NCBI GenBank assembly: GCA_016125285.1
Contig: WGMA01000037.1
Span: 1 to 64,000, forward strand
Direction: 5' to 3'
Length of the DNA: 64,000 nt
Source of the DNA: Phycisphaera sp.
Lineage (GTDB): Bacteria > Planctomycetota > Phycisphaerae > Phycisphaerales > Zrk34
The notes beneath the pieces are model-generated. The model ran no database searches. It had not been told where the DNA came from and saw only the letters and a program-made list of their open reading frames with translations. This document shows positions 1-64,000 of the stretch, piece after piece. Both the position numbers and the translations under genes were made by a program. The stretch's first letter is position 1. Every line of letters starts with the position of its first letter.

Positions 1-64
1 CGACCTCCGCTTCACGCAGCTTCGAGATGATCTGCTCCGTCGTGTGCTTGATCCGTTTGGCCAT
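1..64 (-). CDS. IS3-family transposase OrfA, N-terminal fragment (runs out of window)
   Basis: Only the first 21 residues are in the window. They read MAKRIKHTTEQII followed by SKLREAEV, which matches the start of the helix-turn-helix protein (OrfA) of IS3-type elements, where a basic stretch is followed by the T-EQII-KLREAE signature. OrfA binds the terminal repeats. In intact elements it is joined by a -1 frameshift to the DDE domain of OrfB. The ATG at 64-62 has a good ribosome binding site 3-8 bases upstream. The family call is confident from this signature, but whether the element is complete cannot be judged here. Confidence 0.7.
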   Translation of the reverse strand, partial: MAKRIKHTTEQIISKLREAEV

Positions 65-105
65 GTCCTTGTCCTCTTCCGGTTGCGTCCGTGCTTGAAT
101 ACACA
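1..105 (-). mobile_element. left end of an IS3-family insertion sequence, cut by the window edge
   Basis: The element starts near position 105 and runs leftwards out of the window. The only coding content visible is the first 21 codons of an OrfA-type transposase subunit (64 down to 1), preceded by a purine-rich ribosome binding site (AAGGA). The exact end cannot be fixed without the other terminal repeat. It probably lies between about 90 and 110, where the downstream gene of the Rhs cassette loses its own character. The insertion is at the end of an Rhs toxin/immunity array, a common landing place for IS elements. Confidence 0.65.
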
Positions 106-389
106 TGATTCAAACCGGACTCGGTTGAGGGGGCAAGGTCACCGTAGTCCTCAAACATTTGCCTAGATCTTTCCCATTGGTGTTTCTGTGCCCAATCGTA
201 AAGAAACGTACCACGAAGCGATTCGCTCTGCATTATTTGATCGGCCGCCGTATTCTTCAGTGCGGATCCGTACACGAGGATTACGGCCAGTAGCACGATC
301 ATGATCATGGCCAGCAATGTAATTAATAGCCACTTCTTAGATCGACTGTGCATATTTGTCATTGGACCAACTCGTGCGAGTTCCCACAT
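12..389 (-). CDS. small single-pass membrane protein after the first Rhs cassette, 3' end overrun by IS3
   Basis: I do not recognise this 125-codon frame. It has a short basic N-terminus and one strong membrane segment (about residues 20-41), then a hydrophilic tail. It begins 22 bases after the Rhs stop codon at 412-414, the position where Rhs cassettes usually carry the immunity gene, so a self-protection role for the 412-1131 tip is an inference. The last 30 or so codons overlap the IS3 end and read as low-complexity G/Q/H/D-rich sequence, so the natural C-terminus was probably removed by the insertion. The true start may be ATG 389, 362 or 353, because no good ribosome binding site separates them. 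Confidence 0.45.
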   Translation of the reverse strand: MWELARVGPMTNMHSRSKKWLLITLLAMIMIVLLAVILVYGSALKNTAADQIMQSESLRGTFLYDWAQKHQWERSRQMFEDYGDLAPSTESGLNHVYSSTDATGRGQGHGQTDQAHDGADHLEAA

Positions 390-411
390 GTCATCAGGTA
401 ATGGGTCATAC

Positions 412-1131
412 TCATGAGGTATTCACTCGTGTATCGGGGCAACATCGCAAATATACCTTGAGCGCTTCTGCTTCACAGACATTTTCAATATCATGCAAGG
501 CCTTATTGTACTCAACTAGTGCCCGTGCTAGGCCAGGCCGTTCGCTCGCAGGCGTAGCTGGATCGGCTAGTCTAGCTTTCGTATTCTTAATCAGGACATC
601 CTTGATTGTATTGTAATCTACAGTCATCACGATAACTTTTCTTGTCTGAGCGCTATGGCATTTTGTGCGTGCGACTTCAGCAATTTGACGACACCGTGTG
701 CGTGTTGCGGTAAGGAAGGGCTCTCTTGGGTTGGCTTTAACATCTGGCTTTTCTATTGATTGCGTTCCCGTAGGATCAATGTGCCGTGTTGGCTCGCTAT
801 TAGCGTATTCAAATAGATTCATGGTGGCCATATACCCAATCGGATCCTTCGATATAAACCTCCCCTGATCCGGCACGTAGTATCGTCGCCGATAGAAGTA
901 GATCTCCGACTCCGGATCGTAGCGTCGTCCCGTAAAGATGAAGTCGCACGATGGCTCGTCGGCCTGCGTCGCGTCGTCGGCCCACCAGTTTCCGCCGGTG
1001 CCCGCGGCGGTGAAGATCAGCGTGTTGCCGTAGGCGTCGGTGTCGTAGGCCTCTTCGATGGCGCCTGTGTCGTCGAAAACCGCAACGCTTCGGTATAGGG
1101 TGTCGCTGAGAATGTAGTGGTCGGTTGGCAT
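412..1131 (-). CDS. Rhs C-terminal cassette: RHS-associated core plus variable Cys-rich tip
   Basis: This 239-residue frame holds the last part of an RHS shell: the FTGRRYDPE, YFYRRRYY and GRFISKDPIGY segments (about residues 66-100) are the RHS-repeat-associated core that precedes a polymorphic toxin tip. After DPTG (about 120) the sequence becomes unique, with about seven cysteines and no fold I recognise. There are no upstream YD repeats, so this is a displaced (orphan) tip cassette and not a full Rhs protein. The first 100 residues are nearly identical to those of the 1502-2404 cassette, so the two arose by duplication with tip replacement. A ribosome binding site for the ATG at 1131 is poor, and the cassette may serve only as a recombination donor. 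Confidence 0.75.
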   Translation of the reverse strand: MPTDHYILSDTLYRSVAVFDDTGAIEEAYDTDAYGNTLIFTAAGTGGNWWADDATQADEPSCDFIFTGRRYDPESEIYFYRRRYYVPDQGRFISKDPIGYMATMNLFEYANSEPTRHIDPTGTQSIEKPDVKANPREPFLTATRTRCRQIAEVARTKCHSAQTRKVIVMTVDYNTIKDVLIKNTKARLADPATPASERPGLARALVEYNKALHDIENVCEAEALKVYLRCCPDTRVNTS

Positions 1132-1258
1132 ATCTGGAATTGCTCCATTGGTTGAGTCGTCCTAAAAGGCACTGGTGTCATCGGCGAAGATGCGCTGCGG
1201 CGTTTCACTCAAAGAGTATGGCTGGCGGCATTACATGCTCCTTCGAGCGATAGACCAA

Positions 1259-1498
1259 TCATGTTGTCGCATGAATGTAGATCATTAAAACCATGCCCAG
1301 TGTGAAGAAAGCGAACGCCATAATGCCGAAGAGGCTCCTTGGCTCACTCTTGAGTATTCGGAAAGAAAGAACAGATCCAATCGCCCATGCAAATACTCCA
1401 AAATAGGGGAACTCGTTCTCTCGTAAGAATACGGAGTAGACTAGTAGCGAAATCAGAATCAGAGCAGTGATTACCTTTTCACGTGTCCAGTGCATCAT
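1259..1498 (-). CDS. small polytopic membrane protein, candidate immunity protein of the HExxH Rhs tip
   Basis: This is a 79-residue protein with a basic N-terminus and about three hydrophobic helices (residues 10-24, 31-48 and 56-76). No family is recognised. The start ATG at 1498 is three bases after the stop of the Rhs cassette (1502-1504), so the two are almost certainly translationally coupled; a second ATG follows directly at 1495. Small membrane proteins immediately downstream of Rhs tips commonly neutralise the tip. That role is inferred from position only. Confidence 0.6.
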   Translation of the reverse strand: MMHWTREKVITALILISLLVYSVFLRENEFPYFGVFAWAIGSVLSFRILKSEPRSLFGIMAFAFFTLGMVLMIYIHATT

Positions 1499-1501
1499 CA
1501 G

Positions 1502-2404
1502 CTACTCTTTACTTGAACCCGCAGGGCATTCCGAAGGTATCAGGGGACTATTGCAGAGTTGCCGAATGTCCGACACCGACATCTTCGCAAGATCCGCCTT
1601 TATTGAGTCAAATACGGCACGCTGGAGCGCGTGAGGCGGTGATTCCCATGCTGAGTTCAAGGTAAATGCCTTTATCATCGCCGATAGTAGAAGCCCCAAT
1701 GAATCTCGCTGGATGTTATGTGACATTTCGTGTGCCAATACGCCACCTAGCGTTGCAATGGAGTCAGGGTTGCTTGGCCCTACGGTTCCTAGGAAGGCTC
1801 GGTCGATAAGGAAGCGGTTCTCCCCTGCGACGAAATCCATGAGCGGAACTTGACCCATTGTGCCCGTATCAAACCCAAGATCGCCTGCGCCAATTCGTCC
1901 GGCCTGTACATACTCCATCAGGCGGTCACCGAATTTACGCCATTTATCATTCCTTTGAAGCAACACGATTGCGCATAGCACCTTATTCTCCTCGTCTGTG
2001 GCTAGCGGACCTGCGCCGGCTGCGGGTTTCCCGGCACAACCGAATGGATCGACATGCGTCAGAGGCGTGCCAGTTATATAAGAAAAGAGATTGGCCTCAG
2101 ACGTATATCCAATCGGGTCCCTCGACATAAGTCTCCCCAACTCCGGCACGTAGTACCTAGCTCTGTAGAAGTAGATCTCCGACTCCGGATCGTACCTGCG
2201 TCCCGTGAAGATGAAGTCACCCGTCGGCTCATCGGCCTGCGTCGCGTCGTCCGCCCACCAATTTCCACCGGTACCCGCGGCGCTGAAGATCAGCGTGTTG
2301 CCGTATGCGTCGGTATCGTAGGCCTCCTCGATGGCTCCGGCGTCATCGGTCACAGCAACGCTTCGATAGAGCGAGTCGCTCAAGATATAGTGGTCTGTTG
2401 GCAT
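1502..2404 (-). CDS. Rhs C-terminal cassette with putative zinc-metallopeptidase tip
   Basis: The 300-residue frame has the RHS-associated core in residues 1-120 (FTGRRYDPE, YFYRARYY, DPIGY, then DPFG at the core/tip border). The tip, about residues 125-300, contains HEMSH at 225-229, a perfect HExxH zinc-binding motif inside a hydrophobic helix (GGVLAHEMSHN). A glutamate at 254 (WESPPH) could be the third ligand. The likely activity is peptide-bond cleavage in a competitor cell, as with other peptidase-type polymorphic toxins; this is inference. The shell lacks the N-terminal delivery and YD-repeat part, so the tip is a silent or recombination-donor cassette unless an internal start is used. 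The next gene, at 1498, is the probable immunity gene. Confidence 0.75.
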   Translation of the reverse strand: MPTDHYILSDSLYRSVAVTDDAGAIEEAYDTDAYGNTLIFSAAGTGGNWWADDATQADEPTGDFIFTGRRYDPESEIYFYRARYYVPELGRLMSRDPIGYTSEANLFSYITGTPLTHVDPFGCAGKPAAGAGPLATDEENKVLCAIVLLQRNDKWRKFGDRLMEYVQAGRIGAGDLGFDTGTMGQVPLMDFVAGENRFLIDRAFLGTVGPSNPDSIATLGGVLAHEMSHNIQRDSLGLLLSAMIKAFTLNSAWESPPHALQRAVFDSIKADLAKMSVSDIRQLCNSPLIPSECPAGSSKE

Positions 2405-2428
2405 GCCTCGACTCCGAGAATGAAAGTT

Positions 2429-2986
2429 CTAGCGTCCAAGTGGAACATCTAACAGGAGCATCAATGGCTTCGACTGAACGTAGTCACACCAAATCGCTGG
2501 CTCAAGAGAGTGTGGTACTGGATCTGGTGACGCCCATTCGTAAGCGAAGCCATTGAAATACGCCTTCAACAGCCATAGGCGTGTCGCAACGGCGGGGTAT
2601 TCATGCACGTAAACCAGGTTCGAGTCTTGCGGAAGCGTATATGAATAACTGTCACCCTGATTCAATACTATGTAACGTTCTGTATCGGGGATCATGAAAC
2701 TCGGGTGCACATTCCAGTCGTGTTTTCTCATTCCCGTGTACGGCTCCGACGCACCATACGGATACGCTTGGAGTTCGAGCGTAATGTGAGGCACAATCAG
2801 GTGTACGGGTAGAAGTATGGGCTCATTTCCGGTATTGCGGAAAACGATTGTGCCAGCAACATCATGAAGCGAAGGAGGAGCAGAGTCATCCAGTTGAATG
2901 GATATCTCAACTTGCCTCGTCGGTTGGTGACACGAGCACAAGATCGCTGGCATCAAGACCATCACTATGTTCAGACAGGGCTTCAT
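2429..2986 (-). CDS. predicted exported lipoprotein next to an Rhs tip relic
   Basis: This 185-residue protein begins with a short hydrophobic signal ending in ILCSC (residues 15-19). That resembles, but does not perfectly match, a lipobox, so it may be a lipoprotein or simply secreted. The mature part is rich in beta-type sequence (for example VEISIQL, TIVFRNTGNEPILLPVHLIV) like an Ig-like or DUF4232-type exported domain; no family is assigned. The start ATG at 2986 is four bases after the stop codon (2991-2993) of the relic Rhs tip and has a ribosome binding site (AAGG) inside the end of that frame. It is therefore the third example here of a gene fused by position to an Rhs tip. An immunity role is a positional inference. 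Confidence 0.55.
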   Translation of the reverse strand: MKPCLNIVMVLMPAILCSCHQPTRQVEISIQLDDSAPPSLHDVAGTIVFRNTGNEPILLPVHLIVPHITLELQAYPYGASEPYTGMRKHDWNVHPSFMIPDTERYIVLNQGDSYSYTLPQDSNLVYVHEYPAVATRLWLLKAYFNGFAYEWASPDPVPHSLEPAIWCDYVQSKPLMLLLDVPLGR

Positions 2987-2990
2987 GTGG

Positions 2991-3133
2991 CTACCTTGCT
3001 CTCAGCTTCTTGAGTGTCTTCTCAGCAAGAGTTGCAAAGGCCGCGATCTTGTCGCAGCATTCCTGCGTCTTCTCTGTTGTGGCCTCTACGTATTCTTTGC
3101 CGCGAAGAAGGACTTTAATAGTGGAGTAATTCG
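2991..3133 (-). pseudogene. relic of a third Rhs C-terminal tip
   Basis: About 46 codons survive, starting with YSTIKVLLRGK and ending with LKKLRAR before the TAG at 2991-2993. The opening resembles the tip of the 412-1131 cassette (YNTIKDVLIKN), and both segments are helical and contain closely spaced cysteines. The RHS core that should precede it is missing and is replaced by the DDE integrase fragment on the same strand. The fragment is too short to define a toxin family. Confidence 0.45.
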
Positions 3134-3753
3134 CCTCCTCGTGATGACGAGCAACTGGCTTTGGACCAGCGCCTGCTCCACCTCGGAGCGGGTGTATCGC
3201 GGGACCGAGCCGTCGGGCTGCTCGTGTGTTTCTGTCTTCGACGCGTTTCGCACATGCCTGAGTGTATCGGCGAAGGCGTCGCGTTGAACTTGAGTAATCG
3301 TGCCGCGGGCCTCGAACAGCTGCCAGTGCGTGGGGCCGTTGGGGCCGAGGGGATAGACGCGGTGGTTGGCCTGGTGCAACGCGGCGTGCATGTCCGGCGT
3401 GGTCCATGACGAGTGATCACCCCCGACTCTGTAGGCGGCGAAGTGGTCCGTGCGGACCGCCAGCCAGCCGATCCCCGCTTCACGGGAACCATTGTATCGG
3501 GGTGTGCGGGGCGGGGACAGCAGCAGCGTGACCTGCCAGCGGTCCAGCAGCTGCTGCATCTCGTCGCTGATGAACGGCGAGCCGTTGTCGGCCTTGATCA
3601 CCAGCGGAGCGCCGTAGAGCAGGAACAGCGTCTCCAGCACCTCGATGGTGTAATGGGCGGTCTCACGCAGCAGCGGGTGCCAGGCGAGCTGAGCGCCGCT
3701 GGCCAGGTCGGCTAAGAAAATAGGTCGGGAGTCATATTCCGTGAATCCGCCGC
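3086..3753 (-). pseudogene. DDE integrase (rve-type transposase), 5'-truncated
   Basis: The frame carries the C-terminal two thirds of an integrase catalytic core. The first Asp is in LADLASG, the second in KADNGSPF, and the Glu in PRYNGSREAGIG, with LLYGAPLVIK and LSPPRTPRYNG as typical surroundings. A downstream segment (HWQLFEARGTITQ to VPRYTRSEVEQALV) is also typical of this family. The N-terminal DNA-binding part and start codon are absent. Upstream, the frame simply continues into DNA coding for the DUF1501 protein in another frame, so homology ends near 3753. The fragment marks the junction between the Rhs array and the chromosomal operon. Confidence 0.75.
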
Positions 3754-3774
3754 TTCGGCGTCGATTTGTGCGGT

Positions 3775-5229
3775 CTACGCGATGATGTCGTGCAGGACCT
3801 TGGCTTTTTCGACGCCGGTGAGGCGGACGTCGAGGCCCTGGAAGGGGATGCTCAGGCGTTCGTTGTCGATGCCGAGCTGGTGGAGCATGGTGGCGTGCAG
3901 GTCGCGGACGTGGACGGGGTTGATCGCCGCGGCGTAGCCGAGCTCGTCGGTCTCGCCGTAGCTTGTGCCGCCCTTGATGCCGCCGCCGGCCATCCACACG
4001 CTGAAGCCCTTGATGTGGTGGTCGCGGCCGGGGTTCGAGCCCTTGCCCTGGAACATCGGCGTGCGCCCGAACTCGCCGCCCCAGATGATCAGCGTGTCGT
4101 CGAGCATGCCGCGCTGCTTGAGGTCCTTGACGAGCGCGGCGGTGGGCTGGTCGGTCGCGCCGCAGCAGACCTTCATGAAGCGGTCGAGGTCGCCGTGGTG
4201 ATCCCAGCCGCGGTGGTAGAGATGGATGAAGCGCACGCCGCGCTCGGCGAGGCGGCGGGCGAGCAGGCAGTTGTACGCGAAGGACCCGTCGGCGCTGTCC
4301 GCGCCGTACATGTCGAGGATGTGCTTCGGCTCGTTGGAGATGTCCATCAGCTCCGGCACCGAGCCCTGCATGCGGAACGCCATCTCGTACTGGCTGATGC
4401 GCGTGTCAATCTCGGGGTTGGCGACCTGCTCGTTGCGCAGGTGGTTCAGCGCGATCGACGCGTCGATCACGTCACGCTGGCGCGACGCGTTGTAGCCCGC
4501 GGGGCTGCCGAGGTAGTGCACGGGGTCGCCCGACGAGTGGAACGGCACGCCCTGGAAACGCGACGGCAGGAACCCGGCGGACCACTGCCGCGAGGCGATG
4601 GGCTGCGGGTTGCGGCCCTTGATGCTGGTGAGGACGACGAAGCCGGGCAGGTCGTTGCAGTCGGCGCCGAGCCCGTAGAGCACCCACGCGCCCATCGACG
4701 GCCGACCGCTGATCGCGGTGCCGGTGTTCATGAACGTGTGTGCCGGGTCGTGGTTGATCTGCTCGGTGTGCATCGATCGGATGATGGAGATGTCGTCGGC
4801 GATCGTCGCGGTGTGCGGCATGTAGTCGCTGATGAGCTGGCCGGACTGGCCGTGGCGGTGGAACTCGATCATCGACTTCTGGCACAGCAGCTGCTTGCCC
4901 TGGAGCTGGGCGATGGGCATGCCCGCGGTGTAGGACTCGGGGAACGGCTTGCCGTGCATCTCGTCGAGCTTGGGCTTGTGGTCGAAGGTTTCGAGGTGCG
5001 ACGGTCCGCCGGCCATGCACAGGAAGATGACGCGCTTGGCCTTCGGCGCGAAGTGACGCGGGTTGACCACGCCGCGGTAGAGGCCGTCGCTCGGCGCGGC
5101 CTTCGCGGAACCGGTCGCGCCGCGCAGCATCGACGGCGTGAGCATGGACGCGAGCGCGGTGGCGCCGAGGCCGAAGCTGTGGCCGAGGAAGGTGCGTCGC
5201 TGGGCGTTGATAATCGTCTGGTCATTCAT
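3775..5229 (-). CDS. DUF1501 family exported protein (Tat signal)
   Basis: This 484-residue protein belongs to the DUF1501 family, a sulfatase-like alpha/beta fold abundant in planctomycetes and usually encoded next to a DUF1549/DUF1553 protein, as here. The N-terminus has a twin-arginine type signal (RRTFLG near residue 11, then an alanine-rich hydrophobic stretch), indicating folded export. Family segments include AKRVIFLCMAGGPSHLETFD, GRPSMGAWVLYGLG, RFIHLYHRGWDHH and LIIWGGEFGRTP. The ATG at 5229 is chosen because it starts the signal peptide and lies 5 bases after the stop of the preceding gene; an in-frame start at 5292 would lie inside that gene. The biochemical function of the family is not established. 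Confidence 0.9.
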   Translation of the reverse strand: MNDQTIINAQRRTFLGHSFGLGATALASMLTPSMLRGATGSAKAAPSDGLYRGVVNPRHFAPKAKRVIFLCMAGGPSHLETFDHKPKLDEMHGKPFPESYTAGMPIAQLQGKQLLCQKSMIEFHRHGQSGQLISDYMPHTATIADDISIIRSMHTEQINHDPAHTFMNTGTAISGRPSMGAWVLYGLGADCNDLPGFVVLTSIKGRNPQPIASRQWSAGFLPSRFQGVPFHSSGDPVHYLGSPAGYNASRQRDVIDASIALNHLRNEQVANPEIDTRISQYEMAFRMQGSVPELMDISNEPKHILDMYGADSADGSFAYNCLLARRLAERGVRFIHLYHRGWDHHGDLDRFMKVCCGATDQPTAALVKDLKQRGMLDDTLIIWGGEFGRTPMFQGKGSNPGRDHHIKGFSVWMAGGGIKGGTSYGETDELGYAAAINPVHVRDLHATMLHQLGIDNERLSIPFQGLDVRLTGVEKAKVLHDIIA

Positions 5230-5234
5230 CGGAT

Positions 5235-8200
5235 TCAGTTCCGTGTGATCGTTTCGTTGAGATTCAGGATGGTGCGCGCGACGGAGGTCCACGCGGCGAG
5301 CTCGACGGGGTCGACGCCGGCGGGGGCCTTAGTCATGCCGGTGGTCGGCACGTCGGCGGCGGCCTTCGGGTCGGCCTTGAACTCGGCGCGGTGCTTGTCG
5401 AGCAGGCCGGTCAGCAGCGTACGCTCGGCGGCGGACGGCGTGCGCGCGACGGCGAGGCGGTACGCGAAGTCGAGGCGGTCGCTGTCGGTCTTGCCGCCCT
5501 CGGTGAGGATGCGCGCGGCGAAGGCGTGCGCGGCCTCGACGAAGCTCGGATCGTTCAGCAGCGTCAGCGCCTGCAGCGGCGTGTTGCTGATCGGTCGCGA
5601 CGCGGTGCACTCCTCGCGCGACGGGGCGTCGAACGCGAGCAGCGCCGGGTGCAGGTACTGCCGCTGCCAGTGCGTGTAGACGCCGCGGCGGTACTGGTTC
5701 TCGTCTCTGTCGGCGGTGTACTTGCGCGTCGGGAAGTTGAGGTTCGCGTAGTAGCCCACGGGCTGGTAGGGCTTGGCGGGCTTGCCGTACAGCTTGTCGA
5801 CGAGCAGGCCGCTGACCGACAGGGCGGTGTCGCGCACCATCTCGGCGGGCAGGCGGAAGCGCGACTGACGGGCGACGAGCTGGTTGTAGGGGTCGCGCTC
5901 GGCAAGCTGTGTCGGCGTGATCGACGACTGCCGGTACGCGGTCGACGTCACGAGCAGCCGCATCATGTGCTTCATGTCCCAGCCGGAGTCGATGAACTCG
6001 TTGGCCAGCGCGTCGAGCAGCTCGGGGTTGACGGGCGACTCGCCCTGGCCGCCGAAGTCGTCGAGCACGCGGGCGATGCCGTTGCCGAACGCGAGGTAGA
6101 AGAACCGGTTGGCCTGCACGCGTGCGGTGAGGCCGGCGACGCCGTGGTCGGACGGGTCGGACAGCCACCTGGCGAGGTCGAGCCGCGTGAGTCGACGCTT
6201 GTCGGTGTCGGCGGGCTGCGGCAGGAAGTGGGGCACGTGGGGCTCGACGATCTCGCCGGACTCGTCGAGCCAGTTGCCGCGCGGCAGCACGTGGACGACG
6301 CGCGGCGTGGCCAGCGCCTTGGTGATCATCACCATGCGGCCGGACTTCTCCGCCGCGTCGCGCTGCCTGTCCAGCGCGGCGATGGCTTGTTTGGCCTTGG
6401 CGATCGCGGGGGCGCCGGCGAGGTAGTAGTCACGCAGCGCCGCGCGTTGCTTGTCGTTGCGCTTGTCGGCGGGCGTGGCGATCGCCTCGGCGACCGCGGC
6501 CGGCGTTCCGCTCGTTTCGATCAGGCCCGCGTCGTCCCAGTAGGCCTTGCCGTCGTACTGCGTGAACGCCATGCCGTGCACGGTCGCGCCGGGCTTGAAG
6601 CCCACGGCGTCGGCCGGCACGTCGAGCCGTACCCATCCGCCGGCCTCGGGCAGCTTACCGCGTCGCTGGTAGCCCGCGTGATTCTCGGCCTTGCGGCCGA
6701 ACAGGATGTCATCACTGCCCCACACCGCGCGGTGCTCCCACTGCTTGCCGTCGTTGAACTGCAGCATCACGGCCTTCGGCGGGTCGGCCGGGTCGAGGTA
6801 GACCCACGCGTAAAACGCCGCGCCCTTCTCGATCTTCACCGGCTTCTTCGCGCCGTTGAAGTAGTGCTGCATCAGGCCGTCGCCTTCCTGCACGCGCGCG
6901 AGCTTGCCGCTGTGCACCACGCCCGTGTCGGCGTCGACGTATTCCCACGGCGTGTTTTCCTTGCCGCCGGTGTCGTTCTTATCGTCGACCCACGCCGACT
7001 CGGTCGGCTGGTTGTCGCCGACCGACTTGAGTAGCGTCGCCTCCCACTGCGGCTGCTTCGCCAGCGCCGCCAGCTCGACCTTCGCCAGCTCGGCCTTGGC
7101 GTCGGCGATCTGCGCGTCGATCGCGTCGATGCGATCCTGCACGTCCGGCGTGATCACACGCATCTCCGGCTCGCGGCGTGTCGGCAGCGCGTTGGTGCCG
7201 TTCTTGAGGTGCGCCTCGTCGTCGATGTCGGCGAAGAACGCGCCCATCGAGTAGAAGTCCTTCGTGAGGTACGGGTCGTACTTGTGGTCGTGACACTGGC
7301 AGCAGCCCATCGTCGCGCCCATGAACACGTTGGAGAAGTTGCGGATGCGATCGGCCTGGTAGATCGCCCGGTACTCCTTCACCTGCACGCCACCCTCGTG
7401 CGACGTCTGCAGCAGACGGTTGTAACACGTGGCGACCAGCTGCTCCTGCGTCGGCTTGTCGAGCAGGTCGCCGGCGAGCTGCTCGGTGGCGAAGCGGTCG
7501 AACGGCAGGTTGTCGTTGAACGCCTTGATGACCCAGTCGCGGTACGGGCTGGCGTTGTGGTCCTGATCGCCGTGGTAGCCGACGGTGTCGGCGTAGCGGA
7601 CGAGGTCGAGCCAGTAGATCGCCATGCGCTCGCCGAAGTGGGGCGAGGCGAGCAGGCGGTCGACGAGGTTGTCGTACGCCTTGGGGTCGGTGCTGTTGAC
7701 GAACGCGTCGACCTCGGCGGGCGTCGGCGGCAGGCCGGTCAGGTCGAAGGTGAGTCGGCGGATGAGCGTGGCGCTGTCGGCCTCGGGCGACGGCCGCAGC
7801 CCCTCGGCGTCGAGCCGCGCCATGATCCAGCGGTCGACGAAGTTGCGAGGCCACTGCTCGTCGGATACCTTCGGCGCCGGCAGCCGGCGCGGCGACACGT
7901 ACGCCCACGCCTTGGCGTACTCGGCTCCCTGGCGCACCCACGCGATCAGCGTCTGACGCTCCTTGTCCGTCAGCTCCTTGTGCGCCTTCTTCGGCGGCAT
8001 CGGGTCTTCTTTGTCGGTGATGCGCGCCACCATCTCGCTGTCGTCCGTCTTGCCCGGCACGATCGCCGAGTAGCCGCCGAGGTCCGCCAGCGCGCCCTCA
8101 CGCGTGTCGAGCCGCAGCTTCGCCTTGCGGTCGCTCTTGTCCGGGCCGTGACAGGCGAAGCACTTGTTGGAGAGGATCGGGCGGACGTCGCGGTTGAAGT

Positions 8201-8333
8201 CGAGCGTGGCGTCCTGCGAGCCGCCGCCGCCGGGGCGTTCCCCGGCGAGTGCGTTGACGACGAAGCAGGCGGCCGCGGCGACCGTGAGGACCAGCGTCAT
8301 TCGTGAGATGGGGTGTCTAGGCATATTCAACAT
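5235..8333 (-). CDS. planctomycete cytochrome c / DUF1549 / DUF1553 protein
   Basis: This 1032-residue exported protein starts with a signal peptide (about residues 1-30). A planctomycete cytochrome-C-like domain (PSCyt1) follows, with haem motif CFACH (about 58-62), VRPILSNKC before it and MPPKK as probable axial-ligand loop. DUF1549 (about 165-370) contains RRLTFDLTGLPPTPAEVD and FGERMAIYWLDLVRYADT. A beta-rich insert of about 150 residues (about 470-610) resembles a carbohydrate-binding module, and DUF1553 (about 710-990) ends the protein, with SPVNPELLDALANEF and NTPLQALTLLNDP. These proteins are thought to act at the cell surface, perhaps in polysaccharide or electron-transfer processes, but no reaction is proven. 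It lies between a pseudopilin gene and DUF1501 in a five-gene operon. Confidence 0.92.
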   Translation of the reverse strand: MLNMPRHPISRMTLVLTVAAAACFVVNALAGERPGGGGSQDATLDFNRDVRPILSNKCFACHGPDKSDRKAKLRLDTREGALADLGGYSAIVPGKTDDSEMVARITDKEDPMPPKKAHKELTDKERQTLIAWVRQGAEYAKAWAYVSPRRLPAPKVSDEQWPRNFVDRWIMARLDAEGLRPSPEADSATLIRRLTFDLTGLPPTPAEVDAFVNSTDPKAYDNLVDRLLASPHFGERMAIYWLDLVRYADTVGYHGDQDHNASPYRDWVIKAFNDNLPFDRFATEQLAGDLLDKPTQEQLVATCYNRLLQTSHEGGVQVKEYRAIYQADRIRNFSNVFMGATMGCCQCHDHKYDPYLTKDFYSMGAFFADIDDEAHLKNGTNALPTRREPEMRVITPDVQDRIDAIDAQIADAKAELAKVELAALAKQPQWEATLLKSVGDNQPTESAWVDDKNDTGGKENTPWEYVDADTGVVHSGKLARVQEGDGLMQHYFNGAKKPVKIEKGAAFYAWVYLDPADPPKAVMLQFNDGKQWEHRAVWGSDDILFGRKAENHAGYQRRGKLPEAGGWVRLDVPADAVGFKPGATVHGMAFTQYDGKAYWDDAGLIETSGTPAAVAEAIATPADKRNDKQRAALRDYYLAGAPAIAKAKQAIAALDRQRDAAEKSGRMVMITKALATPRVVHVLPRGNWLDESGEIVEPHVPHFLPQPADTDKRRLTRLDLARWLSDPSDHGVAGLTARVQANRFFYLAFGNGIARVLDDFGGQGESPVNPELLDALANEFIDSGWDMKHMMRLLVTSTAYRQSSITPTQLAERDPYNQLVARQSRFRLPAEMVRDTALSVSGLLVDKLYGKPAKPYQPVGYYANLNFPTRKYTADRDENQYRRGVYTHWQRQYLHPALLAFDAPSREECTASRPISNTPLQALTLLNDPSFVEAAHAFAARILTEGGKTDSDRLDFAYRLAVARTPSAAERTLLTGLLDKHRAEFKADPKAAADVPTTGMTKAPAGVDPVELAAWTSVARTILNLNETITRN

Positions 8334-8355
8334 CTTATGCGAGGTTGTGTGCGAA

Positions 8356-9183
8356 TCAGTAGGGGAATTCGTTGTTGACCGGCGGGTTATACAGGCCCCA
8401 GTCGCTCTGCCATCCCCACGCTTCGCGTGAGCCGTTGGCCCACGAGTGGATGCGGACCATGTCCTTGAAGTCGACCCAGCTGACCGAGCCGTCCATGTAG
8501 GTCTGGTTGCCGCCGGCCGGGCCGTTCCACCGGCGGTCGAGGTGGTTGGGGATGCCCTCGTACCACACGCCGTCGTCGAATCCGGACTCCCACTTGCCGT
8601 TGATCCGCATGGTGCGGTCGGACGCGAGCAGCCAGCCGGGCCTCGACTTCTGCACGACGACGGGGCTGCGCGACGGGTAGTTGCCGCTGACGGTCGTCCA
8701 CGTCTCGATGCCGCCGAAGTACTGGTAGCCGAGGATCATCTGGTCGTTGTAGGTGAACCACGCGGCGTTGAAGCCGTCGCGCTCGGGGCAGTTCCACACG
8801 GGGTTGGGCCTGCGCTCGACGCCGGTGGCGACGTCTTCGTTGAGGTTGTACGCGAGCCCGGCGGACGCCATGGCGCGCGGCCAGTCGACGAGCTTGTCGT
8901 CGTCGCGGTTGTTGTGGTTCTTCACGCCGAGGTGGTTCACGGCGATCTGCACCTGTCGGCCGCGACAGATCCACAGCACGCCGACGTTGTCGGTGGTGTA
9001 GCTGTATGTGCCGGTGTTGATCTGCTTGAGGTGCGCGGCGCACACGGCGATCCGCGACACGCGACGCGCCTCGCTCATCGACGGCAGCAGGATCGCCAGC
9101 AGCAGCACGATGATCGACACAACCACGAGCAGCTCGATGATCGTGAACCCGGAAACGCGATGGCGGAACGTGCGGTGTGTCAT
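8356..9183 (-). CDS. pseudopilin-type secreted protein (prepilin methylation signal)
   Basis: The 275-residue protein has a type IV prepilin leader: after VSG the mature N-terminus reads FTIIELLVVVSIIVLLLAILLP, with the obligatory Glu5 and a membrane helix, followed by the amphipathic SEARRVSRIAVCAAHLKQI region. The globular part ends with MDGSVSWVDF, typical of the planctomycete and verrucomicrobial families that share this leader. In planctomycetes such genes are often embedded in sigma-FecR-DUF1549-DUF1501 operons, as here. It would be processed by prepilin peptidase and anchored in the cytoplasmic membrane. Whether it enters a pilus or secretion pseudopilus is unknown. Confidence 0.85.
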   Translation of the reverse strand: MTHRTFRHRVSGFTIIELLVVVSIIVLLLAILLPSMSEARRVSRIAVCAAHLKQINTGTYSYTTDNVGVLWICRGRQVQIAVNHLGVKNHNNRDDDKLVDWPRAMASAGLAYNLNEDVATGVERRPNPVWNCPERDGFNAAWFTYNDQMILGYQYFGGIETWTTVSGNYPSRSPVVVQKSRPGWLLASDRTMRINGKWESGFDDGVWYEGIPNHLDRRWNGPAGGNQTYMDGSVSWVDFKDMVRIHSWANGSREAWGWQSDWGLYNPPVNNEFPY

Positions 9184-9204
9184 GGGTTCCTCGTCGGGGA
9201 GTGT

Positions 9205-10845
9205 TCAGCGGGCGTCGTGCGACGCGCCGGCGATCAGGCGGTAGTGCTGCTTGATCTGCTGCTCGGTCAGGGCGTGGGCGTAGACGGCCAGTTCGTCGAT
9301 GCGACCGGCGACGTCGCGGTAGGGCGATTCGACCGGGTGGGCCTTGCCGATGAGCACGCGGAACGGCGACAGGTCGATCGGGCCGTCGTTGATCTGCACG
9401 GACCACACGCGGCCGCCGTTGAGGTAGAGCGTCATCGCGTTGCCCTGGCGGACGCCGACGATGTGGTTCCACCGCTGCTCGTGATACTTGCCGCCGCTGA
9501 ACACGTCGGTGCCGCCGGTGGGGCCGGGCGGGTCGCGGTGCAGGAAGCGGATCGCCGACGGATCGGCGTTCGGCTTGACCTCGCCGCGCGCCTGGCCTTG
9601 CAGCTCGATCAGCGACAGGTGCTGCCAGTACTTCGCGTCCTTGATCTCCGGCAGCAGCAGCGAGATCAGCGTCATCTGCCCCGGGCGGTCGGGGCGGACC
9701 CACAGTTCCAGCGTGTAGTCGCCGGCCGCGACGCTCGCGGCGCCGACACGCGTGGTGTCGAACACGCCGTCGGCGTACAGGAACCCGCCGTGCGCCGTGT
9801 CGAAACGCAGGTTGTCGGTCGCGTCGGTGTCGGGGGTGGTGTCGCGGAACATCGGCGTCAGCGGCGGGGCGTCGGGCACGCTGTTGGCCAGCGGCGCGGC
9901 CCGCTCGAACCGCCAGTACGCCGCGGGCGACGCCGCGTTGATCGCCGCGACGTAGGTGTCCGGCACCGACAACGCCTCGACGTCCAGCGGCGCGGCGCGG
10001 TCAAACCGCCACGGGTCGGCCTCCGTCGTGATCGGCGCGGCGCTCGTCGACGTCGCGGCCAGCGCGTGGCCCTGCGTCAGCTCGACGGGCGCTGGCGTCG
10101 CGGCGTTGGCGACCGTCACCACGCCCTCGAACACGTGCACCTCGCTGCGGCCCGACGCGTCGACGCTCACGCCGAACGTCGTGCCGAGGTCCGTTACGCT
10201 CATCTGATCGGTGTCGACGACAAACCCGTGGGCGCGCTTCGGGCAGTGCACCACGAGGCGGCCGGCGTGCAGTTCGCAACGCGTCGCGTCGGTCAGCGTC
10301 ATCTCCGCCGGGCCCATCAGCGTCAGCACCGCGCCGCTGTTCATCAGCATCTGCGCCGTGCCGGACTTCAGCCGCAGCGTGCCCGAGACGTGCTCGCCGA
10401 TGGTGGGGGAGGTCGCGGTCGATTCGTCGTCGACCCACGCCGCGTCGCCGAGGTCGGTGATCACCGCGACGTTGGTCACGGCGACCGGCACGCCCGCGAT
10501 GCGTCCGTTGTGCGTTGCGGTCCCGGCGACGAACCACGTCGCCACCGACGCGACCAGCGCCACGGCCGCGGCCATCGCGAGCATGCCCCACGGCCCGACG
10601 CTCCGCCGCGCCGTGTCGCCCGCCGTCGGATCGAAACGCAACGCCGGGTCGTCGACGAGCGACGGCGCCAGCGCTTCGTGCATCAGCTGCGCCTGCATCG
10701 ACACGTCGACCAGACGCTCGCGCAGCATTGCATCGCTGCGCAGCGCGTCGTTGAGCTGCTTCATCTCGCTCGGCGTCGCGGCGCCGTCGAGGTACCGCTG
10801 CACCAGCCAGTCGAAGTCGTCGTGTGTGCGATCGATCTCAGGCAC
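9205..10845 (-). CDS. FecR-domain anti-sigma-like protein with C-terminal LamG domain
   Basis: The 546-residue protein has a cytosolic N-terminus (residues 1-80, with FDWLVQRYLDGAATPSE, the usual anti-sigma head), one membrane helix (about 85-106), a FecR-type domain (about 145-270, ending in TDLGTTFGVSVDASG and VHVFEGVV), and a LamG/concanavalin-like domain (about 305-546, with AYWRFE, YTLELWVRPD and GRIDELAVYAHAL). FecR proteins hold or activate an ECF sigma factor in response to an extracytoplasmic signal. The LamG domain suggests a carbohydrate as the signal (inference). It overlaps the preceding sigma-factor gene by 8 bases, which fixes their pairing. Confidence 0.88.
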   Translation of the reverse strand: MPEIDRTHDDFDWLVQRYLDGAATPSEMKQLNDALRSDAMLRERLVDVSMQAQLMHEALAPSLVDDPALRFDPTAGDTARRSVGPWGMLAMAAAVALVASVATWFVAGTATHNGRIAGVPVAVTNVAVITDLGDAAWVDDESTATSPTIGEHVSGTLRLKSGTAQMLMNSGAVLTLMGPAEMTLTDATRCELHAGRLVVHCPKRAHGFVVDTDQMSVTDLGTTFGVSVDASGRSEVHVFEGVVTVANAATPAPVELTQGHALAATSTSAAPITTEADPWRFDRAAPLDVEALSVPDTYVAAINAASPAAYWRFERAAPLANSVPDAPPLTPMFRDTTPDTDATDNLRFDTAHGGFLYADGVFDTTRVGAASVAAGDYTLELWVRPDRPGQMTLISLLLPEIKDAKYWQHLSLIELQGQARGEVKPNADPSAIRFLHRDPPGPTGGTDVFSGGKYHEQRWNHIVGVRQGNAMTLYLNGGRVWSVQINDGPIDLSPFRVLIGKAHPVESPYRDVAGRIDELAVYAHALTEQQIKQHYRLIAGASHDAR

Positions 10846-11386
10846 CGGCCACCTCCGCCTCGCCCGATGGGTCCGGGCCGTCGATACGCTGACGCACGCA
10901 CTCGCGGAGGCTGTTGTGCGTGCGCGTCAACGCCATGTACACCGTGCGGACATCGCGGCTGACGTACTTCGCGACGTCCACGCCGCTCATGCCCAGCCCG
11001 TAGCGCAGCTCGACGAGCCGGCGGGTGTACGGCGTGAGCTTCTCCATGCACGACTTGAGCGCGTCGAGCCGCTCGCCCGCGTCGTCGCGGTCGCGATCGC
11101 CCCACGCGCCCTCGAGCATGTCGAGCACGTCGTCATCGAACGTCATCGGCTGACGCCTGGCCTTGCGAAGCGCCTCGAGCGACTTGAAACGCGCCGCGGC
11201 ACGCAGCCAGCCGAGCAGATGGTCGACGCTTTCAATCTCGTCGCGCTTGTTGATCGCGGCGATCGACACGTCCTGGTAGACGTCCTCGGCGAGGTGGTTG
11301 TCGCGCACGATCGCCCAGACGTAAGCGAGCACCTTCGCCCGCTCCTTGAGCAGCGTCCGGACCACCGTGTCGTGTTCGACCGCCAT
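10838..11386 (-). CDS. ECF-type RNA polymerase sigma factor
   Basis: The 182-residue protein has sigma region 2 (about residues 15-80: YVWAIVRDNHLAEDVYQDV, then the LLGWLRAAARFKSLEALRK promoter-melting and recognition part) and sigma region 4 (about 115-165: LTPYTRRLVELRYGLGMS, then VAKYVSRDVRTVYMALTRTH as helix-turn-helix). It matches the short sigma-70 subgroup common in Rhodopirellula and Verrucomicrobium relatives. It is the first gene of the operon that continues through the FecR-like regulator to the DUF1501 gene. The start ATG at 11386 has a GGAG site 9-12 bases upstream. Control by the adjacent FecR/LamG protein is the expected arrangement. Confidence 0.9.
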   Translation of the reverse strand: MAVEHDTVVRTLLKERAKVLAYVWAIVRDNHLAEDVYQDVSIAAINKRDEIESVDHLLGWLRAAARFKSLEALRKARRQPMTFDDDVLDMLEGAWGDRDRDDAGERLDALKSCMEKLTPYTRRLVELRYGLGMSGVDVAKYVSRDVRTVYMALTRTHNSLRECVRQRIDGPDPSGEAEVAGA

Positions 11387-11460
11387 GCGCGTCTCCGTGA
11401 GCCCCCTCCAACAGTAGATTGCGCGATGATCGCGGGGTGTCTACATCCGGTGGGGACAAT

Positions 11461-11567
<107 letters not shown>

Positions 11568-11639
11568 GTCTGCCATCCGCCGCGTCTCGCTGCGCTCGCA
11601 GCGGCGGGCTTGATGCGGTTAACGACGTTGGTGTGGGGC

Positions 11640-13022
11640 TTACTCGCCGTCGAGGGTGACGGCGGTGGCGGTGGGGAAGTTGGGCGTGATGTTGCGGGGC
11701 GTGGGCGACGGGACGGGGCCGGGCGTGGGGTTCGGCTCGGCGGAGGAAGGCGCGACGGGCGTGTTCTTCACCTCGGCGGGGACGCGTGAGGCGGAGGCGT
11801 ACTCGAGGGCCTTCTCGATCGCCGCGGCGTCGGGGGTGAGCTGGGCGAGCACGTCGGTGGTGTCAATGGCTTCGAGCAGCGTGGGGCTGTCGAGCATCGC
11901 GCGGACCTCCTCGGGCGTGAGCATGTTCGGCGCGTCGATCACACGCATCATCTGCGGATCGGTGCGGAGGATCGCCAGGGCGTCCTGCACGGCGGGGTAC
12001 TGCATGATGCGCTTGATGACGGGGTACTGCAGGAACGACTCACGCGCGTCGGGGTCGTTGAGCACCATGAGCGTCTTCTGCGACAGCACGAAGATGCGGA
12101 ACTGCTCGATGGGGTTGACCTGCTGAACGACCTTGCCGACGGTCGTCTCGCGCGCCGCGGCGGCGAGCACGCCCACGGCCTGCTCGGTACGCGACGGCAT
12201 TGCGGAACGCGGCGTGCGGGGGAAGGTCAACGGTGTGGCGTCGGGCGTCGTGCCATCGGTCGTGGCGACGGCGGGCGTGCTGCTTACGGTGGTGGGCTGC
12301 TTGGGCCTCACGTCATCGACGTTCACGGTGTCGAATGTCGCGCTGGCGGCGGTACGGTGCGTCAGCGGCGGCGTGCGATCGGAGTGCACCGGGTCGAGCG
12401 AGATGACGACCCAGATCAGCGCGACGGTCAGCGCGACGCCCTCGACGAGGCCGAAGCCGGCGCCGAGCAGGCGGTTGTGCAGTCGCCAGGTCTGACGGTG
12501 CTTGAGAAATCGGTCGAGCAGCAGGCGGCACACCACGGCGACGACGGCCATGATGGCGGCGGCGAGGATCGCCACGGACAGCAGGCGGTTGCTCAGACCG
12601 GTGGTGCCGAGCAGCCAGTGCACGCCGGGCTCGACGTAGCGACCGAGCGGCAGGGCGGCGGCCGCGGCGGCGAGCGTGCCGATGAAGACCGCGGTGATGG
12701 TGGACGCGCCGACGACGTAGCCGTTGATCGCGCCGAACATGATGAACAGACAGAACGCCACGGACACGGCGTTGCCGTAGAGCGCGGTGTAGAGCGTAAA
12801 GCCGAGCATCACGGCCAGCACGGCGAGTTTGACGGTGGGGGAGTCGAGACGGGCCAGCGCCGAGCGCACCGGCATGTCGATGGTCGGTTCGCTATACGCG
12901 GCGACGGTCCCTTGCAGGACGTGGAGCGGAGAGCCGCATTTGGGGCACCGGCTCACGCCCTCGGCGTCGACCGCACCAGCATCGACCTCCTGTCGGCAGT
13001 GGTAGCAGCTGTATGGCTTCAC
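11640..13022 (-). CDS. zinc-ribbon plus CvpA-like membrane protein
   Basis: The 460-residue protein starts with a zinc ribbon (Cys6, Cys9, Cys26, Cys29). Several membrane helices follow (about residues 62-215). The segment NRLLGAGFGLVEGVALTVAL fits the CvpA (colicin V production) family, whose bacterial members are membrane proteins linked to envelope homeostasis. The C-terminal 240 residues are soluble, with predicted helices (for example VQDALAILRTDPQMMRVID), and end in a Pro/Thr/Ser-rich tail. The cytosolic zinc ribbon is shared in style with the neighbouring HEAT-repeat protein, suggesting related roles. CvpA assignment is moderate: the topology fits but the sequence is divergent. Confidence 0.6.
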   Translation of the reverse strand: MKPYSCYHCRQEVDAGAVDAEGVSRCPKCGSPLHVLQGTVAAYSEPTIDMPVRSALARLDSPTVKLAVLAVMLGFTLYTALYGNAVSVAFCLFIMFGAINGYVVGASTITAVFIGTLAAAAAALPLGRYVEPGVHWLLGTTGLSNRLLSVAILAAAIMAVVAVVCRLLLDRFLKHRQTWRLHNRLLGAGFGLVEGVALTVALIWVVISLDPVHSDRTPPLTHRTAASATFDTVNVDDVRPKQPTTVSSTPAVATTDGTTPDATPLTFPRTPRSAMPSRTEQAVGVLAAAARETTVGKVVQQVNPIEQFRIFVLSQKTLMVLNDPDARESFLQYPVIKRIMQYPAVQDALAILRTDPQMMRVIDAPNMLTPEEVRAMLDSPTLLEAIDTTDVLAQLTPDAAAIEKALEYASASRVPAEVKNTPVAPSSAEPNPTPGPVPSPTPRNITPNFPTATAVTLDGE

Positions 13023-13310
13023 GGTGTTACTGGGTCGCCAGTCGTTGCGGGGCCCATCCTCCTGAACGCTTGCGCGTCGGGACCGCTCGGGGGTCGTCCC
13101 GATCGAAACGTCCGATCAGGACCGTTACATTCTCCATCGACTAACGCACAATACAAGCTCAAATTGTACGTGTACCAAATTATTATGTTGGAGTGCAATT
13201 TGACGACCCTGCGATGCGAATTACATGCAGGATGCGCAACCCGCTGTGGTGTCGTGGGTTCTTACGCGTGTCAGCGTCCGCGGGGGTATGATTTCACGTG
13301 ACGTCAGAAC
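13023..13310. other. AT-rich intergenic region upstream of the CvpA-like gene
   Basis: The 288 bases between two minus-strand genes contain no convincing gene. The part from about 13130 to 13215 is clearly AT-rich for this genome. On the minus strand it offers a TTGGTA box followed 17 bases later by TGTATT, a plausible but weak sigma-70-type promoter for the 13022 gene. No terminator with a T-run is visible after the HEAT-repeat gene that ends upstream at 13311. Confidence 0.35.
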
Positions 13311-15899
13311 TTAGCCTGCGCCGAGAAGTTTTAGCGCCTGCGACGCGCCTTCACGTTCGTTCGCGTTTGGATTCGACTCGCCCGCCAGCGTCTTGAGGCG
13401 CGGGACCGCGGCCTGGCCGTAGATCACGACAATCGTCACGGCCTTGCGCTGAGCCGCCAGATCACTGCAGCCCAACGCGTTGATCGCGACGTCCATCACC
13501 GCTTCGGATCGCTTCAACCGGCCGAGGATCGCGACGGTGGCGCGCTGAACCGACGGCTCGGGATTCGCGAGAAGCTTTTCGATGAGCGGCAGGCCGGCCT
13601 CGCCAAGCCCCTCGATATAGGTCATGAGGACGTCGCGCTTCTCGGCGTCTTCCTTGGAGCCGGTCTTGAGATACTCCTCGCCGAGCAGATCGGGCACGGC
13701 GGCGGGGCCGATAGGCGGCAGGCCGAGGATGATCTCGCGACAGCGCACGGCGACGACGGGGTCGCGCAATACCTTGGCGAGCACCGGCACGATCTGGCCG
13801 TGATGGCCCGGCGCAAGCGGTGCGAGGGTCTCGACGGCGGTGGTGCGCGTCGCGTCGTCGGCCGGGGAGTCGATGACCTTCAGCAACTCGCCGATCCCAT
13901 CGGCGCCGATCTGTTGGAAGATCGTGTCGGTGCGCGCGACGACGTCGCCGGGGTCGACCTCCCACGCCTTGCCGCCGATCTGGAGTTCGGCGTCGTTGCC
14001 CAGCGCGCTGTCGTCGAACAGCGGCGAGGCCGGCTCAACGCCCGCGGCGCGCATCAGCGCTTCGACCTTGACCGCGAGCACCGGCCGAATGGCGCGCTCG
14101 CCGTAGCCGATCAGCGCGGTGCCGACCGCGTCGCCGGCCTGGACGTGCTCGACCGAGGTGAGCATGCGCGTCAGCTCGCGGATCGTCTGGCCCGGCGAGT
14201 CACGCACGACGGCGACGAGCAGCTTCGCGGCGGTGTGGCGCGCCTCGACGCCGCGCACCGCGTCGCCGCCCAGCTGCTCCGAGCCGATCAGCTCGAGCAG
14301 CGCGCGCTGCAGCAGCACCGTGCCTTCGACCGGTCGCTTCTCGTTGCGCGCCAGCAGCACGCGTGTCACGACCGCGGTCACGTCGCCGTCCTTCTCGTCG
14401 ACCATCGACACCCAGTCCGCGGTGTCGACCATCTCCGGATCGATCGCCTCCATCGCCCGCGCCACGGCGCGGAGCGCTTCGTAGCGCTCGGTGCGCGTCA
14501 GCACCGTGACCGAATCGTCGGTGAGCAGGCGGCAGGCCTTGATCAGCGGCTCCATCGCGGACCTGGAGCGCGAGCCGAACGTGGCGAGCACTTCCGAGGC
14601 CCGCCGCAGCACGCGCGGGTTGCCCACGGTGAGCATCGGCGTGAGCGTCTCGACGCAGTCGGGACCGATCAGCTTCATCGCCTCCACGCCCGCCAGACCG
14701 ACCACCTCGTCGTCGCTGTTCAGCGCCGCGATCAGGCGTGGCTTCGATTCGTCGTCCCACTTGCGCAGCCGCCCCCAGTTCGCCAGCAGCGACAACTCGC
14801 CCTGCTTGGACGCCGCCGCTTCGGCGGCCTTCATCTCTTTCAGCTCGACGAGGTGCGGCGTCGGGTCGTTCTTGTCGACGGTCGCGGGCTTCGGCGGCGC
14901 CGCTTCGTTCCACGTGATGACCTGCGGCGTGGCGGTCTGCGGGCCTTCGTCGGAGTCCAGCAGGCCGCTCCCTTCGACGGCGAACACGATCACGGTCGTG
15001 ATCGCCGCGAGCCCGAGCGTGCCGAGAACGATGCGGCCGATCAGCGAACTGGTGACCACCTGCACGAGCGCCATCGCCTCGTCGGCGAAGCTGAGCGAGA
15101 TGCCCTTGGGCATCACCTTGACCGAGTAGTCGCAGTCCATGCACGCGGTGCCGCCGCCGACCATGTTGCGGCCGCCGCACTGCGGGCACATGCCCGGCTC
15201 GAGCTGATCCGGCGGGATCATCCGCTTGCGCTCTTCCTTGGGCTTGGGGATCACCTCGTCGATGACCATGTTGGGGTCTTCGAGCTTGAGCTTCGCGGCG
15301 GAGGCCGAGCGATTGCGATCGAAGCCGCTGGACAGCGGGTCGAAGCCGCCGCGATCCGCGCCGTCGTCTTCGGGCGAAGCGGCCTGTGGCGCGGGGGCCT
15401 GAGGCGCGACGGGCGGCAGCGGAGGCAGGCCCGCGGCGACGCGCGCGGCGTTGGCCGCGGCGCGGATCTGTTCGGCCGAAACGGTCTGGCCATCCATGGT
15501 CTGTTGCGGGGCCGCCGGCGCGGGGGCGGCGGCCGGTGCGGGCAGGTCGGGCAGCGGCGCCATGCCCGCGGCGATGCGTGCGGCGTTGGCCGCGGCGCGG
15601 ATCTGCGCCGCGGAAACGGATTGGCCGTCCAACGTCGTCGAGGACTGCGACGCCTGGGGGGCCGCGGCCTGAGGCGGCGGCGCCGCGGCGGGGGCCGGCG
15701 CGTCGCTGATGGCCTCGTCGATCTCCGTCGCGTTGGCCAGCGCCGAAAGCGCGTCCGCTTCTTCAACGGCCGAGGACGCCGAGAGCATCTCCGTCGTCAC
15801 CTCGATCTTCGCGCCGCACTTGTAGCAGAAAACGTTCTGCCCCACGCCGGCGTCGGGTAGATCCAGAGCGGATTCGCATTGTGGACAAGTCAGACGCAT
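13311..15899 (-). CDS. zinc-ribbon, single-TM, HEAT-repeat protein
   Basis: This is an 862-residue protein of unknown function. It has an N-terminal zinc ribbon (Cys5, Cys8, Cys25, Cys28). A Pro/Ala-rich linker of about 130 residues contains two copies of a motif reading DGQ-VSA-QIRAAANAAR. A second zinc ribbon follows (about 236-258, CPQCGG then CMDCDY), one membrane helix (about 287-312), and a C-terminal half made of HEAT-like helical repeats (about 350-860), for example IGPDCVETLTPM, SEVLATFG and VQRATVAILGRLKRSE. HEAT arrays of this kind serve as protein-binding scaffolds. The ribbon and linker would be cytosolic and the HEAT part on the other side of the membrane, or the reverse. It is followed by the CvpA-like gene, also headed by a zinc ribbon. 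Confidence 0.75.
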   Translation of the reverse strand: MRLTCPQCESALDLPDAGVGQNVFCYKCGAKIEVTTEMLSASSAVEEADALSALANATEIDEAISDAPAPAAAPPPQAAAPQASQSSTTLDGQSVSAAQIRAAANAARIAAGMAPLPDLPAPAAAPAPAAPQQTMDGQTVSAEQIRAAANAARVAAGLPPLPPVAPQAPAPQAASPEDDGADRGGFDPLSSGFDRNRSASAAKLKLEDPNMVIDEVIPKPKEERKRMIPPDQLEPGMCPQCGGRNMVGGGTACMDCDYSVKVMPKGISLSFADEAMALVQVVTSSLIGRIVLGTLGLAAITTVIVFAVEGSGLLDSDEGPQTATPQVITWNEAAPPKPATVDKNDPTPHLVELKEMKAAEAAASKQGELSLLANWGRLRKWDDESKPRLIAALNSDDEVVGLAGVEAMKLIGPDCVETLTPMLTVGNPRVLRRASEVLATFGSRSRSAMEPLIKACRLLTDDSVTVLTRTERYEALRAVARAMEAIDPEMVDTADWVSMVDEKDGDVTAVVTRVLLARNEKRPVEGTVLLQRALLELIGSEQLGGDAVRGVEARHTAAKLLVAVVRDSPGQTIRELTRMLTSVEHVQAGDAVGTALIGYGERAIRPVLAVKVEALMRAAGVEPASPLFDDSALGNDAELQIGGKAWEVDPGDVVARTDTIFQQIGADGIGELLKVIDSPADDATRTTAVETLAPLAPGHHGQIVPVLAKVLRDPVVAVRCREIILGLPPIGPAAVPDLLGEEYLKTGSKEDAEKRDVLMTYIEGLGEAGLPLIEKLLANPEPSVQRATVAILGRLKRSEAVMDVAINALGCSDLAAQRKAVTIVVIYGQAAVPRLKTLAGESNPNANEREGASQALKLLGAG

Positions 15900-15968
15900 C
15901 GAACACCCCAGTCGTACTCATGGCTGTGCCAGCCAGCCTGAATATCATAGTCGACAACGGCCGCTGCG

Positions 15969-16790
15969 TCAGTCCTGTCGGCGCATCGGATGGGTCTCGA
16001 AGAACCGCCACATCCGCTCGTTGATGTCCGCCCGGTGCGCCCAGAAGTGCCCGAGCTTCTCGACCTCGACGTACTCTACCTCATGCCCCGCCTTCACATA
16101 GCGATCGCGCGCGTCGCGGGCCTGCTGGATGTTCACCAGCCGATCGTCCAGCCCGTGCACGATCATCACCGGGTATTTCCGCTTCGCGTCGATGCCCGAG
16201 AAGTACAGCATGCCCAGCCCGCCCGAGTGCGGCGCGATCGCCGCGATCACCTCGCTCCGTCGTGACGCCAGCAGATTCGCGAAGAACGCGCCGTTCGACA
16301 TCCCCGTCACGTACACGCGGTTCAGGTCCAGGTCGTAACGCTTGCCCAGGTCCGCCAGCAGCGCGTCGAAGAACGCGATGTCCGGCTTCCTCGGGTCCGG
16401 GTCAACCACCTGCCACATCCGGTCCAGCGCGTTGGGGAACACGACGATGAACCCGTGCTTCTCACCCAGTTCACCCAGCTTCGTGTACCGCGGCATCACG
16501 TCCTTGCTGTCGACCAGAAAGCCGTGGAATGCGAACAGGATCGGCGTGGGCTTCTTTGATTCGATCACCGCCTTGGGCACGATCAGCCGGTACTCGCGCT
16601 GCCGTCCGTCGACGTCGAGCGTGAGCCGCGGGAACGTACCCGCCTCGCCGCCGCTGCCGCCGGACGACCGCGCCGGAACCTCCGCCGCGGGTGTGTCGTC
16701 CTTCTTGTCCGCGTCCGCAGCATGAACCGCGGCGCACGCCAGCGTCAGCACGCACAGCCACGTCCCGAAATGGCGGTGTGTGTTCATCAT
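15969..16790 (-). CDS. secreted alpha/beta-hydrolase, PHB-depolymerase/feruloyl-esterase-like
   Basis: The 273-residue protein has a signal peptide ending near AAVHA (residue 24) and an LpqC/polyhydroxybutyrate-depolymerase-type esterase domain. Visible catalytic parts are the nucleophile elbow GMSNG (Ser of TGMSNGAFF), the acid in HGLDDRLV and the histidine in KLGHFWAH. LFAFHGFLVDSKD near the front carries the oxyanion-hole HGF. The substrate is probably an ester-linked polysaccharide or polyester outside the cytoplasm. The ATG pair at 16790/16787 is chosen because the signal peptide follows directly; the open frame extends to 16862 but encodes nothing like a leader there. The next gene is a polysaccharide deacetylase on the same strand, read before this one. 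Confidence 0.82.
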   Translation of the reverse strand: MMNTHRHFGTWLCVLTLACAAVHAADADKKDDTPAAEVPARSSGGSGGEAGTFPRLTLDVDGRQREYRLIVPKAVIESKKPTPILFAFHGFLVDSKDVMPRYTKLGELGEKHGFIVVFPNALDRMWQVVDPDPRKPDIAFFDALLADLGKRYDLDLNRVYVTGMSNGAFFANLLASRRSEVIAAIAPHSGGLGMLYFSGIDAKRKYPVMIVHGLDDRLVNIQQARDARDRYVKAGHEVEYVEVEKLGHFWAHRADINERMWRFFETHPMRRQD

Positions 16791-16899
16791 GGGGGGCATA
16801 CCCGCACGCGGCGGTGGTGTTGCAGTGATCGTAGGGTGCGCTGTTGCGGACCACTTGCCCACGACGCGTGTGGCGTGATCCGGTCCGCAATAGCGGTCC

Positions 16900-17676
16900 C
16901 TACCTGGGCAGGTACTTGCCGAGGTCGCGCATCGCGATCACGTGGCAGTGTTCGGCGGCGAGGTGATCCATGTAACGCTTGAACAACTCGGGGTCGGTCG
17001 TCACCCACGGGTGCTGGCCGTCGGGCACGCCGTGGAAGGTGATGATCGCGACCTTGCCGTCGCGCGCCTTCGCCACGGCCGCAACAAACTGCTCGTACGT
17101 CGTCGGCGGCTTGGAGTCGAACGCCTGCGTCGCGAGCAGCGGCTCGTCCTTAGTCGGGTCGAACACCTGCGCACCACCGGCCCGCGCGAACTTGTACCCG
17201 CGCGCCCGCAGCACCTTCACCGCCGCGTCGCTCGTCGCGTAGCCGGGATAGCAGAAGCTCACGGGCTTGGGGATACCGTGCTCGGCGCAGCGGTCCTCGA
17301 TGTACGCCACGTCGGCGTCGATCTCCTGCGGTTTCTGGCCGTTGACGCCCTTGTGATGCCGCGTGTGGTTGCCGATCTCGAACCCCGCGTCGTTCAGGCC
17401 CTTGATCTGCTCCCACGTCATGTACTGCGTCTTGTTCGTCGCGAAGTCGAAGCCCTCGGTGATGAAGAACGTCGCGCCGAACCCGTGCTCCTTGAGCAGC
17501 GGCGCGACGAACGTTGCCTGCGTCGCCACCGAGTCGTCGAACGTCAGCACGACCGTCTTGTCCGGCACGCTCGCCGCCTTCGCCGCGTCGTCGCCTTCCG
17601 CAGCCCGCGCCGCCGACGACCACAGCATCAGGCTCGCCGCGGCAAGCACGAGTCCGCCACACAACGTTGTTCGCAT
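16900..17676 (-). CDS. secreted polysaccharide deacetylase (NodB domain)
   Basis: The 258-residue protein has a signal peptide (residues 1-26, ending ARA) and a NodB homology domain (carbohydrate esterase family 4 type). The metal and base motif is TFDDS (about residues 45-49), the zinc histidines are in NHTRHH (about 104-109), and CYPGYATS and ITFHG mark the later motifs. It should remove N-acetyl or O-acetyl groups from a surface or imported polysaccharide. It lies 18 bases after the radical SAM gene and 110 bases before the esterase; a shared transcript is possible. The family call is secure; the substrate is unknown. Confidence 0.88.
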   Translation of the reverse strand: MRTTLCGGLVLAAASLMLWSSAARAAEGDDAAKAASVPDKTVVLTFDDSVATQATFVAPLLKEHGFGATFFITEGFDFATNKTQYMTWEQIKGLNDAGFEIGNHTRHHKGVNGQKPQEIDADVAYIEDRCAEHGIPKPVSFCYPGYATSDAAVKVLRARGYKFARAGGAQVFDPTKDEPLLATQAFDSKPPTTYEQFVAAVAKARDGKVAIITFHGVPDGQHPWVTTDPELFKRYMDHLAAEHCHVIAMRDLGKYLPR

Positions 17677-17694
17677 CGTCTGCTCCTGTGGGAT

Positions 17695-18837
17695 TCAACC
17701 GATCAGCGCGCCGGGGTGCTCCGTGATCCACATCGGCGTGCCCATGTTCTCCTGCGGCACGACGGTGTCGCGATCCCAGAAACCGGGGATCGGCGTCTGA
17801 CACGTCGGGCACCGCCCGTATTTCAAACGATTCGCGACGATACGGAAGCCCGACCGCTTGATCACCGTCTCGCGGCAGGTCGGGCAGCGCGTGTCCTCCC
17901 ACTCGCCGCACATGCCCGGCCGATTGCCCGCATAGACGTACCGCAGCCCCGCGTCGGCGCCGATCTGCGCGGCGGTCAGCAGGCGGTCGACCTGTGTGTT
18001 GGGCGTGTCGGGCATGTGGTAGTCGCTGTGAAACGCCGTGACGTGCCACGGCAGGTCCGGGCTGACGCCGACGATGAAGTCGGCCATCTCCTTCAGCTCG
18101 TCGTCGGTGTCGTTGAGGCCGGGCACGATGAGCGTGACCAGCTCGATCCAGAAACCCATCGCGTGCAGGTCGCGGATCGTCCGCAGCACGTTGGGCAGCT
18201 GTCCGCCGAGCTGTCGGTACGCGCGGTCGCGGAAGCTCTTGAGGTCGACCTTGTAGAGCTGCACGTACGGGCGGATGTACTCGAGCACGCGCCGCGTGGC
18301 GTTGCCGTTCGATACGTACGAACCGACGAATCCCTCTTCCTTCGCGGGGCGCATCACCTGCATCGCCCACTCGCTGGTGATCAGCGGCTCGTTGTACGTC
18401 GAGGTGATGACGGGCGCGTTGTGCTGGATCGCGGCGTTGATGATCTGTCGCGGCGTGATCGGCCGCGCGCTCGCCACCGCCGCGTCGTCACGCATCGCCT
18501 GGCTCGTCACCCAGTTCTGGCAGTACGAGCAGTGCAGGTCGCAGCCCATCATGCCGAAGCTCAGCGCGTCGCGGCCGGGGAACGCGTGGAAGAACGGCTT
18601 CTTCTCGATCGGGTCGCACGCCAGCGCCGCCACGTAGCCCGTCGGCACACGCAGCTCGCCGTCGGCGTTGTAGCGCACGCGGCACACGCCTTCCTTGCCC
18701 GCGCCGATCTTGCACTCGTGACCGCACGCGTAGCACATCAGCCGCCCGTCCGGCAGCGTGTCGTACAACTCGCCCGGCATCGTCATGTCGTTGAGCAGCC
18801 GCTTGAGTTGAATCGCCTGTGGCGTTTTGAGAGCCAT
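17695..18837 (-). CDS. amrS: AmmeMemoRadiSam-system radical SAM enzyme (AmrS-like)
   Basis: The 380-residue protein has the radical SAM cluster motif in GCDLHCSYC, preceded by an N-terminal four-cysteine segment (CYACGHECKIG, then GVCRVR) and followed by STYNEPLIT and IVPGLNDT, all typical of PflA-like enzymes of the AmmeMemoRadiSam system. The C-terminal 80 residues form a rubredoxin-like zinc or iron site (CPTCRE, then GRCPTCQTPIPG). The partner AMMECR1 and Memo proteins are not encoded nearby. The ATG at 18837 is chosen over the one at 18882 because AAAGG precedes it at the right distance. The reaction it catalyses is not established. Confidence 0.85.
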   Translation of the reverse strand: MALKTPQAIQLKRLLNDMTMPGELYDTLPDGRLMCYACGHECKIGAGKEGVCRVRYNADGELRVPTGYVAALACDPIEKKPFFHAFPGRDALSFGMMGCDLHCSYCQNWVTSQAMRDDAAVASARPITPRQIINAAIQHNAPVITSTYNEPLITSEWAMQVMRPAKEEGFVGSYVSNGNATRRVLEYIRPYVQLYKVDLKSFRDRAYRQLGGQLPNVLRTIRDLHAMGFWIELVTLIVPGLNDTDDELKEMADFIVGVSPDLPWHVTAFHSDYHMPDTPNTQVDRLLTAAQIGADAGLRYVYAGNRPGMCGEWEDTRCPTCRETVIKRSGFRIVANRLKYGRCPTCQTPIPGFWDRDTVVPQENMGTPMWITEHPGALIG

Positions 18838-18943
18838 GTCGCAACCTTTCGGCGGGATCGCCGGGTTGGTGTCTACGCTCATTGTAACCGGGTGGTCTCC
18901 CGGACGATGTTAATACGATTGGGGTCGATGATCCGTTCGCTCC

Positions 18944-19056
18944 AAATGACGAATGACAAAACTCGAATGACGAATCAAGCTCCAATGACGAATGCTCGAA
19001 TTGGAGCTTGGAACATTGTGATTTGATTCGTCATTCGGATTTCGTCATTCGTCATT
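18944..19056 (+). repeat. GAATGACGAA-word repeat forming a nested inverted repeat
   Basis: The segment consists of variants of the words AATGACGAAT and ATTCGTCATT. The left arm (18944-18990) has the word in one orientation and the right arm (19021-19056) in the other. A central hairpin pairs AAGCTCCAA (about 18977) with TTGGAGCTT (about 19001). The outer arms GAATGACGAATCA and TGATTCGTCATT also pair, so the whole can form a cruciform. It lies between asnB (minus, ending at 19045) and the start of amrS. The last codons of asnB (Asn-Asp-Glu-stop) are written in this repeat. Confidence 0.85.
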
Positions 19057-20916
19057 GCCGCGCGCGCGGCTCTCGCCCAGCCACGCCAGCCACATCGACA
19101 GCGACAGCAGCGCGAACAGCCGATGCGTGTGATCGGCACGCCCCGATGCGTGATCGGTGATCATCCGCTCCATCGACTCACGCCTGCAGCCGAGCTCCGT
19201 CAGCTCCGTCGCGTCGAGCAGCTGGCGCTGCAGCAGCGGACGCAGGTCGCGTGCGAACCACCCGCCGATCGGCACGGCGAAGCCCATCTTGCGGCGGTCC
19301 ACCACGTCGCGCGGCAACCACTTGCGTGACAGGTCGCGCAGCAGGCCCTTCGGCCGACCGCCCGGCATCAGCTTCGACGCCGGCGCGCTCAGCGCCGCGC
19401 CGACCACCAGCGTGTCGAGCATCGGGCAGCGCACCTCCAGCGCCACCGCCATCGACGCCCGGTCGACCTTCCGCAGCAGATCGCCCGGGAGGTACGCCGC
19501 GAAATCCCACCGCCGCGCCGCGTCGGCCGGATCGAGCTCGTCACCCGTGTGCGTGGTTCCGGGGCGTGGCCAATCGTCGATGCTCGCGTGTCGGCCGACG
19601 CCCAGCTCACGCAGCTGATCGTGCGTGAACAGCTCGACGATCGACTGGTACTGTCGCGGCGCGTCAGCTTGCCGGGCCGCGTCGATCAGACGACGCAGCC
19701 GCGTGAGGCGCGACTTCTGCTCACCGCGCGGCAGCAGGTCGGCCGGCAGCCGCGACAGCCACCGCCCGTGCCGCGCGATCATCCGCATCGCCTTGTAACG
19801 CTCGTACCCGCCGAACAGCTCGTCGCCGCCGTCGCCGCTCAACGCCACCGTCACGTGCTGTCGCGCCGCCTTGCTCACCCAGTACGTCGGCAGAAGCGAC
19901 GAATCCGCCAGCGGCTCGCCCATCGTCGCGATCAGCATCCGCAGATCGTCCTCTACGTCCGGCTCCGCCACGAGCGCGTGATGCTCCGTGCCCAGGTGAT
20001 CCGCCACACGCTTCGCCCACGGCCCTTCGTCGTACTTTGCGTCCGGCATCGACACGCTGAACGTCTTGAGGCGTTGGCCGTCACGCTGCAGCCTCGCGTG
20101 CGCCAGCGCCGCGACGATCGAGCTGTCGATCCCGCCCGACAGAAAGCAGCCCAGCGGCACGTCGGCCTCGAGCCGCGCGTGCACCGCGGCGGTCAGGAGG
20201 GCGGTGAAGTCGACATCGCCACTCGACGTGTCCGTCACCGGCGGCGTCCAGTAGCTGTCCGTGGTCTGCACCGTTGTCGGCTCGATCACCGCGTAGTGCC
20301 CCGGCGGCAGTTCCTCGACGTTGGTCAACAGCGTGCGCGCCCGCGTGTAGCCGAACGTCAGATACTCGCCGACCGCCGCGCTATTGATCGGCGGCAGCGA
20401 GCGGTACGGCGCGAGCAACGCCGCGAGCGTGCTGGCGAACGTAAACCGGTGATCGGCGTGATGGAAGAACAGCGGCTTCTTGCCCGTGCGGTCCCGCGCC
20501 AGCAGCAGCCGCTCGCCCGCCGCGTCCCACACCGCGAACGCGAACATCCCCTCGAGCTTCGTTGGCAGCGCGTCACCCCATTGCCGGTAGCCGTGCAGCA
20601 GCACCTCGGTGTCGCTGTGGTCCGACGTGAACCTGTGCCCGTGCGACGCCAACTCATCACGCAGCCTGTGGTGGTTGTAGATTTCGCCGTTGAAAACGAC
20701 CGCGAGCTGACCGCCTTCGCCATCGACCACCATCGGCTGCGCCCCGCCCGGCGCGTCCAGCACCGCCAATCGCGTGTGCGCCAACCCGCACGGCCCGTCG
20801 ATATGCACGCCGTGCCCGTCCGGCCCGCGACAGCCCAGCGGGCGCAGCATCAACTCCAGTCGATCCCGGTCGACCGGCTCGCCGTCAAATCTCAGGATGC
20901 CGCCGATGCCGCACAT
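19045..20916 (-). CDS. asnB: asparagine synthase (glutamine-hydrolysing)
   Basis: The 623-residue protein begins MCGIGGIL, where Cys2 is the glutaminase nucleophile. The class-II glutamine amidotransferase domain (about residues 1-215) includes FNGEIYNH and SDTEVLLHGY. The synthase domain (about 235-600) has the PP-loop SGGIDSSIVAA and LSGDGGDELFGGYERY. It converts aspartate and glutamine to asparagine using ATP; in planctomycetes such AsnB proteins can also act in surface polysaccharide or peptide amidation. The gene overlaps the downstream repeat by 12 bases, so the C-terminal residues are repeat-derived. It lies 47 bases after aspS, a fitting neighbour as both use aspartate. Confidence 0.93.
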   Translation of the reverse strand: MCGIGGILRFDGEPVDRDRLELMLRPLGCRGPDGHGVHIDGPCGLAHTRLAVLDAPGGAQPMVVDGEGGQLAVVFNGEIYNHHRLRDELASHGHRFTSDHSDTEVLLHGYRQWGDALPTKLEGMFAFAVWDAAGERLLLARDRTGKKPLFFHHADHRFTFASTLAALLAPYRSLPPINSAAVGEYLTFGYTRARTLLTNVEELPPGHYAVIEPTTVQTTDSYWTPPVTDTSSGDVDFTALLTAAVHARLEADVPLGCFLSGGIDSSIVAALAHARLQRDGQRLKTFSVSMPDAKYDEGPWAKRVADHLGTEHHALVAEPDVEDDLRMLIATMGEPLADSSLLPTYWVSKAARQHVTVALSGDGGDELFGGYERYKAMRMIARHGRWLSRLPADLLPRGEQKSRLTRLRRLIDAARQADAPRQYQSIVELFTHDQLRELGVGRHASIDDWPRPGTTHTGDELDPADAARRWDFAAYLPGDLLRKVDRASMAVALEVRCPMLDTLVVGAALSAPASKLMPGGRPKGLLRDLSRKWLPRDVVDRRKMGFAVPIGGWFARDLRPLLQRQLLDATELTELGCRRESMERMITDHASGRADHTHRLFALLSLSMWLAWLGESRARGNDE

Positions 20917-20963
20917 GGCGTCAAGATAGACCCACCGGCCTCACCACACAAAGACCGTGACCT

Positions 20964-22766
20964 TTACACCGACTTGTCCTTCTTATTGTGCGTCTGCACA
21001 CGCAGGGACAACTCGGCGAGCTGGACGTCGTCGACGTGCGACGGGGCGTCGGTCATCAGGTCGGCGCCGGTCTGCGTCTTGGGGAACGCGATGACGTCGC
21101 GGATGTTGGTCGTGTTGCACAGGTGCATGACCACGCGGTCGAGGCCGAAGGCGATGCCGCCGTGCGGCGGGGCGCCGAAGTTCAGCGCGTCGAGCAGGAA
21201 GCCGAACTTCGTCCGCGCGGCCTCCTCGTCGATGCCCAGCAGCGCGAACACCTTCGACTGCACCTCGGGGCGGTGGATACGGATCGACCCGCCGCCGAGC
21301 TCCGAGCCGTTGAGCACCAGGTCGTACGCCTTGGACTTGATCGACGCGATCTGCTTATGGTCGCCGCTGTCGAGCTTGGCGAGGTCCTCGTCGTTGGGCG
21401 CGGTGAAGGGGTGGTGCAGCGAGTCCCAGCGCTTCTGGTCCTCGTTCCACTCGATCGCCGGGAAGTCGACGACCCACAGCCACTCCCACTGGCCCGGCTT
21501 AATCATCTCCAGATCGTGCGCGAGCTTCACACGCAGCTCGCCGAGCACGCGGTGCACGACGGCGGGCTTCTCGCTGACGCCGAAGCACAGCAGGTCGCCG
21601 TCCTCCGCGCCCATCCGCGCGATCAGGTCCGCAGAGATGCCTGCGATGAACTTGCCGACGCCCGTGGCGACCGCGCCGTTCTCGATCTTCGTGATCGGCA
21701 GGCCGCCGGCGCCGAACTGCTTGACCCACTCGGCCAGCGCGTCGGTCTGCTTACGCGTGAGCTTCGAGCCGCCGGGCACGCGGATCGCCTTGACCAGGCC
21801 GCCCGCCGCGATCGCGCCGGTGAACACCTTGAAGTCCGTCTTCGCCGCGAGGTCCGACACGTCGATCAGCTCCATGTCGAAGCGCAGGTCGGGGCGGTCG
21901 GAGCCGTAGCGGTCCATCGCCTCGGCGTAGGGCATGCGCTGGATGACGGGCACCTCGACGCCGAGGATGTCCTTCCACACCTTGCGGATCATGCCCTCGA
22001 CGCAGGTCATCACGTCGTCCTGCTCGACGAAGCTCATCTCGAGATCGACCTGCGTGAACTCCGCCTGCCGGTCGGCGCGGGGGTCCTCGTCGCGGAAGCA
22101 GCGGACGATCTGCACGTACTTGTCGACGCCGGCCACCATGAGGATCTGCTTGAACAGCTGCGGGCTCTGCGGCAGGGCGTAGAACTCACCGGGCTGGAGG
22201 CGCGACGGCACGAGGAAGTCACGCGCGCCCTCCGGCGTGGACTTGCACAGGAAGGGCGTCTCGACCTCGTAGAACCCCTCGGCGTCGAAGTAGTCACGCA
22301 TGATCTTCGCCACGCGGTGGCGCGTGCGGATGATGTTCAACATCGTCGGCCGACGCAGCTCGATGTAGCGGTACTTGAGGCGGAGCTCCTCGCCGACCTT
22401 GCCGAACTCGTCGGGGGTGAACGGCGGGGTCTGGGCGCGGTTGAGCACCTCGAGCTGATCGCAGTCGATCTCGATCTCGCCGGTGGCGAGCTTGGGGTTG
22501 TGCGCCGGCTCGCCCTTGGGGCCGATGCGCTCGCGCACGACGCCGGACACCGCGATGACGAACTCGTGCCGCAGCGTGTCGGCCAGGTCGTGCGCGGCCT
22601 TGTTCTCGGGGTGGAACACCAGCTGCGTGATGCCGTTGCGGTCGCGCACGTCGATGAACACCACGCCGCCGTGGTCGCGGTAATTATTCACCCAACCGCT
22701 CAGCGTGACCCGCTGGTCGATATGGTCCTTGCGCAGTTCTCCGCAGTGGTGCGTCCGCTTAAGCAT
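20964..22766 (-). CDS. aspS: aspartyl-tRNA synthetase
   Basis: The 600-residue length and layout fit the bacterial-type enzyme. An OB-fold anticodon-binding domain comes first (about 1-110, with VTLSGWVNNYRDHGGVVFID). Class II motif 2 is FRDEDPRADRQAEF with TQVDLEMSF after it, the bacterial GAD insertion lies in the middle (about 295-420), and motif 3 is GGIAFGLDRVVM near the C-terminus. It charges tRNA-Asp in the cytoplasm (and possibly tRNA-Asn, which cannot be told from sequence by eye). The N-terminus MLKRTHHCGELR is typical and fixes the start at 22766. Confidence 0.96.
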   Translation of the reverse strand: MLKRTHHCGELRKDHIDQRVTLSGWVNNYRDHGGVVFIDVRDRNGITQLVFHPENKAAHDLADTLRHEFVIAVSGVVRERIGPKGEPAHNPKLATGEIEIDCDQLEVLNRAQTPPFTPDEFGKVGEELRLKYRYIELRRPTMLNIIRTRHRVAKIMRDYFDAEGFYEVETPFLCKSTPEGARDFLVPSRLQPGEFYALPQSPQLFKQILMVAGVDKYVQIVRCFRDEDPRADRQAEFTQVDLEMSFVEQDDVMTCVEGMIRKVWKDILGVEVPVIQRMPYAEAMDRYGSDRPDLRFDMELIDVSDLAAKTDFKVFTGAIAAGGLVKAIRVPGGSKLTRKQTDALAEWVKQFGAGGLPITKIENGAVATGVGKFIAGISADLIARMGAEDGDLLCFGVSEKPAVVHRVLGELRVKLAHDLEMIKPGQWEWLWVVDFPAIEWNEDQKRWDSLHHPFTAPNDEDLAKLDSGDHKQIASIKSKAYDLVLNGSELGGGSIRIHRPEVQSKVFALLGIDEEAARTKFGFLLDALNFGAPPHGGIAFGLDRVVMHLCNTTNIRDVIAFPKTQTGADLMTDAPSHVDDVQLAELSLRVQTHNKKDKSV

Positions 22767-22881
22767 CGTTCAACTCCGTGTCGTGTGTCGCTCCCGGCGT
22801 CTTTGGCCGGGTCAAAGACCGCGAATCATAACATCGGCCGGTCCGGTGTGCGAACGGGCGCAAGGACCGCGTACAAATAGC

Positions 22882-22913
22882 AAGCGGGCCCGACGGCGTT
22901 GTCGGGCCCGCTT
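22882..22913 (-). terminator. strong intrinsic terminator of the thioredoxin gene
   Basis: A perfect 13-bp stem (AAGCGGGCCCGAC paired with GTCGGGCCCGCTT) with a 6-base loop lies 25 bases beyond the stop of the minus-strand thioredoxin gene. In that direction it is followed by TTGCTATTTG, a weak T-tract. It separates the thioredoxin transcript from aspS. Confidence 0.8.
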
Positions 22914-22937
22914 GAATGGATCGTCTGTGATGGGGGA

Positions 22938-23429
22938 TCACTCGGCGGGCTTGGCGGCGCCGATCTGCTCTTTGGCGTTGGCGATCCACGCCTTCGGTCC
23001 GCCGCGCATGTAGCCGCTCTCGCCGAGCTTCTTGCCCTCGGCGTCGAGGAACAGGATCGTCGGGAAGCCCTCGATGTTGTACTTGTCAGCCAGCCCCTTG
23101 TTCTGCTTCTTCAGCTCCTTGGACTGCTTCTTGGACTGCGGGAAGTCAACGGTCAGCAGCACGACGTTGTCCTTGGCCCACTCGTTGAACTCATTGGTGG
23201 AGAACACTTCCTTGTGAAGCTTGATGCACCAGCCGCACCAGTCGCTGCCGGTGAAGTTGGCGAGGATCGGCTTGTGGGTCTTCTTGGACTCGGCGACGGC
23301 GTCGGCATAGTTCTCGGTCCAGTCGGACTTGGCCTCTTCCTTCGCGGCGTTGGCCTGGGCGACGAGGCCCGCGGCGCCGGCGAACAGCGAAGCGGTCATG
23401 GCGGCAAGGATCAATCTACGTCGGGTCAT
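22938..23429 (-). CDS. secreted thioredoxin-fold protein
   Basis: The 163-residue protein has a signal peptide (MTRRRLILAAMTASLFAGAAG, cleaved near residue 29) and a thioredoxin-like domain with the active site WCGWC (Cys65 and Cys68) in SDWCGWCIKLHKEVF, followed by the cis-proline loop EGFPTILFLD. It belongs to the thioredoxin-7/DUF255-like branch, where a helix-rich KEVFS segment follows the active site. The role is probably disulfide reduction or isomerisation in the periplasm. The lysine-rich stretch KKQSKELKKQNKGL is a known variable insertion between strand and helix. The gene is monocistronic, with its own terminator. Confidence 0.85.
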   Translation of the reverse strand: MTRRRLILAAMTASLFAGAAGLVAQANAAKEEAKSDWTENYADAVAESKKTHKPILANFTGSDWCGWCIKLHKEVFSTNEFNEWAKDNVVLLTVDFPQSKKQSKELKKQNKGLADKYNIEGFPTILFLDAEGKKLGESGYMRGGPKAWIANAKEQIGAAKPAE

Positions 23430-23607
23430 CAGTGGGTCTCCTGTCGGGGGTTCTGGTCAAACAGCATATGCACTTAGCACGCGGCTGGCGCACGTCTTTG
23501 CGACGCGCCGACGTTTTTCTTGCGCCGCGCCGCGCCGTGTGCCCATGATCGGGCGACTCCGAGCCGGACCGGTTTGCGATGCGTGCAAAGAACGTTAGAC
23601 TCCCCAT

Positions 23608-23636
23608 TTGCCTGTTTCTCAGGCGCAGAGCATAAT
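23608..23636 (+). promoter_or_regulatory. candidate promoter of the pilus/secretion cluster
   Basis: TTGCCT (23608-23613) and CATAAT (23631-23636) are separated by exactly 17 bases. They lie about 75 bases before the chosen start of the first ATPase gene, in the divergent gap between it and the thioredoxin gene. Confidence 0.4.
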
Positions 23637-23712
23637 ATGTATGGAAGGTGCTCCAGTCGGGCATCTGGCACATGATTGCACGGACACCAATCTCTGTTCG
23701 CGGGCGCCGTTA

Positions 23713-25458
23713 ATGGCAAAAGGACGTCGACAGCTCGGTCACTACCTGGTTCGCTGGGGCGTGATTACCGAGGAACAACTGGACGAGGCCATCAAGCTTC
23801 AGCAGAGCGTGCGCAAGCGCCTCGGCGAGTTGCTGGTCGAGCTGAGCTACGCGACCGAAAACGACGTCGCGCGCGCCCTGTCCAGTCAGTTCAACATGGA
23901 GTACGTGGACCTCGACACGGCCGACCACACCGAGCTGGTCGCCAAGGTCCACGCCAACATCATCCCGCGCGAAATCATCAAGAAGCACCTGGTTTTGCCG
24001 TTGGAAAAGACCAACGGCCGGCTCAAGGTGCTCATCCACGATCCGATGGACCTCGAGCTGTACGACCTGCTGCGGTTCCGCCTCAGCTGTGAGATCGATA
24101 CGGCCATCGGCGCCAAGAAGAAGATCGCGGACCTGATCGACCTGGCGACCGACGAGCGATCGTCGATCGACGCCGAGATTCGCGGCATCTCGGTCGACTC
24201 CGCCGCGGGCGAAGACCTCGGGCTCGAGGAAGGCGCGGAGGGCGAAAAGAAGGACTCCGTCGACGCGGCCGACGCCCCGATCGTCCGCCTCGTGCACAAC
24301 ATCCTGGCCGCGGCGATCCGTGACCGCGCTTCGGATATTCATATCGAGCCGATGGCCGATCGTGTCCGCCTGCGCTACCGCATCGATGGCGTGTGCCACG
24401 TCCGTGACAACCTGCCCAAGCGCATGCAGAACGCCGTGCTGGCCCGCTTGAAGATCATGTCGGGCATCAAGATCGACGAACGCCGCGTCCCGCAGGACGG
24501 TCGTATCAAGCAGAAATTCAGTGGCGCCAACATCGACTTCCGTGTCAGTTCCTGCCCGGCCTACCACGGCGAATCGGTCGTGCTGCGTATTCTCCGCCCC
24601 GACAACGTCAAGGTCGGCCTGGTCAACATCGGCATGGAGCCCGACACGCTCGAGAAGTTCAATAAGGCGATCAAACGCCCCAACGGCATTCTCCTTGTGA
24701 CGGGTCCGACGGGTTCGGGTAAGACGACGACACTGTACTCGGCGCTCGACGTGCTCAACCGGCCGGACACCAAGATCATCACGGCCGAAGACCCTGTCGA
24801 ATACAACTTCCCTGGCATCAACCAGTGTCAGATTCGCCACGACATCGGTCTCGACTTCGCGAGGATTCTTCGGGCCATGTTGCGTCAGGCGCCCAACATC
24901 GTGCTCGTAGGTGAGATTCGTGACCGAGAGGTAGCGGACGTGGCTATTGAAGCTGCGCTCACTGGACACCTTGTTTTCAGCACATTGCATACGAATGATG
25001 CGCCCGGTGCGATCACCCGTTTGATCGACATGGGCGTCAAGCCGTTCCTCGTCGCCAGCTCGATCCAAGCCGTGTTGGCTCAGCGTCTGGTGCGCGTGCT
25101 GTGCAAGGAGTGCAAGGAGCCCGATGACAACCCCAAGCAGTTCTTCCTGAAGTTGTGCGGGTTCACGCCCCAGGAGTTGGAAGGCCAGACGCTCTACCGC
25201 GGGGTGGGTTGCACATCATGTTCGGGCTCGGGCTTCCGCGGGCGTAAGGCGGTCATTGAATACATGACGATGAACAGCGACATTCGCAACCTTGCATTCA
25301 AGCAGGCTCAGGCGTCCGAAATTCGTAAGGCCGCAATTGCCAATGGGATGCGAGATCTTGTGGGCGACGGCAAGCTGAAGGTGCTGGCGGGGATCACCAC
25401 GGCGGAAGAGGTTTCGAAGATCGCCCAGGTCGAAGGCATCGTCGAGACCGAAGAATGA
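23713..25458 (+). CDS. type II secretion / type IV pilus assembly ATPase (GspE/PilB family), first copy
   Basis: The 581-residue ATPase has an N-terminal MshEN-type domain (about residues 5-150, LGHYLVRWGVITEEQLDEA and LGELLVELSYATENDV) and the GspE catalytic core. Walker A is GPTGSGKTTTLYS, the Asp box is AEDPVEYNFPG, Walker B is LVGEIRDREVADV, and the His box follows at STLHTNDAPGAI. A four-cysteine zinc site (CKEC, then CTSC) lies near residue 480. It powers assembly of the pilus or pseudopilus. The start at ATG 23713 matches the conserved N-terminus; an upstream extension of the frame to 23608 would put a Cys-rich stretch in front that lacks homology. A pilT gene follows after 68 bases. 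Confidence 0.92.
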   Translation: MAKGRRQLGHYLVRWGVITEEQLDEAIKLQQSVRKRLGELLVELSYATENDVARALSSQFNMEYVDLDTADHTELVAKVHANIIPREIIKKHLVLPLEKTNGRLKVLIHDPMDLELYDLLRFRLSCEIDTAIGAKKKIADLIDLATDERSSIDAEIRGISVDSAAGEDLGLEEGAEGEKKDSVDAADAPIVRLVHNILAAAIRDRASDIHIEPMADRVRLRYRIDGVCHVRDNLPKRMQNAVLARLKIMSGIKIDERRVPQDGRIKQKFSGANIDFRVSSCPAYHGESVVLRILRPDNVKVGLVNIGMEPDTLEKFNKAIKRPNGILLVTGPTGSGKTTTLYSALDVLNRPDTKIITAEDPVEYNFPGINQCQIRHDIGLDFARILRAMLRQAPNIVLVGEIRDREVADVAIEAALTGHLVFSTLHTNDAPGAITRLIDMGVKPFLVASSIQAVLAQRLVRVLCKECKEPDDNPKQFFLKLCGFTPQELEGQTLYRGVGCTSCSGSGFRGRKAVIEYMTMNSDIRNLAFKQAQASEIRKAAIANGMRDLVGDGKLKVLAGITTAEEVSKIAQVEGIVETEE

Positions 25459-25526
25459 TAACGCGTCAATGGGCGGCGGCTGTAAAGCTCCGCTGGAACT
25501 AGGGTTCATCTGAAGGGTAGTAGCTT

Positions 25527-26645
25527 ATGTCCTCCGTACAGATTGACCGACTGCTCGAAACCGTCATCAAGCAGGGCGCCAGCGACTTGCACCTGACCGT
25601 CGGCAAGCCCCCGGTGATCCGCCTCCACGGTCGCCTGCGTGAGCTCCGCACGAAGGTTCTATCCCCTGAAGACACCGTCGGTTTGATGAAGTCGATCTCG
25701 CCCGAACGGTCCCAGCAGGAACTGCAGGAAATGGGCAGCGCCGACTTCGGTTTCGCCTACGGCGACAAGGCCCGCTTCCGCGTGGCGGTGTTCCGCCAGC
25801 GCACCAACGTGGCGATCGTGCTGCGTCAGATTCCCAATAAACTCTTGTCATTTGAGCAGATCGGTCTGCCCAAAGTCTGTCGCGAACTCTGTCGAAGACC
25901 ACGCGGACTGTTTCTGGTGACCGGGCCTACGGGTTCGGGCAAGTCCACGTCGCTCGCGTCGATGATCAACTTCATCAACGAGACGATGGATCACCACATC
26001 ATTACCGTCGAAGACCCGATCGAATACTACCACCCGCACAAGAAATCGATCGTCAACCAGCGTGAAGTGGGCGCCGACGTGCCGACGTTTGCCGAAGCCC
26101 TGCGTCGTGCTCTGCGTCAGGACCCTGACGTGATCCTCGTCGGCGAGTTGCGTGACCTCGAGACCATCGAATCGGCCATCCGAGCGGCGGAAACGGGCCA
26201 CCTGGTGTTCGGGACGCTGCACACAAACTCTGCTGGTGGAACGATTAACCGTATTATCGACGCGTTTCCCACCAACCAGCAGGAACAGGTCCGCGTGCAG
26301 CTGTCGACCAGTCTCATGGCGGTGCTCGCTCAGCAGCTCATGCCGCGTGCGGACGCCGACGGCGTGGTCGCCGCGTACGAGTTCCTCGTCATCACGCCCG
26401 GCATCGCCAACCTCATCCGTGAAGGCAAGACCTTCCGTATCGACTCGGCGATCCAGACCGGCCGCAAGTTCGGCATGCAGCTGCTCGACGACCACCTCTG
26501 GACGCTGTACACCTCCGGAATCATCAGCGCCGAGGACATGGTGGATCGCGCCCGCGATCCGGGTCCGCTGGTTGAGAAAGTCCAGCGATCGGGCGGTTCC
26601 ATCGGCCGAACTGAACTTCAAGAAGACGAGGGCGAGGCCGAATAG
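25527..26645 (+). CDS. pilT: twitching-motility retraction ATPase PilT
   Basis: The 372-residue protein matches PilT in length and motifs. The N-terminus has LLETVIKQGASDLHLTVGKPP. Walker A is GPTGSGKSTSLASM, the Asp box VEDPIEYYHPH, Walker B LVGELRDLETIESA, the His box GTLHTNSAGGTINR, and the PilT-specific C-terminal segment GIANLIREGK corresponds to the AIRNLIRE motif needed for retraction. A ribosome binding site AAGGGT precedes the ATG. PilT disassembles type IV pili, so its presence argues that the cluster builds a retractable pilus and not only a secretion pseudopilus. Confidence 0.94.
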   Translation: MSSVQIDRLLETVIKQGASDLHLTVGKPPVIRLHGRLRELRTKVLSPEDTVGLMKSISPERSQQELQEMGSADFGFAYGDKARFRVAVFRQRTNVAIVLRQIPNKLLSFEQIGLPKVCRELCRRPRGLFLVTGPTGSGKSTSLASMINFINETMDHHIITVEDPIEYYHPHKKSIVNQREVGADVPTFAEALRRALRQDPDVILVGELRDLETIESAIRAAETGHLVFGTLHTNSAGGTINRIIDAFPTNQQEQVRVQLSTSLMAVLAQQLMPRADADGVVAAYEFLVITPGIANLIREGKTFRIDSAIQTGRKFGMQLLDDHLWTLYTSGIISAEDMVDRARDPGPLVEKVQRSGGSIGRTELQEDEGEAE

Positions 26646-26673
26646 CGGCTGGCTCGCCTCACAATATTAGACG

Positions 26674-26702
26674 TTGACATCGCCAATACTGCGCGAAATA
26701 CA
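26674..26702 (+). promoter_or_regulatory. candidate internal promoter before the second ATPase
   Basis: A consensus -35 box TTGACA (26674-26679) is followed 17 bases later by AATACA (26697-26702), a weak -10. The surrounding 160 bases (26646-26805) are the most AT-rich stretch of the cluster. They form the only sizeable gap between its ATPase genes, so a separate transcript starting here is plausible. Confidence 0.35.
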
Positions 26703-26805
26703 AGGTGTCCACCTTAATATTCGTGTGTTTTGGCATTGTTTCGGTTGTATATCTGAGTAATAATTAAAGTGTCAATTCGGCCCTATCGGCCGGGGAGTCT
26801 CAGAC

Positions 26806-28557
26806 ATGGCGGACGGGAAAAATCCTGACGCACCGAAGCCCGAGGAACTCAAGGGCCGTCGCTTGGGGCGCATCCTTGTCAAGGTCGGCAAGGTGAGCCG
26901 CGAGCAGGTTCAGGAGGCCTTGGACCTTCAGTCTCAGCAGCGGCGACCGATCGGTCAGCTGCTGGTGGAGTTGGGGTACATCACGGAGCAGGACGTCAAG
27001 GACGCGCTGGCCGCCCAGGCGGGCATGACGTCGACCAGCGACGTTGGTGAGCTCGACAAGTCGGTCATTCAGTACCTGCCCGCCGAGACGGTTCAAGCTT
27101 ATCAGGTCATGCCGCTTGCGTATGACGAAGCAACCAAGACGCTGACAATCGCTCTCAAGAGCGCCGACAACTTCCGCGCGGTGGACGATCTTCAGCTTCT
27201 GTTCGGTTTCAAGATCAAGACCGTCGTGATGCCTCCCAAGAAGGTCGACGAGCTGATTGAGAAGTACTACTCGACGAGCCAGGAGACGCTCGAGACGCTC
27301 ATCGGCGACATGGCCAAGGACGCCGAGGGGCTGGACATCGACGCCAACGCGTCGGTGGACCTCGAGGTGCTGGTGCAGATGTCGGAGGACAACAAGGTCA
27401 AGCGCCTGTTGAACCTCGTGCTGATGCAGGCGATCAAGGACAAGGCGTCGGACATCCATCTCGAGCCGTTCGAGACCGAATTCAAGATGCGGTACCGCGT
27501 GGACGGTGTGCTCTACGAGATGGTGCCGCCCCCGAAGAACCTGGCGTGGGCGATCACCTCGCGTGTGAAGGTCATGGCGAACCTCGACATCGCCGAGCGC
27601 CGCCTGCCGCAGGACGGTCGCATCGAGCTGGTCGTCGGCGGCAGCCCCGTCGACCTCCGCGTGTCGGTGCTGCCGACGATCTTCGGCGAATCGGTCGTGA
27701 TGCGTGTGCTCGACCGCGGCAACGTTTCGCTGGACCTGGAGAAGGTCGGCCTCCGCGGCGACGACCTGGAGGTGGTGCGGCAGCTGATGGGCAAGCCCAA
27801 CGGCATCGTGCTGGTCACCGGGCCGACGGGTTCCGGCAAGACCACGACGCTCTACGCAGCCCTTTCCGAACTCAACGAAGAAACCGAGAAGATTCTGACC
27901 GCCGAGGACCCCGTCGAGTACGACATCGACGGCATGGTGCAGGTGCAGACCAACGCGGAGGTCGGCCTGACGTTCGCGCGGGCGCTGCGAAGCTTCCTGC
28001 GTCAGGATCCCGACATCATCTTCGTCGGTGAGATCCGCGACCTGGAGACCGGCAAGATCGCCGTGGAATCCGCGCTGACCGGCCACCTTGTGTTCTCCAC
28101 GCTGCACACCAACGACGCGCCGTCGACGATCGCGCGTCTGCTCGATCTGGGCATCGAAAACTTCCTGGTCACCGGCACCGTTGAAGGCATCATCGCCCAG
28201 CGTCTGGTGCGTCGCATCTGCACCCACTGCAAGGAAGAATTCGTCCCGAACGAAGAGCAGCTGATGGAGCTGCAGCTGGCTCCGGAGGACGTCGAGGGAC
28301 GCGTGTTCTTCCGCGGCGGCGGCTGCGAGTACTGCAACCACAGCGGATACAAGGGCCGGCTGGCCCTGTTCGAGATATTGGTGATGGATGACGAGCTGCG
28401 CGAGATGGTGATGCGGAACGCGTCGTCGCTCGAGCTGTCGATCGAGGCGCGTAAGCGCGGCATGCGGACGCTGCGTCAGAGCGGTCTGCTGGCGGTCTAC
28501 GACGGCATCACGACGCTGGAAGAGGTCGTCCGCGAGACCATCCTCGACGAAGAGTAA
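26806..28557 (+). CDS. type II secretion / type IV pilus assembly ATPase (GspE/PilB family), second copy
   Basis: The 583-residue protein has the same plan as the first copy: MshEN-type head (LGRILVKVGKVSREQVQEA, LGYITEQDVKDALAAQ), Walker A GPTGSGKTTTLYA, Asp box AEDPVEYDIDG, Walker B FVGEIRDLETGKI, His box STLHTNDAPSTI, and zinc cysteines (CTHC, then CEYC). It lies 43 bases before the gene for its membrane partner (GspF/PilC), so it is the better candidate for the operon's own assembly motor. A GGGGAG site precedes ATG 26806. Identity to copy one is only moderate, so the two are old paralogues and not a recent duplication. Confidence 0.93.
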   Translation: MADGKNPDAPKPEELKGRRLGRILVKVGKVSREQVQEALDLQSQQRRPIGQLLVELGYITEQDVKDALAAQAGMTSTSDVGELDKSVIQYLPAETVQAYQVMPLAYDEATKTLTIALKSADNFRAVDDLQLLFGFKIKTVVMPPKKVDELIEKYYSTSQETLETLIGDMAKDAEGLDIDANASVDLEVLVQMSEDNKVKRLLNLVLMQAIKDKASDIHLEPFETEFKMRYRVDGVLYEMVPPPKNLAWAITSRVKVMANLDIAERRLPQDGRIELVVGGSPVDLRVSVLPTIFGESVVMRVLDRGNVSLDLEKVGLRGDDLEVVRQLMGKPNGIVLVTGPTGSGKTTTLYAALSELNEETEKILTAEDPVEYDIDGMVQVQTNAEVGLTFARALRSFLRQDPDIIFVGEIRDLETGKIAVESALTGHLVFSTLHTNDAPSTIARLLDLGIENFLVTGTVEGIIAQRLVRRICTHCKEEFVPNEEQLMELQLAPEDVEGRVFFRGGGCEYCNHSGYKGRLALFEILVMDDELREMVMRNASSLELSIEARKRGMRTLRQSGLLAVYDGITTLEEVVRETILDEE

Positions 28558-28599
28558 AGCGATATCACACGATCGGTTCAATGACCGAGGAGCAATCGA

Positions 28600-29868
28600 A
28601 TGCCTACCTACCAGTTTGAAGCTTTGGATCAGACGGGCAAGCCTCAGAAGGGCACCATCGAGGCCGTCAGCAGCGACGACGCCCTTGCCAAGATCAAGGA
28701 GCAGGGCTTCTTCCCGACCAGCGTTCGCGAGAAGAAGGTCAAGAAGGGCGCCGCGTCGAAGGGCGGAGGGGCGAAGAAGAAGGGCGAGATGACGATCTCG
28801 ATCGGCGGCGTCAGCAAGAAGCTCCTGACGCAGTTCACGCGTCAGTTGTCGACGCTGCAGGACGCCGGTCTTCCGATTCTCCGCTCGCTGCAGATCCTCC
28901 AGGAGCAGCAGAAGCCGGGACTGATGAAGAACACGCTGGCGGACGTGCAGAACGAGGTCGAAGGCGGCTCGTCGCTGTCCGAAGCGATGTCCAAACACCC
29001 GAAGGTGTTCGATCGACTGTACTACAAGATGATCGCGGCCGGCGAGGTCGGCGGTGTGCTCGACATCATCCTGCAGCGTCTGGCGGACTTCATGGAGAAG
29101 GCCGAGAAGCTGAAGCGGAAGATCGTCGGCGCCATGATCTACCCGGCGGTGGTGATCTCGGTCGCGGCGATGATCCTGACCGGCATCATGATCGTCGTGG
29201 TGCCCAAGTTCCAGGAGATCTTCGCGGACTTTGACACGGAACTGCCGGCGCCGACGCAGTGGCTGATCAACTTCTCGAACTGGATCTCCGGCTCGCAGGA
29301 AGGTCAGTGGATTCCCGGCTGGGCGCTGATCTTCGGTTCGCCGTTCATCATCATGTTCTCGACGAAGATGATCTCGAAGAACAAGGCGGGCAAGGCGATG
29401 GTCGACCGGGTGAAGCTGAAGATTCCGGTGTTCGGCAGCCTCCTGCAGATGACCGCGATCGCGAAGTTCACCCGTACGCTCGGCACGCTGATCTCCGCCG
29501 GTGTGCCGATCCTCGAGGCGATCAAGATCACGTCGGACACCGTAGGCAACTACGTGTACGAGTCTGCGTTGGAGAAGGTGCACGACGCGATCCGCGAGGG
29601 CGAGCCGTTCGCCGGTCCGCTGCGCGAGACGAAGGTCGTGGACAACCTCGTGGTGAACATGATCGACGTCGGTGAGGAGACCGGTGACCTGGACAAGATG
29701 CTCATGAAGATCGCCGACAACTACGACGACGAAGTCGACGTGAAGGTGAACGCGCTGGTGTCGCTGCTCGAGCCGATCATGGTCGTCGGTCTCGGTGCGT
29801 CGATCGGCTTCATCGTCATCGCGCTGTTCCTCCCGCTGGTCAAGCTGATCCAGTCGGTCAGCCAGTAA
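28600..29868 (+). CDS. inner-membrane platform protein GspF/PilC
   Basis: The 422-residue protein has the duplicated GspF fold. Soluble four-helix domains sit at about residues 75-200 (LLTQFTRQLSTLQDAGLPIL) and 280-400 (FTRTLGTLISAGVPILEAI), each followed by membrane helices (about 180-215, 235-260 and 390-418). The N-terminus PTYQFEALDQTGKPQKGTIE is typical of the family. A lysine-rich insert (about 44-65) is specific to this copy. It forms the platform that couples the ATPase to pilin assembly. A GAGGAG ribosome binding site lies before ATG 28600. Confidence 0.94.
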   Translation: MPTYQFEALDQTGKPQKGTIEAVSSDDALAKIKEQGFFPTSVREKKVKKGAASKGGGAKKKGEMTISIGGVSKKLLTQFTRQLSTLQDAGLPILRSLQILQEQQKPGLMKNTLADVQNEVEGGSSLSEAMSKHPKVFDRLYYKMIAAGEVGGVLDIILQRLADFMEKAEKLKRKIVGAMIYPAVVISVAAMILTGIMIVVVPKFQEIFADFDTELPAPTQWLINFSNWISGSQEGQWIPGWALIFGSPFIIMFSTKMISKNKAGKAMVDRVKLKIPVFGSLLQMTAIAKFTRTLGTLISAGVPILEAIKITSDTVGNYVYESALEKVHDAIREGEPFAGPLRETKVVDNLVVNMIDVGEETGDLDKMLMKIADNYDDEVDVKVNALVSLLEPIMVVGLGASIGFIVIALFLPLVKLIQSVSQ

Positions 29869-29898
29869 CCCCACGCACTCCGCACAGGAGCCGACCCG

Positions 29899-30786
29899 AT
29901 GCCCATGTCGCAGAACAACACGAACCACGGATCACGCATCATGCGTCGGCGTGGCTTCACGCTGGTGGAAATGATGGTGGTGGTGGTGATCATCATCGGC
30001 CTGCTGTCGATCCTCGTGCCGGCGATCACCGCCGTGACGGGCACCGCCGGACAGGTCGCCGAGAAGCAGTTCCTCGCCGCGATCCAGGTCGGGCTGCAGG
30101 CGTACAAGTTGGACTTCAGCGACTATCCGCCGAGTTGGCAGGGTTCGACCAGCTATATCGCTGGCGTAAAGGTTACGGGCTGGGACGGCGGCGAGATCAT
30201 GACGCAGGCGATGGTCGGGCCGTTGGGCGACGGTGGCGCCGACAACTCGTCCGATCAGGACGGGACGACGGGCAAGTCGGTCGACGACGGCCACGTCGGT
30301 TACGGCTTTACCGTTGGCGGCAGGCAGTACGGGCCGTACATCACCATCAAGCACGACAATTCGCTGGCGCAGAGCGCAAATAGTCGCTGGATCCTGACGA
30401 TGGTGTCGAGCCAGTCCAAAAGGCCATTCCTCTACTACCGCGCGGTGGCCACTGATATGACGAAGTCGGTTGGCGATCAGGGTGTCACCGGCAAGATCAA
30501 TGATTCGACCGAAACCAACCGCATCTGGGGCACCAACGGCCGATTCGACAAGGAACACAACGGGACCCTCGACGGCTCGGACGATCCGGTCGAGTACTGG
30601 TGGAATTCCGCCTCGGACAAGGACGCCGACGCGTTTACCTTCTCGCTGCGCACCGCCGAATACCTGCTCGTGTCGCCGGGGCCGGATGAACAGTTCGGCG
30701 ACAAGACCAGCGATGACAATGTCTCGGTTCCCGCGACCATTCGCAACAACCTCACGTACGACGATCAGGTGGTCGCGGGTCGGTGA
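29899..30786 (+). CDS. pseudopilin 1 (GspG-like, large)
   Basis: The 295-residue protein has a prepilin leader cut after RRRG, giving mature FTLVEMMVVVVIIIGLLSIL with Glu5. The length is about twice that of a classical GspG. The globular part is Gly/Asp-rich with motifs such as YLLVSPGPDEQFGD near the end, a recurrent ending of planctomycete GspG-like proteins. It starts 30 bases after gspF with AGGAG before the ATG. As the first pilin-like gene after the platform gene it is the best candidate for the major subunit, though its size argues for caution. Confidence 0.85.
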   Translation: MPMSQNNTNHGSRIMRRRGFTLVEMMVVVVIIIGLLSILVPAITAVTGTAGQVAEKQFLAAIQVGLQAYKLDFSDYPPSWQGSTSYIAGVKVTGWDGGEIMTQAMVGPLGDGGADNSSDQDGTTGKSVDDGHVGYGFTVGGRQYGPYITIKHDNSLAQSANSRWILTMVSSQSKRPFLYYRAVATDMTKSVGDQGVTGKINDSTETNRIWGTNGRFDKEHNGTLDGSDDPVEYWWNSASDKDADAFTFSLRTAEYLLVSPGPDEQFGDKTSDDNVSVPATIRNNLTYDDQVVAGR

Positions 30787-30862
30787 CCCGCGACGGGGCG
30801 GCCGGGAGAAGGATTGACGGGCAAGCGGGCGTGATTCCACGCCGCATACGGAGATCACAGAC

Positions 30863-31426
30863 ATGGACCGTGCATCGCATACAACACGGGATTCAGGCCA
30901 ACGGGCAAGACGGCGCGGGTTCACCCTCACCGAGATGCTCGTGGTCATCGTCATCCTGCTCGTCCTGCTGGGCATCGGCGTAACCGTCGGTACGTCGATC
31001 ATTCAGGAGCAGGAGAAGCAGCTGACACGCGAGACGCTCAAGCAGTGCGAACTGATCGCCGCGGAGTACCAGGTCCGCACCGGTGGGGTGCCTGCGCCTC
31101 CGGGAGCCGATTCAAACGGCAACGGGAAGATCGAGATATCCGAATTCGTTACCGCGACGGCGGTGGATCTTCAGGATCTCTACAAGAACTTCGACGCGGA
31201 CATCTACAAGGGCGGCAAGATCCTCGACGCGTGGGGCGCCGACATTCGATACAACTACAGCGGCCGCGCAAATCCGGGCGACTTCGCTAATCGCGAGCAT
31301 AACACCTACTTCTTCATGTCGATCGGCCCTGACAATCAGCCGGGCAACATGAATCAGACGCCGAAGACGAACATCAACTACATCCGCTACACCGACAACA
31401 TCTACAGCATGGACGTAGGGAACTGA
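30863..31426 (+). CDS. pseudopilin 2
   Basis: The 187-residue protein has a leader of about 18 residues ending RRRG. The mature part begins FTLTEMLVVIVILLVLLGIG with Glu5, then an amphipathic helix (IQEQEKQLTRETLKQCELIA) and a small globular domain containing DAWGADIRYNYSG and FFMSIGPDNQPG. The latter is the GspG-type end region, where Asp residues bind calcium in known GspG. It is closest in size to a classical major pseudopilin. ATG 30863 has GGAG upstream; the next pseudopilin begins 2 bases after its stop. Confidence 0.85.
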   Translation: MDRASHTTRDSGQRARRRGFTLTEMLVVIVILLVLLGIGVTVGTSIIQEQEKQLTRETLKQCELIAAEYQVRTGGVPAPPGADSNGNGKIEISEFVTATAVDLQDLYKNFDADIYKGGKILDAWGADIRYNYSGRANPGDFANREHNTYFFMSIGPDNQPGNMNQTPKTNINYIRYTDNIYSMDVGN

Positions 31427-31428
31427 AC

Positions 31429-32328
31429 ATGACTAACCCCCGCCACAACCCGACGCACGCACGCCGTCGCGGCTTCACGCTGACCGAACTGCTGGTCGTG
31501 ATCGTCGTGATTGTCCTGTTGTTCACCGTCGCGGTGCCGAACATCAAGGAACTGCTCAGTTCCGGCCAGGCCGAGGTCGCCCGCAACGCGTTCTCGGTGG
31601 CCGTCGCCAGCGCCCGCACCTGGGCGGGCGTCTCGCCGTCGATGGACAGCGGCAAGTCGTTCCAGGGCTCGGCGATCCTCATCACCAACGCCAACGAGAT
31701 GCGCATCCTTTACAACACCGACAAGGACGAGAAGAACAAGCTGATCGTCAATGGCAGCAACGCGCCGCTCGGTTCCGGCCTGCACGCGTATCGTGACGTG
31801 CCGGAGACCGGCTACGTCTATATCCCGCGGAATATGGGCGTGGTCGGAATTCGGCGCGGCATCGTGTCCGGTGCAGGTGCAACCTATCTCGTTTCGCCGC
31901 CGTTCTGCATGCGCTTCAGTACGGACGGCAACCTGATCGCGAACCAGGTCGTCCCGATCATTTATGACGGCAAGGACTACAACAATCAGTACACGTCGAC
32001 CGACCGCAGCGGCGCCACATCGTTCGATCCCGACCAGTTCGACCCGATATCGTCCAAGTGGGTGACCTCGAACTTCAACACCACGGCGGACAAGTATCTG
32101 GTGGCGACGTTCGAATCCTACGAGAACGTTGTGGGCGTGATCGTTTACGACAAGCAGGACTTCTGGGCCGCGGGCTACAGCCTGGTGAATGTGGACGGCA
32201 GCGCCGACGGCAGCGACGACGGCGGCAAGGGCAAGATCCTGACGACCGACGCCGCGTATACCTGGCTCAAGCAGAACGGCACGGTGCTCTTCTTCAACTT
32301 CCACTCGGGGGGCTCGATCAAGCCATGA
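31429..32328 (+). CDS. pseudopilin 3 (GspH-like)
   Basis: The 299-residue protein has leader end RRRG and mature FTLTELLVVIVVIVLLFTVAVP with Glu5. The segment NAFSVAVASARTWAG after the helix, where a GspH/FimT-type minor pseudopilin has its RA-rich second helix, suggests a GspH-like minor subunit; the long globular part is unlike any I know. Its stop overlaps the next start (ATGA at 32325-32328), so translation is coupled. Confidence 0.8.
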   Translation: MTNPRHNPTHARRRGFTLTELLVVIVVIVLLFTVAVPNIKELLSSGQAEVARNAFSVAVASARTWAGVSPSMDSGKSFQGSAILITNANEMRILYNTDKDEKNKLIVNGSNAPLGSGLHAYRDVPETGYVYIPRNMGVVGIRRGIVSGAGATYLVSPPFCMRFSTDGNLIANQVVPIIYDGKDYNNQYTSTDRSGATSFDPDQFDPISSKWVTSNFNTTADKYLVATFESYENVVGVIVYDKQDFWAAGYSLVNVDGSADGSDDGGKGKILTTDAAYTWLKQNGTVLFFNFHSGGSIKP

Positions 32329-33011
32329 TATACCCCACAGTACTCCATCGACGCATGCAGAACCGGGCACGTGGCTTCACGCTGCTTGAGGTGATGTTCG
32401 CGATCATGATCCTCGGTATCGGTCTGATCGCCGTCGCGAGCCTCTTCCCGGTAGCCGGGACGATGCAGCGAGCCGCGTTCGAAGACGCCATGACGATGCA
32501 GGTCAGCACCAGCCTCGAGGTGGAACTCCGCTCGCGGGCGATGTCGAAGTCCGGCTGGACCGCCGACGGACAGGTGCACGAGATCGCCGAGTCGGACCTG
32601 AACGCGGTCTGGCCGCTCAAGGACCGCAGCTTTCCGCAGAACATCACCAATGTGGACAAGCGGTCGTACTTCTGGCGCCCGTTCTACCGGTACAACCTGA
32701 ACAACGGCCCGTCGAGCGATCCGGGCGCGTGGGAGTTGTACGTGATCATCTCGAAGCGGCCGGAAGGCGGCACCGCGCCGGTTCAGGCGAGCTACGGCGC
32801 CGGCGGCGGCGCGAACGACGAGTTCGTGCTCGGCGAGGTAGCGATCCGTATCAGTGACGGTCAACTCGGCACGGTGACACAGGTCAACGGCGGCCTGACG
32901 ATCAACAGCGTCGCGGCGACCGCGAGTGACTGGTTGCACGCCAAGCGTATGAACGGTCAGCCGACCATGCTGGACGTAACAAAGATCAGCACCGGAGGTG
33001 TCAAGCCATGA
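32325..33011 (+). CDS. pseudopilin 4 (GspI/PilV-like)
   Basis: The 228-residue protein has leader end RARG and mature FTLLEVMFAIMILGIGLIAVASLFP. The LLEVM-A-MIL-IGL pattern is the hallmark of GspI/PilV minor pseudopilins. The ATG at 32325 overlaps the stop of pseudopilin 3, and its own stop overlaps the next start at 33008. That order (H, I, J, K) mirrors type II secretion operons. Confidence 0.85.
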   Translation: MIYPTVLHRRMQNRARGFTLLEVMFAIMILGIGLIAVASLFPVAGTMQRAAFEDAMTMQVSTSLEVELRSRAMSKSGWTADGQVHEIAESDLNAVWPLKDRSFPQNITNVDKRSYFWRPFYRYNLNNGPSSDPGAWELYVIISKRPEGGTAPVQASYGAGGGANDEFVLGEVAIRISDGQLGTVTQVNGGLTINSVAATASDWLHAKRMNGQPTMLDVTKISTGGVKP

Positions 33012-34225
33012 CACGTATCAGACACACATCCCGACACGCCGGATTTACGCTGATGGAACTCCTCGTGGCGATCAGCGTGTCGCTCGGGCTGATCCTGTTC
33101 GTCAGCCAGATCATGGGCACCACGTCGCGCGCGGTCAGCGCGGGGTTCGACTCCAGCCAACTGCTGCAGAGCGCCCGCGTGGCCACCGAGCATCTGGACT
33201 CCGACGCGTTGCTGATGACGGGGCCCAGCGCCAGCGGTGGCGTCATCGTGATCTCGAACGACACGGTTTCCTCTAAGGTTTTGCCGAACGATTCAGCGCC
33301 CACAACAGTACGGGACGATCAACTTTATTTTGTACGTGAGCGTGGCTCACTCTATCCGGTGGCGCCGTCTCAGGACGACACCTATTCGGGCACGTCAAAC
33401 GGCGCGTCAAACGTCCGTGTGTTTTACGGGCACGGGCGCAAGATCAATCCGAATGGTAATGACGGCGGGGCGCTCGGCGCATCTGGCGTAAATCAGTATG
33501 CGTCGCAATGGGTACTGGTGAGGCAGGCATTATTTCTTTGCAACACCGCGCCTGCCTTCGGTAATTACACGGATAACAGCAGTAAGGGGGCAAAGGTTGC
33601 CTCAGGGATATTGCCCGCGTCTGCGGGCACGTATTGGGCCAATTGGTCGTCTAAAGCACCAAGTGCTCCACCCAAAAAGCTCTATGGCGGCTATTGTGAC
33701 GTTGCCTTGCAATCGCTTGCTGATTACCACGCGGACATCGAAGCAAATGGCCCGGGTGCATATCTCTACACGACGAACAGTGGGACTGACTACCGACTTC
33801 GAGTCAACACTCGTCCGCAGGCCGGTGAATTCGAGCCGTGGCGCGTAGCGCAGATACATCCGATCCTTATCGAAAATGTTAGCGATATCGTCGTCGAATT
33901 TGCCGGCGACTATACGGACAATCTTCCGTCTGGAGCGCCCGACGGTGCGCCGGATGGGGAGCCTGATGTGAATGCATCTGGCGAGATAATCTGGTACAGC
34001 TCAACATCTACTCCGGCGATTCCCACGACGGACCCGGGCTGGGGGGTGTTGACGGCCGATACGGTTGGTACAGCCAAGGTCTATACATTCTCGAATAGCA
34101 ATAGGGCACTCTGGCCCTATCTCATCCGCGTGCGCTACCGCATGCACGATCGCAACGGCAACATGATGGGTGTCGACGGCGAACCCGGCCGCATCGTTGA
34201 GCAGATCATCGGCGTGACTCGCTAA
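33008..34225 (+). CDS. pseudopilin 5 (GspJ/PilW-like), compositionally mosaic
   Basis: The 405-residue protein has leader end RHAG, mature FTLMELLVAISVSLGLILFV, and a Leu/Ser-rich region with SSQLLQSARVATEHLDSD, typical of GspJ/PilW. The first 90 codons have the high GC of the cluster. Between about 33270 and 34100 the DNA is visibly poorer in GC and uses codons rare in its neighbours, then returns to normal for the last 40 codons (RVRYRMHDRNGNM). No stop or frameshift is seen, so the gene is intact. It overlaps pseudopilin 4 by 4 bases. Confidence 0.82.
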   Translation: MTRIRHTSRHAGFTLMELLVAISVSLGLILFVSQIMGTTSRAVSAGFDSSQLLQSARVATEHLDSDALLMTGPSASGGVIVISNDTVSSKVLPNDSAPTTVRDDQLYFVRERGSLYPVAPSQDDTYSGTSNGASNVRVFYGHGRKINPNGNDGGALGASGVNQYASQWVLVRQALFLCNTAPAFGNYTDNSSKGAKVASGILPASAGTYWANWSSKAPSAPPKKLYGGYCDVALQSLADYHADIEANGPGAYLYTTNSGTDYRLRVNTRPQAGEFEPWRVAQIHPILIENVSDIVVEFAGDYTDNLPSGAPDGAPDGEPDVNASGEIIWYSSTSTPAIPTTDPGWGVLTADTVGTAKVYTFSNSNRALWPYLIRVRYRMHDRNGNMMGVDGEPGRIVEQIIGVTR

Positions 34226-34245
34226 TCGGGGAAAGGAATCGAGAC

Positions 34246-37200
34246 ATGAACAGCCATTCCATTCGTCAACACGCACGACGCACCTGGCGGGTCACGATGA
34301 GCCGCCGACGCTCCCGCGGCTCGCTGCTGCTGCTGGTCGTCGCGTCGCTGCTGTTCCTGCTGCTGCTCGGCCTGACGTACATGGAGGTCGCCAAGCAGGA
34401 CCGCATCGCCACGCGGAACCTCTACATCCGCCGCGACCTCGACCTGCAGCTGCGCGAGATCCGCGACGTTATCGCCAGCAGGCTCAAGCAGGACCTGGGC
34501 ATCGACGACAACAGCACGCCCGGCACCCTTACCGACGACCGCTTCTTCGACAAGAACAACGGCGACGGGCAGGAAAGCTACGACTACCCCGGCCCGGTCG
34601 ATAAGTGGCTCGCCGAAACGATCCCCAGCAGCGGTACGACGTTCGCGCAGATCACGCTGCTCGGCGCCAACTACTCGGCCGGCGGCACGACGCAGACCGG
34701 CGTGAACGCGCAGGATGTGTCCGCGGTCAACGGCCAGGCGATCACGTCCGAGCCGCGCGCCGACGCCGATGGTGACCAGCTCCTCGACTCGAAATTCGAA
34801 GACGCGCCGATCCCGATGCTGCACGGCGTGCGCTACTACATGGCCGTCCGCATCATCGACAACAGCAGCCTCGTCAACCTCAACACGGCGCTGGCGTTGA
34901 GCAACGGCGGCACGTTCGGCACGACGGTGAACAACGCGCCGCGCTGGTGGTACCCCAGTGAGATCAACGCCGCCAACATGATCAACGGGTTCACGAGCGG
35001 CAGCTACGGCAATCGAAACGCGGAGTTTGCAAAGCTTCAGGCCTACCGCACGGGCTCGGCGACGGTGCCGCTGCCTTGGGGCGGAGCGATCAGCCAGCGT
35101 GCGGACTACTGGCTTAACGGGCCGGCCGTGTACGGCAATACGGTTCTGCAGAGCGCCGGTGGTCGCGCTTACAAGCTGATCGCCGACAGCGAGATCGAAC
35201 TCCGGCACCGTTTCGCTCTGAAGAACTCGATGATCCGTTCGACCCTCGAAGAGCGGATGACGACGACCGGCGACAACACCGTCCAGTCGCAGTTCCTCCG
35301 GTCCGACACGACCACGCCGGAGATTCAATGGAAGGACGCGCCGGACGTCGGGGGTTCGACGACGAACTACTTCGATCGCAACCCGCGTCTCTATTTCACG
35401 ACGATCAGCGGTTCGAGCATTCTGGCGCCGACGAAGAACGGCGAGTCGAGCACGATTGTCGGTGGCGCCGTCAGGCCCATCAGCGCGACGCTCAAGCGTG
35501 ACATCAACAAGCTGGCCGACGAGGAGGCCGACGGCAACCCCGCGACCAAGCCGATGGGAGTCGCGTACAACCAGATCCTCGGCACGGGCACGCTTACAGC
35601 CAATACGACCACCGCGACGATCACCGGCGCGTCGGCGAAGGCCCAGGCGATGGCCGACATGCTTGCGGTCAACACCGTGGACTACCGCGACGCCGACAGC
35701 AAAGTAACGCGTGTCAGCGTCACGACGGACGGCGGCCCCGTGACCATGTACGGCCTCGAGGCGCTGCCCTACATCGCCGAGACCTACGCCCAGCGTCACT
35801 ACACCTACGACACGACGGGCAACAACTGGGTCGCGGGCCCCGGTGAAACGGCTGGCTACGTGATCGAGATCCGCAACCCGCATCGCAAGCCTGTGGACCT
35901 GTCGACGGTATATCTCAAATTCGGACCGGCCCCGCCCGCGGGAACGCTTCAGGCGCTTTCGGGGCAGGCGACGCTTGCGCCTGATGAAGCGCTCATTCTC
36001 TATCGGGATTCCACCGGCGGCGGCAACGATGGCGTGTCCACGCGCGTAACGGCCGCGGGCACGACCAACCCCGCGACAGTGGTGGCGATTGCTGAAAACT
36101 GGCCCAATCTCCCGGCCCCGCACGCTCCATTTGAGATCATGCTCGAGGTGGAGGACGACAGCGGCGCACTCGTTCCCTATCAGAAGACATTGGGGCTTTC
36201 GATGCCTGACCTGGGCGGTCCTGGCGACGCCACGAACCCGCCGACGACCACCAGCGCGTATTGGCAGGGTGGCTACATCGGCAACGGTAACGGCATCAAC
36301 GTCATGACCTTCCGCGGCACGCTGGGCACGAGCGACATGCACGCGTACCAGAACTCGCCGCCGCCGGACGGGGCGACGGGCTACACGTACGACGCCGGTT
36401 CGGATGCGCTCGGCGACTCGAGCAAGACGGCCGCTGGCGGGCCCGCCGACAAGGTCGATCTGACCGTGCTGTCGGACCCCAATCGTCAGATCGCGTTCAA
36501 CGACAGCGGATACATCTCTCACGTCGGCGAGTTGGCGCTGGTGACCACGCTGACTTGGCAGAACGCCGACGGGCATCGCATCGCGGACCAGTGGGCGGCG
36601 GGTACCAACTTCTACCTCGACTTCGCCAACACGGCGAACATGGTGGACACCACGCAGCAGCACCTGGCGGTGCCGCACGCGGTCATGCTGATCGATCGCT
36701 TCACGACGCTTAGTCCTTATGAAGACGGCGTCGACAACGATACGCCCAACACGGACGGCGTCGATGGGGCCGATACCGACGGCCAGGAGTTCTTCGTGCC
36801 CGGCACGCTGAACATCAACACCATGCCCAACAAGGCGTGGAACGCGCTTCCCATCGCCAACTCGACGACGCGTAACACGATCCGCGACGCGATCAAGGCG
36901 TATCGCGACGACCCGACGAAGCGTCCGACCAATCACCGCGTCTCAGGGGGCAGCTCCGCGAAGGGCATCAGCATGATCGGCGAGCTGATGAACATCTTTA
37001 ACACCAACAACGGCGCATACTCCGACCCGATCGGCAACGACGGCGCCGACACCTATCAGTTTGGCACAACGCCCATCGACTTCCTGTCCAACCCGACGAC
37101 GGCCGGCGCCGATGGCATCAAAGACGACCGGGAAGAGCGGTCGATGATGCTCCGCTGGCTCGGGCAGGTGTGCACGACGCGCAGCGACGTCTTCACGGCG

Positions 37201-37338
37201 TACGTGCTGCTGCGTGGTTACCGTGACCAGCCGCCAACTCAGGCTTTCGTCGAGCGTCGCGCGTTCATCATCTTCGACCGTTCGTCGGTTGAGGACAACA
37301 GCGGACGCGTGCGCATCCTGGGCCTGTACATCTACTGA
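34246..37338 (+). CDS. very large GspK/PilX-like minor pseudopilin
   Basis: The 1030-residue protein has a basic N-terminus followed by RSRG and a single membrane helix (SLLLLVVASLLFLLLLGLTY) in prepilin style but without Glu5. That absence is characteristic of GspK and PilX-type tip subunits. The rest is a long exported domain with repeated segments like YYMAVRIIDNSSLVNLNTAL and FFVPGTLNINTMPNKAWNAL. The NLNTA and NINTM parts, with nearby alpha-helical stretches, recall the SAM-like domain of GspK, in which a minor pseudopilin caps the fibre. It is about three times the size of GspK. It starts 21 bases after pseudopilin 5 with AAAGGA before the ATG. Confidence 0.75.
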   Translation: MNSHSIRQHARRTWRVTMSRRRSRGSLLLLVVASLLFLLLLGLTYMEVAKQDRIATRNLYIRRDLDLQLREIRDVIASRLKQDLGIDDNSTPGTLTDDRFFDKNNGDGQESYDYPGPVDKWLAETIPSSGTTFAQITLLGANYSAGGTTQTGVNAQDVSAVNGQAITSEPRADADGDQLLDSKFEDAPIPMLHGVRYYMAVRIIDNSSLVNLNTALALSNGGTFGTTVNNAPRWWYPSEINAANMINGFTSGSYGNRNAEFAKLQAYRTGSATVPLPWGGAISQRADYWLNGPAVYGNTVLQSAGGRAYKLIADSEIELRHRFALKNSMIRSTLEERMTTTGDNTVQSQFLRSDTTTPEIQWKDAPDVGGSTTNYFDRNPRLYFTTISGSSILAPTKNGESSTIVGGAVRPISATLKRDINKLADEEADGNPATKPMGVAYNQILGTGTLTANTTTATITGASAKAQAMADMLAVNTVDYRDADSKVTRVSVTTDGGPVTMYGLEALPYIAETYAQRHYTYDTTGNNWVAGPGETAGYVIEIRNPHRKPVDLSTVYLKFGPAPPAGTLQALSGQATLAPDEALILYRDSTGGGNDGVSTRVTAAGTTNPATVVAIAENWPNLPAPHAPFEIMLEVEDDSGALVPYQKTLGLSMPDLGGPGDATNPPTTTSAYWQGGYIGNGNGINVMTFRGTLGTSDMHAYQNSPPPDGATGYTYDAGSDALGDSSKTAAGGPADKVDLTVLSDPNRQIAFNDSGYISHVGELALVTTLTWQNADGHRIADQWAAGTNFYLDFANTANMVDTTQQHLAVPHAVMLIDRFTTLSPYEDGVDNDTPNTDGVDGADTDGQEFFVPGTLNINTMPNKAWNALPIANSTTRNTIRDAIKAYRDDPTKRPTNHRVSGGSSAKGISMIGELMNIFNTNNGAYSDPIGNDGADTYQFGTTPIDFLSNPTTAGADGIKDDREERSMMLRWLGQVCTTRSDVFTAYVLLRGYRDQPPTQAFVERRAFIIFDRSSVEDNSGRVRILGLYIY

Positions 37339-37362
37339 TCGGTTCTGTGTGGAGGTTGTTTG

Positions 37363-38697
37363 ATGAAGCTCCGTTCGATCACTCTTGGCCTGGCAATCAT
37401 GCTCATCGGCGCGGCGAGCGCTGGGGCGCAGGACGCGCCGAAGGAGAAGCGGTATTTCTCGTCGAACCACCGCTTCCTGGCGCAGGTGGTGCCCGTCAGT
37501 CCCGCCGAGCTTGAAGAAAAGAAGGGCAAGAAGCCCGAGGTGCGCGTCTACATCGTCGAGCAGGGCGACCAGCTCAAGCCTTACTGGAAGACGGAGCTCG
37601 TCAACAAGTACGCGCCGAATTACCTGATCATCTCCGACGACGGGCGCCACGTGATCACGTTCGACAACTGGGCGTCGATCGGCCGCGGCGACGACGTGAT
37701 GGCGTTCTACAACAGCCAGGGGCTGCTCAAGAAGTACTCGCTGGAACAGGCGCTCGGCGTCAAGTCGCTGCCGGACGACAACTCGGCGATCCCGCACACC
37801 GACGAGTCACGATTCTGGAAGCAGTACTATCTCGAGGTGTTCGAGCAGTCCAAGGAACTACCCGACGGCCGAATCGTTCCGATCGACAACCCGGTGTATT
37901 GCCTCTGGCTGAACCACACACCGACCTGGAACTGCTTCGACATCAACACCGGCGAACGGATCCAAATCGACCCCCGCTACGCCGCGTACCTGAACAACAA
38001 GGTCGCGCCGTCGCTCACGACGTTGCTCGATTCGTACTCGAGCGACCGGCCGATGCCTTACAACATCAAGACCGCTGTGATGTTCCTCGGCACGCTCAAG
38101 CGTCAGCAGGACAATCAGATGTTCAGACGGTTCCTGGTCAACGAAGACTTTCAAACGCGCTACTCGATCTTGGAGGTCAACGGCCAGGAAGTGCCGGCCT
38201 TCTACACCGAGTCGTCCGTGCGTCGCATCGCCGACCGTGTGTTCGCCTACTGGCAGGCACAGGTGCCGGTCGAGAAGCTGTTCGACTACAAACCCGGCGA
38301 GCGGTACTTCTATCTCGGCACGGTGCGTGGCTCGATCAAACTGCCCGACGTGCCCTCGCAGGACACCGGTCCGATCTATATCTACCTCGTCCCCGCGCAG
38401 GCGGACATCAACCAGTGGGCGGCGAGCATGCCGAGGCAGGAAGCGGTGATCGACTTCCGTCGCGCGACGACCGCGCCGCTCGATCCCGAATTCAACTTCG
38501 TATTCGACGGCGTCCTGCCCGGGCAGTACCGCGTGAAGGTCGTGTGGGACAAGGCCCAGCCGTTCGAAGCAGGCAAGGCCGCGGTCAAAGTGCCCGGCAA
38601 GGGTGACTACGAGAACGCGCTCGGTCGCGCCGTGATCAACGTGCAGGCGCACGTCACGACGACCGTGGACACCATTGACGTCAATCAGGCGCGGTGA
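37363..38697 (+). CDS. secreted protein of unknown function, last gene of the pilus cluster
   Basis: The 444-residue protein has a signal peptide (MKLRSITLGLAIMLIGAASAGA, cut near residue 23). Its N-terminal half contains NHRFLAQVVP and YLIISDDGRHVITFDNW, a beta-propeller-blade-like pattern seen in many planctomycete exported proteins. The C-terminal part (PGQYRVKVVWDKAQPF) resembles an Ig-like or transthyretin-like strand arrangement. No family is assigned. GGAGG at 37351-37355 sets ATG 37363 as the start. It is followed by the cluster's terminator. Confidence 0.7.
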   Translation: MKLRSITLGLAIMLIGAASAGAQDAPKEKRYFSSNHRFLAQVVPVSPAELEEKKGKKPEVRVYIVEQGDQLKPYWKTELVNKYAPNYLIISDDGRHVITFDNWASIGRGDDVMAFYNSQGLLKKYSLEQALGVKSLPDDNSAIPHTDESRFWKQYYLEVFEQSKELPDGRIVPIDNPVYCLWLNHTPTWNCFDINTGERIQIDPRYAAYLNNKVAPSLTTLLDSYSSDRPMPYNIKTAVMFLGTLKRQQDNQMFRRFLVNEDFQTRYSILEVNGQEVPAFYTESSVRRIADRVFAYWQAQVPVEKLFDYKPGERYFYLGTVRGSIKLPDVPSQDTGPIYIYLVPAQADINQWAASMPRQEAVIDFRRATTAPLDPEFNFVFDGVLPGQYRVKVVWDKAQPFEAGKAAVKVPGKGDYENALGRAVINVQAHVTTTVDTIDVNQAR

Positions 38698-38749
38698 CGA
38701 CTACTCAGCCCTACCTCGTGTTGTGTTCCGACACGCAACACCCACCCTC

Positions 38750-38783
38750 GCCCTCGCCCCCCTCAGGGGTGAGGGCTTTTTTT
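38750..38783 (+). terminator. intrinsic terminator of the pilus/secretion cluster
   Basis: An 11-bp stem (GCCCTCGCCCC with GGGGTGAGGGC, one G-T pair) and 5-base loop is followed by seven consecutive T residues (38777-38783). It lies 50 bases after the last gene. The rnhA gene reads towards it from the other side. Confidence 0.9.
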
Positions 38784-38832
38784 ATGGATGTTGTGGGGGA
38801 TCGAACGTACGGCGAACGACGGCGTGATCGCG

Positions 38833-39321
38833 TCAGCCGCGGTGACGCTCGGCCTCGGCGAACGCCAACTGATCACAGCGCTCGTTTTCGACGTGTCCGG
38901 CGTGTCCGCGCGTCCACTCGGCGATCACCTCGTGCCGCTGCAGCAGCGCGTCGAGGTCCTTCCACAGGTCGGCGTTGAGCACCGGTTTCTTGTCCGCCTT
39001 GCGCCAGCCGCGTCGCTTCCAGCCCGCGAGCCACTCGTTGATGCCGTTGACCACGTACTGGCTGTCGGCGCACAGGCTGACCACGCTCGATCTATCCAGC
39101 GATCGCAGGCCCTCGATGGCGCCCATCAGTTCCATGCGGTTGTTCGTCGTGCGCGCCTCGCCGCCGCTGTCTTCGCGGACGAGCGCGCCGTCGTGATTCT
39201 TCAGCACGTAGGCCCAGCCGCCCGGGCCGGGATTGCCGAGGCAGGCGCCGTCGGTGAACAGCTGATAGCGCGGCGTGTCGCCGTCTGAATCCGCGTCGAA
39301 CTGAAGGCGCTGCTGTGTCAC
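38833..39321 (-). CDS. rnhA: ribonuclease HI
   Basis: The 162-residue protein has the complete RNase H active site: first Asp in LFTDGACLGNPGPGGWA, Glu in NNRMELMGAIEGL, Asp in LCADSQYVVNGI, and the final Asp in NERCDQLAF, with the basic handle KRRGWRKADKKPV between. It removes RNA from RNA-DNA hybrids in the cytoplasm. The first 15 residues (Gln/Asp-rich) extend beyond the usual start. The gene is convergent with the pilus cluster and lies just left of the integrated element. Confidence 0.94.
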   Translation of the reverse strand: MTQQRLQFDADSDGDTPRYQLFTDGACLGNPGPGGWAYVLKNHDGALVREDSGGEARTTNNRMELMGAIEGLRSLDRSSVVSLCADSQYVVNGINEWLAGWKRRGWRKADKKPVLNADLWKDLDALLQRHEVIAEWTRGHAGHVENERCDQLAFAEAERHRG

Positions 39322-39429
39322 GGGGAAGGTTGGATCCAGGAAAGGAGGACGGATGGATCGACGCCGCGAGCGACGCTAAACGCGTGCGTGCGCTGTCGCA
39401 CGACTGCCCGCCGCGCCGCAGGGGTGAGG

Positions 39430-39455
39430 GAAAGGGTGGCTGAGGGGATTCGAAC
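39430..39455 (+). repeat. left attachment site (attL) of the tRNA-His element
   Basis: The 26 bases starting GAAAGGGTGGCTGAGG are identical to 42939-42964, which contain the 3' end of tRNA-His. Here the tRNA body is absent, so this copy is the short duplicated end produced by integration. Identity stops sharply on both sides. Confidence 0.92.
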
Positions 39456-39642
39456 TCCGCAGCCCCCTGACGCAACAGGGGATGATACCAATGAGTTACC
39501 CGAAGAGGCAACCGAAGAGGGAGCGAAATCGGGCGCTGTTAGTAATCCGGAACTCCTGTACTTGATCTCAGTGTGGCCTACACTACCCGAAGAAGTCAGG
39601 CGAACAATCCTACGAATAGCAAGGTGGAGCGGGGATACATGA
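39430..39642 (+). pseudogene. stranded C-terminal tail of the integrase, in frame across attL
   Basis: Reading from the repeat, the frame ERVAEGIRT continues as PQPPDATGDDTNELPEE, then a polar linker and a compact helical tail (NPELLYLISVWPTLPEEV, then RRTILRIARW), with a TGA at 39640-39642. The repeat is read in the same frame in the integrase gene at the other end. On excision the integrase would therefore acquire these 62 residues. The tail resembles C-termini I remember from planctomycete recombinases (W-x-LP-x-x-(V/I)+ helix). It has no start codon of its own that looks used. The stop overlaps the next gene by ATGA. Confidence 0.7.
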
Positions 39643-40025
39643 AGCCACTCTTGATGGGAACGTGCATCGGTGCTCTGTTTGTAGTCGCTTGCCTTGGGAG
39701 CTATTGGTTTGGGCTTTCGGAAGGTAAGCAAGACAAGCAACTACAAATTGAGCAACAAGGGGAAGTGCGGTGTAAGTCTGGTAAGGGGTGTGGTTGCATG
39801 ATGCACACTTCGGATGGTCGGCCCTGGCGGACCTTCGAAGGTGGGTGTGAGTTTCATCCTGATGTGTTATGCCGATGTCGGTCGCAACAGGACATCTTGA
39901 ATCCCACAGACTCATCACTTCGACCGACCGACCCTAAGTTGATTCGTGAAGCATGGGAGCGAGGGGTTGAAGATGGATATAGGCACGCTGAAAGCAAGCT
40001 AGGTTCACCGAAGCCTCAGCAATAG
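39639..40025 (+). CDS. small Cys-rich membrane-anchored protein of the element
   Basis: The 128-residue protein has an N-terminal membrane segment (about residues 5-26, LLMGTCIGALFVVACLGSYW). The VVAC inside it could also act as a lipobox. The outer part carries seven cysteines in CKSGKGCGCMM, GGCEF and LCRC, perhaps a small metal-binding or disulfide domain. No family is recognised. The ATG at 39639 overlaps the stop of the integrase tail (ATGA), so it would be translationally coupled to the integrase in the excised circle but separated from it in the chromosome. AGGTGGAGC precedes the start. Confidence 0.6.
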   Translation: MKPLLMGTCIGALFVVACLGSYWFGLSEGKQDKQLQIEQQGEVRCKSGKGCGCMMHTSDGRPWRTFEGGCEFHPDVLCRCRSQQDILNPTDSSLRPTDPKLIREAWERGVEDGYRHAESKLGSPKPQQ

Positions 40026-40124
40026 ACACTGGGATGTTTCGCCGAAAATTTGCGAGAGGGCATCTAATAGAATCGGATAGCGCGATTTCCCCCGTGGCCC
40101 GGGCGCATGGCCAGTTTCCGATGC

Positions 40125-40832
40125 TCACGCCGCTTCTCGTTCAATGATGTCCCGCACCACCTTCGCGTGCCACTTGCCGCCGTTCTTCGGGGCGACTCCG
40201 CGACGCTCAAGGTCCGCAATGATGACGCGATAACTCTGACCCCGATCACGTAGACCTATCATAGAGCGTATGGCGCGTTGCTCATTCGAGTTCGGCAGAA
40301 GCCGGACCCCATCGTCGGCAAGCTCATAGCCGAAGGGGATACGCCCGCTGATGCGCTCGGATCGGTTCCGCTTGTGTGCCAGCGCCGTAGTCGTCCGCTC
40401 TGAGACTAGATCGCGTTCGAAGTCAGCAAGTACCGCCATCAGCTTGAAGAACATGCGCCCCGCCGCTGTGGTGGTGTCGAGTTGTTCGGAGAGACTCACA
40501 AGGTCCGCCCCGGCGTTGTCCAAGCGTTCAGCTATGGCGATAGCGTCAGTGGTCGACCTGGCAAGGCGCGAGAGAGAGTAGACCACCACAGCGGCCTTGT
40601 GCTTGCACGCCTGAACTAACGCCGCGTTGAGACCTGGACGGTTGTCCGCACGCTTGCCGCTGATCTCGTCTCCGTGAACGTCCAACAACGTCAGTCCGTG
40701 GAGATCACAGTAGGCACGAACCTTGGCGCGCTGTGCGTCGAGACTGATACCGTCTTCGGCTTGGCCCGCAGTGGACACCCGAACGTATCCGACAGCGACC
40801 TTCGTCACTTGCTTCTTACGTCTCTTTGCCAC
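40125..40832 (-). CDS. serine recombinase (resolvase/invertase family)
   Basis: The 235-residue protein has the resolvase catalytic domain. The nucleophile is in GYVRVSTAGQAEDG, followed by DEISGKRADNRPGL, VYSLSRLARSTTDAIA and ADFERDLVSERT, with helix E leading to a C-terminal DNA-binding part (GRIPFGYELADDG, IIADLERRGV). It cuts DNA with a 5'-phosphoserine link and would resolve dimers or invert a segment. A GTG start at 40832 is chosen because AAGGAG (40845-40840) lies 7 bases before it and the next residues (AKRRKKQV) are the usual N-terminus; the open frame extends 108 codons further without homology. It is transcribed away from the integrase. Confidence 0.88.
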   Translation of the reverse strand: MAKRRKKQVTKVAVGYVRVSTAGQAEDGISLDAQRAKVRAYCDLHGLTLLDVHGDEISGKRADNRPGLNAALVQACKHKAAVVVYSLSRLARSTTDAIAIAERLDNAGADLVSLSEQLDTTTAAGRMFFKLMAVLADFERDLVSERTTTALAHKRNRSERISGRIPFGYELADDGVRLLPNSNEQRAIRSMIGLRDRGQSYRVIIADLERRGVAPKNGGKWHAKVVRDIIEREAA

Positions 40833-40850
40833 GATGATTCTCCTTGTGTT

Positions 40851-40876
40851 TGTTACCGACCGTCCGGTTAGTAACA
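40851..40876. promoter_or_regulatory. inverted repeat upstream of the serine recombinase, possible operator
   Basis: TGTTAC and GTAACA, 14 bases apart, flank the region 6-30 bases before the ribosome binding site of the recombinase gene. Recombinases of this class often bind near their own promoter, so autoregulation is possible. No protein-binding evidence exists. Confidence 0.3.
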
Positions 40877-41004
40877 AGAATAGCGCCCGTTGGGTGTCCG
40901 CGCCAGTATGAATCTGCGCGATTGCTATACGATTTTGACGCGCGGATTGGGCTGCCGATGTAAGCCTACGTGGTGGGGTGTATCGGTTGTTTTCGGCACA
41001 GTCT

Positions 41005-41034
41005 TTGGACCTTTTTAGGCAATTCGTGTATAAT
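41005..41034 (+). promoter_or_regulatory. promoter reading towards the integrase
   Basis: A perfect -10 box TATAAT (41029-41034) is preceded at 18 bases by TTGGAC (41005-41010). Transcription would start near 41041, leaving a leader of about 280 bases before the integrase start. The palindrome GAGCATGCTC at 41048-41057 sits at the expected start of the transcript. Confidence 0.55.
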
Positions 41035-41324
41035 GCCAATGGACCAAGAGCATGCTCCGTAGTAGACGCACCAGTGTGGGCGTAGATGCGTCGAACCGTA
41101 CCCGGTAACGGGTTTGCCCCAGCGCGGCACAACGTCGCCAAAAGACTGCTCAACAACCGAACACCCGCCCGTCACAATTTCCCATCACCCTTACGACATC
41201 ACATTTGGTTTCGGTGTGCTCGGCGCGCTGACTATGTGGTCACTGCACCGCCACGCTGTACTTGTGTCGCCTATAGCGCGACAGAGAGGTTTGTCATTGT
41301 GCAAACTCATTGGAGTGTAGTCGG

Positions 41325-42998
41325 TTGACTACGAGTCTTGATGCCCCGCAGGGGGCACTGACGGTTAAGGCCGAAGCCTTAATCACCCGACAGATGAAAC
41401 TGGAATACGAAATGTTAGATCACGGACGCAGACGATTTCAAAACAAGGTCAACAAGACCATCGACAGGGGCAGACGCCAAGACACACCAGGTGCGCGCCG
41501 CTTAATTAGTGAAGCAATCACGCCGCTTACAGCAGCCATTACAGAATGGCTCAAGCGAAGCTATGGCGGCAGACCAGGACGTGCGAACAAATTCGCCCCG
41601 CTGCTAAAGAACACCGCACCTACAACCGCCGCGTACATTACGGCCCGAAGAGTCTTCTCGGGAGTTGGTAAGAATGGTGAACCGCAAACCCGAGCCGACC
41701 TCGCGAAACGCATTAGCCAGGACATCGAACTGGAGCACCGCCTTCGTAGATTTGAGCACATGAACCCAGGGTTCTACCAGGCAATCACCACACGCACTAA
41801 ACAGCAGGGCTCCACGGAGTCGCATAAGCGCCGCGTACTCATTCACGAAATGAATCGCATAGGCATAGAGGATGACGGTTGGTCCAATCCCGACCAATTG
41901 GGCGTCGGGCTCGTCTTATCTGAACTGTTCATCGCATCAACCGAGATGGCGTATGAAGAGAAGCGGAAGCGTAAGGGGCAAAAGAGGCAACAGAGTTACA
42001 TACGCCTGAAGCCCGACACACTTCAATGGCTGGATGGCTATCACCAACACCGAGCCGACCTCAGCCCCGCAATGTGGCCAATGTTGGTAGAGCCATTGGA
42101 TTGGACACCGCAAGAGGATGGAGGCTACCTACTCCAGTTCATATGTCATCGCTCACTTGTTAAACACTGTTCAAAGAAGCATCGAGATATACTTAGCGAA
42201 GCAAACCTAGCTGTTGAGCGAGAGCTAATCCGCGAGTCACCACTGCGCCACTTGAAGGGCGGATCGACACCACACCGTAATCCACGATACATCACGCCCG
42301 AAGAGACAGACAGGCTACTGAACGCAGCATTGGATATTCGGTGGAAGACGGTAGTAGGTCTGGCTCGCCTTGCTGGTTTACGGTGTCCATCAGAGACGCA
42401 CCTGTTGACGTGGGCTGACGTGGACTTTGACAAGGGACGCCTACGGGTCCGCTCCCCAAAGACAGAGCATCACGCAGGCAAGGAAGAGCGAATAGTACCC
42501 ATCACGCCAAAGCTAATGAGCATCCTACAGGACGCCTTCCACGCGGCCCCTGATGGCTCTGAGCGCGTCGTCAGGATTGGGACCAAGGGCAACCTACGGC
42601 GCACCATGCTAGCCCTTGTGAAGCGTTCAGAGGTCCAGAAATGGGATGACTTGTGGCAGACTCTACGTCGCTCATGCGAACAAGAATGGGCGATGGAGTT
42701 CCCACAGTTTGCAGTATCAAATTGGATCGGCCACAGCCTTACGGTCAGTGGCAAGCACTACGCCAACCACGTACCCGATGAGTTGTTTGAGAGAGCCGCG
42801 AGCTTAGGACCGGATCACGACTCCGTAGATTCCAGCACCCCCTCGCAGGACGCTGAAAACGAAGATTTTAACGGAGCCGCGTTTTGTACCCAAGATGACG
42901 AAAACAGTGAAGAAAACGCTTGTTTTGTCGGGGAAAGTGAAAGGGTGGCTGAGGGGATTCGAACCCCCGACCCTCGCGACCACAACGCGATGCTCTAA
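41325..42998 (+). CDS. chimeric integrase: T7/SP6-type RNA-polymerase N-terminal domain fused to a tyrosine recombinase
   Basis: The 557-residue product has two parts. Residues about 20-300 resemble the N-terminal domain of single-subunit phage RNA polymerases: LEYEM then GRRRF, RRLISEAITPL, GRPGRANKFAPLL followed by AAYIT, LFIASTEM, a basic hairpin-like EEKRKRKGQKRQQ, LSPAMWP, DGGY and LVKHCSKK follow in the order known from T7 and SP6. No polymerase palm or fingers follow. Instead residues about 305-490 are a tyrosine-recombinase catalytic domain with Arg353 (LAGLRCPSE), Lys379 (SPKTEHH), Arg448 (QTLRR), His470 (WIGHS) and nucleophile Tyr479 (GKHY). The usual core-binding domain is missing. 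TTG 41325 is preceded by GGAG at 9 bases; TTG 41310 and ATG 41394 are alternatives. From residue 539 the protein is read through the att repeat and antisense to tRNA-His. Confidence 0.85.
   Translation: MTTSLDAPQGALTVKAEALITRQMKLEYEMLDHGRRRFQNKVNKTIDRGRRQDTPGARRLISEAITPLTAAITEWLKRSYGGRPGRANKFAPLLKNTAPTTAAYITARRVFSGVGKNGEPQTRADLAKRISQDIELEHRLRRFEHMNPGFYQAITTRTKQQGSTESHKRRVLIHEMNRIGIEDDGWSNPDQLGVGLVLSELFIASTEMAYEEKRKRKGQKRQQSYIRLKPDTLQWLDGYHQHRADLSPAMWPMLVEPLDWTPQEDGGYLLQFICHRSLVKHCSKKHRDILSEANLAVERELIRESPLRHLKGGSTPHRNPRYITPEETDRLLNAALDIRWKTVVGLARLAGLRCPSETHLLTWADVDFDKGRLRVRSPKTEHHAGKEERIVPITPKLMSILQDAFHAAPDGSERVVRIGTKGNLRRTMLALVKRSEVQKWDDLWQTLRRSCEQEWAMEFPQFAVSNWIGHSLTVSGKHYANHVPDELFERAASLGPDHDSVDSSTPSQDAENEDFNGAAFCTQDDENSEENACFVGESERVAEGIRTPDPRDHNAML
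42939..42964 (+). repeat. right attachment site (attR) overlapping tRNA-His and the integrase
   Basis: This 26-bp copy of the direct repeat contains the acceptor end and T-arm start of tRNA-His (minus strand) and codons 539-547 of the integrase (plus strand). It is in the same codon phase as the attL copy (both begin on the first base of a codon). Confidence 0.92.
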
Positions 42999-43018
42999 CC
43001 AACTGAGCTACAGCCACC
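42944..43018 (-). tRNA. tRNA-His (GTG)
   Basis: The cloverleaf is complete. The acceptor stem pairs GTGGCTG with CAGCCAC, with the extra G at -1 opposite C73 that marks histidine tRNAs. The D-arm is GCTC/GAGC, the anticodon stem TCGCG/CGCGA has loop TTGTGGT (anticodon GTG), and the T-arm is GGGGG/CCCCT around TTCGAAT. CCA is not encoded. It is the integration site of the 39430-42964 element, which rebuilt the 3' end through the att repeat, so the tRNA stays functional. Confidence 0.97.
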
Positions 43019-43050
43019 GTCAGGCGTTCACGGGTCGTGAACGGTGCATA

Positions 43051-43079
43051 AATGTAGGCATGAGGCCGGAGGGTGTCAA
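43051..43079 (-). promoter_or_regulatory. promoter of tRNA-His
   Basis: On the minus strand a consensus TTGACA (43079-43074) and TACATT (43056-43051) are spaced by exactly 17 bases, about 33 bases before the tRNA. Between them and the tRNA lies the inverted repeat CGTTCAC/GTGAACG (43025-43043), which would fold in the 5' leader removed by RNase P. Confidence 0.65.
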
Positions 43080-43182
43080 ACCCGTCGGCGACGTGTGGCG
43101 TTATAATCAGTCGGCTGTAATCGGGGTATGCGTCGCGGAGGTTGGCGGCGATGTATTTGGTCGTGTTTGGAAGGACTGTTCC

Positions 43183-44820
43183 GTGCTGGTGATCACCACT
43201 CTTGATGGCCCCGACAAGGGCAAACGCTTCGAGCTGCCGGACAACGAGCCGCAGCTCATCGGTCGCAGCAGCGAGGCGTTGCCGCTGACGGACTCGACGA
43301 TCTCGCGTCGCCACGCCGAGCTGACGCCGGACGAGGGCGCGTGGTTCGTCAACGACCTGAACTCCGCCAACGGCACTTACGTCAACGGTCACCGCATCAC
43401 CGCGCCGCACCGCCTGCGCGACGGCGATCAGATCCGCACCGGCGCGTCGCTGTTCGTGTACGGTGACATCAAGCCGCCCGTGCACGAGATCGACGTGCTG
43501 CCGTCCGACAAGATCGACGTGTCGGTCGAGAGCACCGTCTCGGCGTACGAGCAGTCGGTGATCATGGCCGTGCCCGACCCGTCGGAGGCGGCCATCGAGC
43601 ACCTCCGCGTGCTGTACGACCTGACGCAACTGCTCAACTCGATCTTCGATCGGCAGGGCCTGCTCGAGCGTGTGATGGACATCGTGTTCGAGCACTTCCG
43701 TCCCGACCGCGGCGTGATCATGATCCGCGCGTCGCAGCACGAGGAGTTGAAACCGATCGTCGTCCGCTACCGCAAGGAGCCGGAGGGCAAGTCCGACAAG
43801 TTCTCCGTGAGCCACACGATCGTCGAGCACGTCGAACGCAAGAACGAGGGCGTGCTGTCGTCGAACGCGATGACCGACCGTCGGTTCTCCGGCGGCGACT
43901 CCATCCAGGTCGCCGGCATCCGCAGCGCGATCTGCGTGCCGATCCAGTTCCGCGATCGCAACTTCGGCGTGATCTACATCGATTCGCTCGTGGCGAACTA
44001 CACCTACACCGACGACCAGCTGCGCCTGATGACGGCGATCGGTTCGCAGACGGCGATGGCGCTGGGCAACGTCGAGCTGTACGAGCAGGGCGTGCAGCAG
44101 GCGAGACTCGCCGCGGCCGGTGAGACCGTCGCGAGCCTGTCGCACTCGATCCGCAACATCCTCCAGGCGATCCGCGGCGGCGCGGAGGTCGTCGAGATGG
44201 GCCTGCGCAAGCAGGACCTGACGCTCGTGGCCAACGGCTGGGAGGTGCTCAGCCGCAACCTCGACCGCATCTACGAGCTGACGATGAACATGCTGGCGTT
44301 CGCCAAGCAGCGTCGGCCGGAGTTTGAGAACGTCGACCTGCGTGAGTTCTTCGACGAGGTCGTGGCGCTGTTCAAGCCGCAGTGCGATCGCGCGTCGGTC
44401 GGGCTGACGTTCGAGTTGGAAGAGGACGTGCCGCCGCTGCCGTGCGACCCGGCTGGGCTGCACCAGGCGATCATGAACCTGCTGACCAACGCGCTGGACG
44501 CGGTCAAGCCCGGCGAGGGACGCATCGCGGTGCGCATCGAGCACGACCCCGACGAGGAACTGGCGTACATCACCATCCAGGACAACGGCCAGGGCATCGG
44601 CAACGACAGCCTCAAGCGGTTGTTCACGCCGTTCTATTCAACGAAGGGCCTGCGCGGCACCGGCCTCGGCCTGCCGGTCACCAAGAAGATCATCGAAGAG
44701 CACGGCGGCAACATCGCCGTGTCGTCGCGCCCGGGCGGTGGGGCGACGTTCATCATCACGCTCTCGACCGAGACGCGGCAGGACCCGTCGGAAACAATCG
44801 GCTCGTTCAAAGATCTCTGA
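43183..44820 (+). CDS. FHA-GAF sensor histidine kinase
   Basis: The 545-residue protein has an N-terminal FHA domain (about residues 1-95: LIGRSSEALPLTD, SRRHAEL, NDLNSANGTYVNG), a GAF domain (about 145-300: RGVIMIRA, VPIQFRDRNFGVIYID) and a histidine-kinase core. The H-box helix reads ETVASLSHSIRNILQAIRGG, the N box NLLTNALDAV, and the G boxes DNGQGIG and GTGLGLP. The phosphothreonine-binding FHA head points to input from a Ser/Thr kinase, a common theme in planctomycetes. A GTG start at 43183 is chosen because GGAAGG lies 8 bases before it and the FHA fold begins right after. No response regulator gene is adjacent. Confidence 0.88.
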   Translation: MLVITTLDGPDKGKRFELPDNEPQLIGRSSEALPLTDSTISRRHAELTPDEGAWFVNDLNSANGTYVNGHRITAPHRLRDGDQIRTGASLFVYGDIKPPVHEIDVLPSDKIDVSVESTVSAYEQSVIMAVPDPSEAAIEHLRVLYDLTQLLNSIFDRQGLLERVMDIVFEHFRPDRGVIMIRASQHEELKPIVVRYRKEPEGKSDKFSVSHTIVEHVERKNEGVLSSNAMTDRRFSGGDSIQVAGIRSAICVPIQFRDRNFGVIYIDSLVANYTYTDDQLRLMTAIGSQTAMALGNVELYEQGVQQARLAAAGETVASLSHSIRNILQAIRGGAEVVEMGLRKQDLTLVANGWEVLSRNLDRIYELTMNMLAFAKQRRPEFENVDLREFFDEVVALFKPQCDRASVGLTFELEEDVPPLPCDPAGLHQAIMNLLTNALDAVKPGEGRIAVRIEHDPDEELAYITIQDNGQGIGNDSLKRLFTPFYSTKGLRGTGLGLPVTKKIIEEHGGNIAVSSRPGGGATFIITLSTETRQDPSETIGSFKDL

Positions 44821-44835
44821 GGCGAGCGCCCGGAA

Positions 44836-45330
44836 TCAGAACAGCCGGCCCTGCTGCGGACCTTCGAGCGGCTGCTTGCTGGCGATCACTTCTTTGACTT
44901 CGTCGAACAGGTCCTCGATGTCGCGGAACTGCTTGTACACCGTGGCGAAGCGAACGTACGCGACGTGGTCGACGCGCTTGAGGTGGTCGCAGAGGATGCG
45001 GCCGATGTCGATGGAGTCGACTTCCTTCTCGTACGTGCGGAACAGCTGGTCTTCGACGTCCTCAACGATCTCCTGCAACTGCTCGACAGAGACCGGCCGC
45101 TTGTAGCACGCCTTATGCAGCCCCGACAGCATCTTCTCGCGGTCGTAGGGCACACGCGTGCCGTCCTTCTTGACGACGGTCAGCTTCACGGCGGTCTCGG
45201 GGCGCTCGTACGTGGTGAAGCGACGGTTGCACGCCAGGCACTCGCGTCGACGCCGGATGCCGTTGCCCTGATCGGACGACCGGGAGTCGACGACCTTATC
45301 GTTGTCTTCGTTGCAGAACGGGCAGCGCAT
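44836..45330 (-). CDS. nrdR: transcriptional repressor NrdR
   Basis: The 164-residue protein starts with the zinc ribbon MRCPFCNEDNDKVVDSR, then RRRRECLACNRRFTTYE, followed by the ATP-cone domain (VVKKDGTRVPYDREKMLSGL). NrdR represses ribonucleotide-reductase genes according to the dATP/ATP ratio. Length and motifs fit the family throughout. It is convergent with the FHA kinase gene, with only 15 bases between the stops. Confidence 0.97.
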   Translation of the reverse strand: MRCPFCNEDNDKVVDSRSSDQGNGIRRRRECLACNRRFTTYERPETAVKLTVVKKDGTRVPYDREKMLSGLHKACYKRPVSVEQLQEIVEDVEDQLFRTYEKEVDSIDIGRILCDHLKRVDHVAYVRFATVYKQFRDIEDLFDEVKEVIASKQPLEGPQQGRLF

Positions 45331-45589
45331 CCCGGGCTCCGTTGCGGCGTGATCACCCCCAAAGTGTTGAGGGCGACGGGTGGTCCCATCGAAATATAGG
45401 GGTCGATCGGCGCGTCGGCAATGTCCGCTTGTGGTTATATGTGCAGATCGCGATCCGCCTTGTGGTCGTGCGGCAAAATGGCAGCACGGCCGCTGGAGCC
45501 CGTTGCATCATCCGGGTTCCGAAACGGGTGCGGGCGTCAGACGGACCGTGCTGCTTTTCCCTCAAGGGGAGTGGGTGGACGTGGCGGGC

Positions 45590-46078
45590 TCACCCGGAGC
45601 TGTCGGAGTCGACGGGCGGTAGGCCGGTGGGAGCGTCTTCGTCGGGCTTAACGCCGCCTTCCTTGCTCATGAGCCACTGGATCTTGTTCGGGGGTTCGGG
45701 GGAGCCGCCGCGACGCCAGGCGCCTGCCTCGGCCTTGTTATCGCCGACGTAGTCGCCTTCGTGATTGAGCCGGGGCGTACGGTTCGAGGTCTGCCGGGTC
45801 GCCTCGTTAATCCAGTAGCCGAGGTACCACGTGCCGCGCGGGTCGTCGTTGCCCCAGCCGGCGGTCTCGCTCTTGGGCTTGGGCATGACGTAAACCCAGC
45901 CCTGGTACTGCATGCCGAGTGCGGCGCGGATGGTGTCGCGGTCGACGCTGATGCCGCCGCGCAACTGCTTGGGGATCGCCGCGTCGTGCGCCGCGTTCGC
46001 GAATCCAGCGCAGGCGATCGACGCGCACAGGACGGCTACAGCGATGGCCACTCGAGTCAGAACGATCGATCTTTTCAT
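45590..46078 (-). CDS. small secreted protein of unknown function
   Basis: The 162-residue protein has a signal peptide (MKRSIVLTRVAIAVAVLCASIACAGFANA, cut near residue 29). The mature part contains QYQGWVYVMPKP and DPRGTWYLGYWINEATRQT, a Trp/Tyr-rich stretch that may be a beta-sheet binding surface, and ends in a Pro/Asp-rich tail. No family is recognised. It is divergent from thrS; a 243-base gap separates them. Confidence 0.6.
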   Translation of the reverse strand: MKRSIVLTRVAIAVAVLCASIACAGFANAAHDAAIPKQLRGGISVDRDTIRAALGMQYQGWVYVMPKPKSETAGWGNDDPRGTWYLGYWINEATRQTSNRTPRLNHEGDYVGDNKAEAGAWRRGGSPEPPNKIQWLMSKEGGVKPDEDAPTGLPPVDSDSSG

Positions 46079-46189
46079 GGTCAGAACCCCGTCACGGCTA
46101 ACCGGACGTTAGCGATATATTAACAATGATTCGCGGGGTGGCCAAGCGGCGTCAGACCGCCTGAAGCGACCGCGCAAGCGAGGCGATCC

Positions 46190-46227
46190 CGCCCGGCGAG
46201 CGGGGTTTACGGACGGATCGCCGGGCG
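46190..46227. repeat. perfect 10-bp inverted repeat in the thrS upstream region
   Basis: CGCCCGGCGA (46190-46199) and TCGCCGGGCG (46218-46227) can form a stable stem with an 18-base loop, directly upstream of the candidate thrS promoter. No T-run follows on either strand, so it is not an intrinsic terminator. An operator or a leader of the divergent gene is possible. Confidence 0.45.
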
Positions 46228-46232
46228 ACGAG

Positions 46233-46260
46233 TTGCCTCGGCGCACAACCTGTTGATAAT
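46233..46260 (+). promoter_or_regulatory. candidate thrS promoter
   Basis: TTGCCT (46233-46238) and GATAAT (46255-46260) are separated by 16 bases. Transcription would begin about 55 bases before the thrS start codon. Confidence 0.4.
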
Positions 46261-46321
46261 GGGGCGTTTTGACGCCGGGCGACGGACGTGTCGGCGTAAG
46301 GACTGCAACAGGAGGTATGCG

Positions 46322-48382
46322 ATGCCCCGCGTGACACTGCCGGACGGCAGCGTAAAGGAGTTCGACGGCCCGGCGGTGACGGCCCGGCAGGTCGCCGCGT
46401 CGATCGGCGCCGGTCTGGCCAAGGCCGCGGTCGGCGCGAAGGTCGACGGCGTGCTGGTCGATCTCGATCGGCCGATCGATCACGACGTGCAGGTCGCGAT
46501 CGTGACCCGCCCGCGCAAGGGCACGCCGCTGGACAAGCAGGACCCCGATGCCCTGTACCTGCTGCGTCACTCCACCGCGCACGTCATGGCCGAGGCGATC
46601 CAGCGCCTCTGGCCCGACACGCTGCTCGCCTACGGCCCGCCGCTCGACAACGGGTTCTACTACGACATCGCCCTCGACACACCCATCAGTTCCGACGACT
46701 TCGACAAGATCGAGGCGGAGATGAAGAAGATCGTCGAAGAGAACCGCACGTTCACGCGCTACGAACTCGATCCCGACGCGGGCATGGCGCGCCTCAAGGA
46801 CGAGGGAAACAAGTACAAGATCGACAACGCCGAGCGCGCCATCGACGGCGGGGCGACGACGCTGTCGTGGTACGTCACCGGCGAGGTCGACAAGAACTGG
46901 GAAGACCTCTGCATGGGCCCGCACGTCCCGGCCACGTCGGACATCGGCGCATTCAAGGTCATGTCGATCGCGTCGTCGAACTGGCACGGCGACGTCGAGT
47001 CCGACCGTTTCCAGCGTGTCTACGGCACGGCGTTCTACACGCAGGACGATCTCGACAAGTACCTCGAACAACTCAACGAGGCGAAGCAGCGTGACCACCG
47101 CGTGCTCGGCAAGAAGCTGCACCTGTTCCACATCGACGAGATGGTCGGGCAGGGCCTGATCCTGTGGACGCCCAACGGCGCGATCGTGCGTCAGGTGCTG
47201 CAGGACTTCATCTCGTCGCACCTGCGTCGGCAGGGCTACTCGCAGGTGTTCACGCCGCACATCGGCAAGCTCGATCTCTACAAGACGTCGGGCCACTTCC
47301 CGTACTACCAGGACAGCCAGTACCCGCCGCTGGTCGAGCGCGAGACGCTCGGCGGTATGGCGGCCGAGGGCTGCTCGTGCGGCGACCTGGCCAACCGCAT
47401 GCGTGACGGCGAGATCGATGGCTACCTGCTCAAGCCGATGAACTGCCCGCACCACATCAAGATCTACGACAGCCAGCCGCGCAGCTACCGCGACCTGCCG
47501 ATCCGCCTCGCGGAGTTCGGCACGGTGTACCGCTGGGAGCAGTCCGGCGAGATCGGCGGCATGACACGCGTGCGCGGGTTCACGCAGGACGATGCGCATC
47601 TGTTCGTCACCGAAGATCAACTTGAAGATGAGGTGATGGGCTGCCTCGAGCTCGTGAAGATCGTCTTCCAGGCGATGGGTATGACGGACTACCGCGTGCG
47701 TGTGGGCCTGCGAGACCCGGACGACAGCAAGTACGTCGGCAAGCCGGAGAACTGGGACAAGGCCGAGGCGGCGTGCCGCAAGGCGGCCGAGTCGCTGGGC
47801 GTGCCGTTCAGCGCCGAGCCGGGCGAGGCGGCGTTCTACGGCCCGAAGATCGACTTCGTGGTCAAGGACGTGATCGGCCGCGACTGGCAGCTCGGCACCG
47901 TGCAGGTCGACTACAACCTGCCCGAGCGTTTCGACCTGTCGTACATCGGCAGCGACAACGCGGCGCACCGCCCGATCATGATCCACCGCGCGCCGTTCGG
48001 GTCGATGGAGCGATTCATCGGGTGCCTCATCGAGCACTTCGCGGGCGCGTTCCCGCTGTGGCTCGCGCCCGAGCAGATGCGCGTGCTGCCGATCAGCGAC
48101 AAGTTCATGGACTACGCGAAGAAGGTGCACGCATCGCTGAAGGTCGCGGGCTTCCGCGCGGACCTCGACGACTCGCCCGAGCGCCTACAGGCGAAGATCC
48201 GCAACGCGCAGGAGATGCAGGTGCCTTACATGCTGATCGTCGGCGGCAAGGACGCCGAGGCGGGTACGGTGAGCATCCGCGACCGTCGACGTGGTGATCT
48301 CGGCGCGTTGCCGGTCGAGAAGTTCATCGAGTCGGCTCAACGCGAGGCAAACACGCACGGCGCCGAGTCGGTCGAGGTGTGA
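46322..48382 (+). CDS. thrS: threonyl-tRNA synthetase
   Basis: The 686-residue protein has the TGS domain (about 1-62, MPRVTLPDGSVKEFDGP), the editing-type second domain (about 65-235, with LLRHSTAHVMAEAI and YYDI) and the class II catalytic core. Motif 2 is YRWEQSGEIGGMTRVRGFTQDD, read here as YRWEQSGEI and RVRGFTQDD, with the zinc ligand Cys in KPMNCPHH. A C-terminal anticodon-binding domain ends the protein. An insertion of about 30 residues before KPMNCPHH contains GCSCG. The start ATG has a perfect AGGAGG site. The stop lies 1 base from the stop of the convergent TSUP gene. Confidence 0.96.
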   Translation: MPRVTLPDGSVKEFDGPAVTARQVAASIGAGLAKAAVGAKVDGVLVDLDRPIDHDVQVAIVTRPRKGTPLDKQDPDALYLLRHSTAHVMAEAIQRLWPDTLLAYGPPLDNGFYYDIALDTPISSDDFDKIEAEMKKIVEENRTFTRYELDPDAGMARLKDEGNKYKIDNAERAIDGGATTLSWYVTGEVDKNWEDLCMGPHVPATSDIGAFKVMSIASSNWHGDVESDRFQRVYGTAFYTQDDLDKYLEQLNEAKQRDHRVLGKKLHLFHIDEMVGQGLILWTPNGAIVRQVLQDFISSHLRRQGYSQVFTPHIGKLDLYKTSGHFPYYQDSQYPPLVERETLGGMAAEGCSCGDLANRMRDGEIDGYLLKPMNCPHHIKIYDSQPRSYRDLPIRLAEFGTVYRWEQSGEIGGMTRVRGFTQDDAHLFVTEDQLEDEVMGCLELVKIVFQAMGMTDYRVRVGLRDPDDSKYVGKPENWDKAEAACRKAAESLGVPFSAEPGEAAFYGPKIDFVVKDVIGRDWQLGTVQVDYNLPERFDLSYIGSDNAAHRPIMIHRAPFGSMERFIGCLIEHFAGAFPLWLAPEQMRVLPISDKFMDYAKKVHASLKVAGFRADLDDSPERLQAKIRNAQEMQVPYMLIVGGKDAEAGTVSIRDRRRGDLGALPVEKFIESAQREANTHGAESVEV

Positions 48383-48383
48383 C

Positions 48384-49148
48384 CTACGCCGGGTCCGGAA
48401 ACAGCAACGGCTGGGCGATCGCGTAAGCGGCCATCAGGATAAGGATGCCGAAGGCGATCTGCTGGAGGCGTTTCTTGGACGTCTTGTTGCCGAGCCACAT
48501 GCCGGGGATCGCGCCGAGCACGACCAGCGGGATGTAGAGCGCGCCGATCCCCACGGCGCGCGGCACGGCGTCGCCGAAGCGCAGGTAGTAGAACAGGATG
48601 TTGGTGGGGATCATCATCAGGAAGAACGACCAGAGCGTGGCGCGGCTGACGCGTGAGTTCCAGTCGTGCGCCATGACCCACATGACGATCGGCGGGCCGC
48701 CCATCCCCGCGAGTCCCTGCATGACGCCGCCGGTGCTGAACGCGACGCCGCCCCAACCGGCGTGAAGCCTCTGCTGCGGCAGCGGCCGGATGAGCCACTG
48801 GGCGATCACCGCCAGCAGCACCACGCCGCCGAACACCGGCTTGATGTACGCGTGCGCGTTCTCGGTGAGCAGGTAAAGGACCCAGACGCCGACCGGTTGG
48901 AATAACGCGCCGAGCAGCGCAAGGGGAACGATCCGTTTCCAGTCGACGTCGTGGCGGTGCCGGAGCGAGCCGGTGGCGCACTGGGCGAACGCACACGTCG
49001 CGGCGATCGGCACGGCCTGCTGCGGCGGCACACCGAGCAGCAGCAGGAGCGTGATCGAAAACAGCCCGAAGGCGAATCCGGTCGCCGCCTGGATCGTGCT
49101 GCCGAGCATGAGCACGACGCCCATCGCGATGTACATCCATGAATCCAC
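48384..49148 (-). CDS. TSUP/TauE-SafE family membrane permease
   Basis: The 254-residue protein has about eight membrane helices and the family pattern (IQAATGFAFGLFSI near the N-terminus and MQGLAGMGGPPIVMWV in the second repeat), two copies of a helical unit with the small-residue motif G-G-P-P. Members move sulfite, sulfonates or related anions across the cytoplasmic membrane; the substrate here is not predictable. The start is GTG 49148, with ATG 49136 as an alternative. It overlaps nothing but ends 1 base from thrS. Confidence 0.88.
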   Translation of the reverse strand: MDSWMYIAMGVVLMLGSTIQAATGFAFGLFSITLLLLLGVPPQQAVPIAATCAFAQCATGSLRHRHDVDWKRIVPLALLGALFQPVGVWVLYLLTENAHAYIKPVFGGVVLLAVIAQWLIRPLPQQRLHAGWGGVAFSTGGVMQGLAGMGGPPIVMWVMAHDWNSRVSRATLWSFFLMMIPTNILFYYLRFGDAVPRAVGIGALYIPLVVLGAIPGMWLGNKTSKKRLQQIAFGILILMAAYAIAQPLLFPDPA

Positions 49149-49184
49149 GGTCGGGGAGTATACGCCGGTGGTTCGCGGCGTGCG

Positions 49185-49571
49185 TCAGAGGATCTGGCCG
49201 AACGAGATGTCGTGCTCGTCGAGGTCCTGGATGCCGAACTCGCGGACGCCGTAGGGTTGCGTGCACGGGCCGTAATCCAACTTCGCGCCGTTGGCCTTCA
49301 TCTGTTCGTACAGCGTGTCGGCGTCGTCGACCCAGAAGTACGCGTTCGGCGTCTTGTCGCGGAGCTTCCAGAACGGCGTGCTCGGATTGTCGGGGTCGGC
49401 CAGGGCGAGCATGAGGTGGAAGCCGTCGCGCCGAAGGATGCAGAACACGGGCGGCTCGCCGAACAGGTCGTCGGGTCCGTAGGTAAATCCGATCGCGTCG
49501 CGGTAGTAGTTCGCGGACGCGACGATGTCGCGCACCAGCAGGACGGGTGAACTCGCGGTGATCTTCGGCAT
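49185..49571 (-). CDS. glyoxalase/bleomycin-resistance (VOC) family protein
   Basis: The 128-residue protein has one VOC domain: SPVLLVRDIVASANYYRDAIGF at the start (VRDI-A---YY--IGF), the paired segment AYFWVDDADTLYEQMKANGAK in the second half, and YGVREFGIQDLDEHDISFGQ at the end, where a metal-ligand Glu/Asp is expected (FGIQDLDEHDI). It could be a lyase, dioxygenase or binding protein; no substrate can be inferred. It lies 20 bases after the Mrp ATPase gene on the same strand. Confidence 0.85.
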   Translation of the reverse strand: MPKITASSPVLLVRDIVASANYYRDAIGFTYGPDDLFGEPPVFCILRRDGFHLMLALADPDNPSTPFWKLRDKTPNAYFWVDDADTLYEQMKANGAKLDYGPCTQPYGVREFGIQDLDEHDISFGQIL

Positions 49572-49590
49572 GGCGCGTCCTCGCGGGTGG

Positions 49591-50739
49591 TTACGAGATG
49601 CTCATCGTCGGGCGGCCGGTGTTGTCGCCGCGCGCGTCGATCTGCGCGATGACGCGGTCGACCATGTCGTTGAGTTCGGCGGCGAGCTTTTCGCTGCCGG
49701 TGAAGTTGGCGGTGGGGTTGCCGGCGTCGGAGTTGGCGCGGAGCTGCGTGTTGATCGGCAGCGTGCCGAGCATGGGCAGGCCGATGCGCTGGGCCATCGC
49801 GGCCGCGCCGCCCTTGCCGAAGATGTCGTACTCCTTGCCGTCGTCGCCGATGAAGTACGACATGTTTTCGACGACGCCGAGCACGTCGACCTTGAGCTGC
49901 CTGAACATGCCGGCGGCGCGCACGGCGTCGTCCTGCGCGACCTTCTGCGGCGTGCAGACGATGATGGAGCCGGTGAGCGGCAGCATCTGCGCGAGGGTCA
50001 GCGGGACGTCGCCGGTGCCGGGCGGCAGGTCGATGATGAGGTAGTCGAGTTCGCCCCAGCCCGTCTGGATCGCCAGCTGCCGGAACGCGCCGTGCGCCAT
50101 CGGTCCGCGCCAGATCAGCGGCTTGTCCGCGTCAACCATCTTGCCGATCGTCATCGCCTTGATGCCGTGCACCTCGAAGGGGTGGATGGTGTTGCCCTCG
50201 CCGGAGAGTTCGGCGTCGGCGAGGCCGAGCAGCGTGGGCGCGGACGGGCCGTAGATGTCGCCGTCGAGCAGCCCGACGCGCAGGCCGCGCCGTGCGAGGC
50301 CGACGGCGAGGTTGATCGAGACGGTGGATTTGCCGACGCCGCCCTTGCCCGCGCCGACGGCGACGATGTGGCGGACGTTGGGCAGCGGGTTGGCGTCGCG
50401 CGCGGCGTCCTGCGGGTGCTGCTGCTGTTGGCCGGGCTGCGGCTGAGGCTGCTTCGGCGGCGCGGGCTGCGCGCTGCGCGCGTCGGGGGCCTGCTGCGGG
50501 GCGAACTCCACGTTGACCTTCTTCACCTCGTCGCCGAGCTGCGAGACCGCGTCGATGATCTGGTTTCGCAGCGTCTCCTGCAGCGAGGCGTTGGGGGCGG
50601 CGATGGCGATCGACACGCTGACGAACCCGTCGCAGGCGGCGGTGTGCCGGACCATGTTGGCGGAGACGAGATCCTTGCCGCTGACCGGATCGGCCACGCG
50701 ACGCAGTAGATTCACGATCTGTTCTTTCGTAATAGACAT
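49591..50739 (-). CDS. Mrp/ApbC-type iron-sulfur cluster carrier ATPase
   Basis: The 382-residue protein has an N-terminal DUF59 (MIP18-type) domain (about 1-90), a Pro/Gln-rich linker, and a P-loop ATPase with deviant Walker A GKGGVGKSTVSINLAV and Walker B LIIDLPPGTGD. The bridging CxxC motif that many Mrp proteins carry after ENMSYF is absent; the segment reads ENMSYFIGDDGKEYDIFG. It is expected to deliver Fe-S clusters to apoproteins as a homodimer, though the cluster would then need other ligands. Start ATG 50739 fits the usual MSITKEQIVNLL head. Confidence 0.9.
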   Translation of the reverse strand: MSITKEQIVNLLRRVADPVSGKDLVSANMVRHTAACDGFVSVSIAIAAPNASLQETLRNQIIDAVSQLGDEVKKVNVEFAPQQAPDARSAQPAPPKQPQPQPGQQQQHPQDAARDANPLPNVRHIVAVGAGKGGVGKSTVSINLAVGLARRGLRVGLLDGDIYGPSAPTLLGLADAELSGEGNTIHPFEVHGIKAMTIGKMVDADKPLIWRGPMAHGAFRQLAIQTGWGELDYLIIDLPPGTGDVPLTLAQMLPLTGSIIVCTPQKVAQDDAVRAAGMFRQLKVDVLGVVENMSYFIGDDGKEYDIFGKGGAAAMAQRIGLPMLGTLPINTQLRANSDAGNPTANFTGSEKLAAELNDMVDRVIAQIDARGDNTGRPTMSIS

Positions 50740-50899
50740 AGCGGGCGATCATAGGGATTGCCCACCGCGTCAACAAGACACAAAGGAGCGAATCCGCTGC
50801 AATACACCCGAGCGTGACACGTTGGAATGTCAGACAGGCCGAGCGGCCTGCACATCAGGAACTGTCAGGGCTAACACGAGAAAGTTGAGGAGCAAAGTG

Positions 50900-51421
50900 A
50901 TGAATAAGCAACTGTGGACTGTGGCATTGGTGGTGGCGTTCGTATGCTCGGCCGGCTGGGCCGCGGACGGCGACAAGAAGGCACGCCCGGAGGGTGACCG
51001 TCCGGCGAACAAGGAACACGGCGACCGTCCGGGTGGCGCTCGCGGTGAGCACGGCGACGGCCCGCTGGCGAAGGTGTTTGCGAGCCTGAACCTGACCGAG
51101 GAGCAGCAGGGCAAGATCAAGGACATCCGCCAGGCGATGATGGAGCGGATGAAGGGCATCATGGAGGAGGCCAAGAAGGCCCGCGAGAGCAAGGACAAGG
51201 ACGCGATGCAGCGCATCATGCAGCAGCGTCACGAGGCCTTCCAGACCTTCATCTCCGACGTCCGCGGCGTGCTGACGCCCGACCAGCAGGCGACCTTTGA
51301 CAAGGCTGTCGAGACGCTCAAGGAGCACCGCGGTGAGGGCGACGGTCCGCGTCGTCGTCCCGGCGCCGGTGACGGCGACAAGGCCGCTCCTCATCCCGAG
51401 GGCGACCGCAAGAAGAACTGA
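50900..51421 (+). CDS. Spy/CpxP-like periplasmic protein with LTxxQ motifs
   Basis: The 173-residue protein has a signal peptide (MNKQLWTVALVVAFVCSAGWA, cut near 22), a His/Gly/Arg-rich linker, and a helical core with two LTxxQ-type motifs (LTEEQQGKIKDI and LTPDQQATFDKAV) typical of Spy/CpxP chaperones and metal-stress sensors. The tail is again rich in Gly, Asp and Arg. The start ATG 50900 has a GAGGAG site 7-12 bases before it. It is transcribed alone and ends at a clear terminator. Confidence 0.8.
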   Translation: MNKQLWTVALVVAFVCSAGWAADGDKKARPEGDRPANKEHGDRPGGARGEHGDGPLAKVFASLNLTEEQQGKIKDIRQAMMERMKGIMEEAKKARESKDKDAMQRIMQQRHEAFQTFISDVRGVLTPDQQATFDKAVETLKEHRGEGDGPRRRPGAGDGDKAAPHPEGDRKKN

Positions 51422-51471
51422 CGCCGAACCCATCGGCGCATTGCGAAACACCACATCCGTGAAAACGGGCG

Positions 51472-51505
51472 ACCACCCGGCGAGACAACCGCCGGGTGGT
51501 TTGCG
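51472..51505 (+). terminator. intrinsic terminator of the Spy-like gene
   Basis: An 11-bp stem (ACCACCCGGCG with CGCCGGGTGGT) with a 7-base loop is followed by TTGCGTTTG. It lies 50 bases after the stop codon. Confidence 0.8.
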
Positions 51506-51635
51506 TTTGGGGCCGTGTCGTGGTTGGCGGCGCTGTTGGTAACCGCGAGCGCAAATGCGTTGTTTACTTGAGCGGAGGCCGTAAACCGTCTATTCTCACC
51601 GTCACGCCACGCACCGATAAAAGGACTTATCGCAC

Positions 51636-52427
51636 ATGGCTTCACGCAGCGAACTGGCCGAGAATTACCGTCACGTGATGGAACGCGTGGCCGCGGCCGC
51701 CAGGCGGAGCGGGCGTCACGCCGACGACGTCATGACCGTCGCGGTGACCAAGACCGCCAGCCCCGATCAGATCCGTCAACTCATCGAACTCGGACACCAG
51801 GACTTCGGCGAGAACCGCGTCCAGCAGCTCGAGCAGCGCACCGCCGTCGCCGAGGAATTCCTCGCACGCCGTCGCATGCTCGCGCCGGAGGGCGCGCCGT
51901 CGGAGATCCGCTGGCACATGATCGGCCATCTCCAGCGGAACAAGGTCAAGTCGGTGATCCCGCTGGTGAAGCTGATCCATAGCGTCGACAGCCTCCGGCT
52001 CATCGAGGAGATCCAGACGCAGGCCGCGAAGCTCGGCCGCAAGGTCGACCTTCTGCTCCAGGTCAAGGCGGCGAGCGACCCGACGAAGTTCGGGCTCGCG
52101 GTGCCCGCTGTGCCGCACCTCGCCGAGCAGATCGACACGATGCTTCACCTCCGCCTGCGCGGCCTGATGACCATCGCGCCCTACGACGACGATCCCGAGG
52201 TGTCGCGCCCGATCTTCGAGCAGGTCGCCGAGCTGTTCACCGACATGCGCAAGGAAGGGCGGTACGGCGAGACGTTCAACATCCTGTCGATGGGCATGAG
52301 CGGTGACTTCGAGGTCGCCATCGAGTGCGGGGCGAACGTCGTGCGGCTCGGCCGCTGCCTGTTCGGCGAGGCGCCCGAGGGCGAAGACGTCGACGACGAG
52401 GACGACGATCCGGCCGACGACGACTGA
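51636..52427 (+). CDS. YggS/PLPBP family pyridoxal-phosphate homeostasis protein
   Basis: The 263-residue protein has the family motifs VAVTKTASPDQIRQLIELG (PLP-binding lysine in VTK), DFGENRVQQLEQR, WHMIGHLQRNKVK, and SMGMSGDFEVAIECGANVVRLG near the end. It binds pyridoxal phosphate and controls its level and amino-acid pools. The acidic C-terminal tail (DVDDEDDDPADDD) is an unusual extension. The start at 51636 is the first ATG and begins with the usual ELAENYRHV helix. Confidence 0.93.
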   Translation: MASRSELAENYRHVMERVAAAARRSGRHADDVMTVAVTKTASPDQIRQLIELGHQDFGENRVQQLEQRTAVAEEFLARRRMLAPEGAPSEIRWHMIGHLQRNKVKSVIPLVKLIHSVDSLRLIEEIQTQAAKLGRKVDLLLQVKAASDPTKFGLAVPAVPHLAEQIDTMLHLRLRGLMTIAPYDDDPEVSRPIFEQVAELFTDMRKEGRYGETFNILSMGMSGDFEVAIECGANVVRLGRCLFGEAPEGEDVDDEDDDPADDD

Positions 52428-52468
52428 GCGGCCGGGCTTGCGTACCATCGCTTCAATCAAACCGTGAA

Positions 52469-53734
52469 TTACTTGAGCCGCACGCCGATGCAGTAAAGGT
52501 GTTCGTACGTGCGGATGAAGACCTGCCCGTCGCTGAACGCCGGCGTGCTGCGGCACGTCTCGCCCTTCGCCACGGGGTTGCTCGACAGCAGCTCGTACTT
52601 CGATCCGGCCTTGAGCACGTGCGTCGTGCCCGCGAGGTCGGTGACGTAGAGGCGGTGATCGGCGTAGATCATTGAGCTCCACGCCTGCTTGGTCAGGCGT
52701 TCCTTCCACACGTCCTCGCCGGTCTTCGCGTCGAAGCACTGCGCCGTGCCGTTGTCGTTGCAGATGTACACGCGCCCGCTGACGAGCACGCCGCTGCCGA
52801 TGCGCTGCGTGGTGCGCGGGTGTCGCCAGAGCTGGTGCGACGCGGTGATGTCGCCGGACGCCGCGCCGTCGGGCAGCTTGATGCCCATGTCGGGCCCGCC
52901 GAAGCCGGACATCGCGACGATCGTCTCGCTGTCGACCAGCGGCGAGGTGTACGCCAGCGGGCCGAGGCCTTCGCATCGCCAGTACTCCGTGCCGGTCTGC
53001 GGATTGAAGGCGACGACGCGGTTCGGCAACGGGAGGATCAGTTCGGCGGTGTCACCCTTGCCGACAACCACGGGCGTCGCCCACGAGCCGATCCACTGTT
53101 CCTTGTCGCCGGGCGTGGTGAACTTGTTCTGCGCCTCGGGCAGCGGCTTCTCCCAGACCATCGTGCCGGTGGCCTTCTGCACGGCGACGAGCTTGACGTT
53201 GTCGCCCGGCCCGGCGTGCACGATCAGCATGTCCTCGAACAGCACGGGGCTCGGTCCCATGCCCCAGATGTGTCGGTACTGGCCGAGGTCGAGCTTCCAG
53301 AGTTCGCGCCCGTCCATGTCGTATGCGTAGAGCCCCGCCGAGCCGTGCCACACGTACACGGCCTGTCCGTCGCTGCACGGCGTCGAGGCGGAGTACGGGC
53401 TGGTCTGGTGCGTCGGCTCGCTGGCGCTGGCGGCGACGGCCTGGTACCAAAGCACCTTGCCGGTGTCGCGATTGAAACAGATCAGCGCACGCTTGGCCCC
53501 ACCGTCCATCGACGCGGTGACGAATACGCGGTCGCCGACGACGATGGGCGAGCCGTTGCCGGGCCCGGGCATCGTGGCGGACCACGTCATGTTCAGCTTC
53601 TCGTCCCACTGCACGGGGAGGTTCGACTCGTGGCTGACGCCGGTGCCATCGGGCCCGCGCCACTGCGGCCAGTCGCCCGCGTGCGCGGCGGTGGTGATCA
53701 ACAGCGTGACGACGAACAGTAGGATGCGTGGCAT
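52469..53734 (-). CDS. secreted PQQ-type beta-propeller protein
   Basis: The 421-residue protein has a signal peptide (MPRILLFVVTLLITTAAHA) and repeated propeller blades: DWPQWRGPDGTGVS at the start (the planctomycete outer-membrane-lipoprotein pattern), then G-V-V(A/V)N or GKVLW motifs (DTGKVLWYQ, TGTMVWEK, TGTEYWR, TGEDVWKERL). It is exported to the periplasm or surface; a binding role for a polysaccharide or an assembly factor (BamB-like) is possible. ATG 53734 is chosen because the signal peptide starts there. It is the last gene of a three-gene operon with the HlyD-like and toroid proteins. Confidence 0.85.
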   Translation of the reverse strand: MPRILLFVVTLLITTAAHAGDWPQWRGPDGTGVSHESNLPVQWDEKLNMTWSATMPGPGNGSPIVVGDRVFVTASMDGGAKRALICFNRDTGKVLWYQAVAASASEPTHQTSPYSASTPCSDGQAVYVWHGSAGLYAYDMDGRELWKLDLGQYRHIWGMGPSPVLFEDMLIVHAGPGDNVKLVAVQKATGTMVWEKPLPEAQNKFTTPGDKEQWIGSWATPVVVGKGDTAELILPLPNRVVAFNPQTGTEYWRCEGLGPLAYTSPLVDSETIVAMSGFGGPDMGIKLPDGAASGDITASHQLWRHPRTTQRIGSGVLVSGRVYICNDNGTAQCFDAKTGEDVWKERLTKQAWSSMIYADHRLYVTDLAGTTHVLKAGSKYELLSSNPVAKGETCRSTPAFSDGQVFIRTYEHLYCIGVRLK

Positions 53735-53766
53735 GGCGGCTCCGTAGCGGGTCGGGGACGGCGTGA

Positions 53767-55017
53767 TTACCGGCGACACCGCTGGAGGCTCATCAGGGCG
53801 AACGCGGTGCCGTACGGCTGGTGGTAATTGTACAACGGATAGTCCCACCACGAGCCGTCCTTCTCCTGCAGCGCGAGAAGCGTCGCGGCCATGTAGTCCT
53901 GGTAGATCGGACGCCGCTCGGGCGGCAGCTGGTCGATGCACAGCGCGCCGTAGTAGTGTCCGTAGTAGTAGAAGTACCCGGCGACCTGGAAGTACGACTC
54001 GTGGGGGATCGGCCGCTTGCGTCCCATGCTCAGCCAGCCGTTGCGGAGGAACAGCCGGTCGAGCCAGCCGGCGAGCACGTCGTCGGTGACCGTGCCGTCG
54101 CCCCACACCCGCAGCGCGAGATTGCACGCCTGAGTCCGCCCGAGGCTGCCGCCGGGTCGGTTGATGCCGCGCATCGGGTAGAAGTGAAAGCCCTGGCTGT
54201 AGAGGTAGGTGTTGTCGGGCTTGCGCTGGCGCTCGATGGCCCGCACGCCGTGCTCGACGATCTTCGTCGGCGGCTGAACGCCCGCGTCCTGAGCTTCACG
54301 GAGGGCGACCATGACGGTCGCCGTGGTGAAGCTCGTCTCGGTGTCGCCCGCGGGGTGCTGCGTCTGTGAGTCGAAGTCGTAGTAGCCCCAGCCTCCGGAG
54401 ACGTACTGGTAGCGACGCAGCCGATCGATCTGATCCGCGATCTCCGCGGTGATGCGGTTCCGCGTCACGGGGCTGACGTCGCCGCTGTGTCGGTCCAGCA
54501 TACGCACGAGCGCCTGGATGCCGTACGCGTGCGCCCAGACGTTGTAGATCGCCGAAACGCTGGGTCGGCGGACCTCCGGCAGGTGATCGAGCAGCCACGC
54601 CTCGCCGCGCTCGATCGCGGCGACGGCCCTGGGGTCGTCGTCCACGCCGACCTCGATCAACGCCGATACGCACAGCGCCGTCGTCGCGGCGCGAAACGCG
54701 TGATGCGCACCCGGCACAGGCGCGTAGATGTTCAGGTCCTTCGTGTGCGTCGCCGAGCCCCACGAGCCGTCGGCGTTCTGCGACTCCAGCAGGAACGCCA
54801 CGCCGCGCTGGATCGACTCATGCAGTTCCCACGCCTTCGGCCCGTCGATCGGCTTGAGCTTGCCGGTCGAGTCGATGGCGAGATGTTCGACGTTCGCCAC
54901 GTCGTCTGTCTTACCCCCGGTCGTGTCATCCGCGGCGCGTACGGCCGACGACCATGTCAGCCCGATGAGCAGGGCGACGCACGCCATCGCTCGGCATGTA
55001 TAGGGCACGCGTGTCAC
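53767..55017 (-). CDS. secreted prenyltransferase/squalene-oxidase-like alpha-toroid protein
   Basis: The 416-residue protein has a signal peptide (about 1-28) and repeats of the terpenoid-cyclase-type alpha/alpha toroid, with QW-like motifs SQNADGSWGS, YQYVSGGWGYYD and EKDGSWWDYPLY. The catalytic DxDD of cyclases is not evident, so it is a structural relative and not a demonstrated enzyme. In planctomycetes such exported toroids are frequent, role unknown. It overlaps the HlyD-like gene by 4 bases (ATGA) and is followed by the propeller gene 32 bases later. Confidence 0.8.
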   Translation of the reverse strand: MTRVPYTCRAMACVALLIGLTWSSAVRAADDTTGGKTDDVANVEHLAIDSTGKLKPIDGPKAWELHESIQRGVAFLLESQNADGSWGSATHTKDLNIYAPVPGAHHAFRAATTALCVSALIEVGVDDDPRAVAAIERGEAWLLDHLPEVRRPSVSAIYNVWAHAYGIQALVRMLDRHSGDVSPVTRNRITAEIADQIDRLRRYQYVSGGWGYYDFDSQTQHPAGDTETSFTTATVMVALREAQDAGVQPPTKIVEHGVRAIERQRKPDNTYLYSQGFHFYPMRGINRPGGSLGRTQACNLALRVWGDGTVTDDVLAGWLDRLFLRNGWLSMGRKRPIPHESYFQVAGYFYYYGHYYGALCIDQLPPERRPIYQDYMAATLLALQEKDGSWWDYPLYNYHQPYGTAFALMSLQRCRR

Positions 55018-56483
55018 GGCTTTGGGGAAACCTCGTCGCCGGCCTTGAGTCCATCAAGCACCTCGACACGGCCGTTCGCCCGCCAACCGAGCTTGACCGG
55101 TCGCTTGACCGCGCGGTCGCCCTCACCACGCACCATCACGTAGGGCCCGCCGGGCGCCGCGTCCTCGACAGCGGACAGCGGCAGCGTCAACGCCTTGTCG
55201 TTCCTGTACGGCGTGAGCGTCAGCTTGAACGTCATGCCGGGCATCACACCCTCGGGCACGTCGGGCAGTTCGATCACGACGTCGTATTTGCCGTTGTCGA
55301 TCGGCACGTTGTCGACGCTGCGCACGCGTGCGGGGATCGCGACCTGCGGGAACGCGTTGCATCGCGCCACGCCCGACACGCCGGGTCGCAGGCCGTAGAG
55401 ATCGCCTTCACCGGCGTCGACACGGATGAACGCGGGGCGCGGCTGCACGATCGTGCAGATGATTGTGCCGTTCTTGAACGTCCCGCCGGGCTGCATCGCC
55501 GCGGCGTACCCGGCGTTCGACCAGCGCCCGCGGAACTGTGCTCCGAGGTACACCACGCCGTCCGCGGGCGACGTGATCGCCATCTTCTTGCGATCCGCCT
55601 TGAGACGCACGAGCTTCGCCTCGGCCTCGGTGCGGTCGTGCTCCATCTTCGCCACGGTCTCACGCTTCAGCTGCAACGCCAGCGGCAGGTTCTTACGCTC
55701 GTTCGTGATGAACGAATCCCACTTGTCGCGGTTCCGCTTCGCGTCGCTCAGCGCCCGCGGCAGCGTGTGCTTCGCCGCGACCTCGTACGCGGACGCCGCC
55801 TGCTCCAGGCGGAACTTCGCGACCTCGACGGCGCGCTTCTGACGCTTGAGGATGATTTCTTCGGTCTGCTCCGTCAGGTCGTCCTCCTTGTACATCGCCT
55901 GCAACTGATTCAGCTCTTCGGTCGTGTACTCCAGCGCGTTGCGGGCCGAGGCGAAGTTCTCTTCGTTTTCCTTCACGGCCAGGCCGTAGCCGACCTTGAG
56001 GTAGCGGTCGATGTCCTCAACGGCGCGGGTGTACTTCTGCTCGGCGTCCTCGAGCTTGCGCGGCGTGTCGACCTCCATCTGCGCCAGCTCGAGCTGTGCC
56101 TGCTGCAGCGCGAGCCGCGCGGGCTTCGCGCTGATCTCCGCGTCCGCGATCGCCTTGTCGATGTCCTCGGTCTCCAGCTCGAACAGCGTCTGGCCCTTCT
56201 TGACGTGCTGCCCCGAGCGCACCGGCGTGGCGATGACCAGCGACTGCCACTCGTCGAGCTTCACCTGCACCGGCCAGGCCCGCTCGGCCTCGATCACACC
56301 GTCCAGCGTGAGCTGCACGTTGAACGCGCCCGGCTCCACACGCAGCCACTTCTTGCCGGCGTCGTCGTTCGCCCCGGCGTCTGGCTTCGCGTCATCGGCG
56401 AACAGCGACGGGCCCGCGGTGCACACGAGCAATGCGAGTGTCAACACGGCGGCGAACAACCGGTGATTCGTTCGATGCATCAT
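55014..56483 (-). CDS. HlyD-family periplasmic adaptor
   Basis: The 489-residue protein has a signal peptide (about 1-29), an N-terminal biotinyl-lipoyl half (VIATPVRSGQHVKKGQTLFELE), a long coiled coil (about 100-310, rich in Glu/Lys/Gln with heptads such as EEIILKRQKRAVEVAKFRLEQ), the second lipoyl half (ITSPADGVVYLGAQ) and a membrane-proximal beta-domain (AVEDAAPGGPYVMVRGEGD). Such adaptors connect an inner-membrane pump to an outer-membrane channel. No pump or channel gene is next to it. Translation of the toroid gene is coupled to its end. Confidence 0.85.
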   Translation of the reverse strand: MMHRTNHRLFAAVLTLALLVCTAGPSLFADDAKPDAGANDDAGKKWLRVEPGAFNVQLTLDGVIEAERAWPVQVKLDEWQSLVIATPVRSGQHVKKGQTLFELETEDIDKAIADAEISAKPARLALQQAQLELAQMEVDTPRKLEDAEQKYTRAVEDIDRYLKVGYGLAVKENEENFASARNALEYTTEELNQLQAMYKEDDLTEQTEEIILKRQKRAVEVAKFRLEQAASAYEVAAKHTLPRALSDAKRNRDKWDSFITNERKNLPLALQLKRETVAKMEHDRTEAEAKLVRLKADRKKMAITSPADGVVYLGAQFRGRWSNAGYAAAMQPGGTFKNGTIICTIVQPRPAFIRVDAGEGDLYGLRPGVSGVARCNAFPQVAIPARVRSVDNVPIDNGKYDVVIELPDVPEGVMPGMTFKLTLTPYRNDKALTLPLSAVEDAAPGGPYVMVRGEGDRAVKRPVKLGWRANGRVEVLDGLKAGDEVSPKP

Positions 56484-56548
56484 TGTCCCTGTGCTCCTCT
56501 GATGCGGTCAGATCGGTGATGTCGGCGCGTGCGGCGTGACGATGGCGA

Positions 56549-57709
56549 TCACACGGGCATCGACGCCTGCAGCTTCTGGATCAGTTGCGGGATCGTCGCG
56601 ATCGCGTAGTCGATCTCCGCGTCGGTCGTGTAGCGTGAGAGGCTCAGGCGGATCGAGCCGTGAGCCACCGCCTCGCCGACGCCCTGCGCCAGCAGCACGG
56701 GCGACGGCTCGAGCGACCCGCTGCTGCACGCGGCGCCCGCGGCGGCGCTGATGCCTTTCTCGGACAGCAGCAGCAGGATCGCCTCGGACTCCAGCGGCGG
56801 GAACGCCATGTTTGAGGTGTTCCACAGCCGCGGCGCGTTGACGGAGTTCACCACGGTATCGGGCACGCCATCGACGATCGCGCGCTCGAGGCGGTCGCGG
56901 CGCGCCTGGCCGATTTGCGGGCCGTCGGTCTGCAGGAACGCCTGCGCGAGCCGTGCGGCGACGCCAAGGCCGACGATGCCCGGCGTGTTCTCCGTGCCGC
57001 CGCGACGTTCGCGTTCATGCGGTCCGCCGAGCTGCTGCGGGACGAGTCCGACGCGCTTTCCGATGTACAACGCGCCGACGCCCTTCGGGCCGTGCAGCTT
57101 GTGCCCGGCGAACGACAGCACGTCGATCGGCAGGGCTGCCACGTCGACCGGCACCTTGCCGACCGCCTGGGTCGCGTCTGTGAAGAACACGACGCGTCGC
57201 TCGCGGCACAGCGCGCCGATCGCTTCGAGCGGCTGGATCGCGCCGGTCTCGTTGTTGATCCAGTGGATGGTGACCAGCGCCACGTCCTCGCCGTGCTTGT
57301 CGAGCGCGGCGGCCAGGTCGTCGACGCTGATCAGCCCGTCGACGTTGACCGGCAGGATCACCACGTTGTAGCCGGCCGCGTCACCGAGGTAGCGGCAGGG
57401 CTCGCGCACGGCCGAGTGCTCCAGCGCGGTGGTGATGATGGTGCGGCGTGTCGGCTTGGCGGCGAGGATGCCGCGGATCGCGAGGTTGTTGGCCTCGGTG
57501 GCGCCGGACGTGAAGACGATCTCGCGCGGGCTGGCGCCGATCAGCTCGGCGACCTGCTCGCGGGCGAGCTCGACACGCTGGCGGGCCTGCTGGCCGAAGC
57601 GGTGGACGGACGAGGGGTTGGCCCACTGCTCGGTCAGCATCTCGTTCATCGCGTCGACGACTTCGGGCGCGGGCTTCGTGGTGGCGTTGTTGTCGAGGTA
57701 GGCTTGCAT
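56549..57709 (-). CDS. iscS: cysteine desulfurase (IscS/NifS type)
   Basis: The 386-residue PLP enzyme has YLDNNATTKPAPEV at the start, FTSGATEANNLAI, HWINNETGAI, the PLP lysine in SFAGHKLHGPKGVGALY and the catalytic cysteine in AGAACSSGSLEPS (IscS-type Cys loop). It takes sulfur from cysteine for Fe-S clusters and tRNA thiolation. Whether it is the general IscS or a dedicated NifS cannot be told; no scaffold gene adjoins. It lies 67 bases after the SecA-like gene on the same strand. Confidence 0.92.
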   Translation of the reverse strand: MQAYLDNNATTKPAPEVVDAMNEMLTEQWANPSSVHRFGQQARQRVELAREQVAELIGASPREIVFTSGATEANNLAIRGILAAKPTRRTIITTALEHSAVREPCRYLGDAAGYNVVILPVNVDGLISVDDLAAALDKHGEDVALVTIHWINNETGAIQPLEAIGALCRERRVVFFTDATQAVGKVPVDVAALPIDVLSFAGHKLHGPKGVGALYIGKRVGLVPQQLGGPHERERRGGTENTPGIVGLGVAARLAQAFLQTDGPQIGQARRDRLERAIVDGVPDTVVNSVNAPRLWNTSNMAFPPLESEAILLLLSEKGISAAAGAACSSGSLEPSPVLLAQGVGEAVAHGSIRLSLSRYTTDAEIDYAIATIPQLIQKLQASMPV

Positions 57710-57775
57710 GGGAGGTACATTCTACACGTCAGGGGACGCCGGGTTTACGCACGCCGGCGGGAGAAAAAAGGCGCA

Positions 57776-59656
57776 CTACATGTAGCTGGGCTTACCGAGC
57801 AGCTGGTCCATCTCGAGCTGACGCTCGATCAGCGCCGTGCGGGACTCGCGGTGCTTGGTCTCGACCTCGCGCTGCACACGCCGCCACAGCCGCAGCGGGC
57901 GATGCGGGTCGACCTCGGCGCCGAACGGCACGCGGCGGAGGCGGAACTTGAGCCGATCCTGCGGCGCGTGCTCCTTGAGCAGCGGGTCCTGCAGGCTGAG
58001 GATGAACCGCGCCGAGCCCGGATCGCCCTGACGGGCGCAGCGGCCGAACAGCTGGCGGTCGACCCGCACCGAGTCGTGCTTCTGCATCGCGATCACGTGC
58101 AGGCCCCCGGCCTCACACACCGTCGCCTCCAGCTTGATGTCGGTGCCGCGGCCGGCCATGTTCGTCGCGATCGTCACGCGTCGCGGCTCGCCGGCCTTCG
58201 CGATGATCTCCGCCTCTTCCTCTTCGCGGTGAGCGTTGAGCACGTCGTGTTCGATGTCCATCTCTCTCAGCAGATTCGACAGGCGTATGCTCGTCTCGAT
58301 GTGCGTGGTGCCCACGAGCACCGATCGCCCGATCTCGAGCATGTCACGCACCTCCTCGGCGACGGCGCGGAACTGCTCGGCACGCGTGACGTACACACGC
58401 GGGTCGTGCACCTCGCGGATGCACGGCTTGTGCGTGGGGATCTGCATCGTCGACACGCCGTACACGCGCCACAGCTCCTCCGCCGCGTCGTACATCGTGC
58501 CCGAGCACCCGCACAGCAGCTCGTACTGCGTGAGGAACTGTTGAACGGTGACGGCCGCGACGTGCTTGGTCGGTCCGTCGAGCTTCAGGCCCTCGCGCAG
58601 CATCACCGCTTCGTGCAGCCCGTCGGGCCAGCGGCGCCCGGGCATCGCGCGACCGGTCTTGGGGTCGACGATGATGACCTCGTTCTCGCGCACGATGTAG
58701 TCGATGTCGCGCCGGTAAAAGAGCCGTGCCCGCAGCGACGCCATCACGGCGCGCTCCGCGTCGTGCGCGTCCTGCAGCGATCGGCCGCGGTCGATGCTCT
58801 TCTTGGCGTCCTCGAGCAGCTCGACCTGCATCGGGCCGTGCACGTCGTAATCGATATCGAGCTGCATGCGTTCGGCCGTCTCGCGGGCCCACTGGTGCAG
58901 CTGGATGTACTTCGCCGGCGGGTCGGTGCGTTCGGCGAGGACCATCGGCGTGCGCGCCTCGTCGATCATGATCATGTCGGCTTCGTCGATCAGCGCCACG
59001 CGCAGCGGTCGCATCTTGCCGGGCTTGTTGTCGCGTGTCATCGCCAGGCGATCGCGCAGCCAGTCGAAGCCGACCTCGTGCAGCGTCGTGTACAGCAGGC
59101 TTCGTTTGTAGAGCACCAGCTTCTCGTCGGGTGTCGCCTTGGGCGAGAGGAACCCGGCGCTGAGCCCGAGGCGCTTGAGCACGTCGGCGCCGAGCACCGA
59201 GTCGCGCTCGGCGAGGTAGGCGTTGGCGGTGATCATGTGCACGGGCTGGCCGTGCATCGCGTAGTCGGCCGCGGCGAGCAGGGCGGTGAGCGTCTTGCCC
59301 TCGCCGGTGGCCATCTCGATCATCTGTCCGCGCCGCATCGCGATCGCGCCCATCACCTGGTTGTGGTGCAGGACGAAGCCGGTGTGGCGCCGGATCGCCT
59401 CGAGCACCAGCGGGAACGCCGAGCGGTGCGGGTTCCAGCCGTCGTCGTTGTTCGACGGGCGGATGTACATCTCGCGGCCCTGACGGAGCAGTTCGTCGTC
59501 GGAGAGGGATTGCAGCGGCTCGGCCTGGCGGAGCAGGGCGTCGGCGAGCCGGTAGCAGACCCTCAGCGCGTAGCGGCGGCCAACGACGCTGTGCTGCACG
59601 CGTCGCTGCACGTCCCAATCACGCAGCTCGATCTGCTTGACCTCACTCTGATACAT
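57776..59656 (-). CDS. short SecA-like translocase ATPase
   Basis: The 626-residue protein has the SecA DEAD motor: Walker A in EMATGEGKTLTALLAA, Walker B in LIDEADMIMIDEARTP, then the second motor domain with VLVGTTHIE and NMAGRGTDIKL, RQLFGRCARQGDPGSA. The preprotein-crosslinking segment lies between (about 225-370). It ends soon after the motor, without the helical wing, scaffold end and zinc finger of SecA1 (about 900 residues). It is therefore an accessory SecA (SecA2-like), perhaps for a special set of substrates. The start MYQSEVKQIE has no alternative nearby. Confidence 0.85.
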   Translation of the reverse strand: MYQSEVKQIELRDWDVQRRVQHSVVGRRYALRVCYRLADALLRQAEPLQSLSDDELLRQGREMYIRPSNNDDGWNPHRSAFPLVLEAIRRHTGFVLHHNQVMGAIAMRRGQMIEMATGEGKTLTALLAAADYAMHGQPVHMITANAYLAERDSVLGADVLKRLGLSAGFLSPKATPDEKLVLYKRSLLYTTLHEVGFDWLRDRLAMTRDNKPGKMRPLRVALIDEADMIMIDEARTPMVLAERTDPPAKYIQLHQWARETAERMQLDIDYDVHGPMQVELLEDAKKSIDRGRSLQDAHDAERAVMASLRARLFYRRDIDYIVRENEVIIVDPKTGRAMPGRRWPDGLHEAVMLREGLKLDGPTKHVAAVTVQQFLTQYELLCGCSGTMYDAAEELWRVYGVSTMQIPTHKPCIREVHDPRVYVTRAEQFRAVAEEVRDMLEIGRSVLVGTTHIETSIRLSNLLREMDIEHDVLNAHREEEEAEIIAKAGEPRRVTIATNMAGRGTDIKLEATVCEAGGLHVIAMQKHDSVRVDRQLFGRCARQGDPGSARFILSLQDPLLKEHAPQDRLKFRLRRVPFGAEVDPHRPLRLWRRVQREVETKHRESRTALIERQLEMDQLLGKPSYM

Positions 59657-59737
59657 GTCCGAGCCTCATCTGCCGTCCGCCTCAACCGCGTCGGTGTCGT
59701 CCGCGTCGGCCCGGGCGGCCGCCGCGCGGGAACCTCA

Positions 59738-60964
59738 TTACGTATGGTAGTCCGCATTTATGGTGATGTATTCGCGGCCGAGGTCACAGCCGAGAAATTC
59801 GCACGAACCGGCGCCGAGGTTCAGCTGCAGCGTGATCGTCACCTCGTCCTGCTTCATCAGCCGCTCGAGCCGCGCGAGGTCCACGTTGGTGGGCCGGCCG
59901 TTGCGGTACACCGTGACGTTGCCGATGCGCACGACGAGTTTCTCGGCGCGGATCGACGCGCCGGCGCGACCGGCCGCGGCGGTGAGCCGGCCCCAGTTCG
60001 GATCGCCGCCGTGCACCGCCGTTTTGACCAGCGGGCTGTCGGCGACCGTGCGGGCGATCCGCAGCGCGTCGGGGTTCGTCTTCGCACGCTCGACGCGCAC
60101 GCGGATCACGTGCGCGACGCCCTCGCCGTCCGAGATGATCTGATACGCCAGGTCGCGACAGACCTCGTTGAGCGCGTCGCAGAACCGCGCGTACTCCGGG
60201 CCGCGCTTGCGGATCGGCTTCGCGTCGGACAGGCCGCTGGCCATCAGCAACACGGTGTCCGACGGCGAGGTGTCGGTGTCGACGCTGATGCGGTTGAACG
60301 ACGCGTCGGCGTTGACCGCGTCACGCAGCGCGGCGCGCAGCAGCGGCAGCGTGATGTCGGCGTCGGTGGTGATGAACGCGAGCATCGTCGCCATGTTCGG
60401 CGCGATCATGCCCGAGCCCTTGCACACGCCGCCGAGCGTCACCGTCTTGCCGCCGATCTTCACCTGCCGGAACGTCGCCTTGGGAACGAGGTCCGTGGTC
60501 ATGATCGCGCGCGCCGCCGCGGCGTCCGCCCTGGCGCCGTCGCCGAGCTGCGCCGACAGCGTGTCGATGCCCGGCAGCACCTTGTCCATCGGCAGCTGAT
60601 GGCCGATCACGCCGGTCGAACACGCGATGACGTGTCGCGGGTCGCAGCCCACGTGCTTTGCCACACGCTTGCACATCTTCACGGCGTTGTCGTAGCCGCG
60701 CTTGCCCGTCGACGCGTTGGCGCAGCCGCTGTTGCACACGATCGCCTGGCAGCGCCCGCTCGCCGCGTGTCGTCGGCCGAGCTGTACCGGCTCTGAGGGG
60801 ATGCGGTTCGTGGTGAACACCGCCGCGACCCGGCAGGGCGTGTCCGCCACGATCAACGCCAGGTCCGGCTTGCCCGATTTCTTGATGCCGCAGATACCAC
60901 CCGCCGCGCGGAAGCCACGCGGAGCCGTCACGGATCGTAATATCCGGTCGTTCGTCGTACTCAT
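59738..60964 (-). CDS. argJ: bifunctional ornithine acetyltransferase / N-acetylglutamate synthase
   Basis: The 408-residue protein has the ArgJ plan: GFRAAGGICGIKKSGKPDLAL at the start (read here as PRGFRAAGG and GIKKSGKPDLAL), CNSGCANASTG, STGVIGHQLPMD, and the autocleavage site in MIAPNMATMLAFI, where Thr of ATML becomes the nucleophile of the beta chain. It transfers the acetyl group from N-acetylornithine to glutamate in arginine synthesis. C-terminal NLGAGSCEFLGCDLGREYI is typical. No other arginine gene adjoins. Confidence 0.94.
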   Translation of the reverse strand: MSTTNDRILRSVTAPRGFRAAGGICGIKKSGKPDLALIVADTPCRVAAVFTTNRIPSEPVQLGRRHAASGRCQAIVCNSGCANASTGKRGYDNAVKMCKRVAKHVGCDPRHVIACSTGVIGHQLPMDKVLPGIDTLSAQLGDGARADAAAARAIMTTDLVPKATFRQVKIGGKTVTLGGVCKGSGMIAPNMATMLAFITTDADITLPLLRAALRDAVNADASFNRISVDTDTSPSDTVLLMASGLSDAKPIRKRGPEYARFCDALNEVCRDLAYQIISDGEGVAHVIRVRVERAKTNPDALRIARTVADSPLVKTAVHGGDPNWGRLTAAAGRAGASIRAEKLVVRIGNVTVYRNGRPTNVDLARLERLMKQDEVTITLQLNLGAGSCEFLGCDLGREYITINADYHT

Positions 60965-61088
60965 AGTCGCGACATGTTATCAGAGGATCGGCGTGGATTC
61001 AGGTCGCGGCGTTCAGGCGGACGCCACAGCGTTCCCCGGCCGCCCGTCAGGGCAGCGGTCATCGGTCCAGCGACGGAACCGGCCGGAA

Positions 61089-64000
61089 TCAGCGGAAAAG
61101 GAACGGGTTGCGGCCGGGGTTGCCGTCGCCGCCGAGGCCCTCGGGGACCAGCGCGATGCCGGCCGACGTGATGTCCTCGACGGTGTCGATGTCGAAGGAC
61201 ACGATCAGCAGCCAGCGCGGCAGGCGGCGGGTCAGCGTGAGCGACACGCTGCGGCTTTCGCCGTGCTCGATGTCCCACGAGTGGGCCATCGTGATGAAGT
61301 ACTTGCTGGTCAGCTGATAGTCGAAGCCGTACCGCAGGAGGCTCGAGCTGAGCGGCTCGATGTCGCGGTACATGACGAAGCTGGTCAGGCGGGGTGTGTG
61401 ATCGAACGTGATGCCGAGGTTCGTGCGGACGAGTTCGTTGTCCTCGAAGCTGTAGTTGAGGTTCGACACAAACGCCATGGTGTCGGTCACCTGCCACGCG
61501 ATCTCGTTGCTGACGTGATCGCCGACGAGGCTCATCTCGGGGCGGTAGTCGAAGAAGCGGGCGATGGGGGACTCGCGGTCGGGCTCACCGGTCGCGATCA
61601 CACCGTTGGTGTCGATGCGGAGCAGGTCGACGTTACGCCAGTTGCCCGGTCCGCCGCGCCGCGTCTGGAACGTGTTGCGGACGCCGATCCGCACGAACCC
61701 GCCCTCGGCGAGCGACTCGACGTCGTAGTCGTACACGGGCAGGTCGCTCTGATCGATGGTCGTCGCGGCGAAGAACAGGTTGGCGGACGGCTCGATGATG
61801 TGCCGCAGGCCGTGCACGTCGAACAGCTCGTTCTCGAGGTTCGGGTGGTCGCTATAGAACGACGCGTGCAGCTTCACGCCGGTCGCGCCCCAGAGGCGGA
61901 TGTTGTCGTTGTTCCCGGCTACGCCGTCGTCGCCCTTGAACGTGTCAAAGCCGTCGTCGTACGCGGTGACCCGTCCAACGACGTACGGCACGACGCTGAC
62001 CGGCCCGAGCTTGATCGGCGCATCGAGTTCCTGGCGCGTGTCGAGCCGGTAGCGCACCGAGTCGTCGTACCCGGCCCCTTCCAGCAGCGTTCCGTATTCC
62101 GTTCCGCCGGTCACGCCCATGCCGTAGAGGGCGGTGATCTCGCTGGGCGAGAAGCCGCGGTCGCGCGGTGAGTCGCGCGGCAGATTGATCTGCATCACCG
62201 AGCCGCGATTCTCGCTGTACCAGGTCAGGCGGTCGTCCCAGAGGGAGTTCGCGATGCGGTGATAGGCCAACTCGGGGAACTTGTTGACGGTGTAGCCGGC
62301 GCCGGGTTCCCCGAAGCCGCCGCGCGTCTGCAGCACGTCGTTCTGCGGCACGAAGTCCAGCAGGTCGTACTTGGCCAGGAACGTAAACGCCCAGTCGTCG
62401 CGCTGCTGCTTGAGGAAGATCGACGTCTCGTATTCCTTCTCGGCGTTGGCGTCGTCGGGGTACCACTCCTCGAGGAAGGTCGGGTCGCTGAGCCACGCCA
62501 GCTCGATCGACGCCTCCCAGTTGTCCGGCAGCAGGTGGCGGTGACGCCAGACCACGCGCCCGCGGTTCTCGGAGTCGGGGTCGACCTGCTCGCGTCCGCC
62601 GGGTTCGTCGGTGCCGCGGTCGTAGAGGTAATACGCGTCGAACTTGCCGAACGCGTTGTTGACGTCGTAGTCCCAGTTGGTCCCGATGCCGACGCCGCGC
62701 TTCGTGTAGCCGTCCACTAGCAGGCTCGCGTTGACGCCGGTCGGCTTGTCGACGCTCAGCAGGTTGAACAGGTCCCAGCGCGTTTCCATCGTGGCGCCGC
62801 GACGCGACCCGCCGCCCACGCTGATCGACTGCAGCGGCACGTCCGCCGCCGTCCCGCTGATCTCCGGCCAGTAGAACAGCGGCACCTTCCCGGCGTTGAG
62901 CGTGATGTTCTCGGCCTTGATGTGGTGACCGGTCAGCCCGGCGCCGCTGCGGTCGGCCTCGATCGTCACCTGATTGACGCCGATCGAGAAGTGCGGCTCG
63001 GCGAACTCGCTGGTGGTCATGCGGGCGCTCGTCGCAGACCACTCGTGCTGCGAGTGCTGGCGGAGTTCCTTGGCGCGGACGTACAGCGGGATCTGACGCT
63101 CGACGTCCCACGTGAAGAACACCGCGTCGAGCACGACCGCGCGGCTCGTCTTCAGGTCGTAGAACATCCGCGGGCCGCGCAGCGTGTACTGCCCGTCCGA
63201 CGCGATCACGTTGTCCTCGAGATACACGCCCTCGATCTGCCCCGAATCGATCGACTGCGCCACCGGGCCGTTGTCGCCCTCGCCGGTCGGCTTGGTAAAG
63301 ATCACCGCCTTGTCGGCACGCAGCGACAGCTGACGACCGGTGTTCGGGTCCTCGTACAGCACGCGGATGTCGCCCACGAGCAGCACGTAGCCTTCCTTGC
63401 GGTTGCCGACGATTCGACCGGCGTTGAAGTCCACCTGCGCGGTGCGCTCCGGCTTGGCCGGGCCCGCGATCGGCTTGCCGTCCGGGCCGATCTGCACCAT
63501 CGACGGCGGACGCTTGTCCGGCGGGAGCAGGTCGGCGACCTCCGGGGGCAGCTTCGGCGCTTCGCCCGTCAGCGCCGCTTCGCGGACGGCGCGATCGACG
63601 AATCGCTCGCGGTCGTAAAGGCGCGGCCCGCCGGGCAGCGGCTGCGTGTTCTGCGCGATCGCCGTGAGGTAACGATTGAGTCGGTCCGTCGCCGCGTTGA
63701 CCAGCGGGTCGTCGCCCTTCGGCGTCGGCGACAGGTCGTCGGTCTGCAGCTTCACGTCGCCGGTGATCACCGCCGTGACCAGCAGCCGCGTCGCTTCCTG
63801 CTCGATCGGCGTCCCGCCGAACTCACGCACGTTGTCCAGATAGATGCCCAGGTGGCGCGCCTCGACACCGTTGACGGTCTGGTTCGTGATGATCGCCACG
63901 GCCCGGTCGGCCTTGAGGCCGTAGGCGTTGATCTTGATCGACACGTCGCCGTCGAGCAGCACGTACTTGGAGCTTCCCGCCGTCCACGAGTTGGCGCGGG
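61089..64000 (-). CDS. lptD: LptD/OstA-like outer-membrane protein, 5' end outside the window
   Basis: About 970 codons are visible and the start lies beyond the window edge. The N-terminal part (about residues 1-330 of the fragment) has OstA-like jelly-roll repeats (FNAGRIVGNRKEGYVLLVGDI, LRADKAVIF, GVYLEDNVI). The rest (about 380-970) is a long beta-barrel with alternating aromatic/polar strands (WDLFNLLSVDKPTGV, HIIEPSANLFFAATT, RYGFDYQLTSKYFITMAHSW). HIIEPSANLFF fits the LptD barrel region where a P-x-x-E/P pattern is conserved. It would insert LPS or a similar glycolipid into the outer membrane. It starts outside, so its operon partners are unknown. Confidence 0.8.
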   Translation of the reverse strand, partial: RANSWTAGSSKYVLLDGDVSIKINAYGLKADRAVAIITNQTVNGVEARHLGIYLDNVREFGGTPIEQEATRLLVTAVITGDVKLQTDDLSPTPKGDDPLVNAATDRLNRYLTAIAQNTQPLPGGPRLYDRERFVDRAVREAALTGEAPKLPPEVADLLPPDKRPPSMVQIGPDGKPIAGPAKPERTAQVDFNAGRIVGNRKEGYVLLVGDIRVLYEDPNTGRQLSLRADKAVIFTKPTGEGDNGPVAQSIDSGQIEGVYLEDNVIASDGQYTLRGPRMFYDLKTSRAVVLDAVFFTWDVERQIPLYVRAKELRQHSQHEWSATSARMTTSEFAEPHFSIGVNQVTIEADRSGAGLTGHHIKAENITLNAGKVPLFYWPEISGTAADVPLQSISVGGGSRRGATMETRWDLFNLLSVDKPTGVNASLLVDGYTKRGVGIGTNWDYDVNNAFGKFDAYYLYDRGTDEPGGREQVDPDSENRGRVVWRHRHLLPDNWEASIELAWLSDPTFLEEWYPDDANAEKEYETSIFLKQQRDDWAFTFLAKYDLLDFVPQNDVLQTRGGFGEPGAGYTVNKFPELAYHRIANSLWDDRLTWYSENRGSVMQINLPRDSPRDRGFSPSEITALYGMGVTGGTEYGTLLEGAGYDDSVRYRLDTRQELDAPIKLGPVSVVPYVVGRVTAYDDGFDTFKGDDGVAGNNDNIRLWGATGVKLHASFYSDHPNLENELFDVHGLRHIIEPSANLFFAATTIDQSDLPVYDYDVESLAEGGFVRIGVRNTFQTRRGGPGNWRNVDLLRIDTNGVIATGEPDRESPIARFFDYRPEMSLVGDHVSNEIAWQVTDTMAFVSNLNYSFEDNELVRTNLGITFDHTPRLTSFVMYRDIEPLSSSLLRYGFDYQLTSKYFITMAHSWDIEHGESRSVSLTLTRRLPRWLLIVSFDIDTVEDITSAGIALVPEGLGGDGNPGRNPFLFR

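Follow-up and report, generated by a model that had tools for sequence, protein, structure and literature searches.

Tyrosine recombinases ubiquitously contain a core-binding (CB) region and a catalytic (CAT) region (PMC8138268). Temperate T7-like phages with an integrase near the RNA polymerase (RNAP) gene have also been described (PMC10134795). At the locus analyzed here, parts of both systems occur in one reading frame, in which the N-terminal domain (NTD) of a T7-type single-subunit RNAP is joined to the catalytic domain of a planctomycete tyrosine integrase. The locus lies within the window, the 64,000-nt stretch of DNA that was analyzed, at the start of contig WGMA01000037.1 of a Phycisphaera sp. 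genome (GCA_016125285.1). The identification of the two domains was confirmed as correct and unusual, and it exceeds chance by far. None of the collections searched contained a second example of this architecture, and at face value it would be a striking new recombinase. The evidence presented below suggests that the fusion is probably a scar that an in-frame deletion left in what remains of a prophage.

The fusion ORF is uninterrupted on the plus strand from its first TTG, at 41310, to 42998. The TTG at 41325, which is preceded by a GGAG at 41312 to 41315, is a likelier start than the TTG at 41310, and the frame codes for 557 amino acids. A preliminary description of this DNA had reported a single unbroken plus-strand frame from 41325 to 42998, and the open frame bears this out. 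Residues are numbered here from 41310, which corresponds to the numbering of the preliminary description (from 41325) plus 5.

The 5' part of the gene (41325 to 42206, plus strand) encodes the NTD of a T7-type RNAP, about 295 residues long, in agreement with the earlier assignment of residues ∼20 to 300 to a T7/SP6-type polymerase. The Pfam profile RPOL_N (PF14700) matched residues 27 to 276 (E = 1.3e-17), PHROG 414 ("RNA polymerase") covered residues 22 to 298 (E = 2.3e-51) with positions 2 to 279 of its 816, and T7 RNAP from PDB aligned to residues 22 to 290 (E of ∼1e-12). An AlphaFold model was built from an input alignment of 38 IMG/VR polymerase N termini, and pLDDT values were mostly above 90 across residues 30 to 250; the catalytic half of the model, for which the input alignment held NTD rows only, was of low confidence. 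In the structural comparison (AlphaFold with VIA-align), model residues 18 to 306 superposed on T7 RNAP residues 26 to 316 with a Z score of 22.3 and an rmsd of 3.1 Å over 280 residues at 23% identity, and rows from outside the T7-type polymerase family scored Z values below 7. The likeness to the T7 RNAP NTD is thus one of both sequence and predicted fold over T7 residues 26 to 316, with the loop and hairpin regions included. All 16 strongly conserved RPOL_N columns are intact in the fusion, and the nearest RNAP NTDs are only ∼30% identical to it. The Pfam, PHROG, PDB, and structure matches ruled out the possibility that an ordinary integrase N terminus had been misread as RPOL_N.

The remainder of the polymerase was not found. 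The PHROG 414 match ends at position 279 of 816 and integrase follows, with no palm or fingers, catalytic aspartates, or specificity loop in the frame. The polymerase part of the fusion thus differs from T7 RNAP in having lost the thumb, palm, fingers, and specificity loop, together with the polymerase active site. In T7 RNAP, the specificity loop (approximately residues 739 to 770) supplies main base-specific promoter contacts too. Because this loop is absent here, the NTD alone is not expected to be able to find promoters.

In the 3' part of the gene (42207 to 42998, plus strand), a planctomycete tyrosine integrase is represented by its catalytic domain and C-terminal tail. The Pfam profile Phage_integrase covered residues 327 to 425 (E = 3e-8), and the catalytic residues R358, K384, R453, H475, and Y484 were all present; these are the same residues that the preliminary description had named as Arg353, Lys379, Arg448, His470, and Tyr479. 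All 23 columns with at least 95% conservation among 78 relatives were kept, and the fusion, like its integrase subfamily, has Q as the first residue of the HxxR box. The closest relatives, planctomycete integrases, belong to a tRNA/tmRNA subfamily (L106, L107, L112, etc.) of the arm-binding tyrosine recombinases (PMC8138268); they share with the fusion a catalytic domain that is 57 to 66% identical, the catalytic residues, and a C terminus that enters the tRNA att site. Members of this subfamily use both tRNA-His and tmRNA sites, and many relatives are located at tmRNA genes (L045 to L047, L051, L052, L106, and L114).

Upstream of the catalytic domain, the fusion departs from these relatives. 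Where intact planctomycete integrases (L106, L107, and L112) have ∼165 amino acids of arm- and core-binding sequence, the fusion has ∼295 amino acids of RNAP. The arm-binding domain (the MASIT...LGK... region of intact relatives) is missing, and only the last helix of the core-binding domain is left. Phage_int_SAM gave no match in the fusion protein at E values up to 10, unlike the relatives, which carry PF13102; the earlier proposal that the RNAP part occupies the place of the core-binding domain was thus upheld. Very short tyrosine recombinases, such as FimB and FimE, are known, and activity of the fusion is therefore possible. Judged from its domain content, site-specific recombination by the fusion protein is doubtful, because tyrosine recombinases generally have both core-binding and catalytic domains (PMC8138268).

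The junction, EANL|AVEREL, lies between residues 300 and 301, at approximately nt 42209|42210 (within 42198 to 42215, plus strand), and was placed by alignments to intact integrases and RNAPs. RNAP homology extends to LVKHCSKKHRDILSEANL, ending in EANL, and integrase homology begins with AVERELIRESP, the stretch that closes the last core-binding helix in intact relatives. The join falls within this helix, is sharp, and has no linker, and a single helix of the model (residues 289 to 309) crosses it. The polymerase domain is cut near its natural end but not exactly there.

The fusion gene is part of a 3.5-kb element, from 39430 to 42964, that is flanked by a 26-nt exact direct repeat of the 3' end of tRNA-His. 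The left att copy (GAAAGGGTGGCTGAGGGGATTCGAAC) is at 39430 to 39455 and is identical to the right copy at 42939 to 42964, which falls in the 3' end of both the tRNA-His and the integrase frame. The tRNA-His itself (anticodon GTG; 42943 to 43017, minus strand; called by ARAGORN) is the host integration site, and the 3' end of the fusion gene falls within it; neither this overlap nor the repeat was included in the preliminary description. Inward from the left att copy is a degenerate tRNA-like sequence (39456 to 39505, minus strand) that ARAGORN does not call as a tRNA; it may be what is left of a tRNA-like att site once carried by the element. In addition to the fusion gene, the element contains a small ORF and a serine recombinase gene on the minus strand. 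The small ORF (39573 to 40025, plus strand; likelier start, ATG at 39639) has a low G+C content (0.52), no Pfam match, and PHROG matches at chance level only. The serine recombinase (Resolvase domain; 40125 to 40835, minus strand) is divergent from the fusion gene and matched PF00239 (E = 6e-36) and PHROG 95 (E = 3e-56); its ORF is open to 41156, with a likely start at GTG ∼40835.

The host genome (G000) is a draft of 90 contigs totaling 6.1 Mb and is 97% complete; its relatives place it in Planctomycetota. The element lies within one 154-kb contig with ordinary host genes on either side, and the same tRNA-His adjoins the same FHA-GAF kinase gene in three related genomes (G003, G004, and G006); in G003 and G006, another integrase gene likewise ends in tRNA-His. 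Given the att repeat, the tRNA-His, and a kinase neighborhood that is kept in related genomes, the region from 39430 to 42964 is an element that integrated at a tRNA gene of the host. G+C content is 0.64 for the window and ∼0.52 to 0.62 for the element. Third-position G+C is 0.575 in the RNAP half of the fusion and 0.584 in the integrase half, compared with 0.86 to 0.91 in the host genes measured. Searches of the 97%-complete host genome detected neither a T7-like portal gene nor a T7-like terminase gene, and the same queries detected both in control prophage genomes. With att-bounded integration at a tRNA 3' end present and portal and terminase genes not found, the element is at most a remnant of a T7-like prophage.

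Complete att-bounded T7-like temperate prophages were observed in Planctomycetota, in tRNA-Thr (G051:C97:512-40107) and in tRNA-Glu (G582:C47:40819-88465), and the analysis thus also documents such prophages in this phylum. Both are from the same order as the host. The first is 39.5 kb long, with a 49-bp att repeat at 512 and 40059, an RNAP gene at 11.3 to 13.8 kb, and an integrase gene at 38.75 to 39.9 kb, both on the plus strand. The second is 47.6 kb long, with a 25-bp att repeat at 40819 and 88441; its RNAP and integrase genes are on the same strand, 32 kb apart, with the integrase at the tRNA end. In both prophages, RNAP is located toward one end and the integrase at the other, on the same strand and 25 to 32 kb apart. 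Their integrases belong to another subfamily and are only 32 to 34% identical to that of the fusion. Of 45 T7-like contigs from IMG/VR in which more than 1.2 kb precedes RNAP, 26 have an integrase directly upstream of RNAP on the same strand; if att is located between the two genes, this matches the prophage order on a circular genome. The locus shares with temperate T7-like prophages (Autographiviridae; LUZ100, Pasto, G051:C97, and G582:C47) an att site at a tRNA 3' end, and with the latter two a T7-type RNAP and a tyrosine integrase on one strand, which in these prophages lie near opposite ends of the integrated form. It differs from them in being only ∼3.5 kb long, in having RNAP and integrase each truncated and joined, and in containing no structural or packaging genes.

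Searches of 94 loci with related integrases, ∼50,700 phage records, and the sampled planctomycete genomes detected no further RPOL_N-integrase fusion. The 94 loci, obtained with an alignment of the integrase catalytic domain from GTDB genome contigs and IMG/VR, showed neither an RNAP in the flanking sequence stored for them nor another RPOL_N fusion; most of their integrases are intact, with ∼165 to 180 residues ahead of the catalytic domain. Five long integrases (L151, L170, L117, L101, and L098) were considered as fusions and rejected, as they are intact integrases with early start codons. In tblastn searches of phage and plasmid sequences, none of the 1,792 phage records with a match covered 80% of the query, nor did any plasmid record, and exact-peptide searches with the fusion protein found nothing. 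Searches with PF14700 or PHROG 414 also covered 397 genomes from the class, 400 from the order, and 392 from the phylum (overlapping sets), and the other matches there were long polymerase frames of 790 to 1,096 amino acids, with the exception of a 505-amino-acid frame that runs off its contig. No conserved fusion family was found across the integrase loci, the phage and plasmid records, and the class, order, and phylum genomes, and a single genome carries the fusion.

Other integrases of this family are damaged or joined to unrelated genes. Truncation of the 5' end is common, with at least five relatives having a 5'-cut integrase gene away from a contig edge (L126, L127, L146, L138, and L160), and the host genome also has an integrase reduced to its C-terminal part at tRNA-Val (L021:8710-9060, G000:C54). 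A DUF3987 helicase/primase-type protein is joined in frame to an integrase in a related genome (G003:C153:12198-14645, minus strand; L020/L105), in a frame that ends in tRNA-His and is open at the contig end. At a tmRNA gene, a primase zinc-ribbon-like segment (a weak match; E = 9e-4) is joined in frame to another integrase (G130:C5; L052/L114) at the start of its core-binding domain. Like the fusion, these two loci have a 5'-truncated integrase in frame with a replication-type gene that precedes it; they differ from the fusion in keeping the core-binding domain (PF13102) and in having partners other than RNAP. The primase of G051 was considered as the DUF3987 partner of G003 and rejected, since it is not the same gene. 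In-frame joins thus account for 3 of ∼9 to 11 5'-damaged copies (small numbers, with an approximate count of damaged copies), close to the one third expected under a random frame.

The deletion scar reading draws these observations together. The ancestor, integrated at the tRNA-His 3' end, would have been either a temperate T7-like prophage of the Autographiviridae type or some smaller element with a T7-like RNAP, with the RNAP gene near its left end and the integrase gene at its right end on the same strand. A single internal deletion, from approximately codon 295 of the polymerase gene to approximately codon 165 of the integrase gene, would then have removed most of the element, with the frame kept by chance and the att copies retained. 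This reading is favored because RNAP and integrase share a strand in the two T7-like prophages and lie toward opposite ends, so that one deletion yields the observed frame; because the join is sharp, without linker, inside a helix, and between two truncated proteins; because the 5'-cut and in-frame-joined relatives indicate that the process recurs; because the two halves share a third-position G+C unlike that of the host; and because neither a T7-like portal or terminase in the host nor a second copy of the fusion was found. We infer that the deletion took place, that it was recent, and that its product is at most a nonspecific or inactive recombinase. Counting against a deletion scar, the genomes searched yielded no intact parent prophage that combines this RNAP with this integrase subfamily (the closest RNAP NTDs are only ∼30% identical, and the integrases of the two complete prophages only 32 to 34%), and an open frame with conserved positions kept (16/16 and 23/23) is also what selection for a working fusion would produce. 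The intact conserved positions in both halves fit a recent deletion as well as a working protein. If the deletion scar is correct, the locus shows how such a chimera originates: in a prophage whose integrase gene and an early gene share a strand but lie at opposite ends, a large deletion that keeps the frame, as one in three would, creates a long ORF of unrelated domains. It thus calls for caution in inferring function from singleton domain fusions at att sites.

The preliminary description had instead proposed that the promoter-binding module could guide recombination to AT-rich or melted DNA or tie it to transcription. In such a swap, the RNAP NTD would replace the arm- and core-binding domains and provide a new hold on DNA. 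The open frame, the complete set of catalytic residues, plausible start signals, and an NTD that is well folded in the model with its strongly conserved positions intact are all consistent with this proposal, and a protein lacking CB would need a stand-in, given that CB and CAT are ubiquitous (PMC8138268). The swap is nevertheless unlikely: the architecture is a singleton, the specificity loop of T7 RNAP is missing, the join falls within a helix without a linker and near but not at the natural end of the polymerase domain, both proteins are truncated, and other 5'-cut or fused copies of this integrase family indicate that such joins arise repeatedly. Moreover, the arrangement is what one internal deletion in a T7-like prophage leaves. 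That the protein is a working recombinase, with the RNAP NTD as a DNA clamp in place of the core-binding domain and aimed at AT-rich or opened DNA, is distinctly improbable. Selection might alternatively act on the truncated polymerase domain, which would counter infecting T7-like phages as a dominant-negative or exclusion factor, with the integrase tail as a passenger. From what is known of T7 RNAP, the NTD should bind DNA upstream of promoters, every strongly conserved NTD position is kept, and T7-like prophages are present in the same order. Since the class, order, and phylum searches yielded no stand-alone or repeatedly truncated RPOL_N genes (one frame is cut by a contig end) and this NTD is alone without its specificity loop, we regard an exclusion factor as highly improbable.

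The remaining explanations concern how the two halves came together. The RNAP part could derive from a small mobile element in which RNAP and a serine recombinase are divergent, as on contig G000:C23, and could have been joined to the integrase by recombination between two elements instead of by deletion inside one prophage. The presence in the same genome of a full-length T7-like RNAP (827 amino acids) near a divergent serine recombinase and the lack of a detected T7-like portal or terminase are in line with such an origin, but identity to the C23 polymerase is only 25% across the NTD, both halves of the fusion share one composition, and C23 ends in a repeat common to many contig ends, so that the element there is incomplete; a two-element origin is therefore very unlikely. 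Within the deletion scar reading, a smaller RNAP-bearing element may still be the source of the RNAP part, because a full-length RNAP adjoins a serine recombinase on C23. The draft state of the genome and the single copy of the fusion could also suggest that two phage genes were misjoined during assembly. Such an artifact is extremely improbable, as a single contig contains the element with its two matching 26-nt att copies and, to its left and right, ordinary host genes, and the composition is unchanged across the join.

The polymerase gene on C23 (G000:C23:257-2740; L019) adjoins a gene for an orphan 309-amino-acid protein as well as the serine recombinase gene. Approximately 140 bp at the end of this contig recur at about a dozen other contig ends and perhaps represent an IS.
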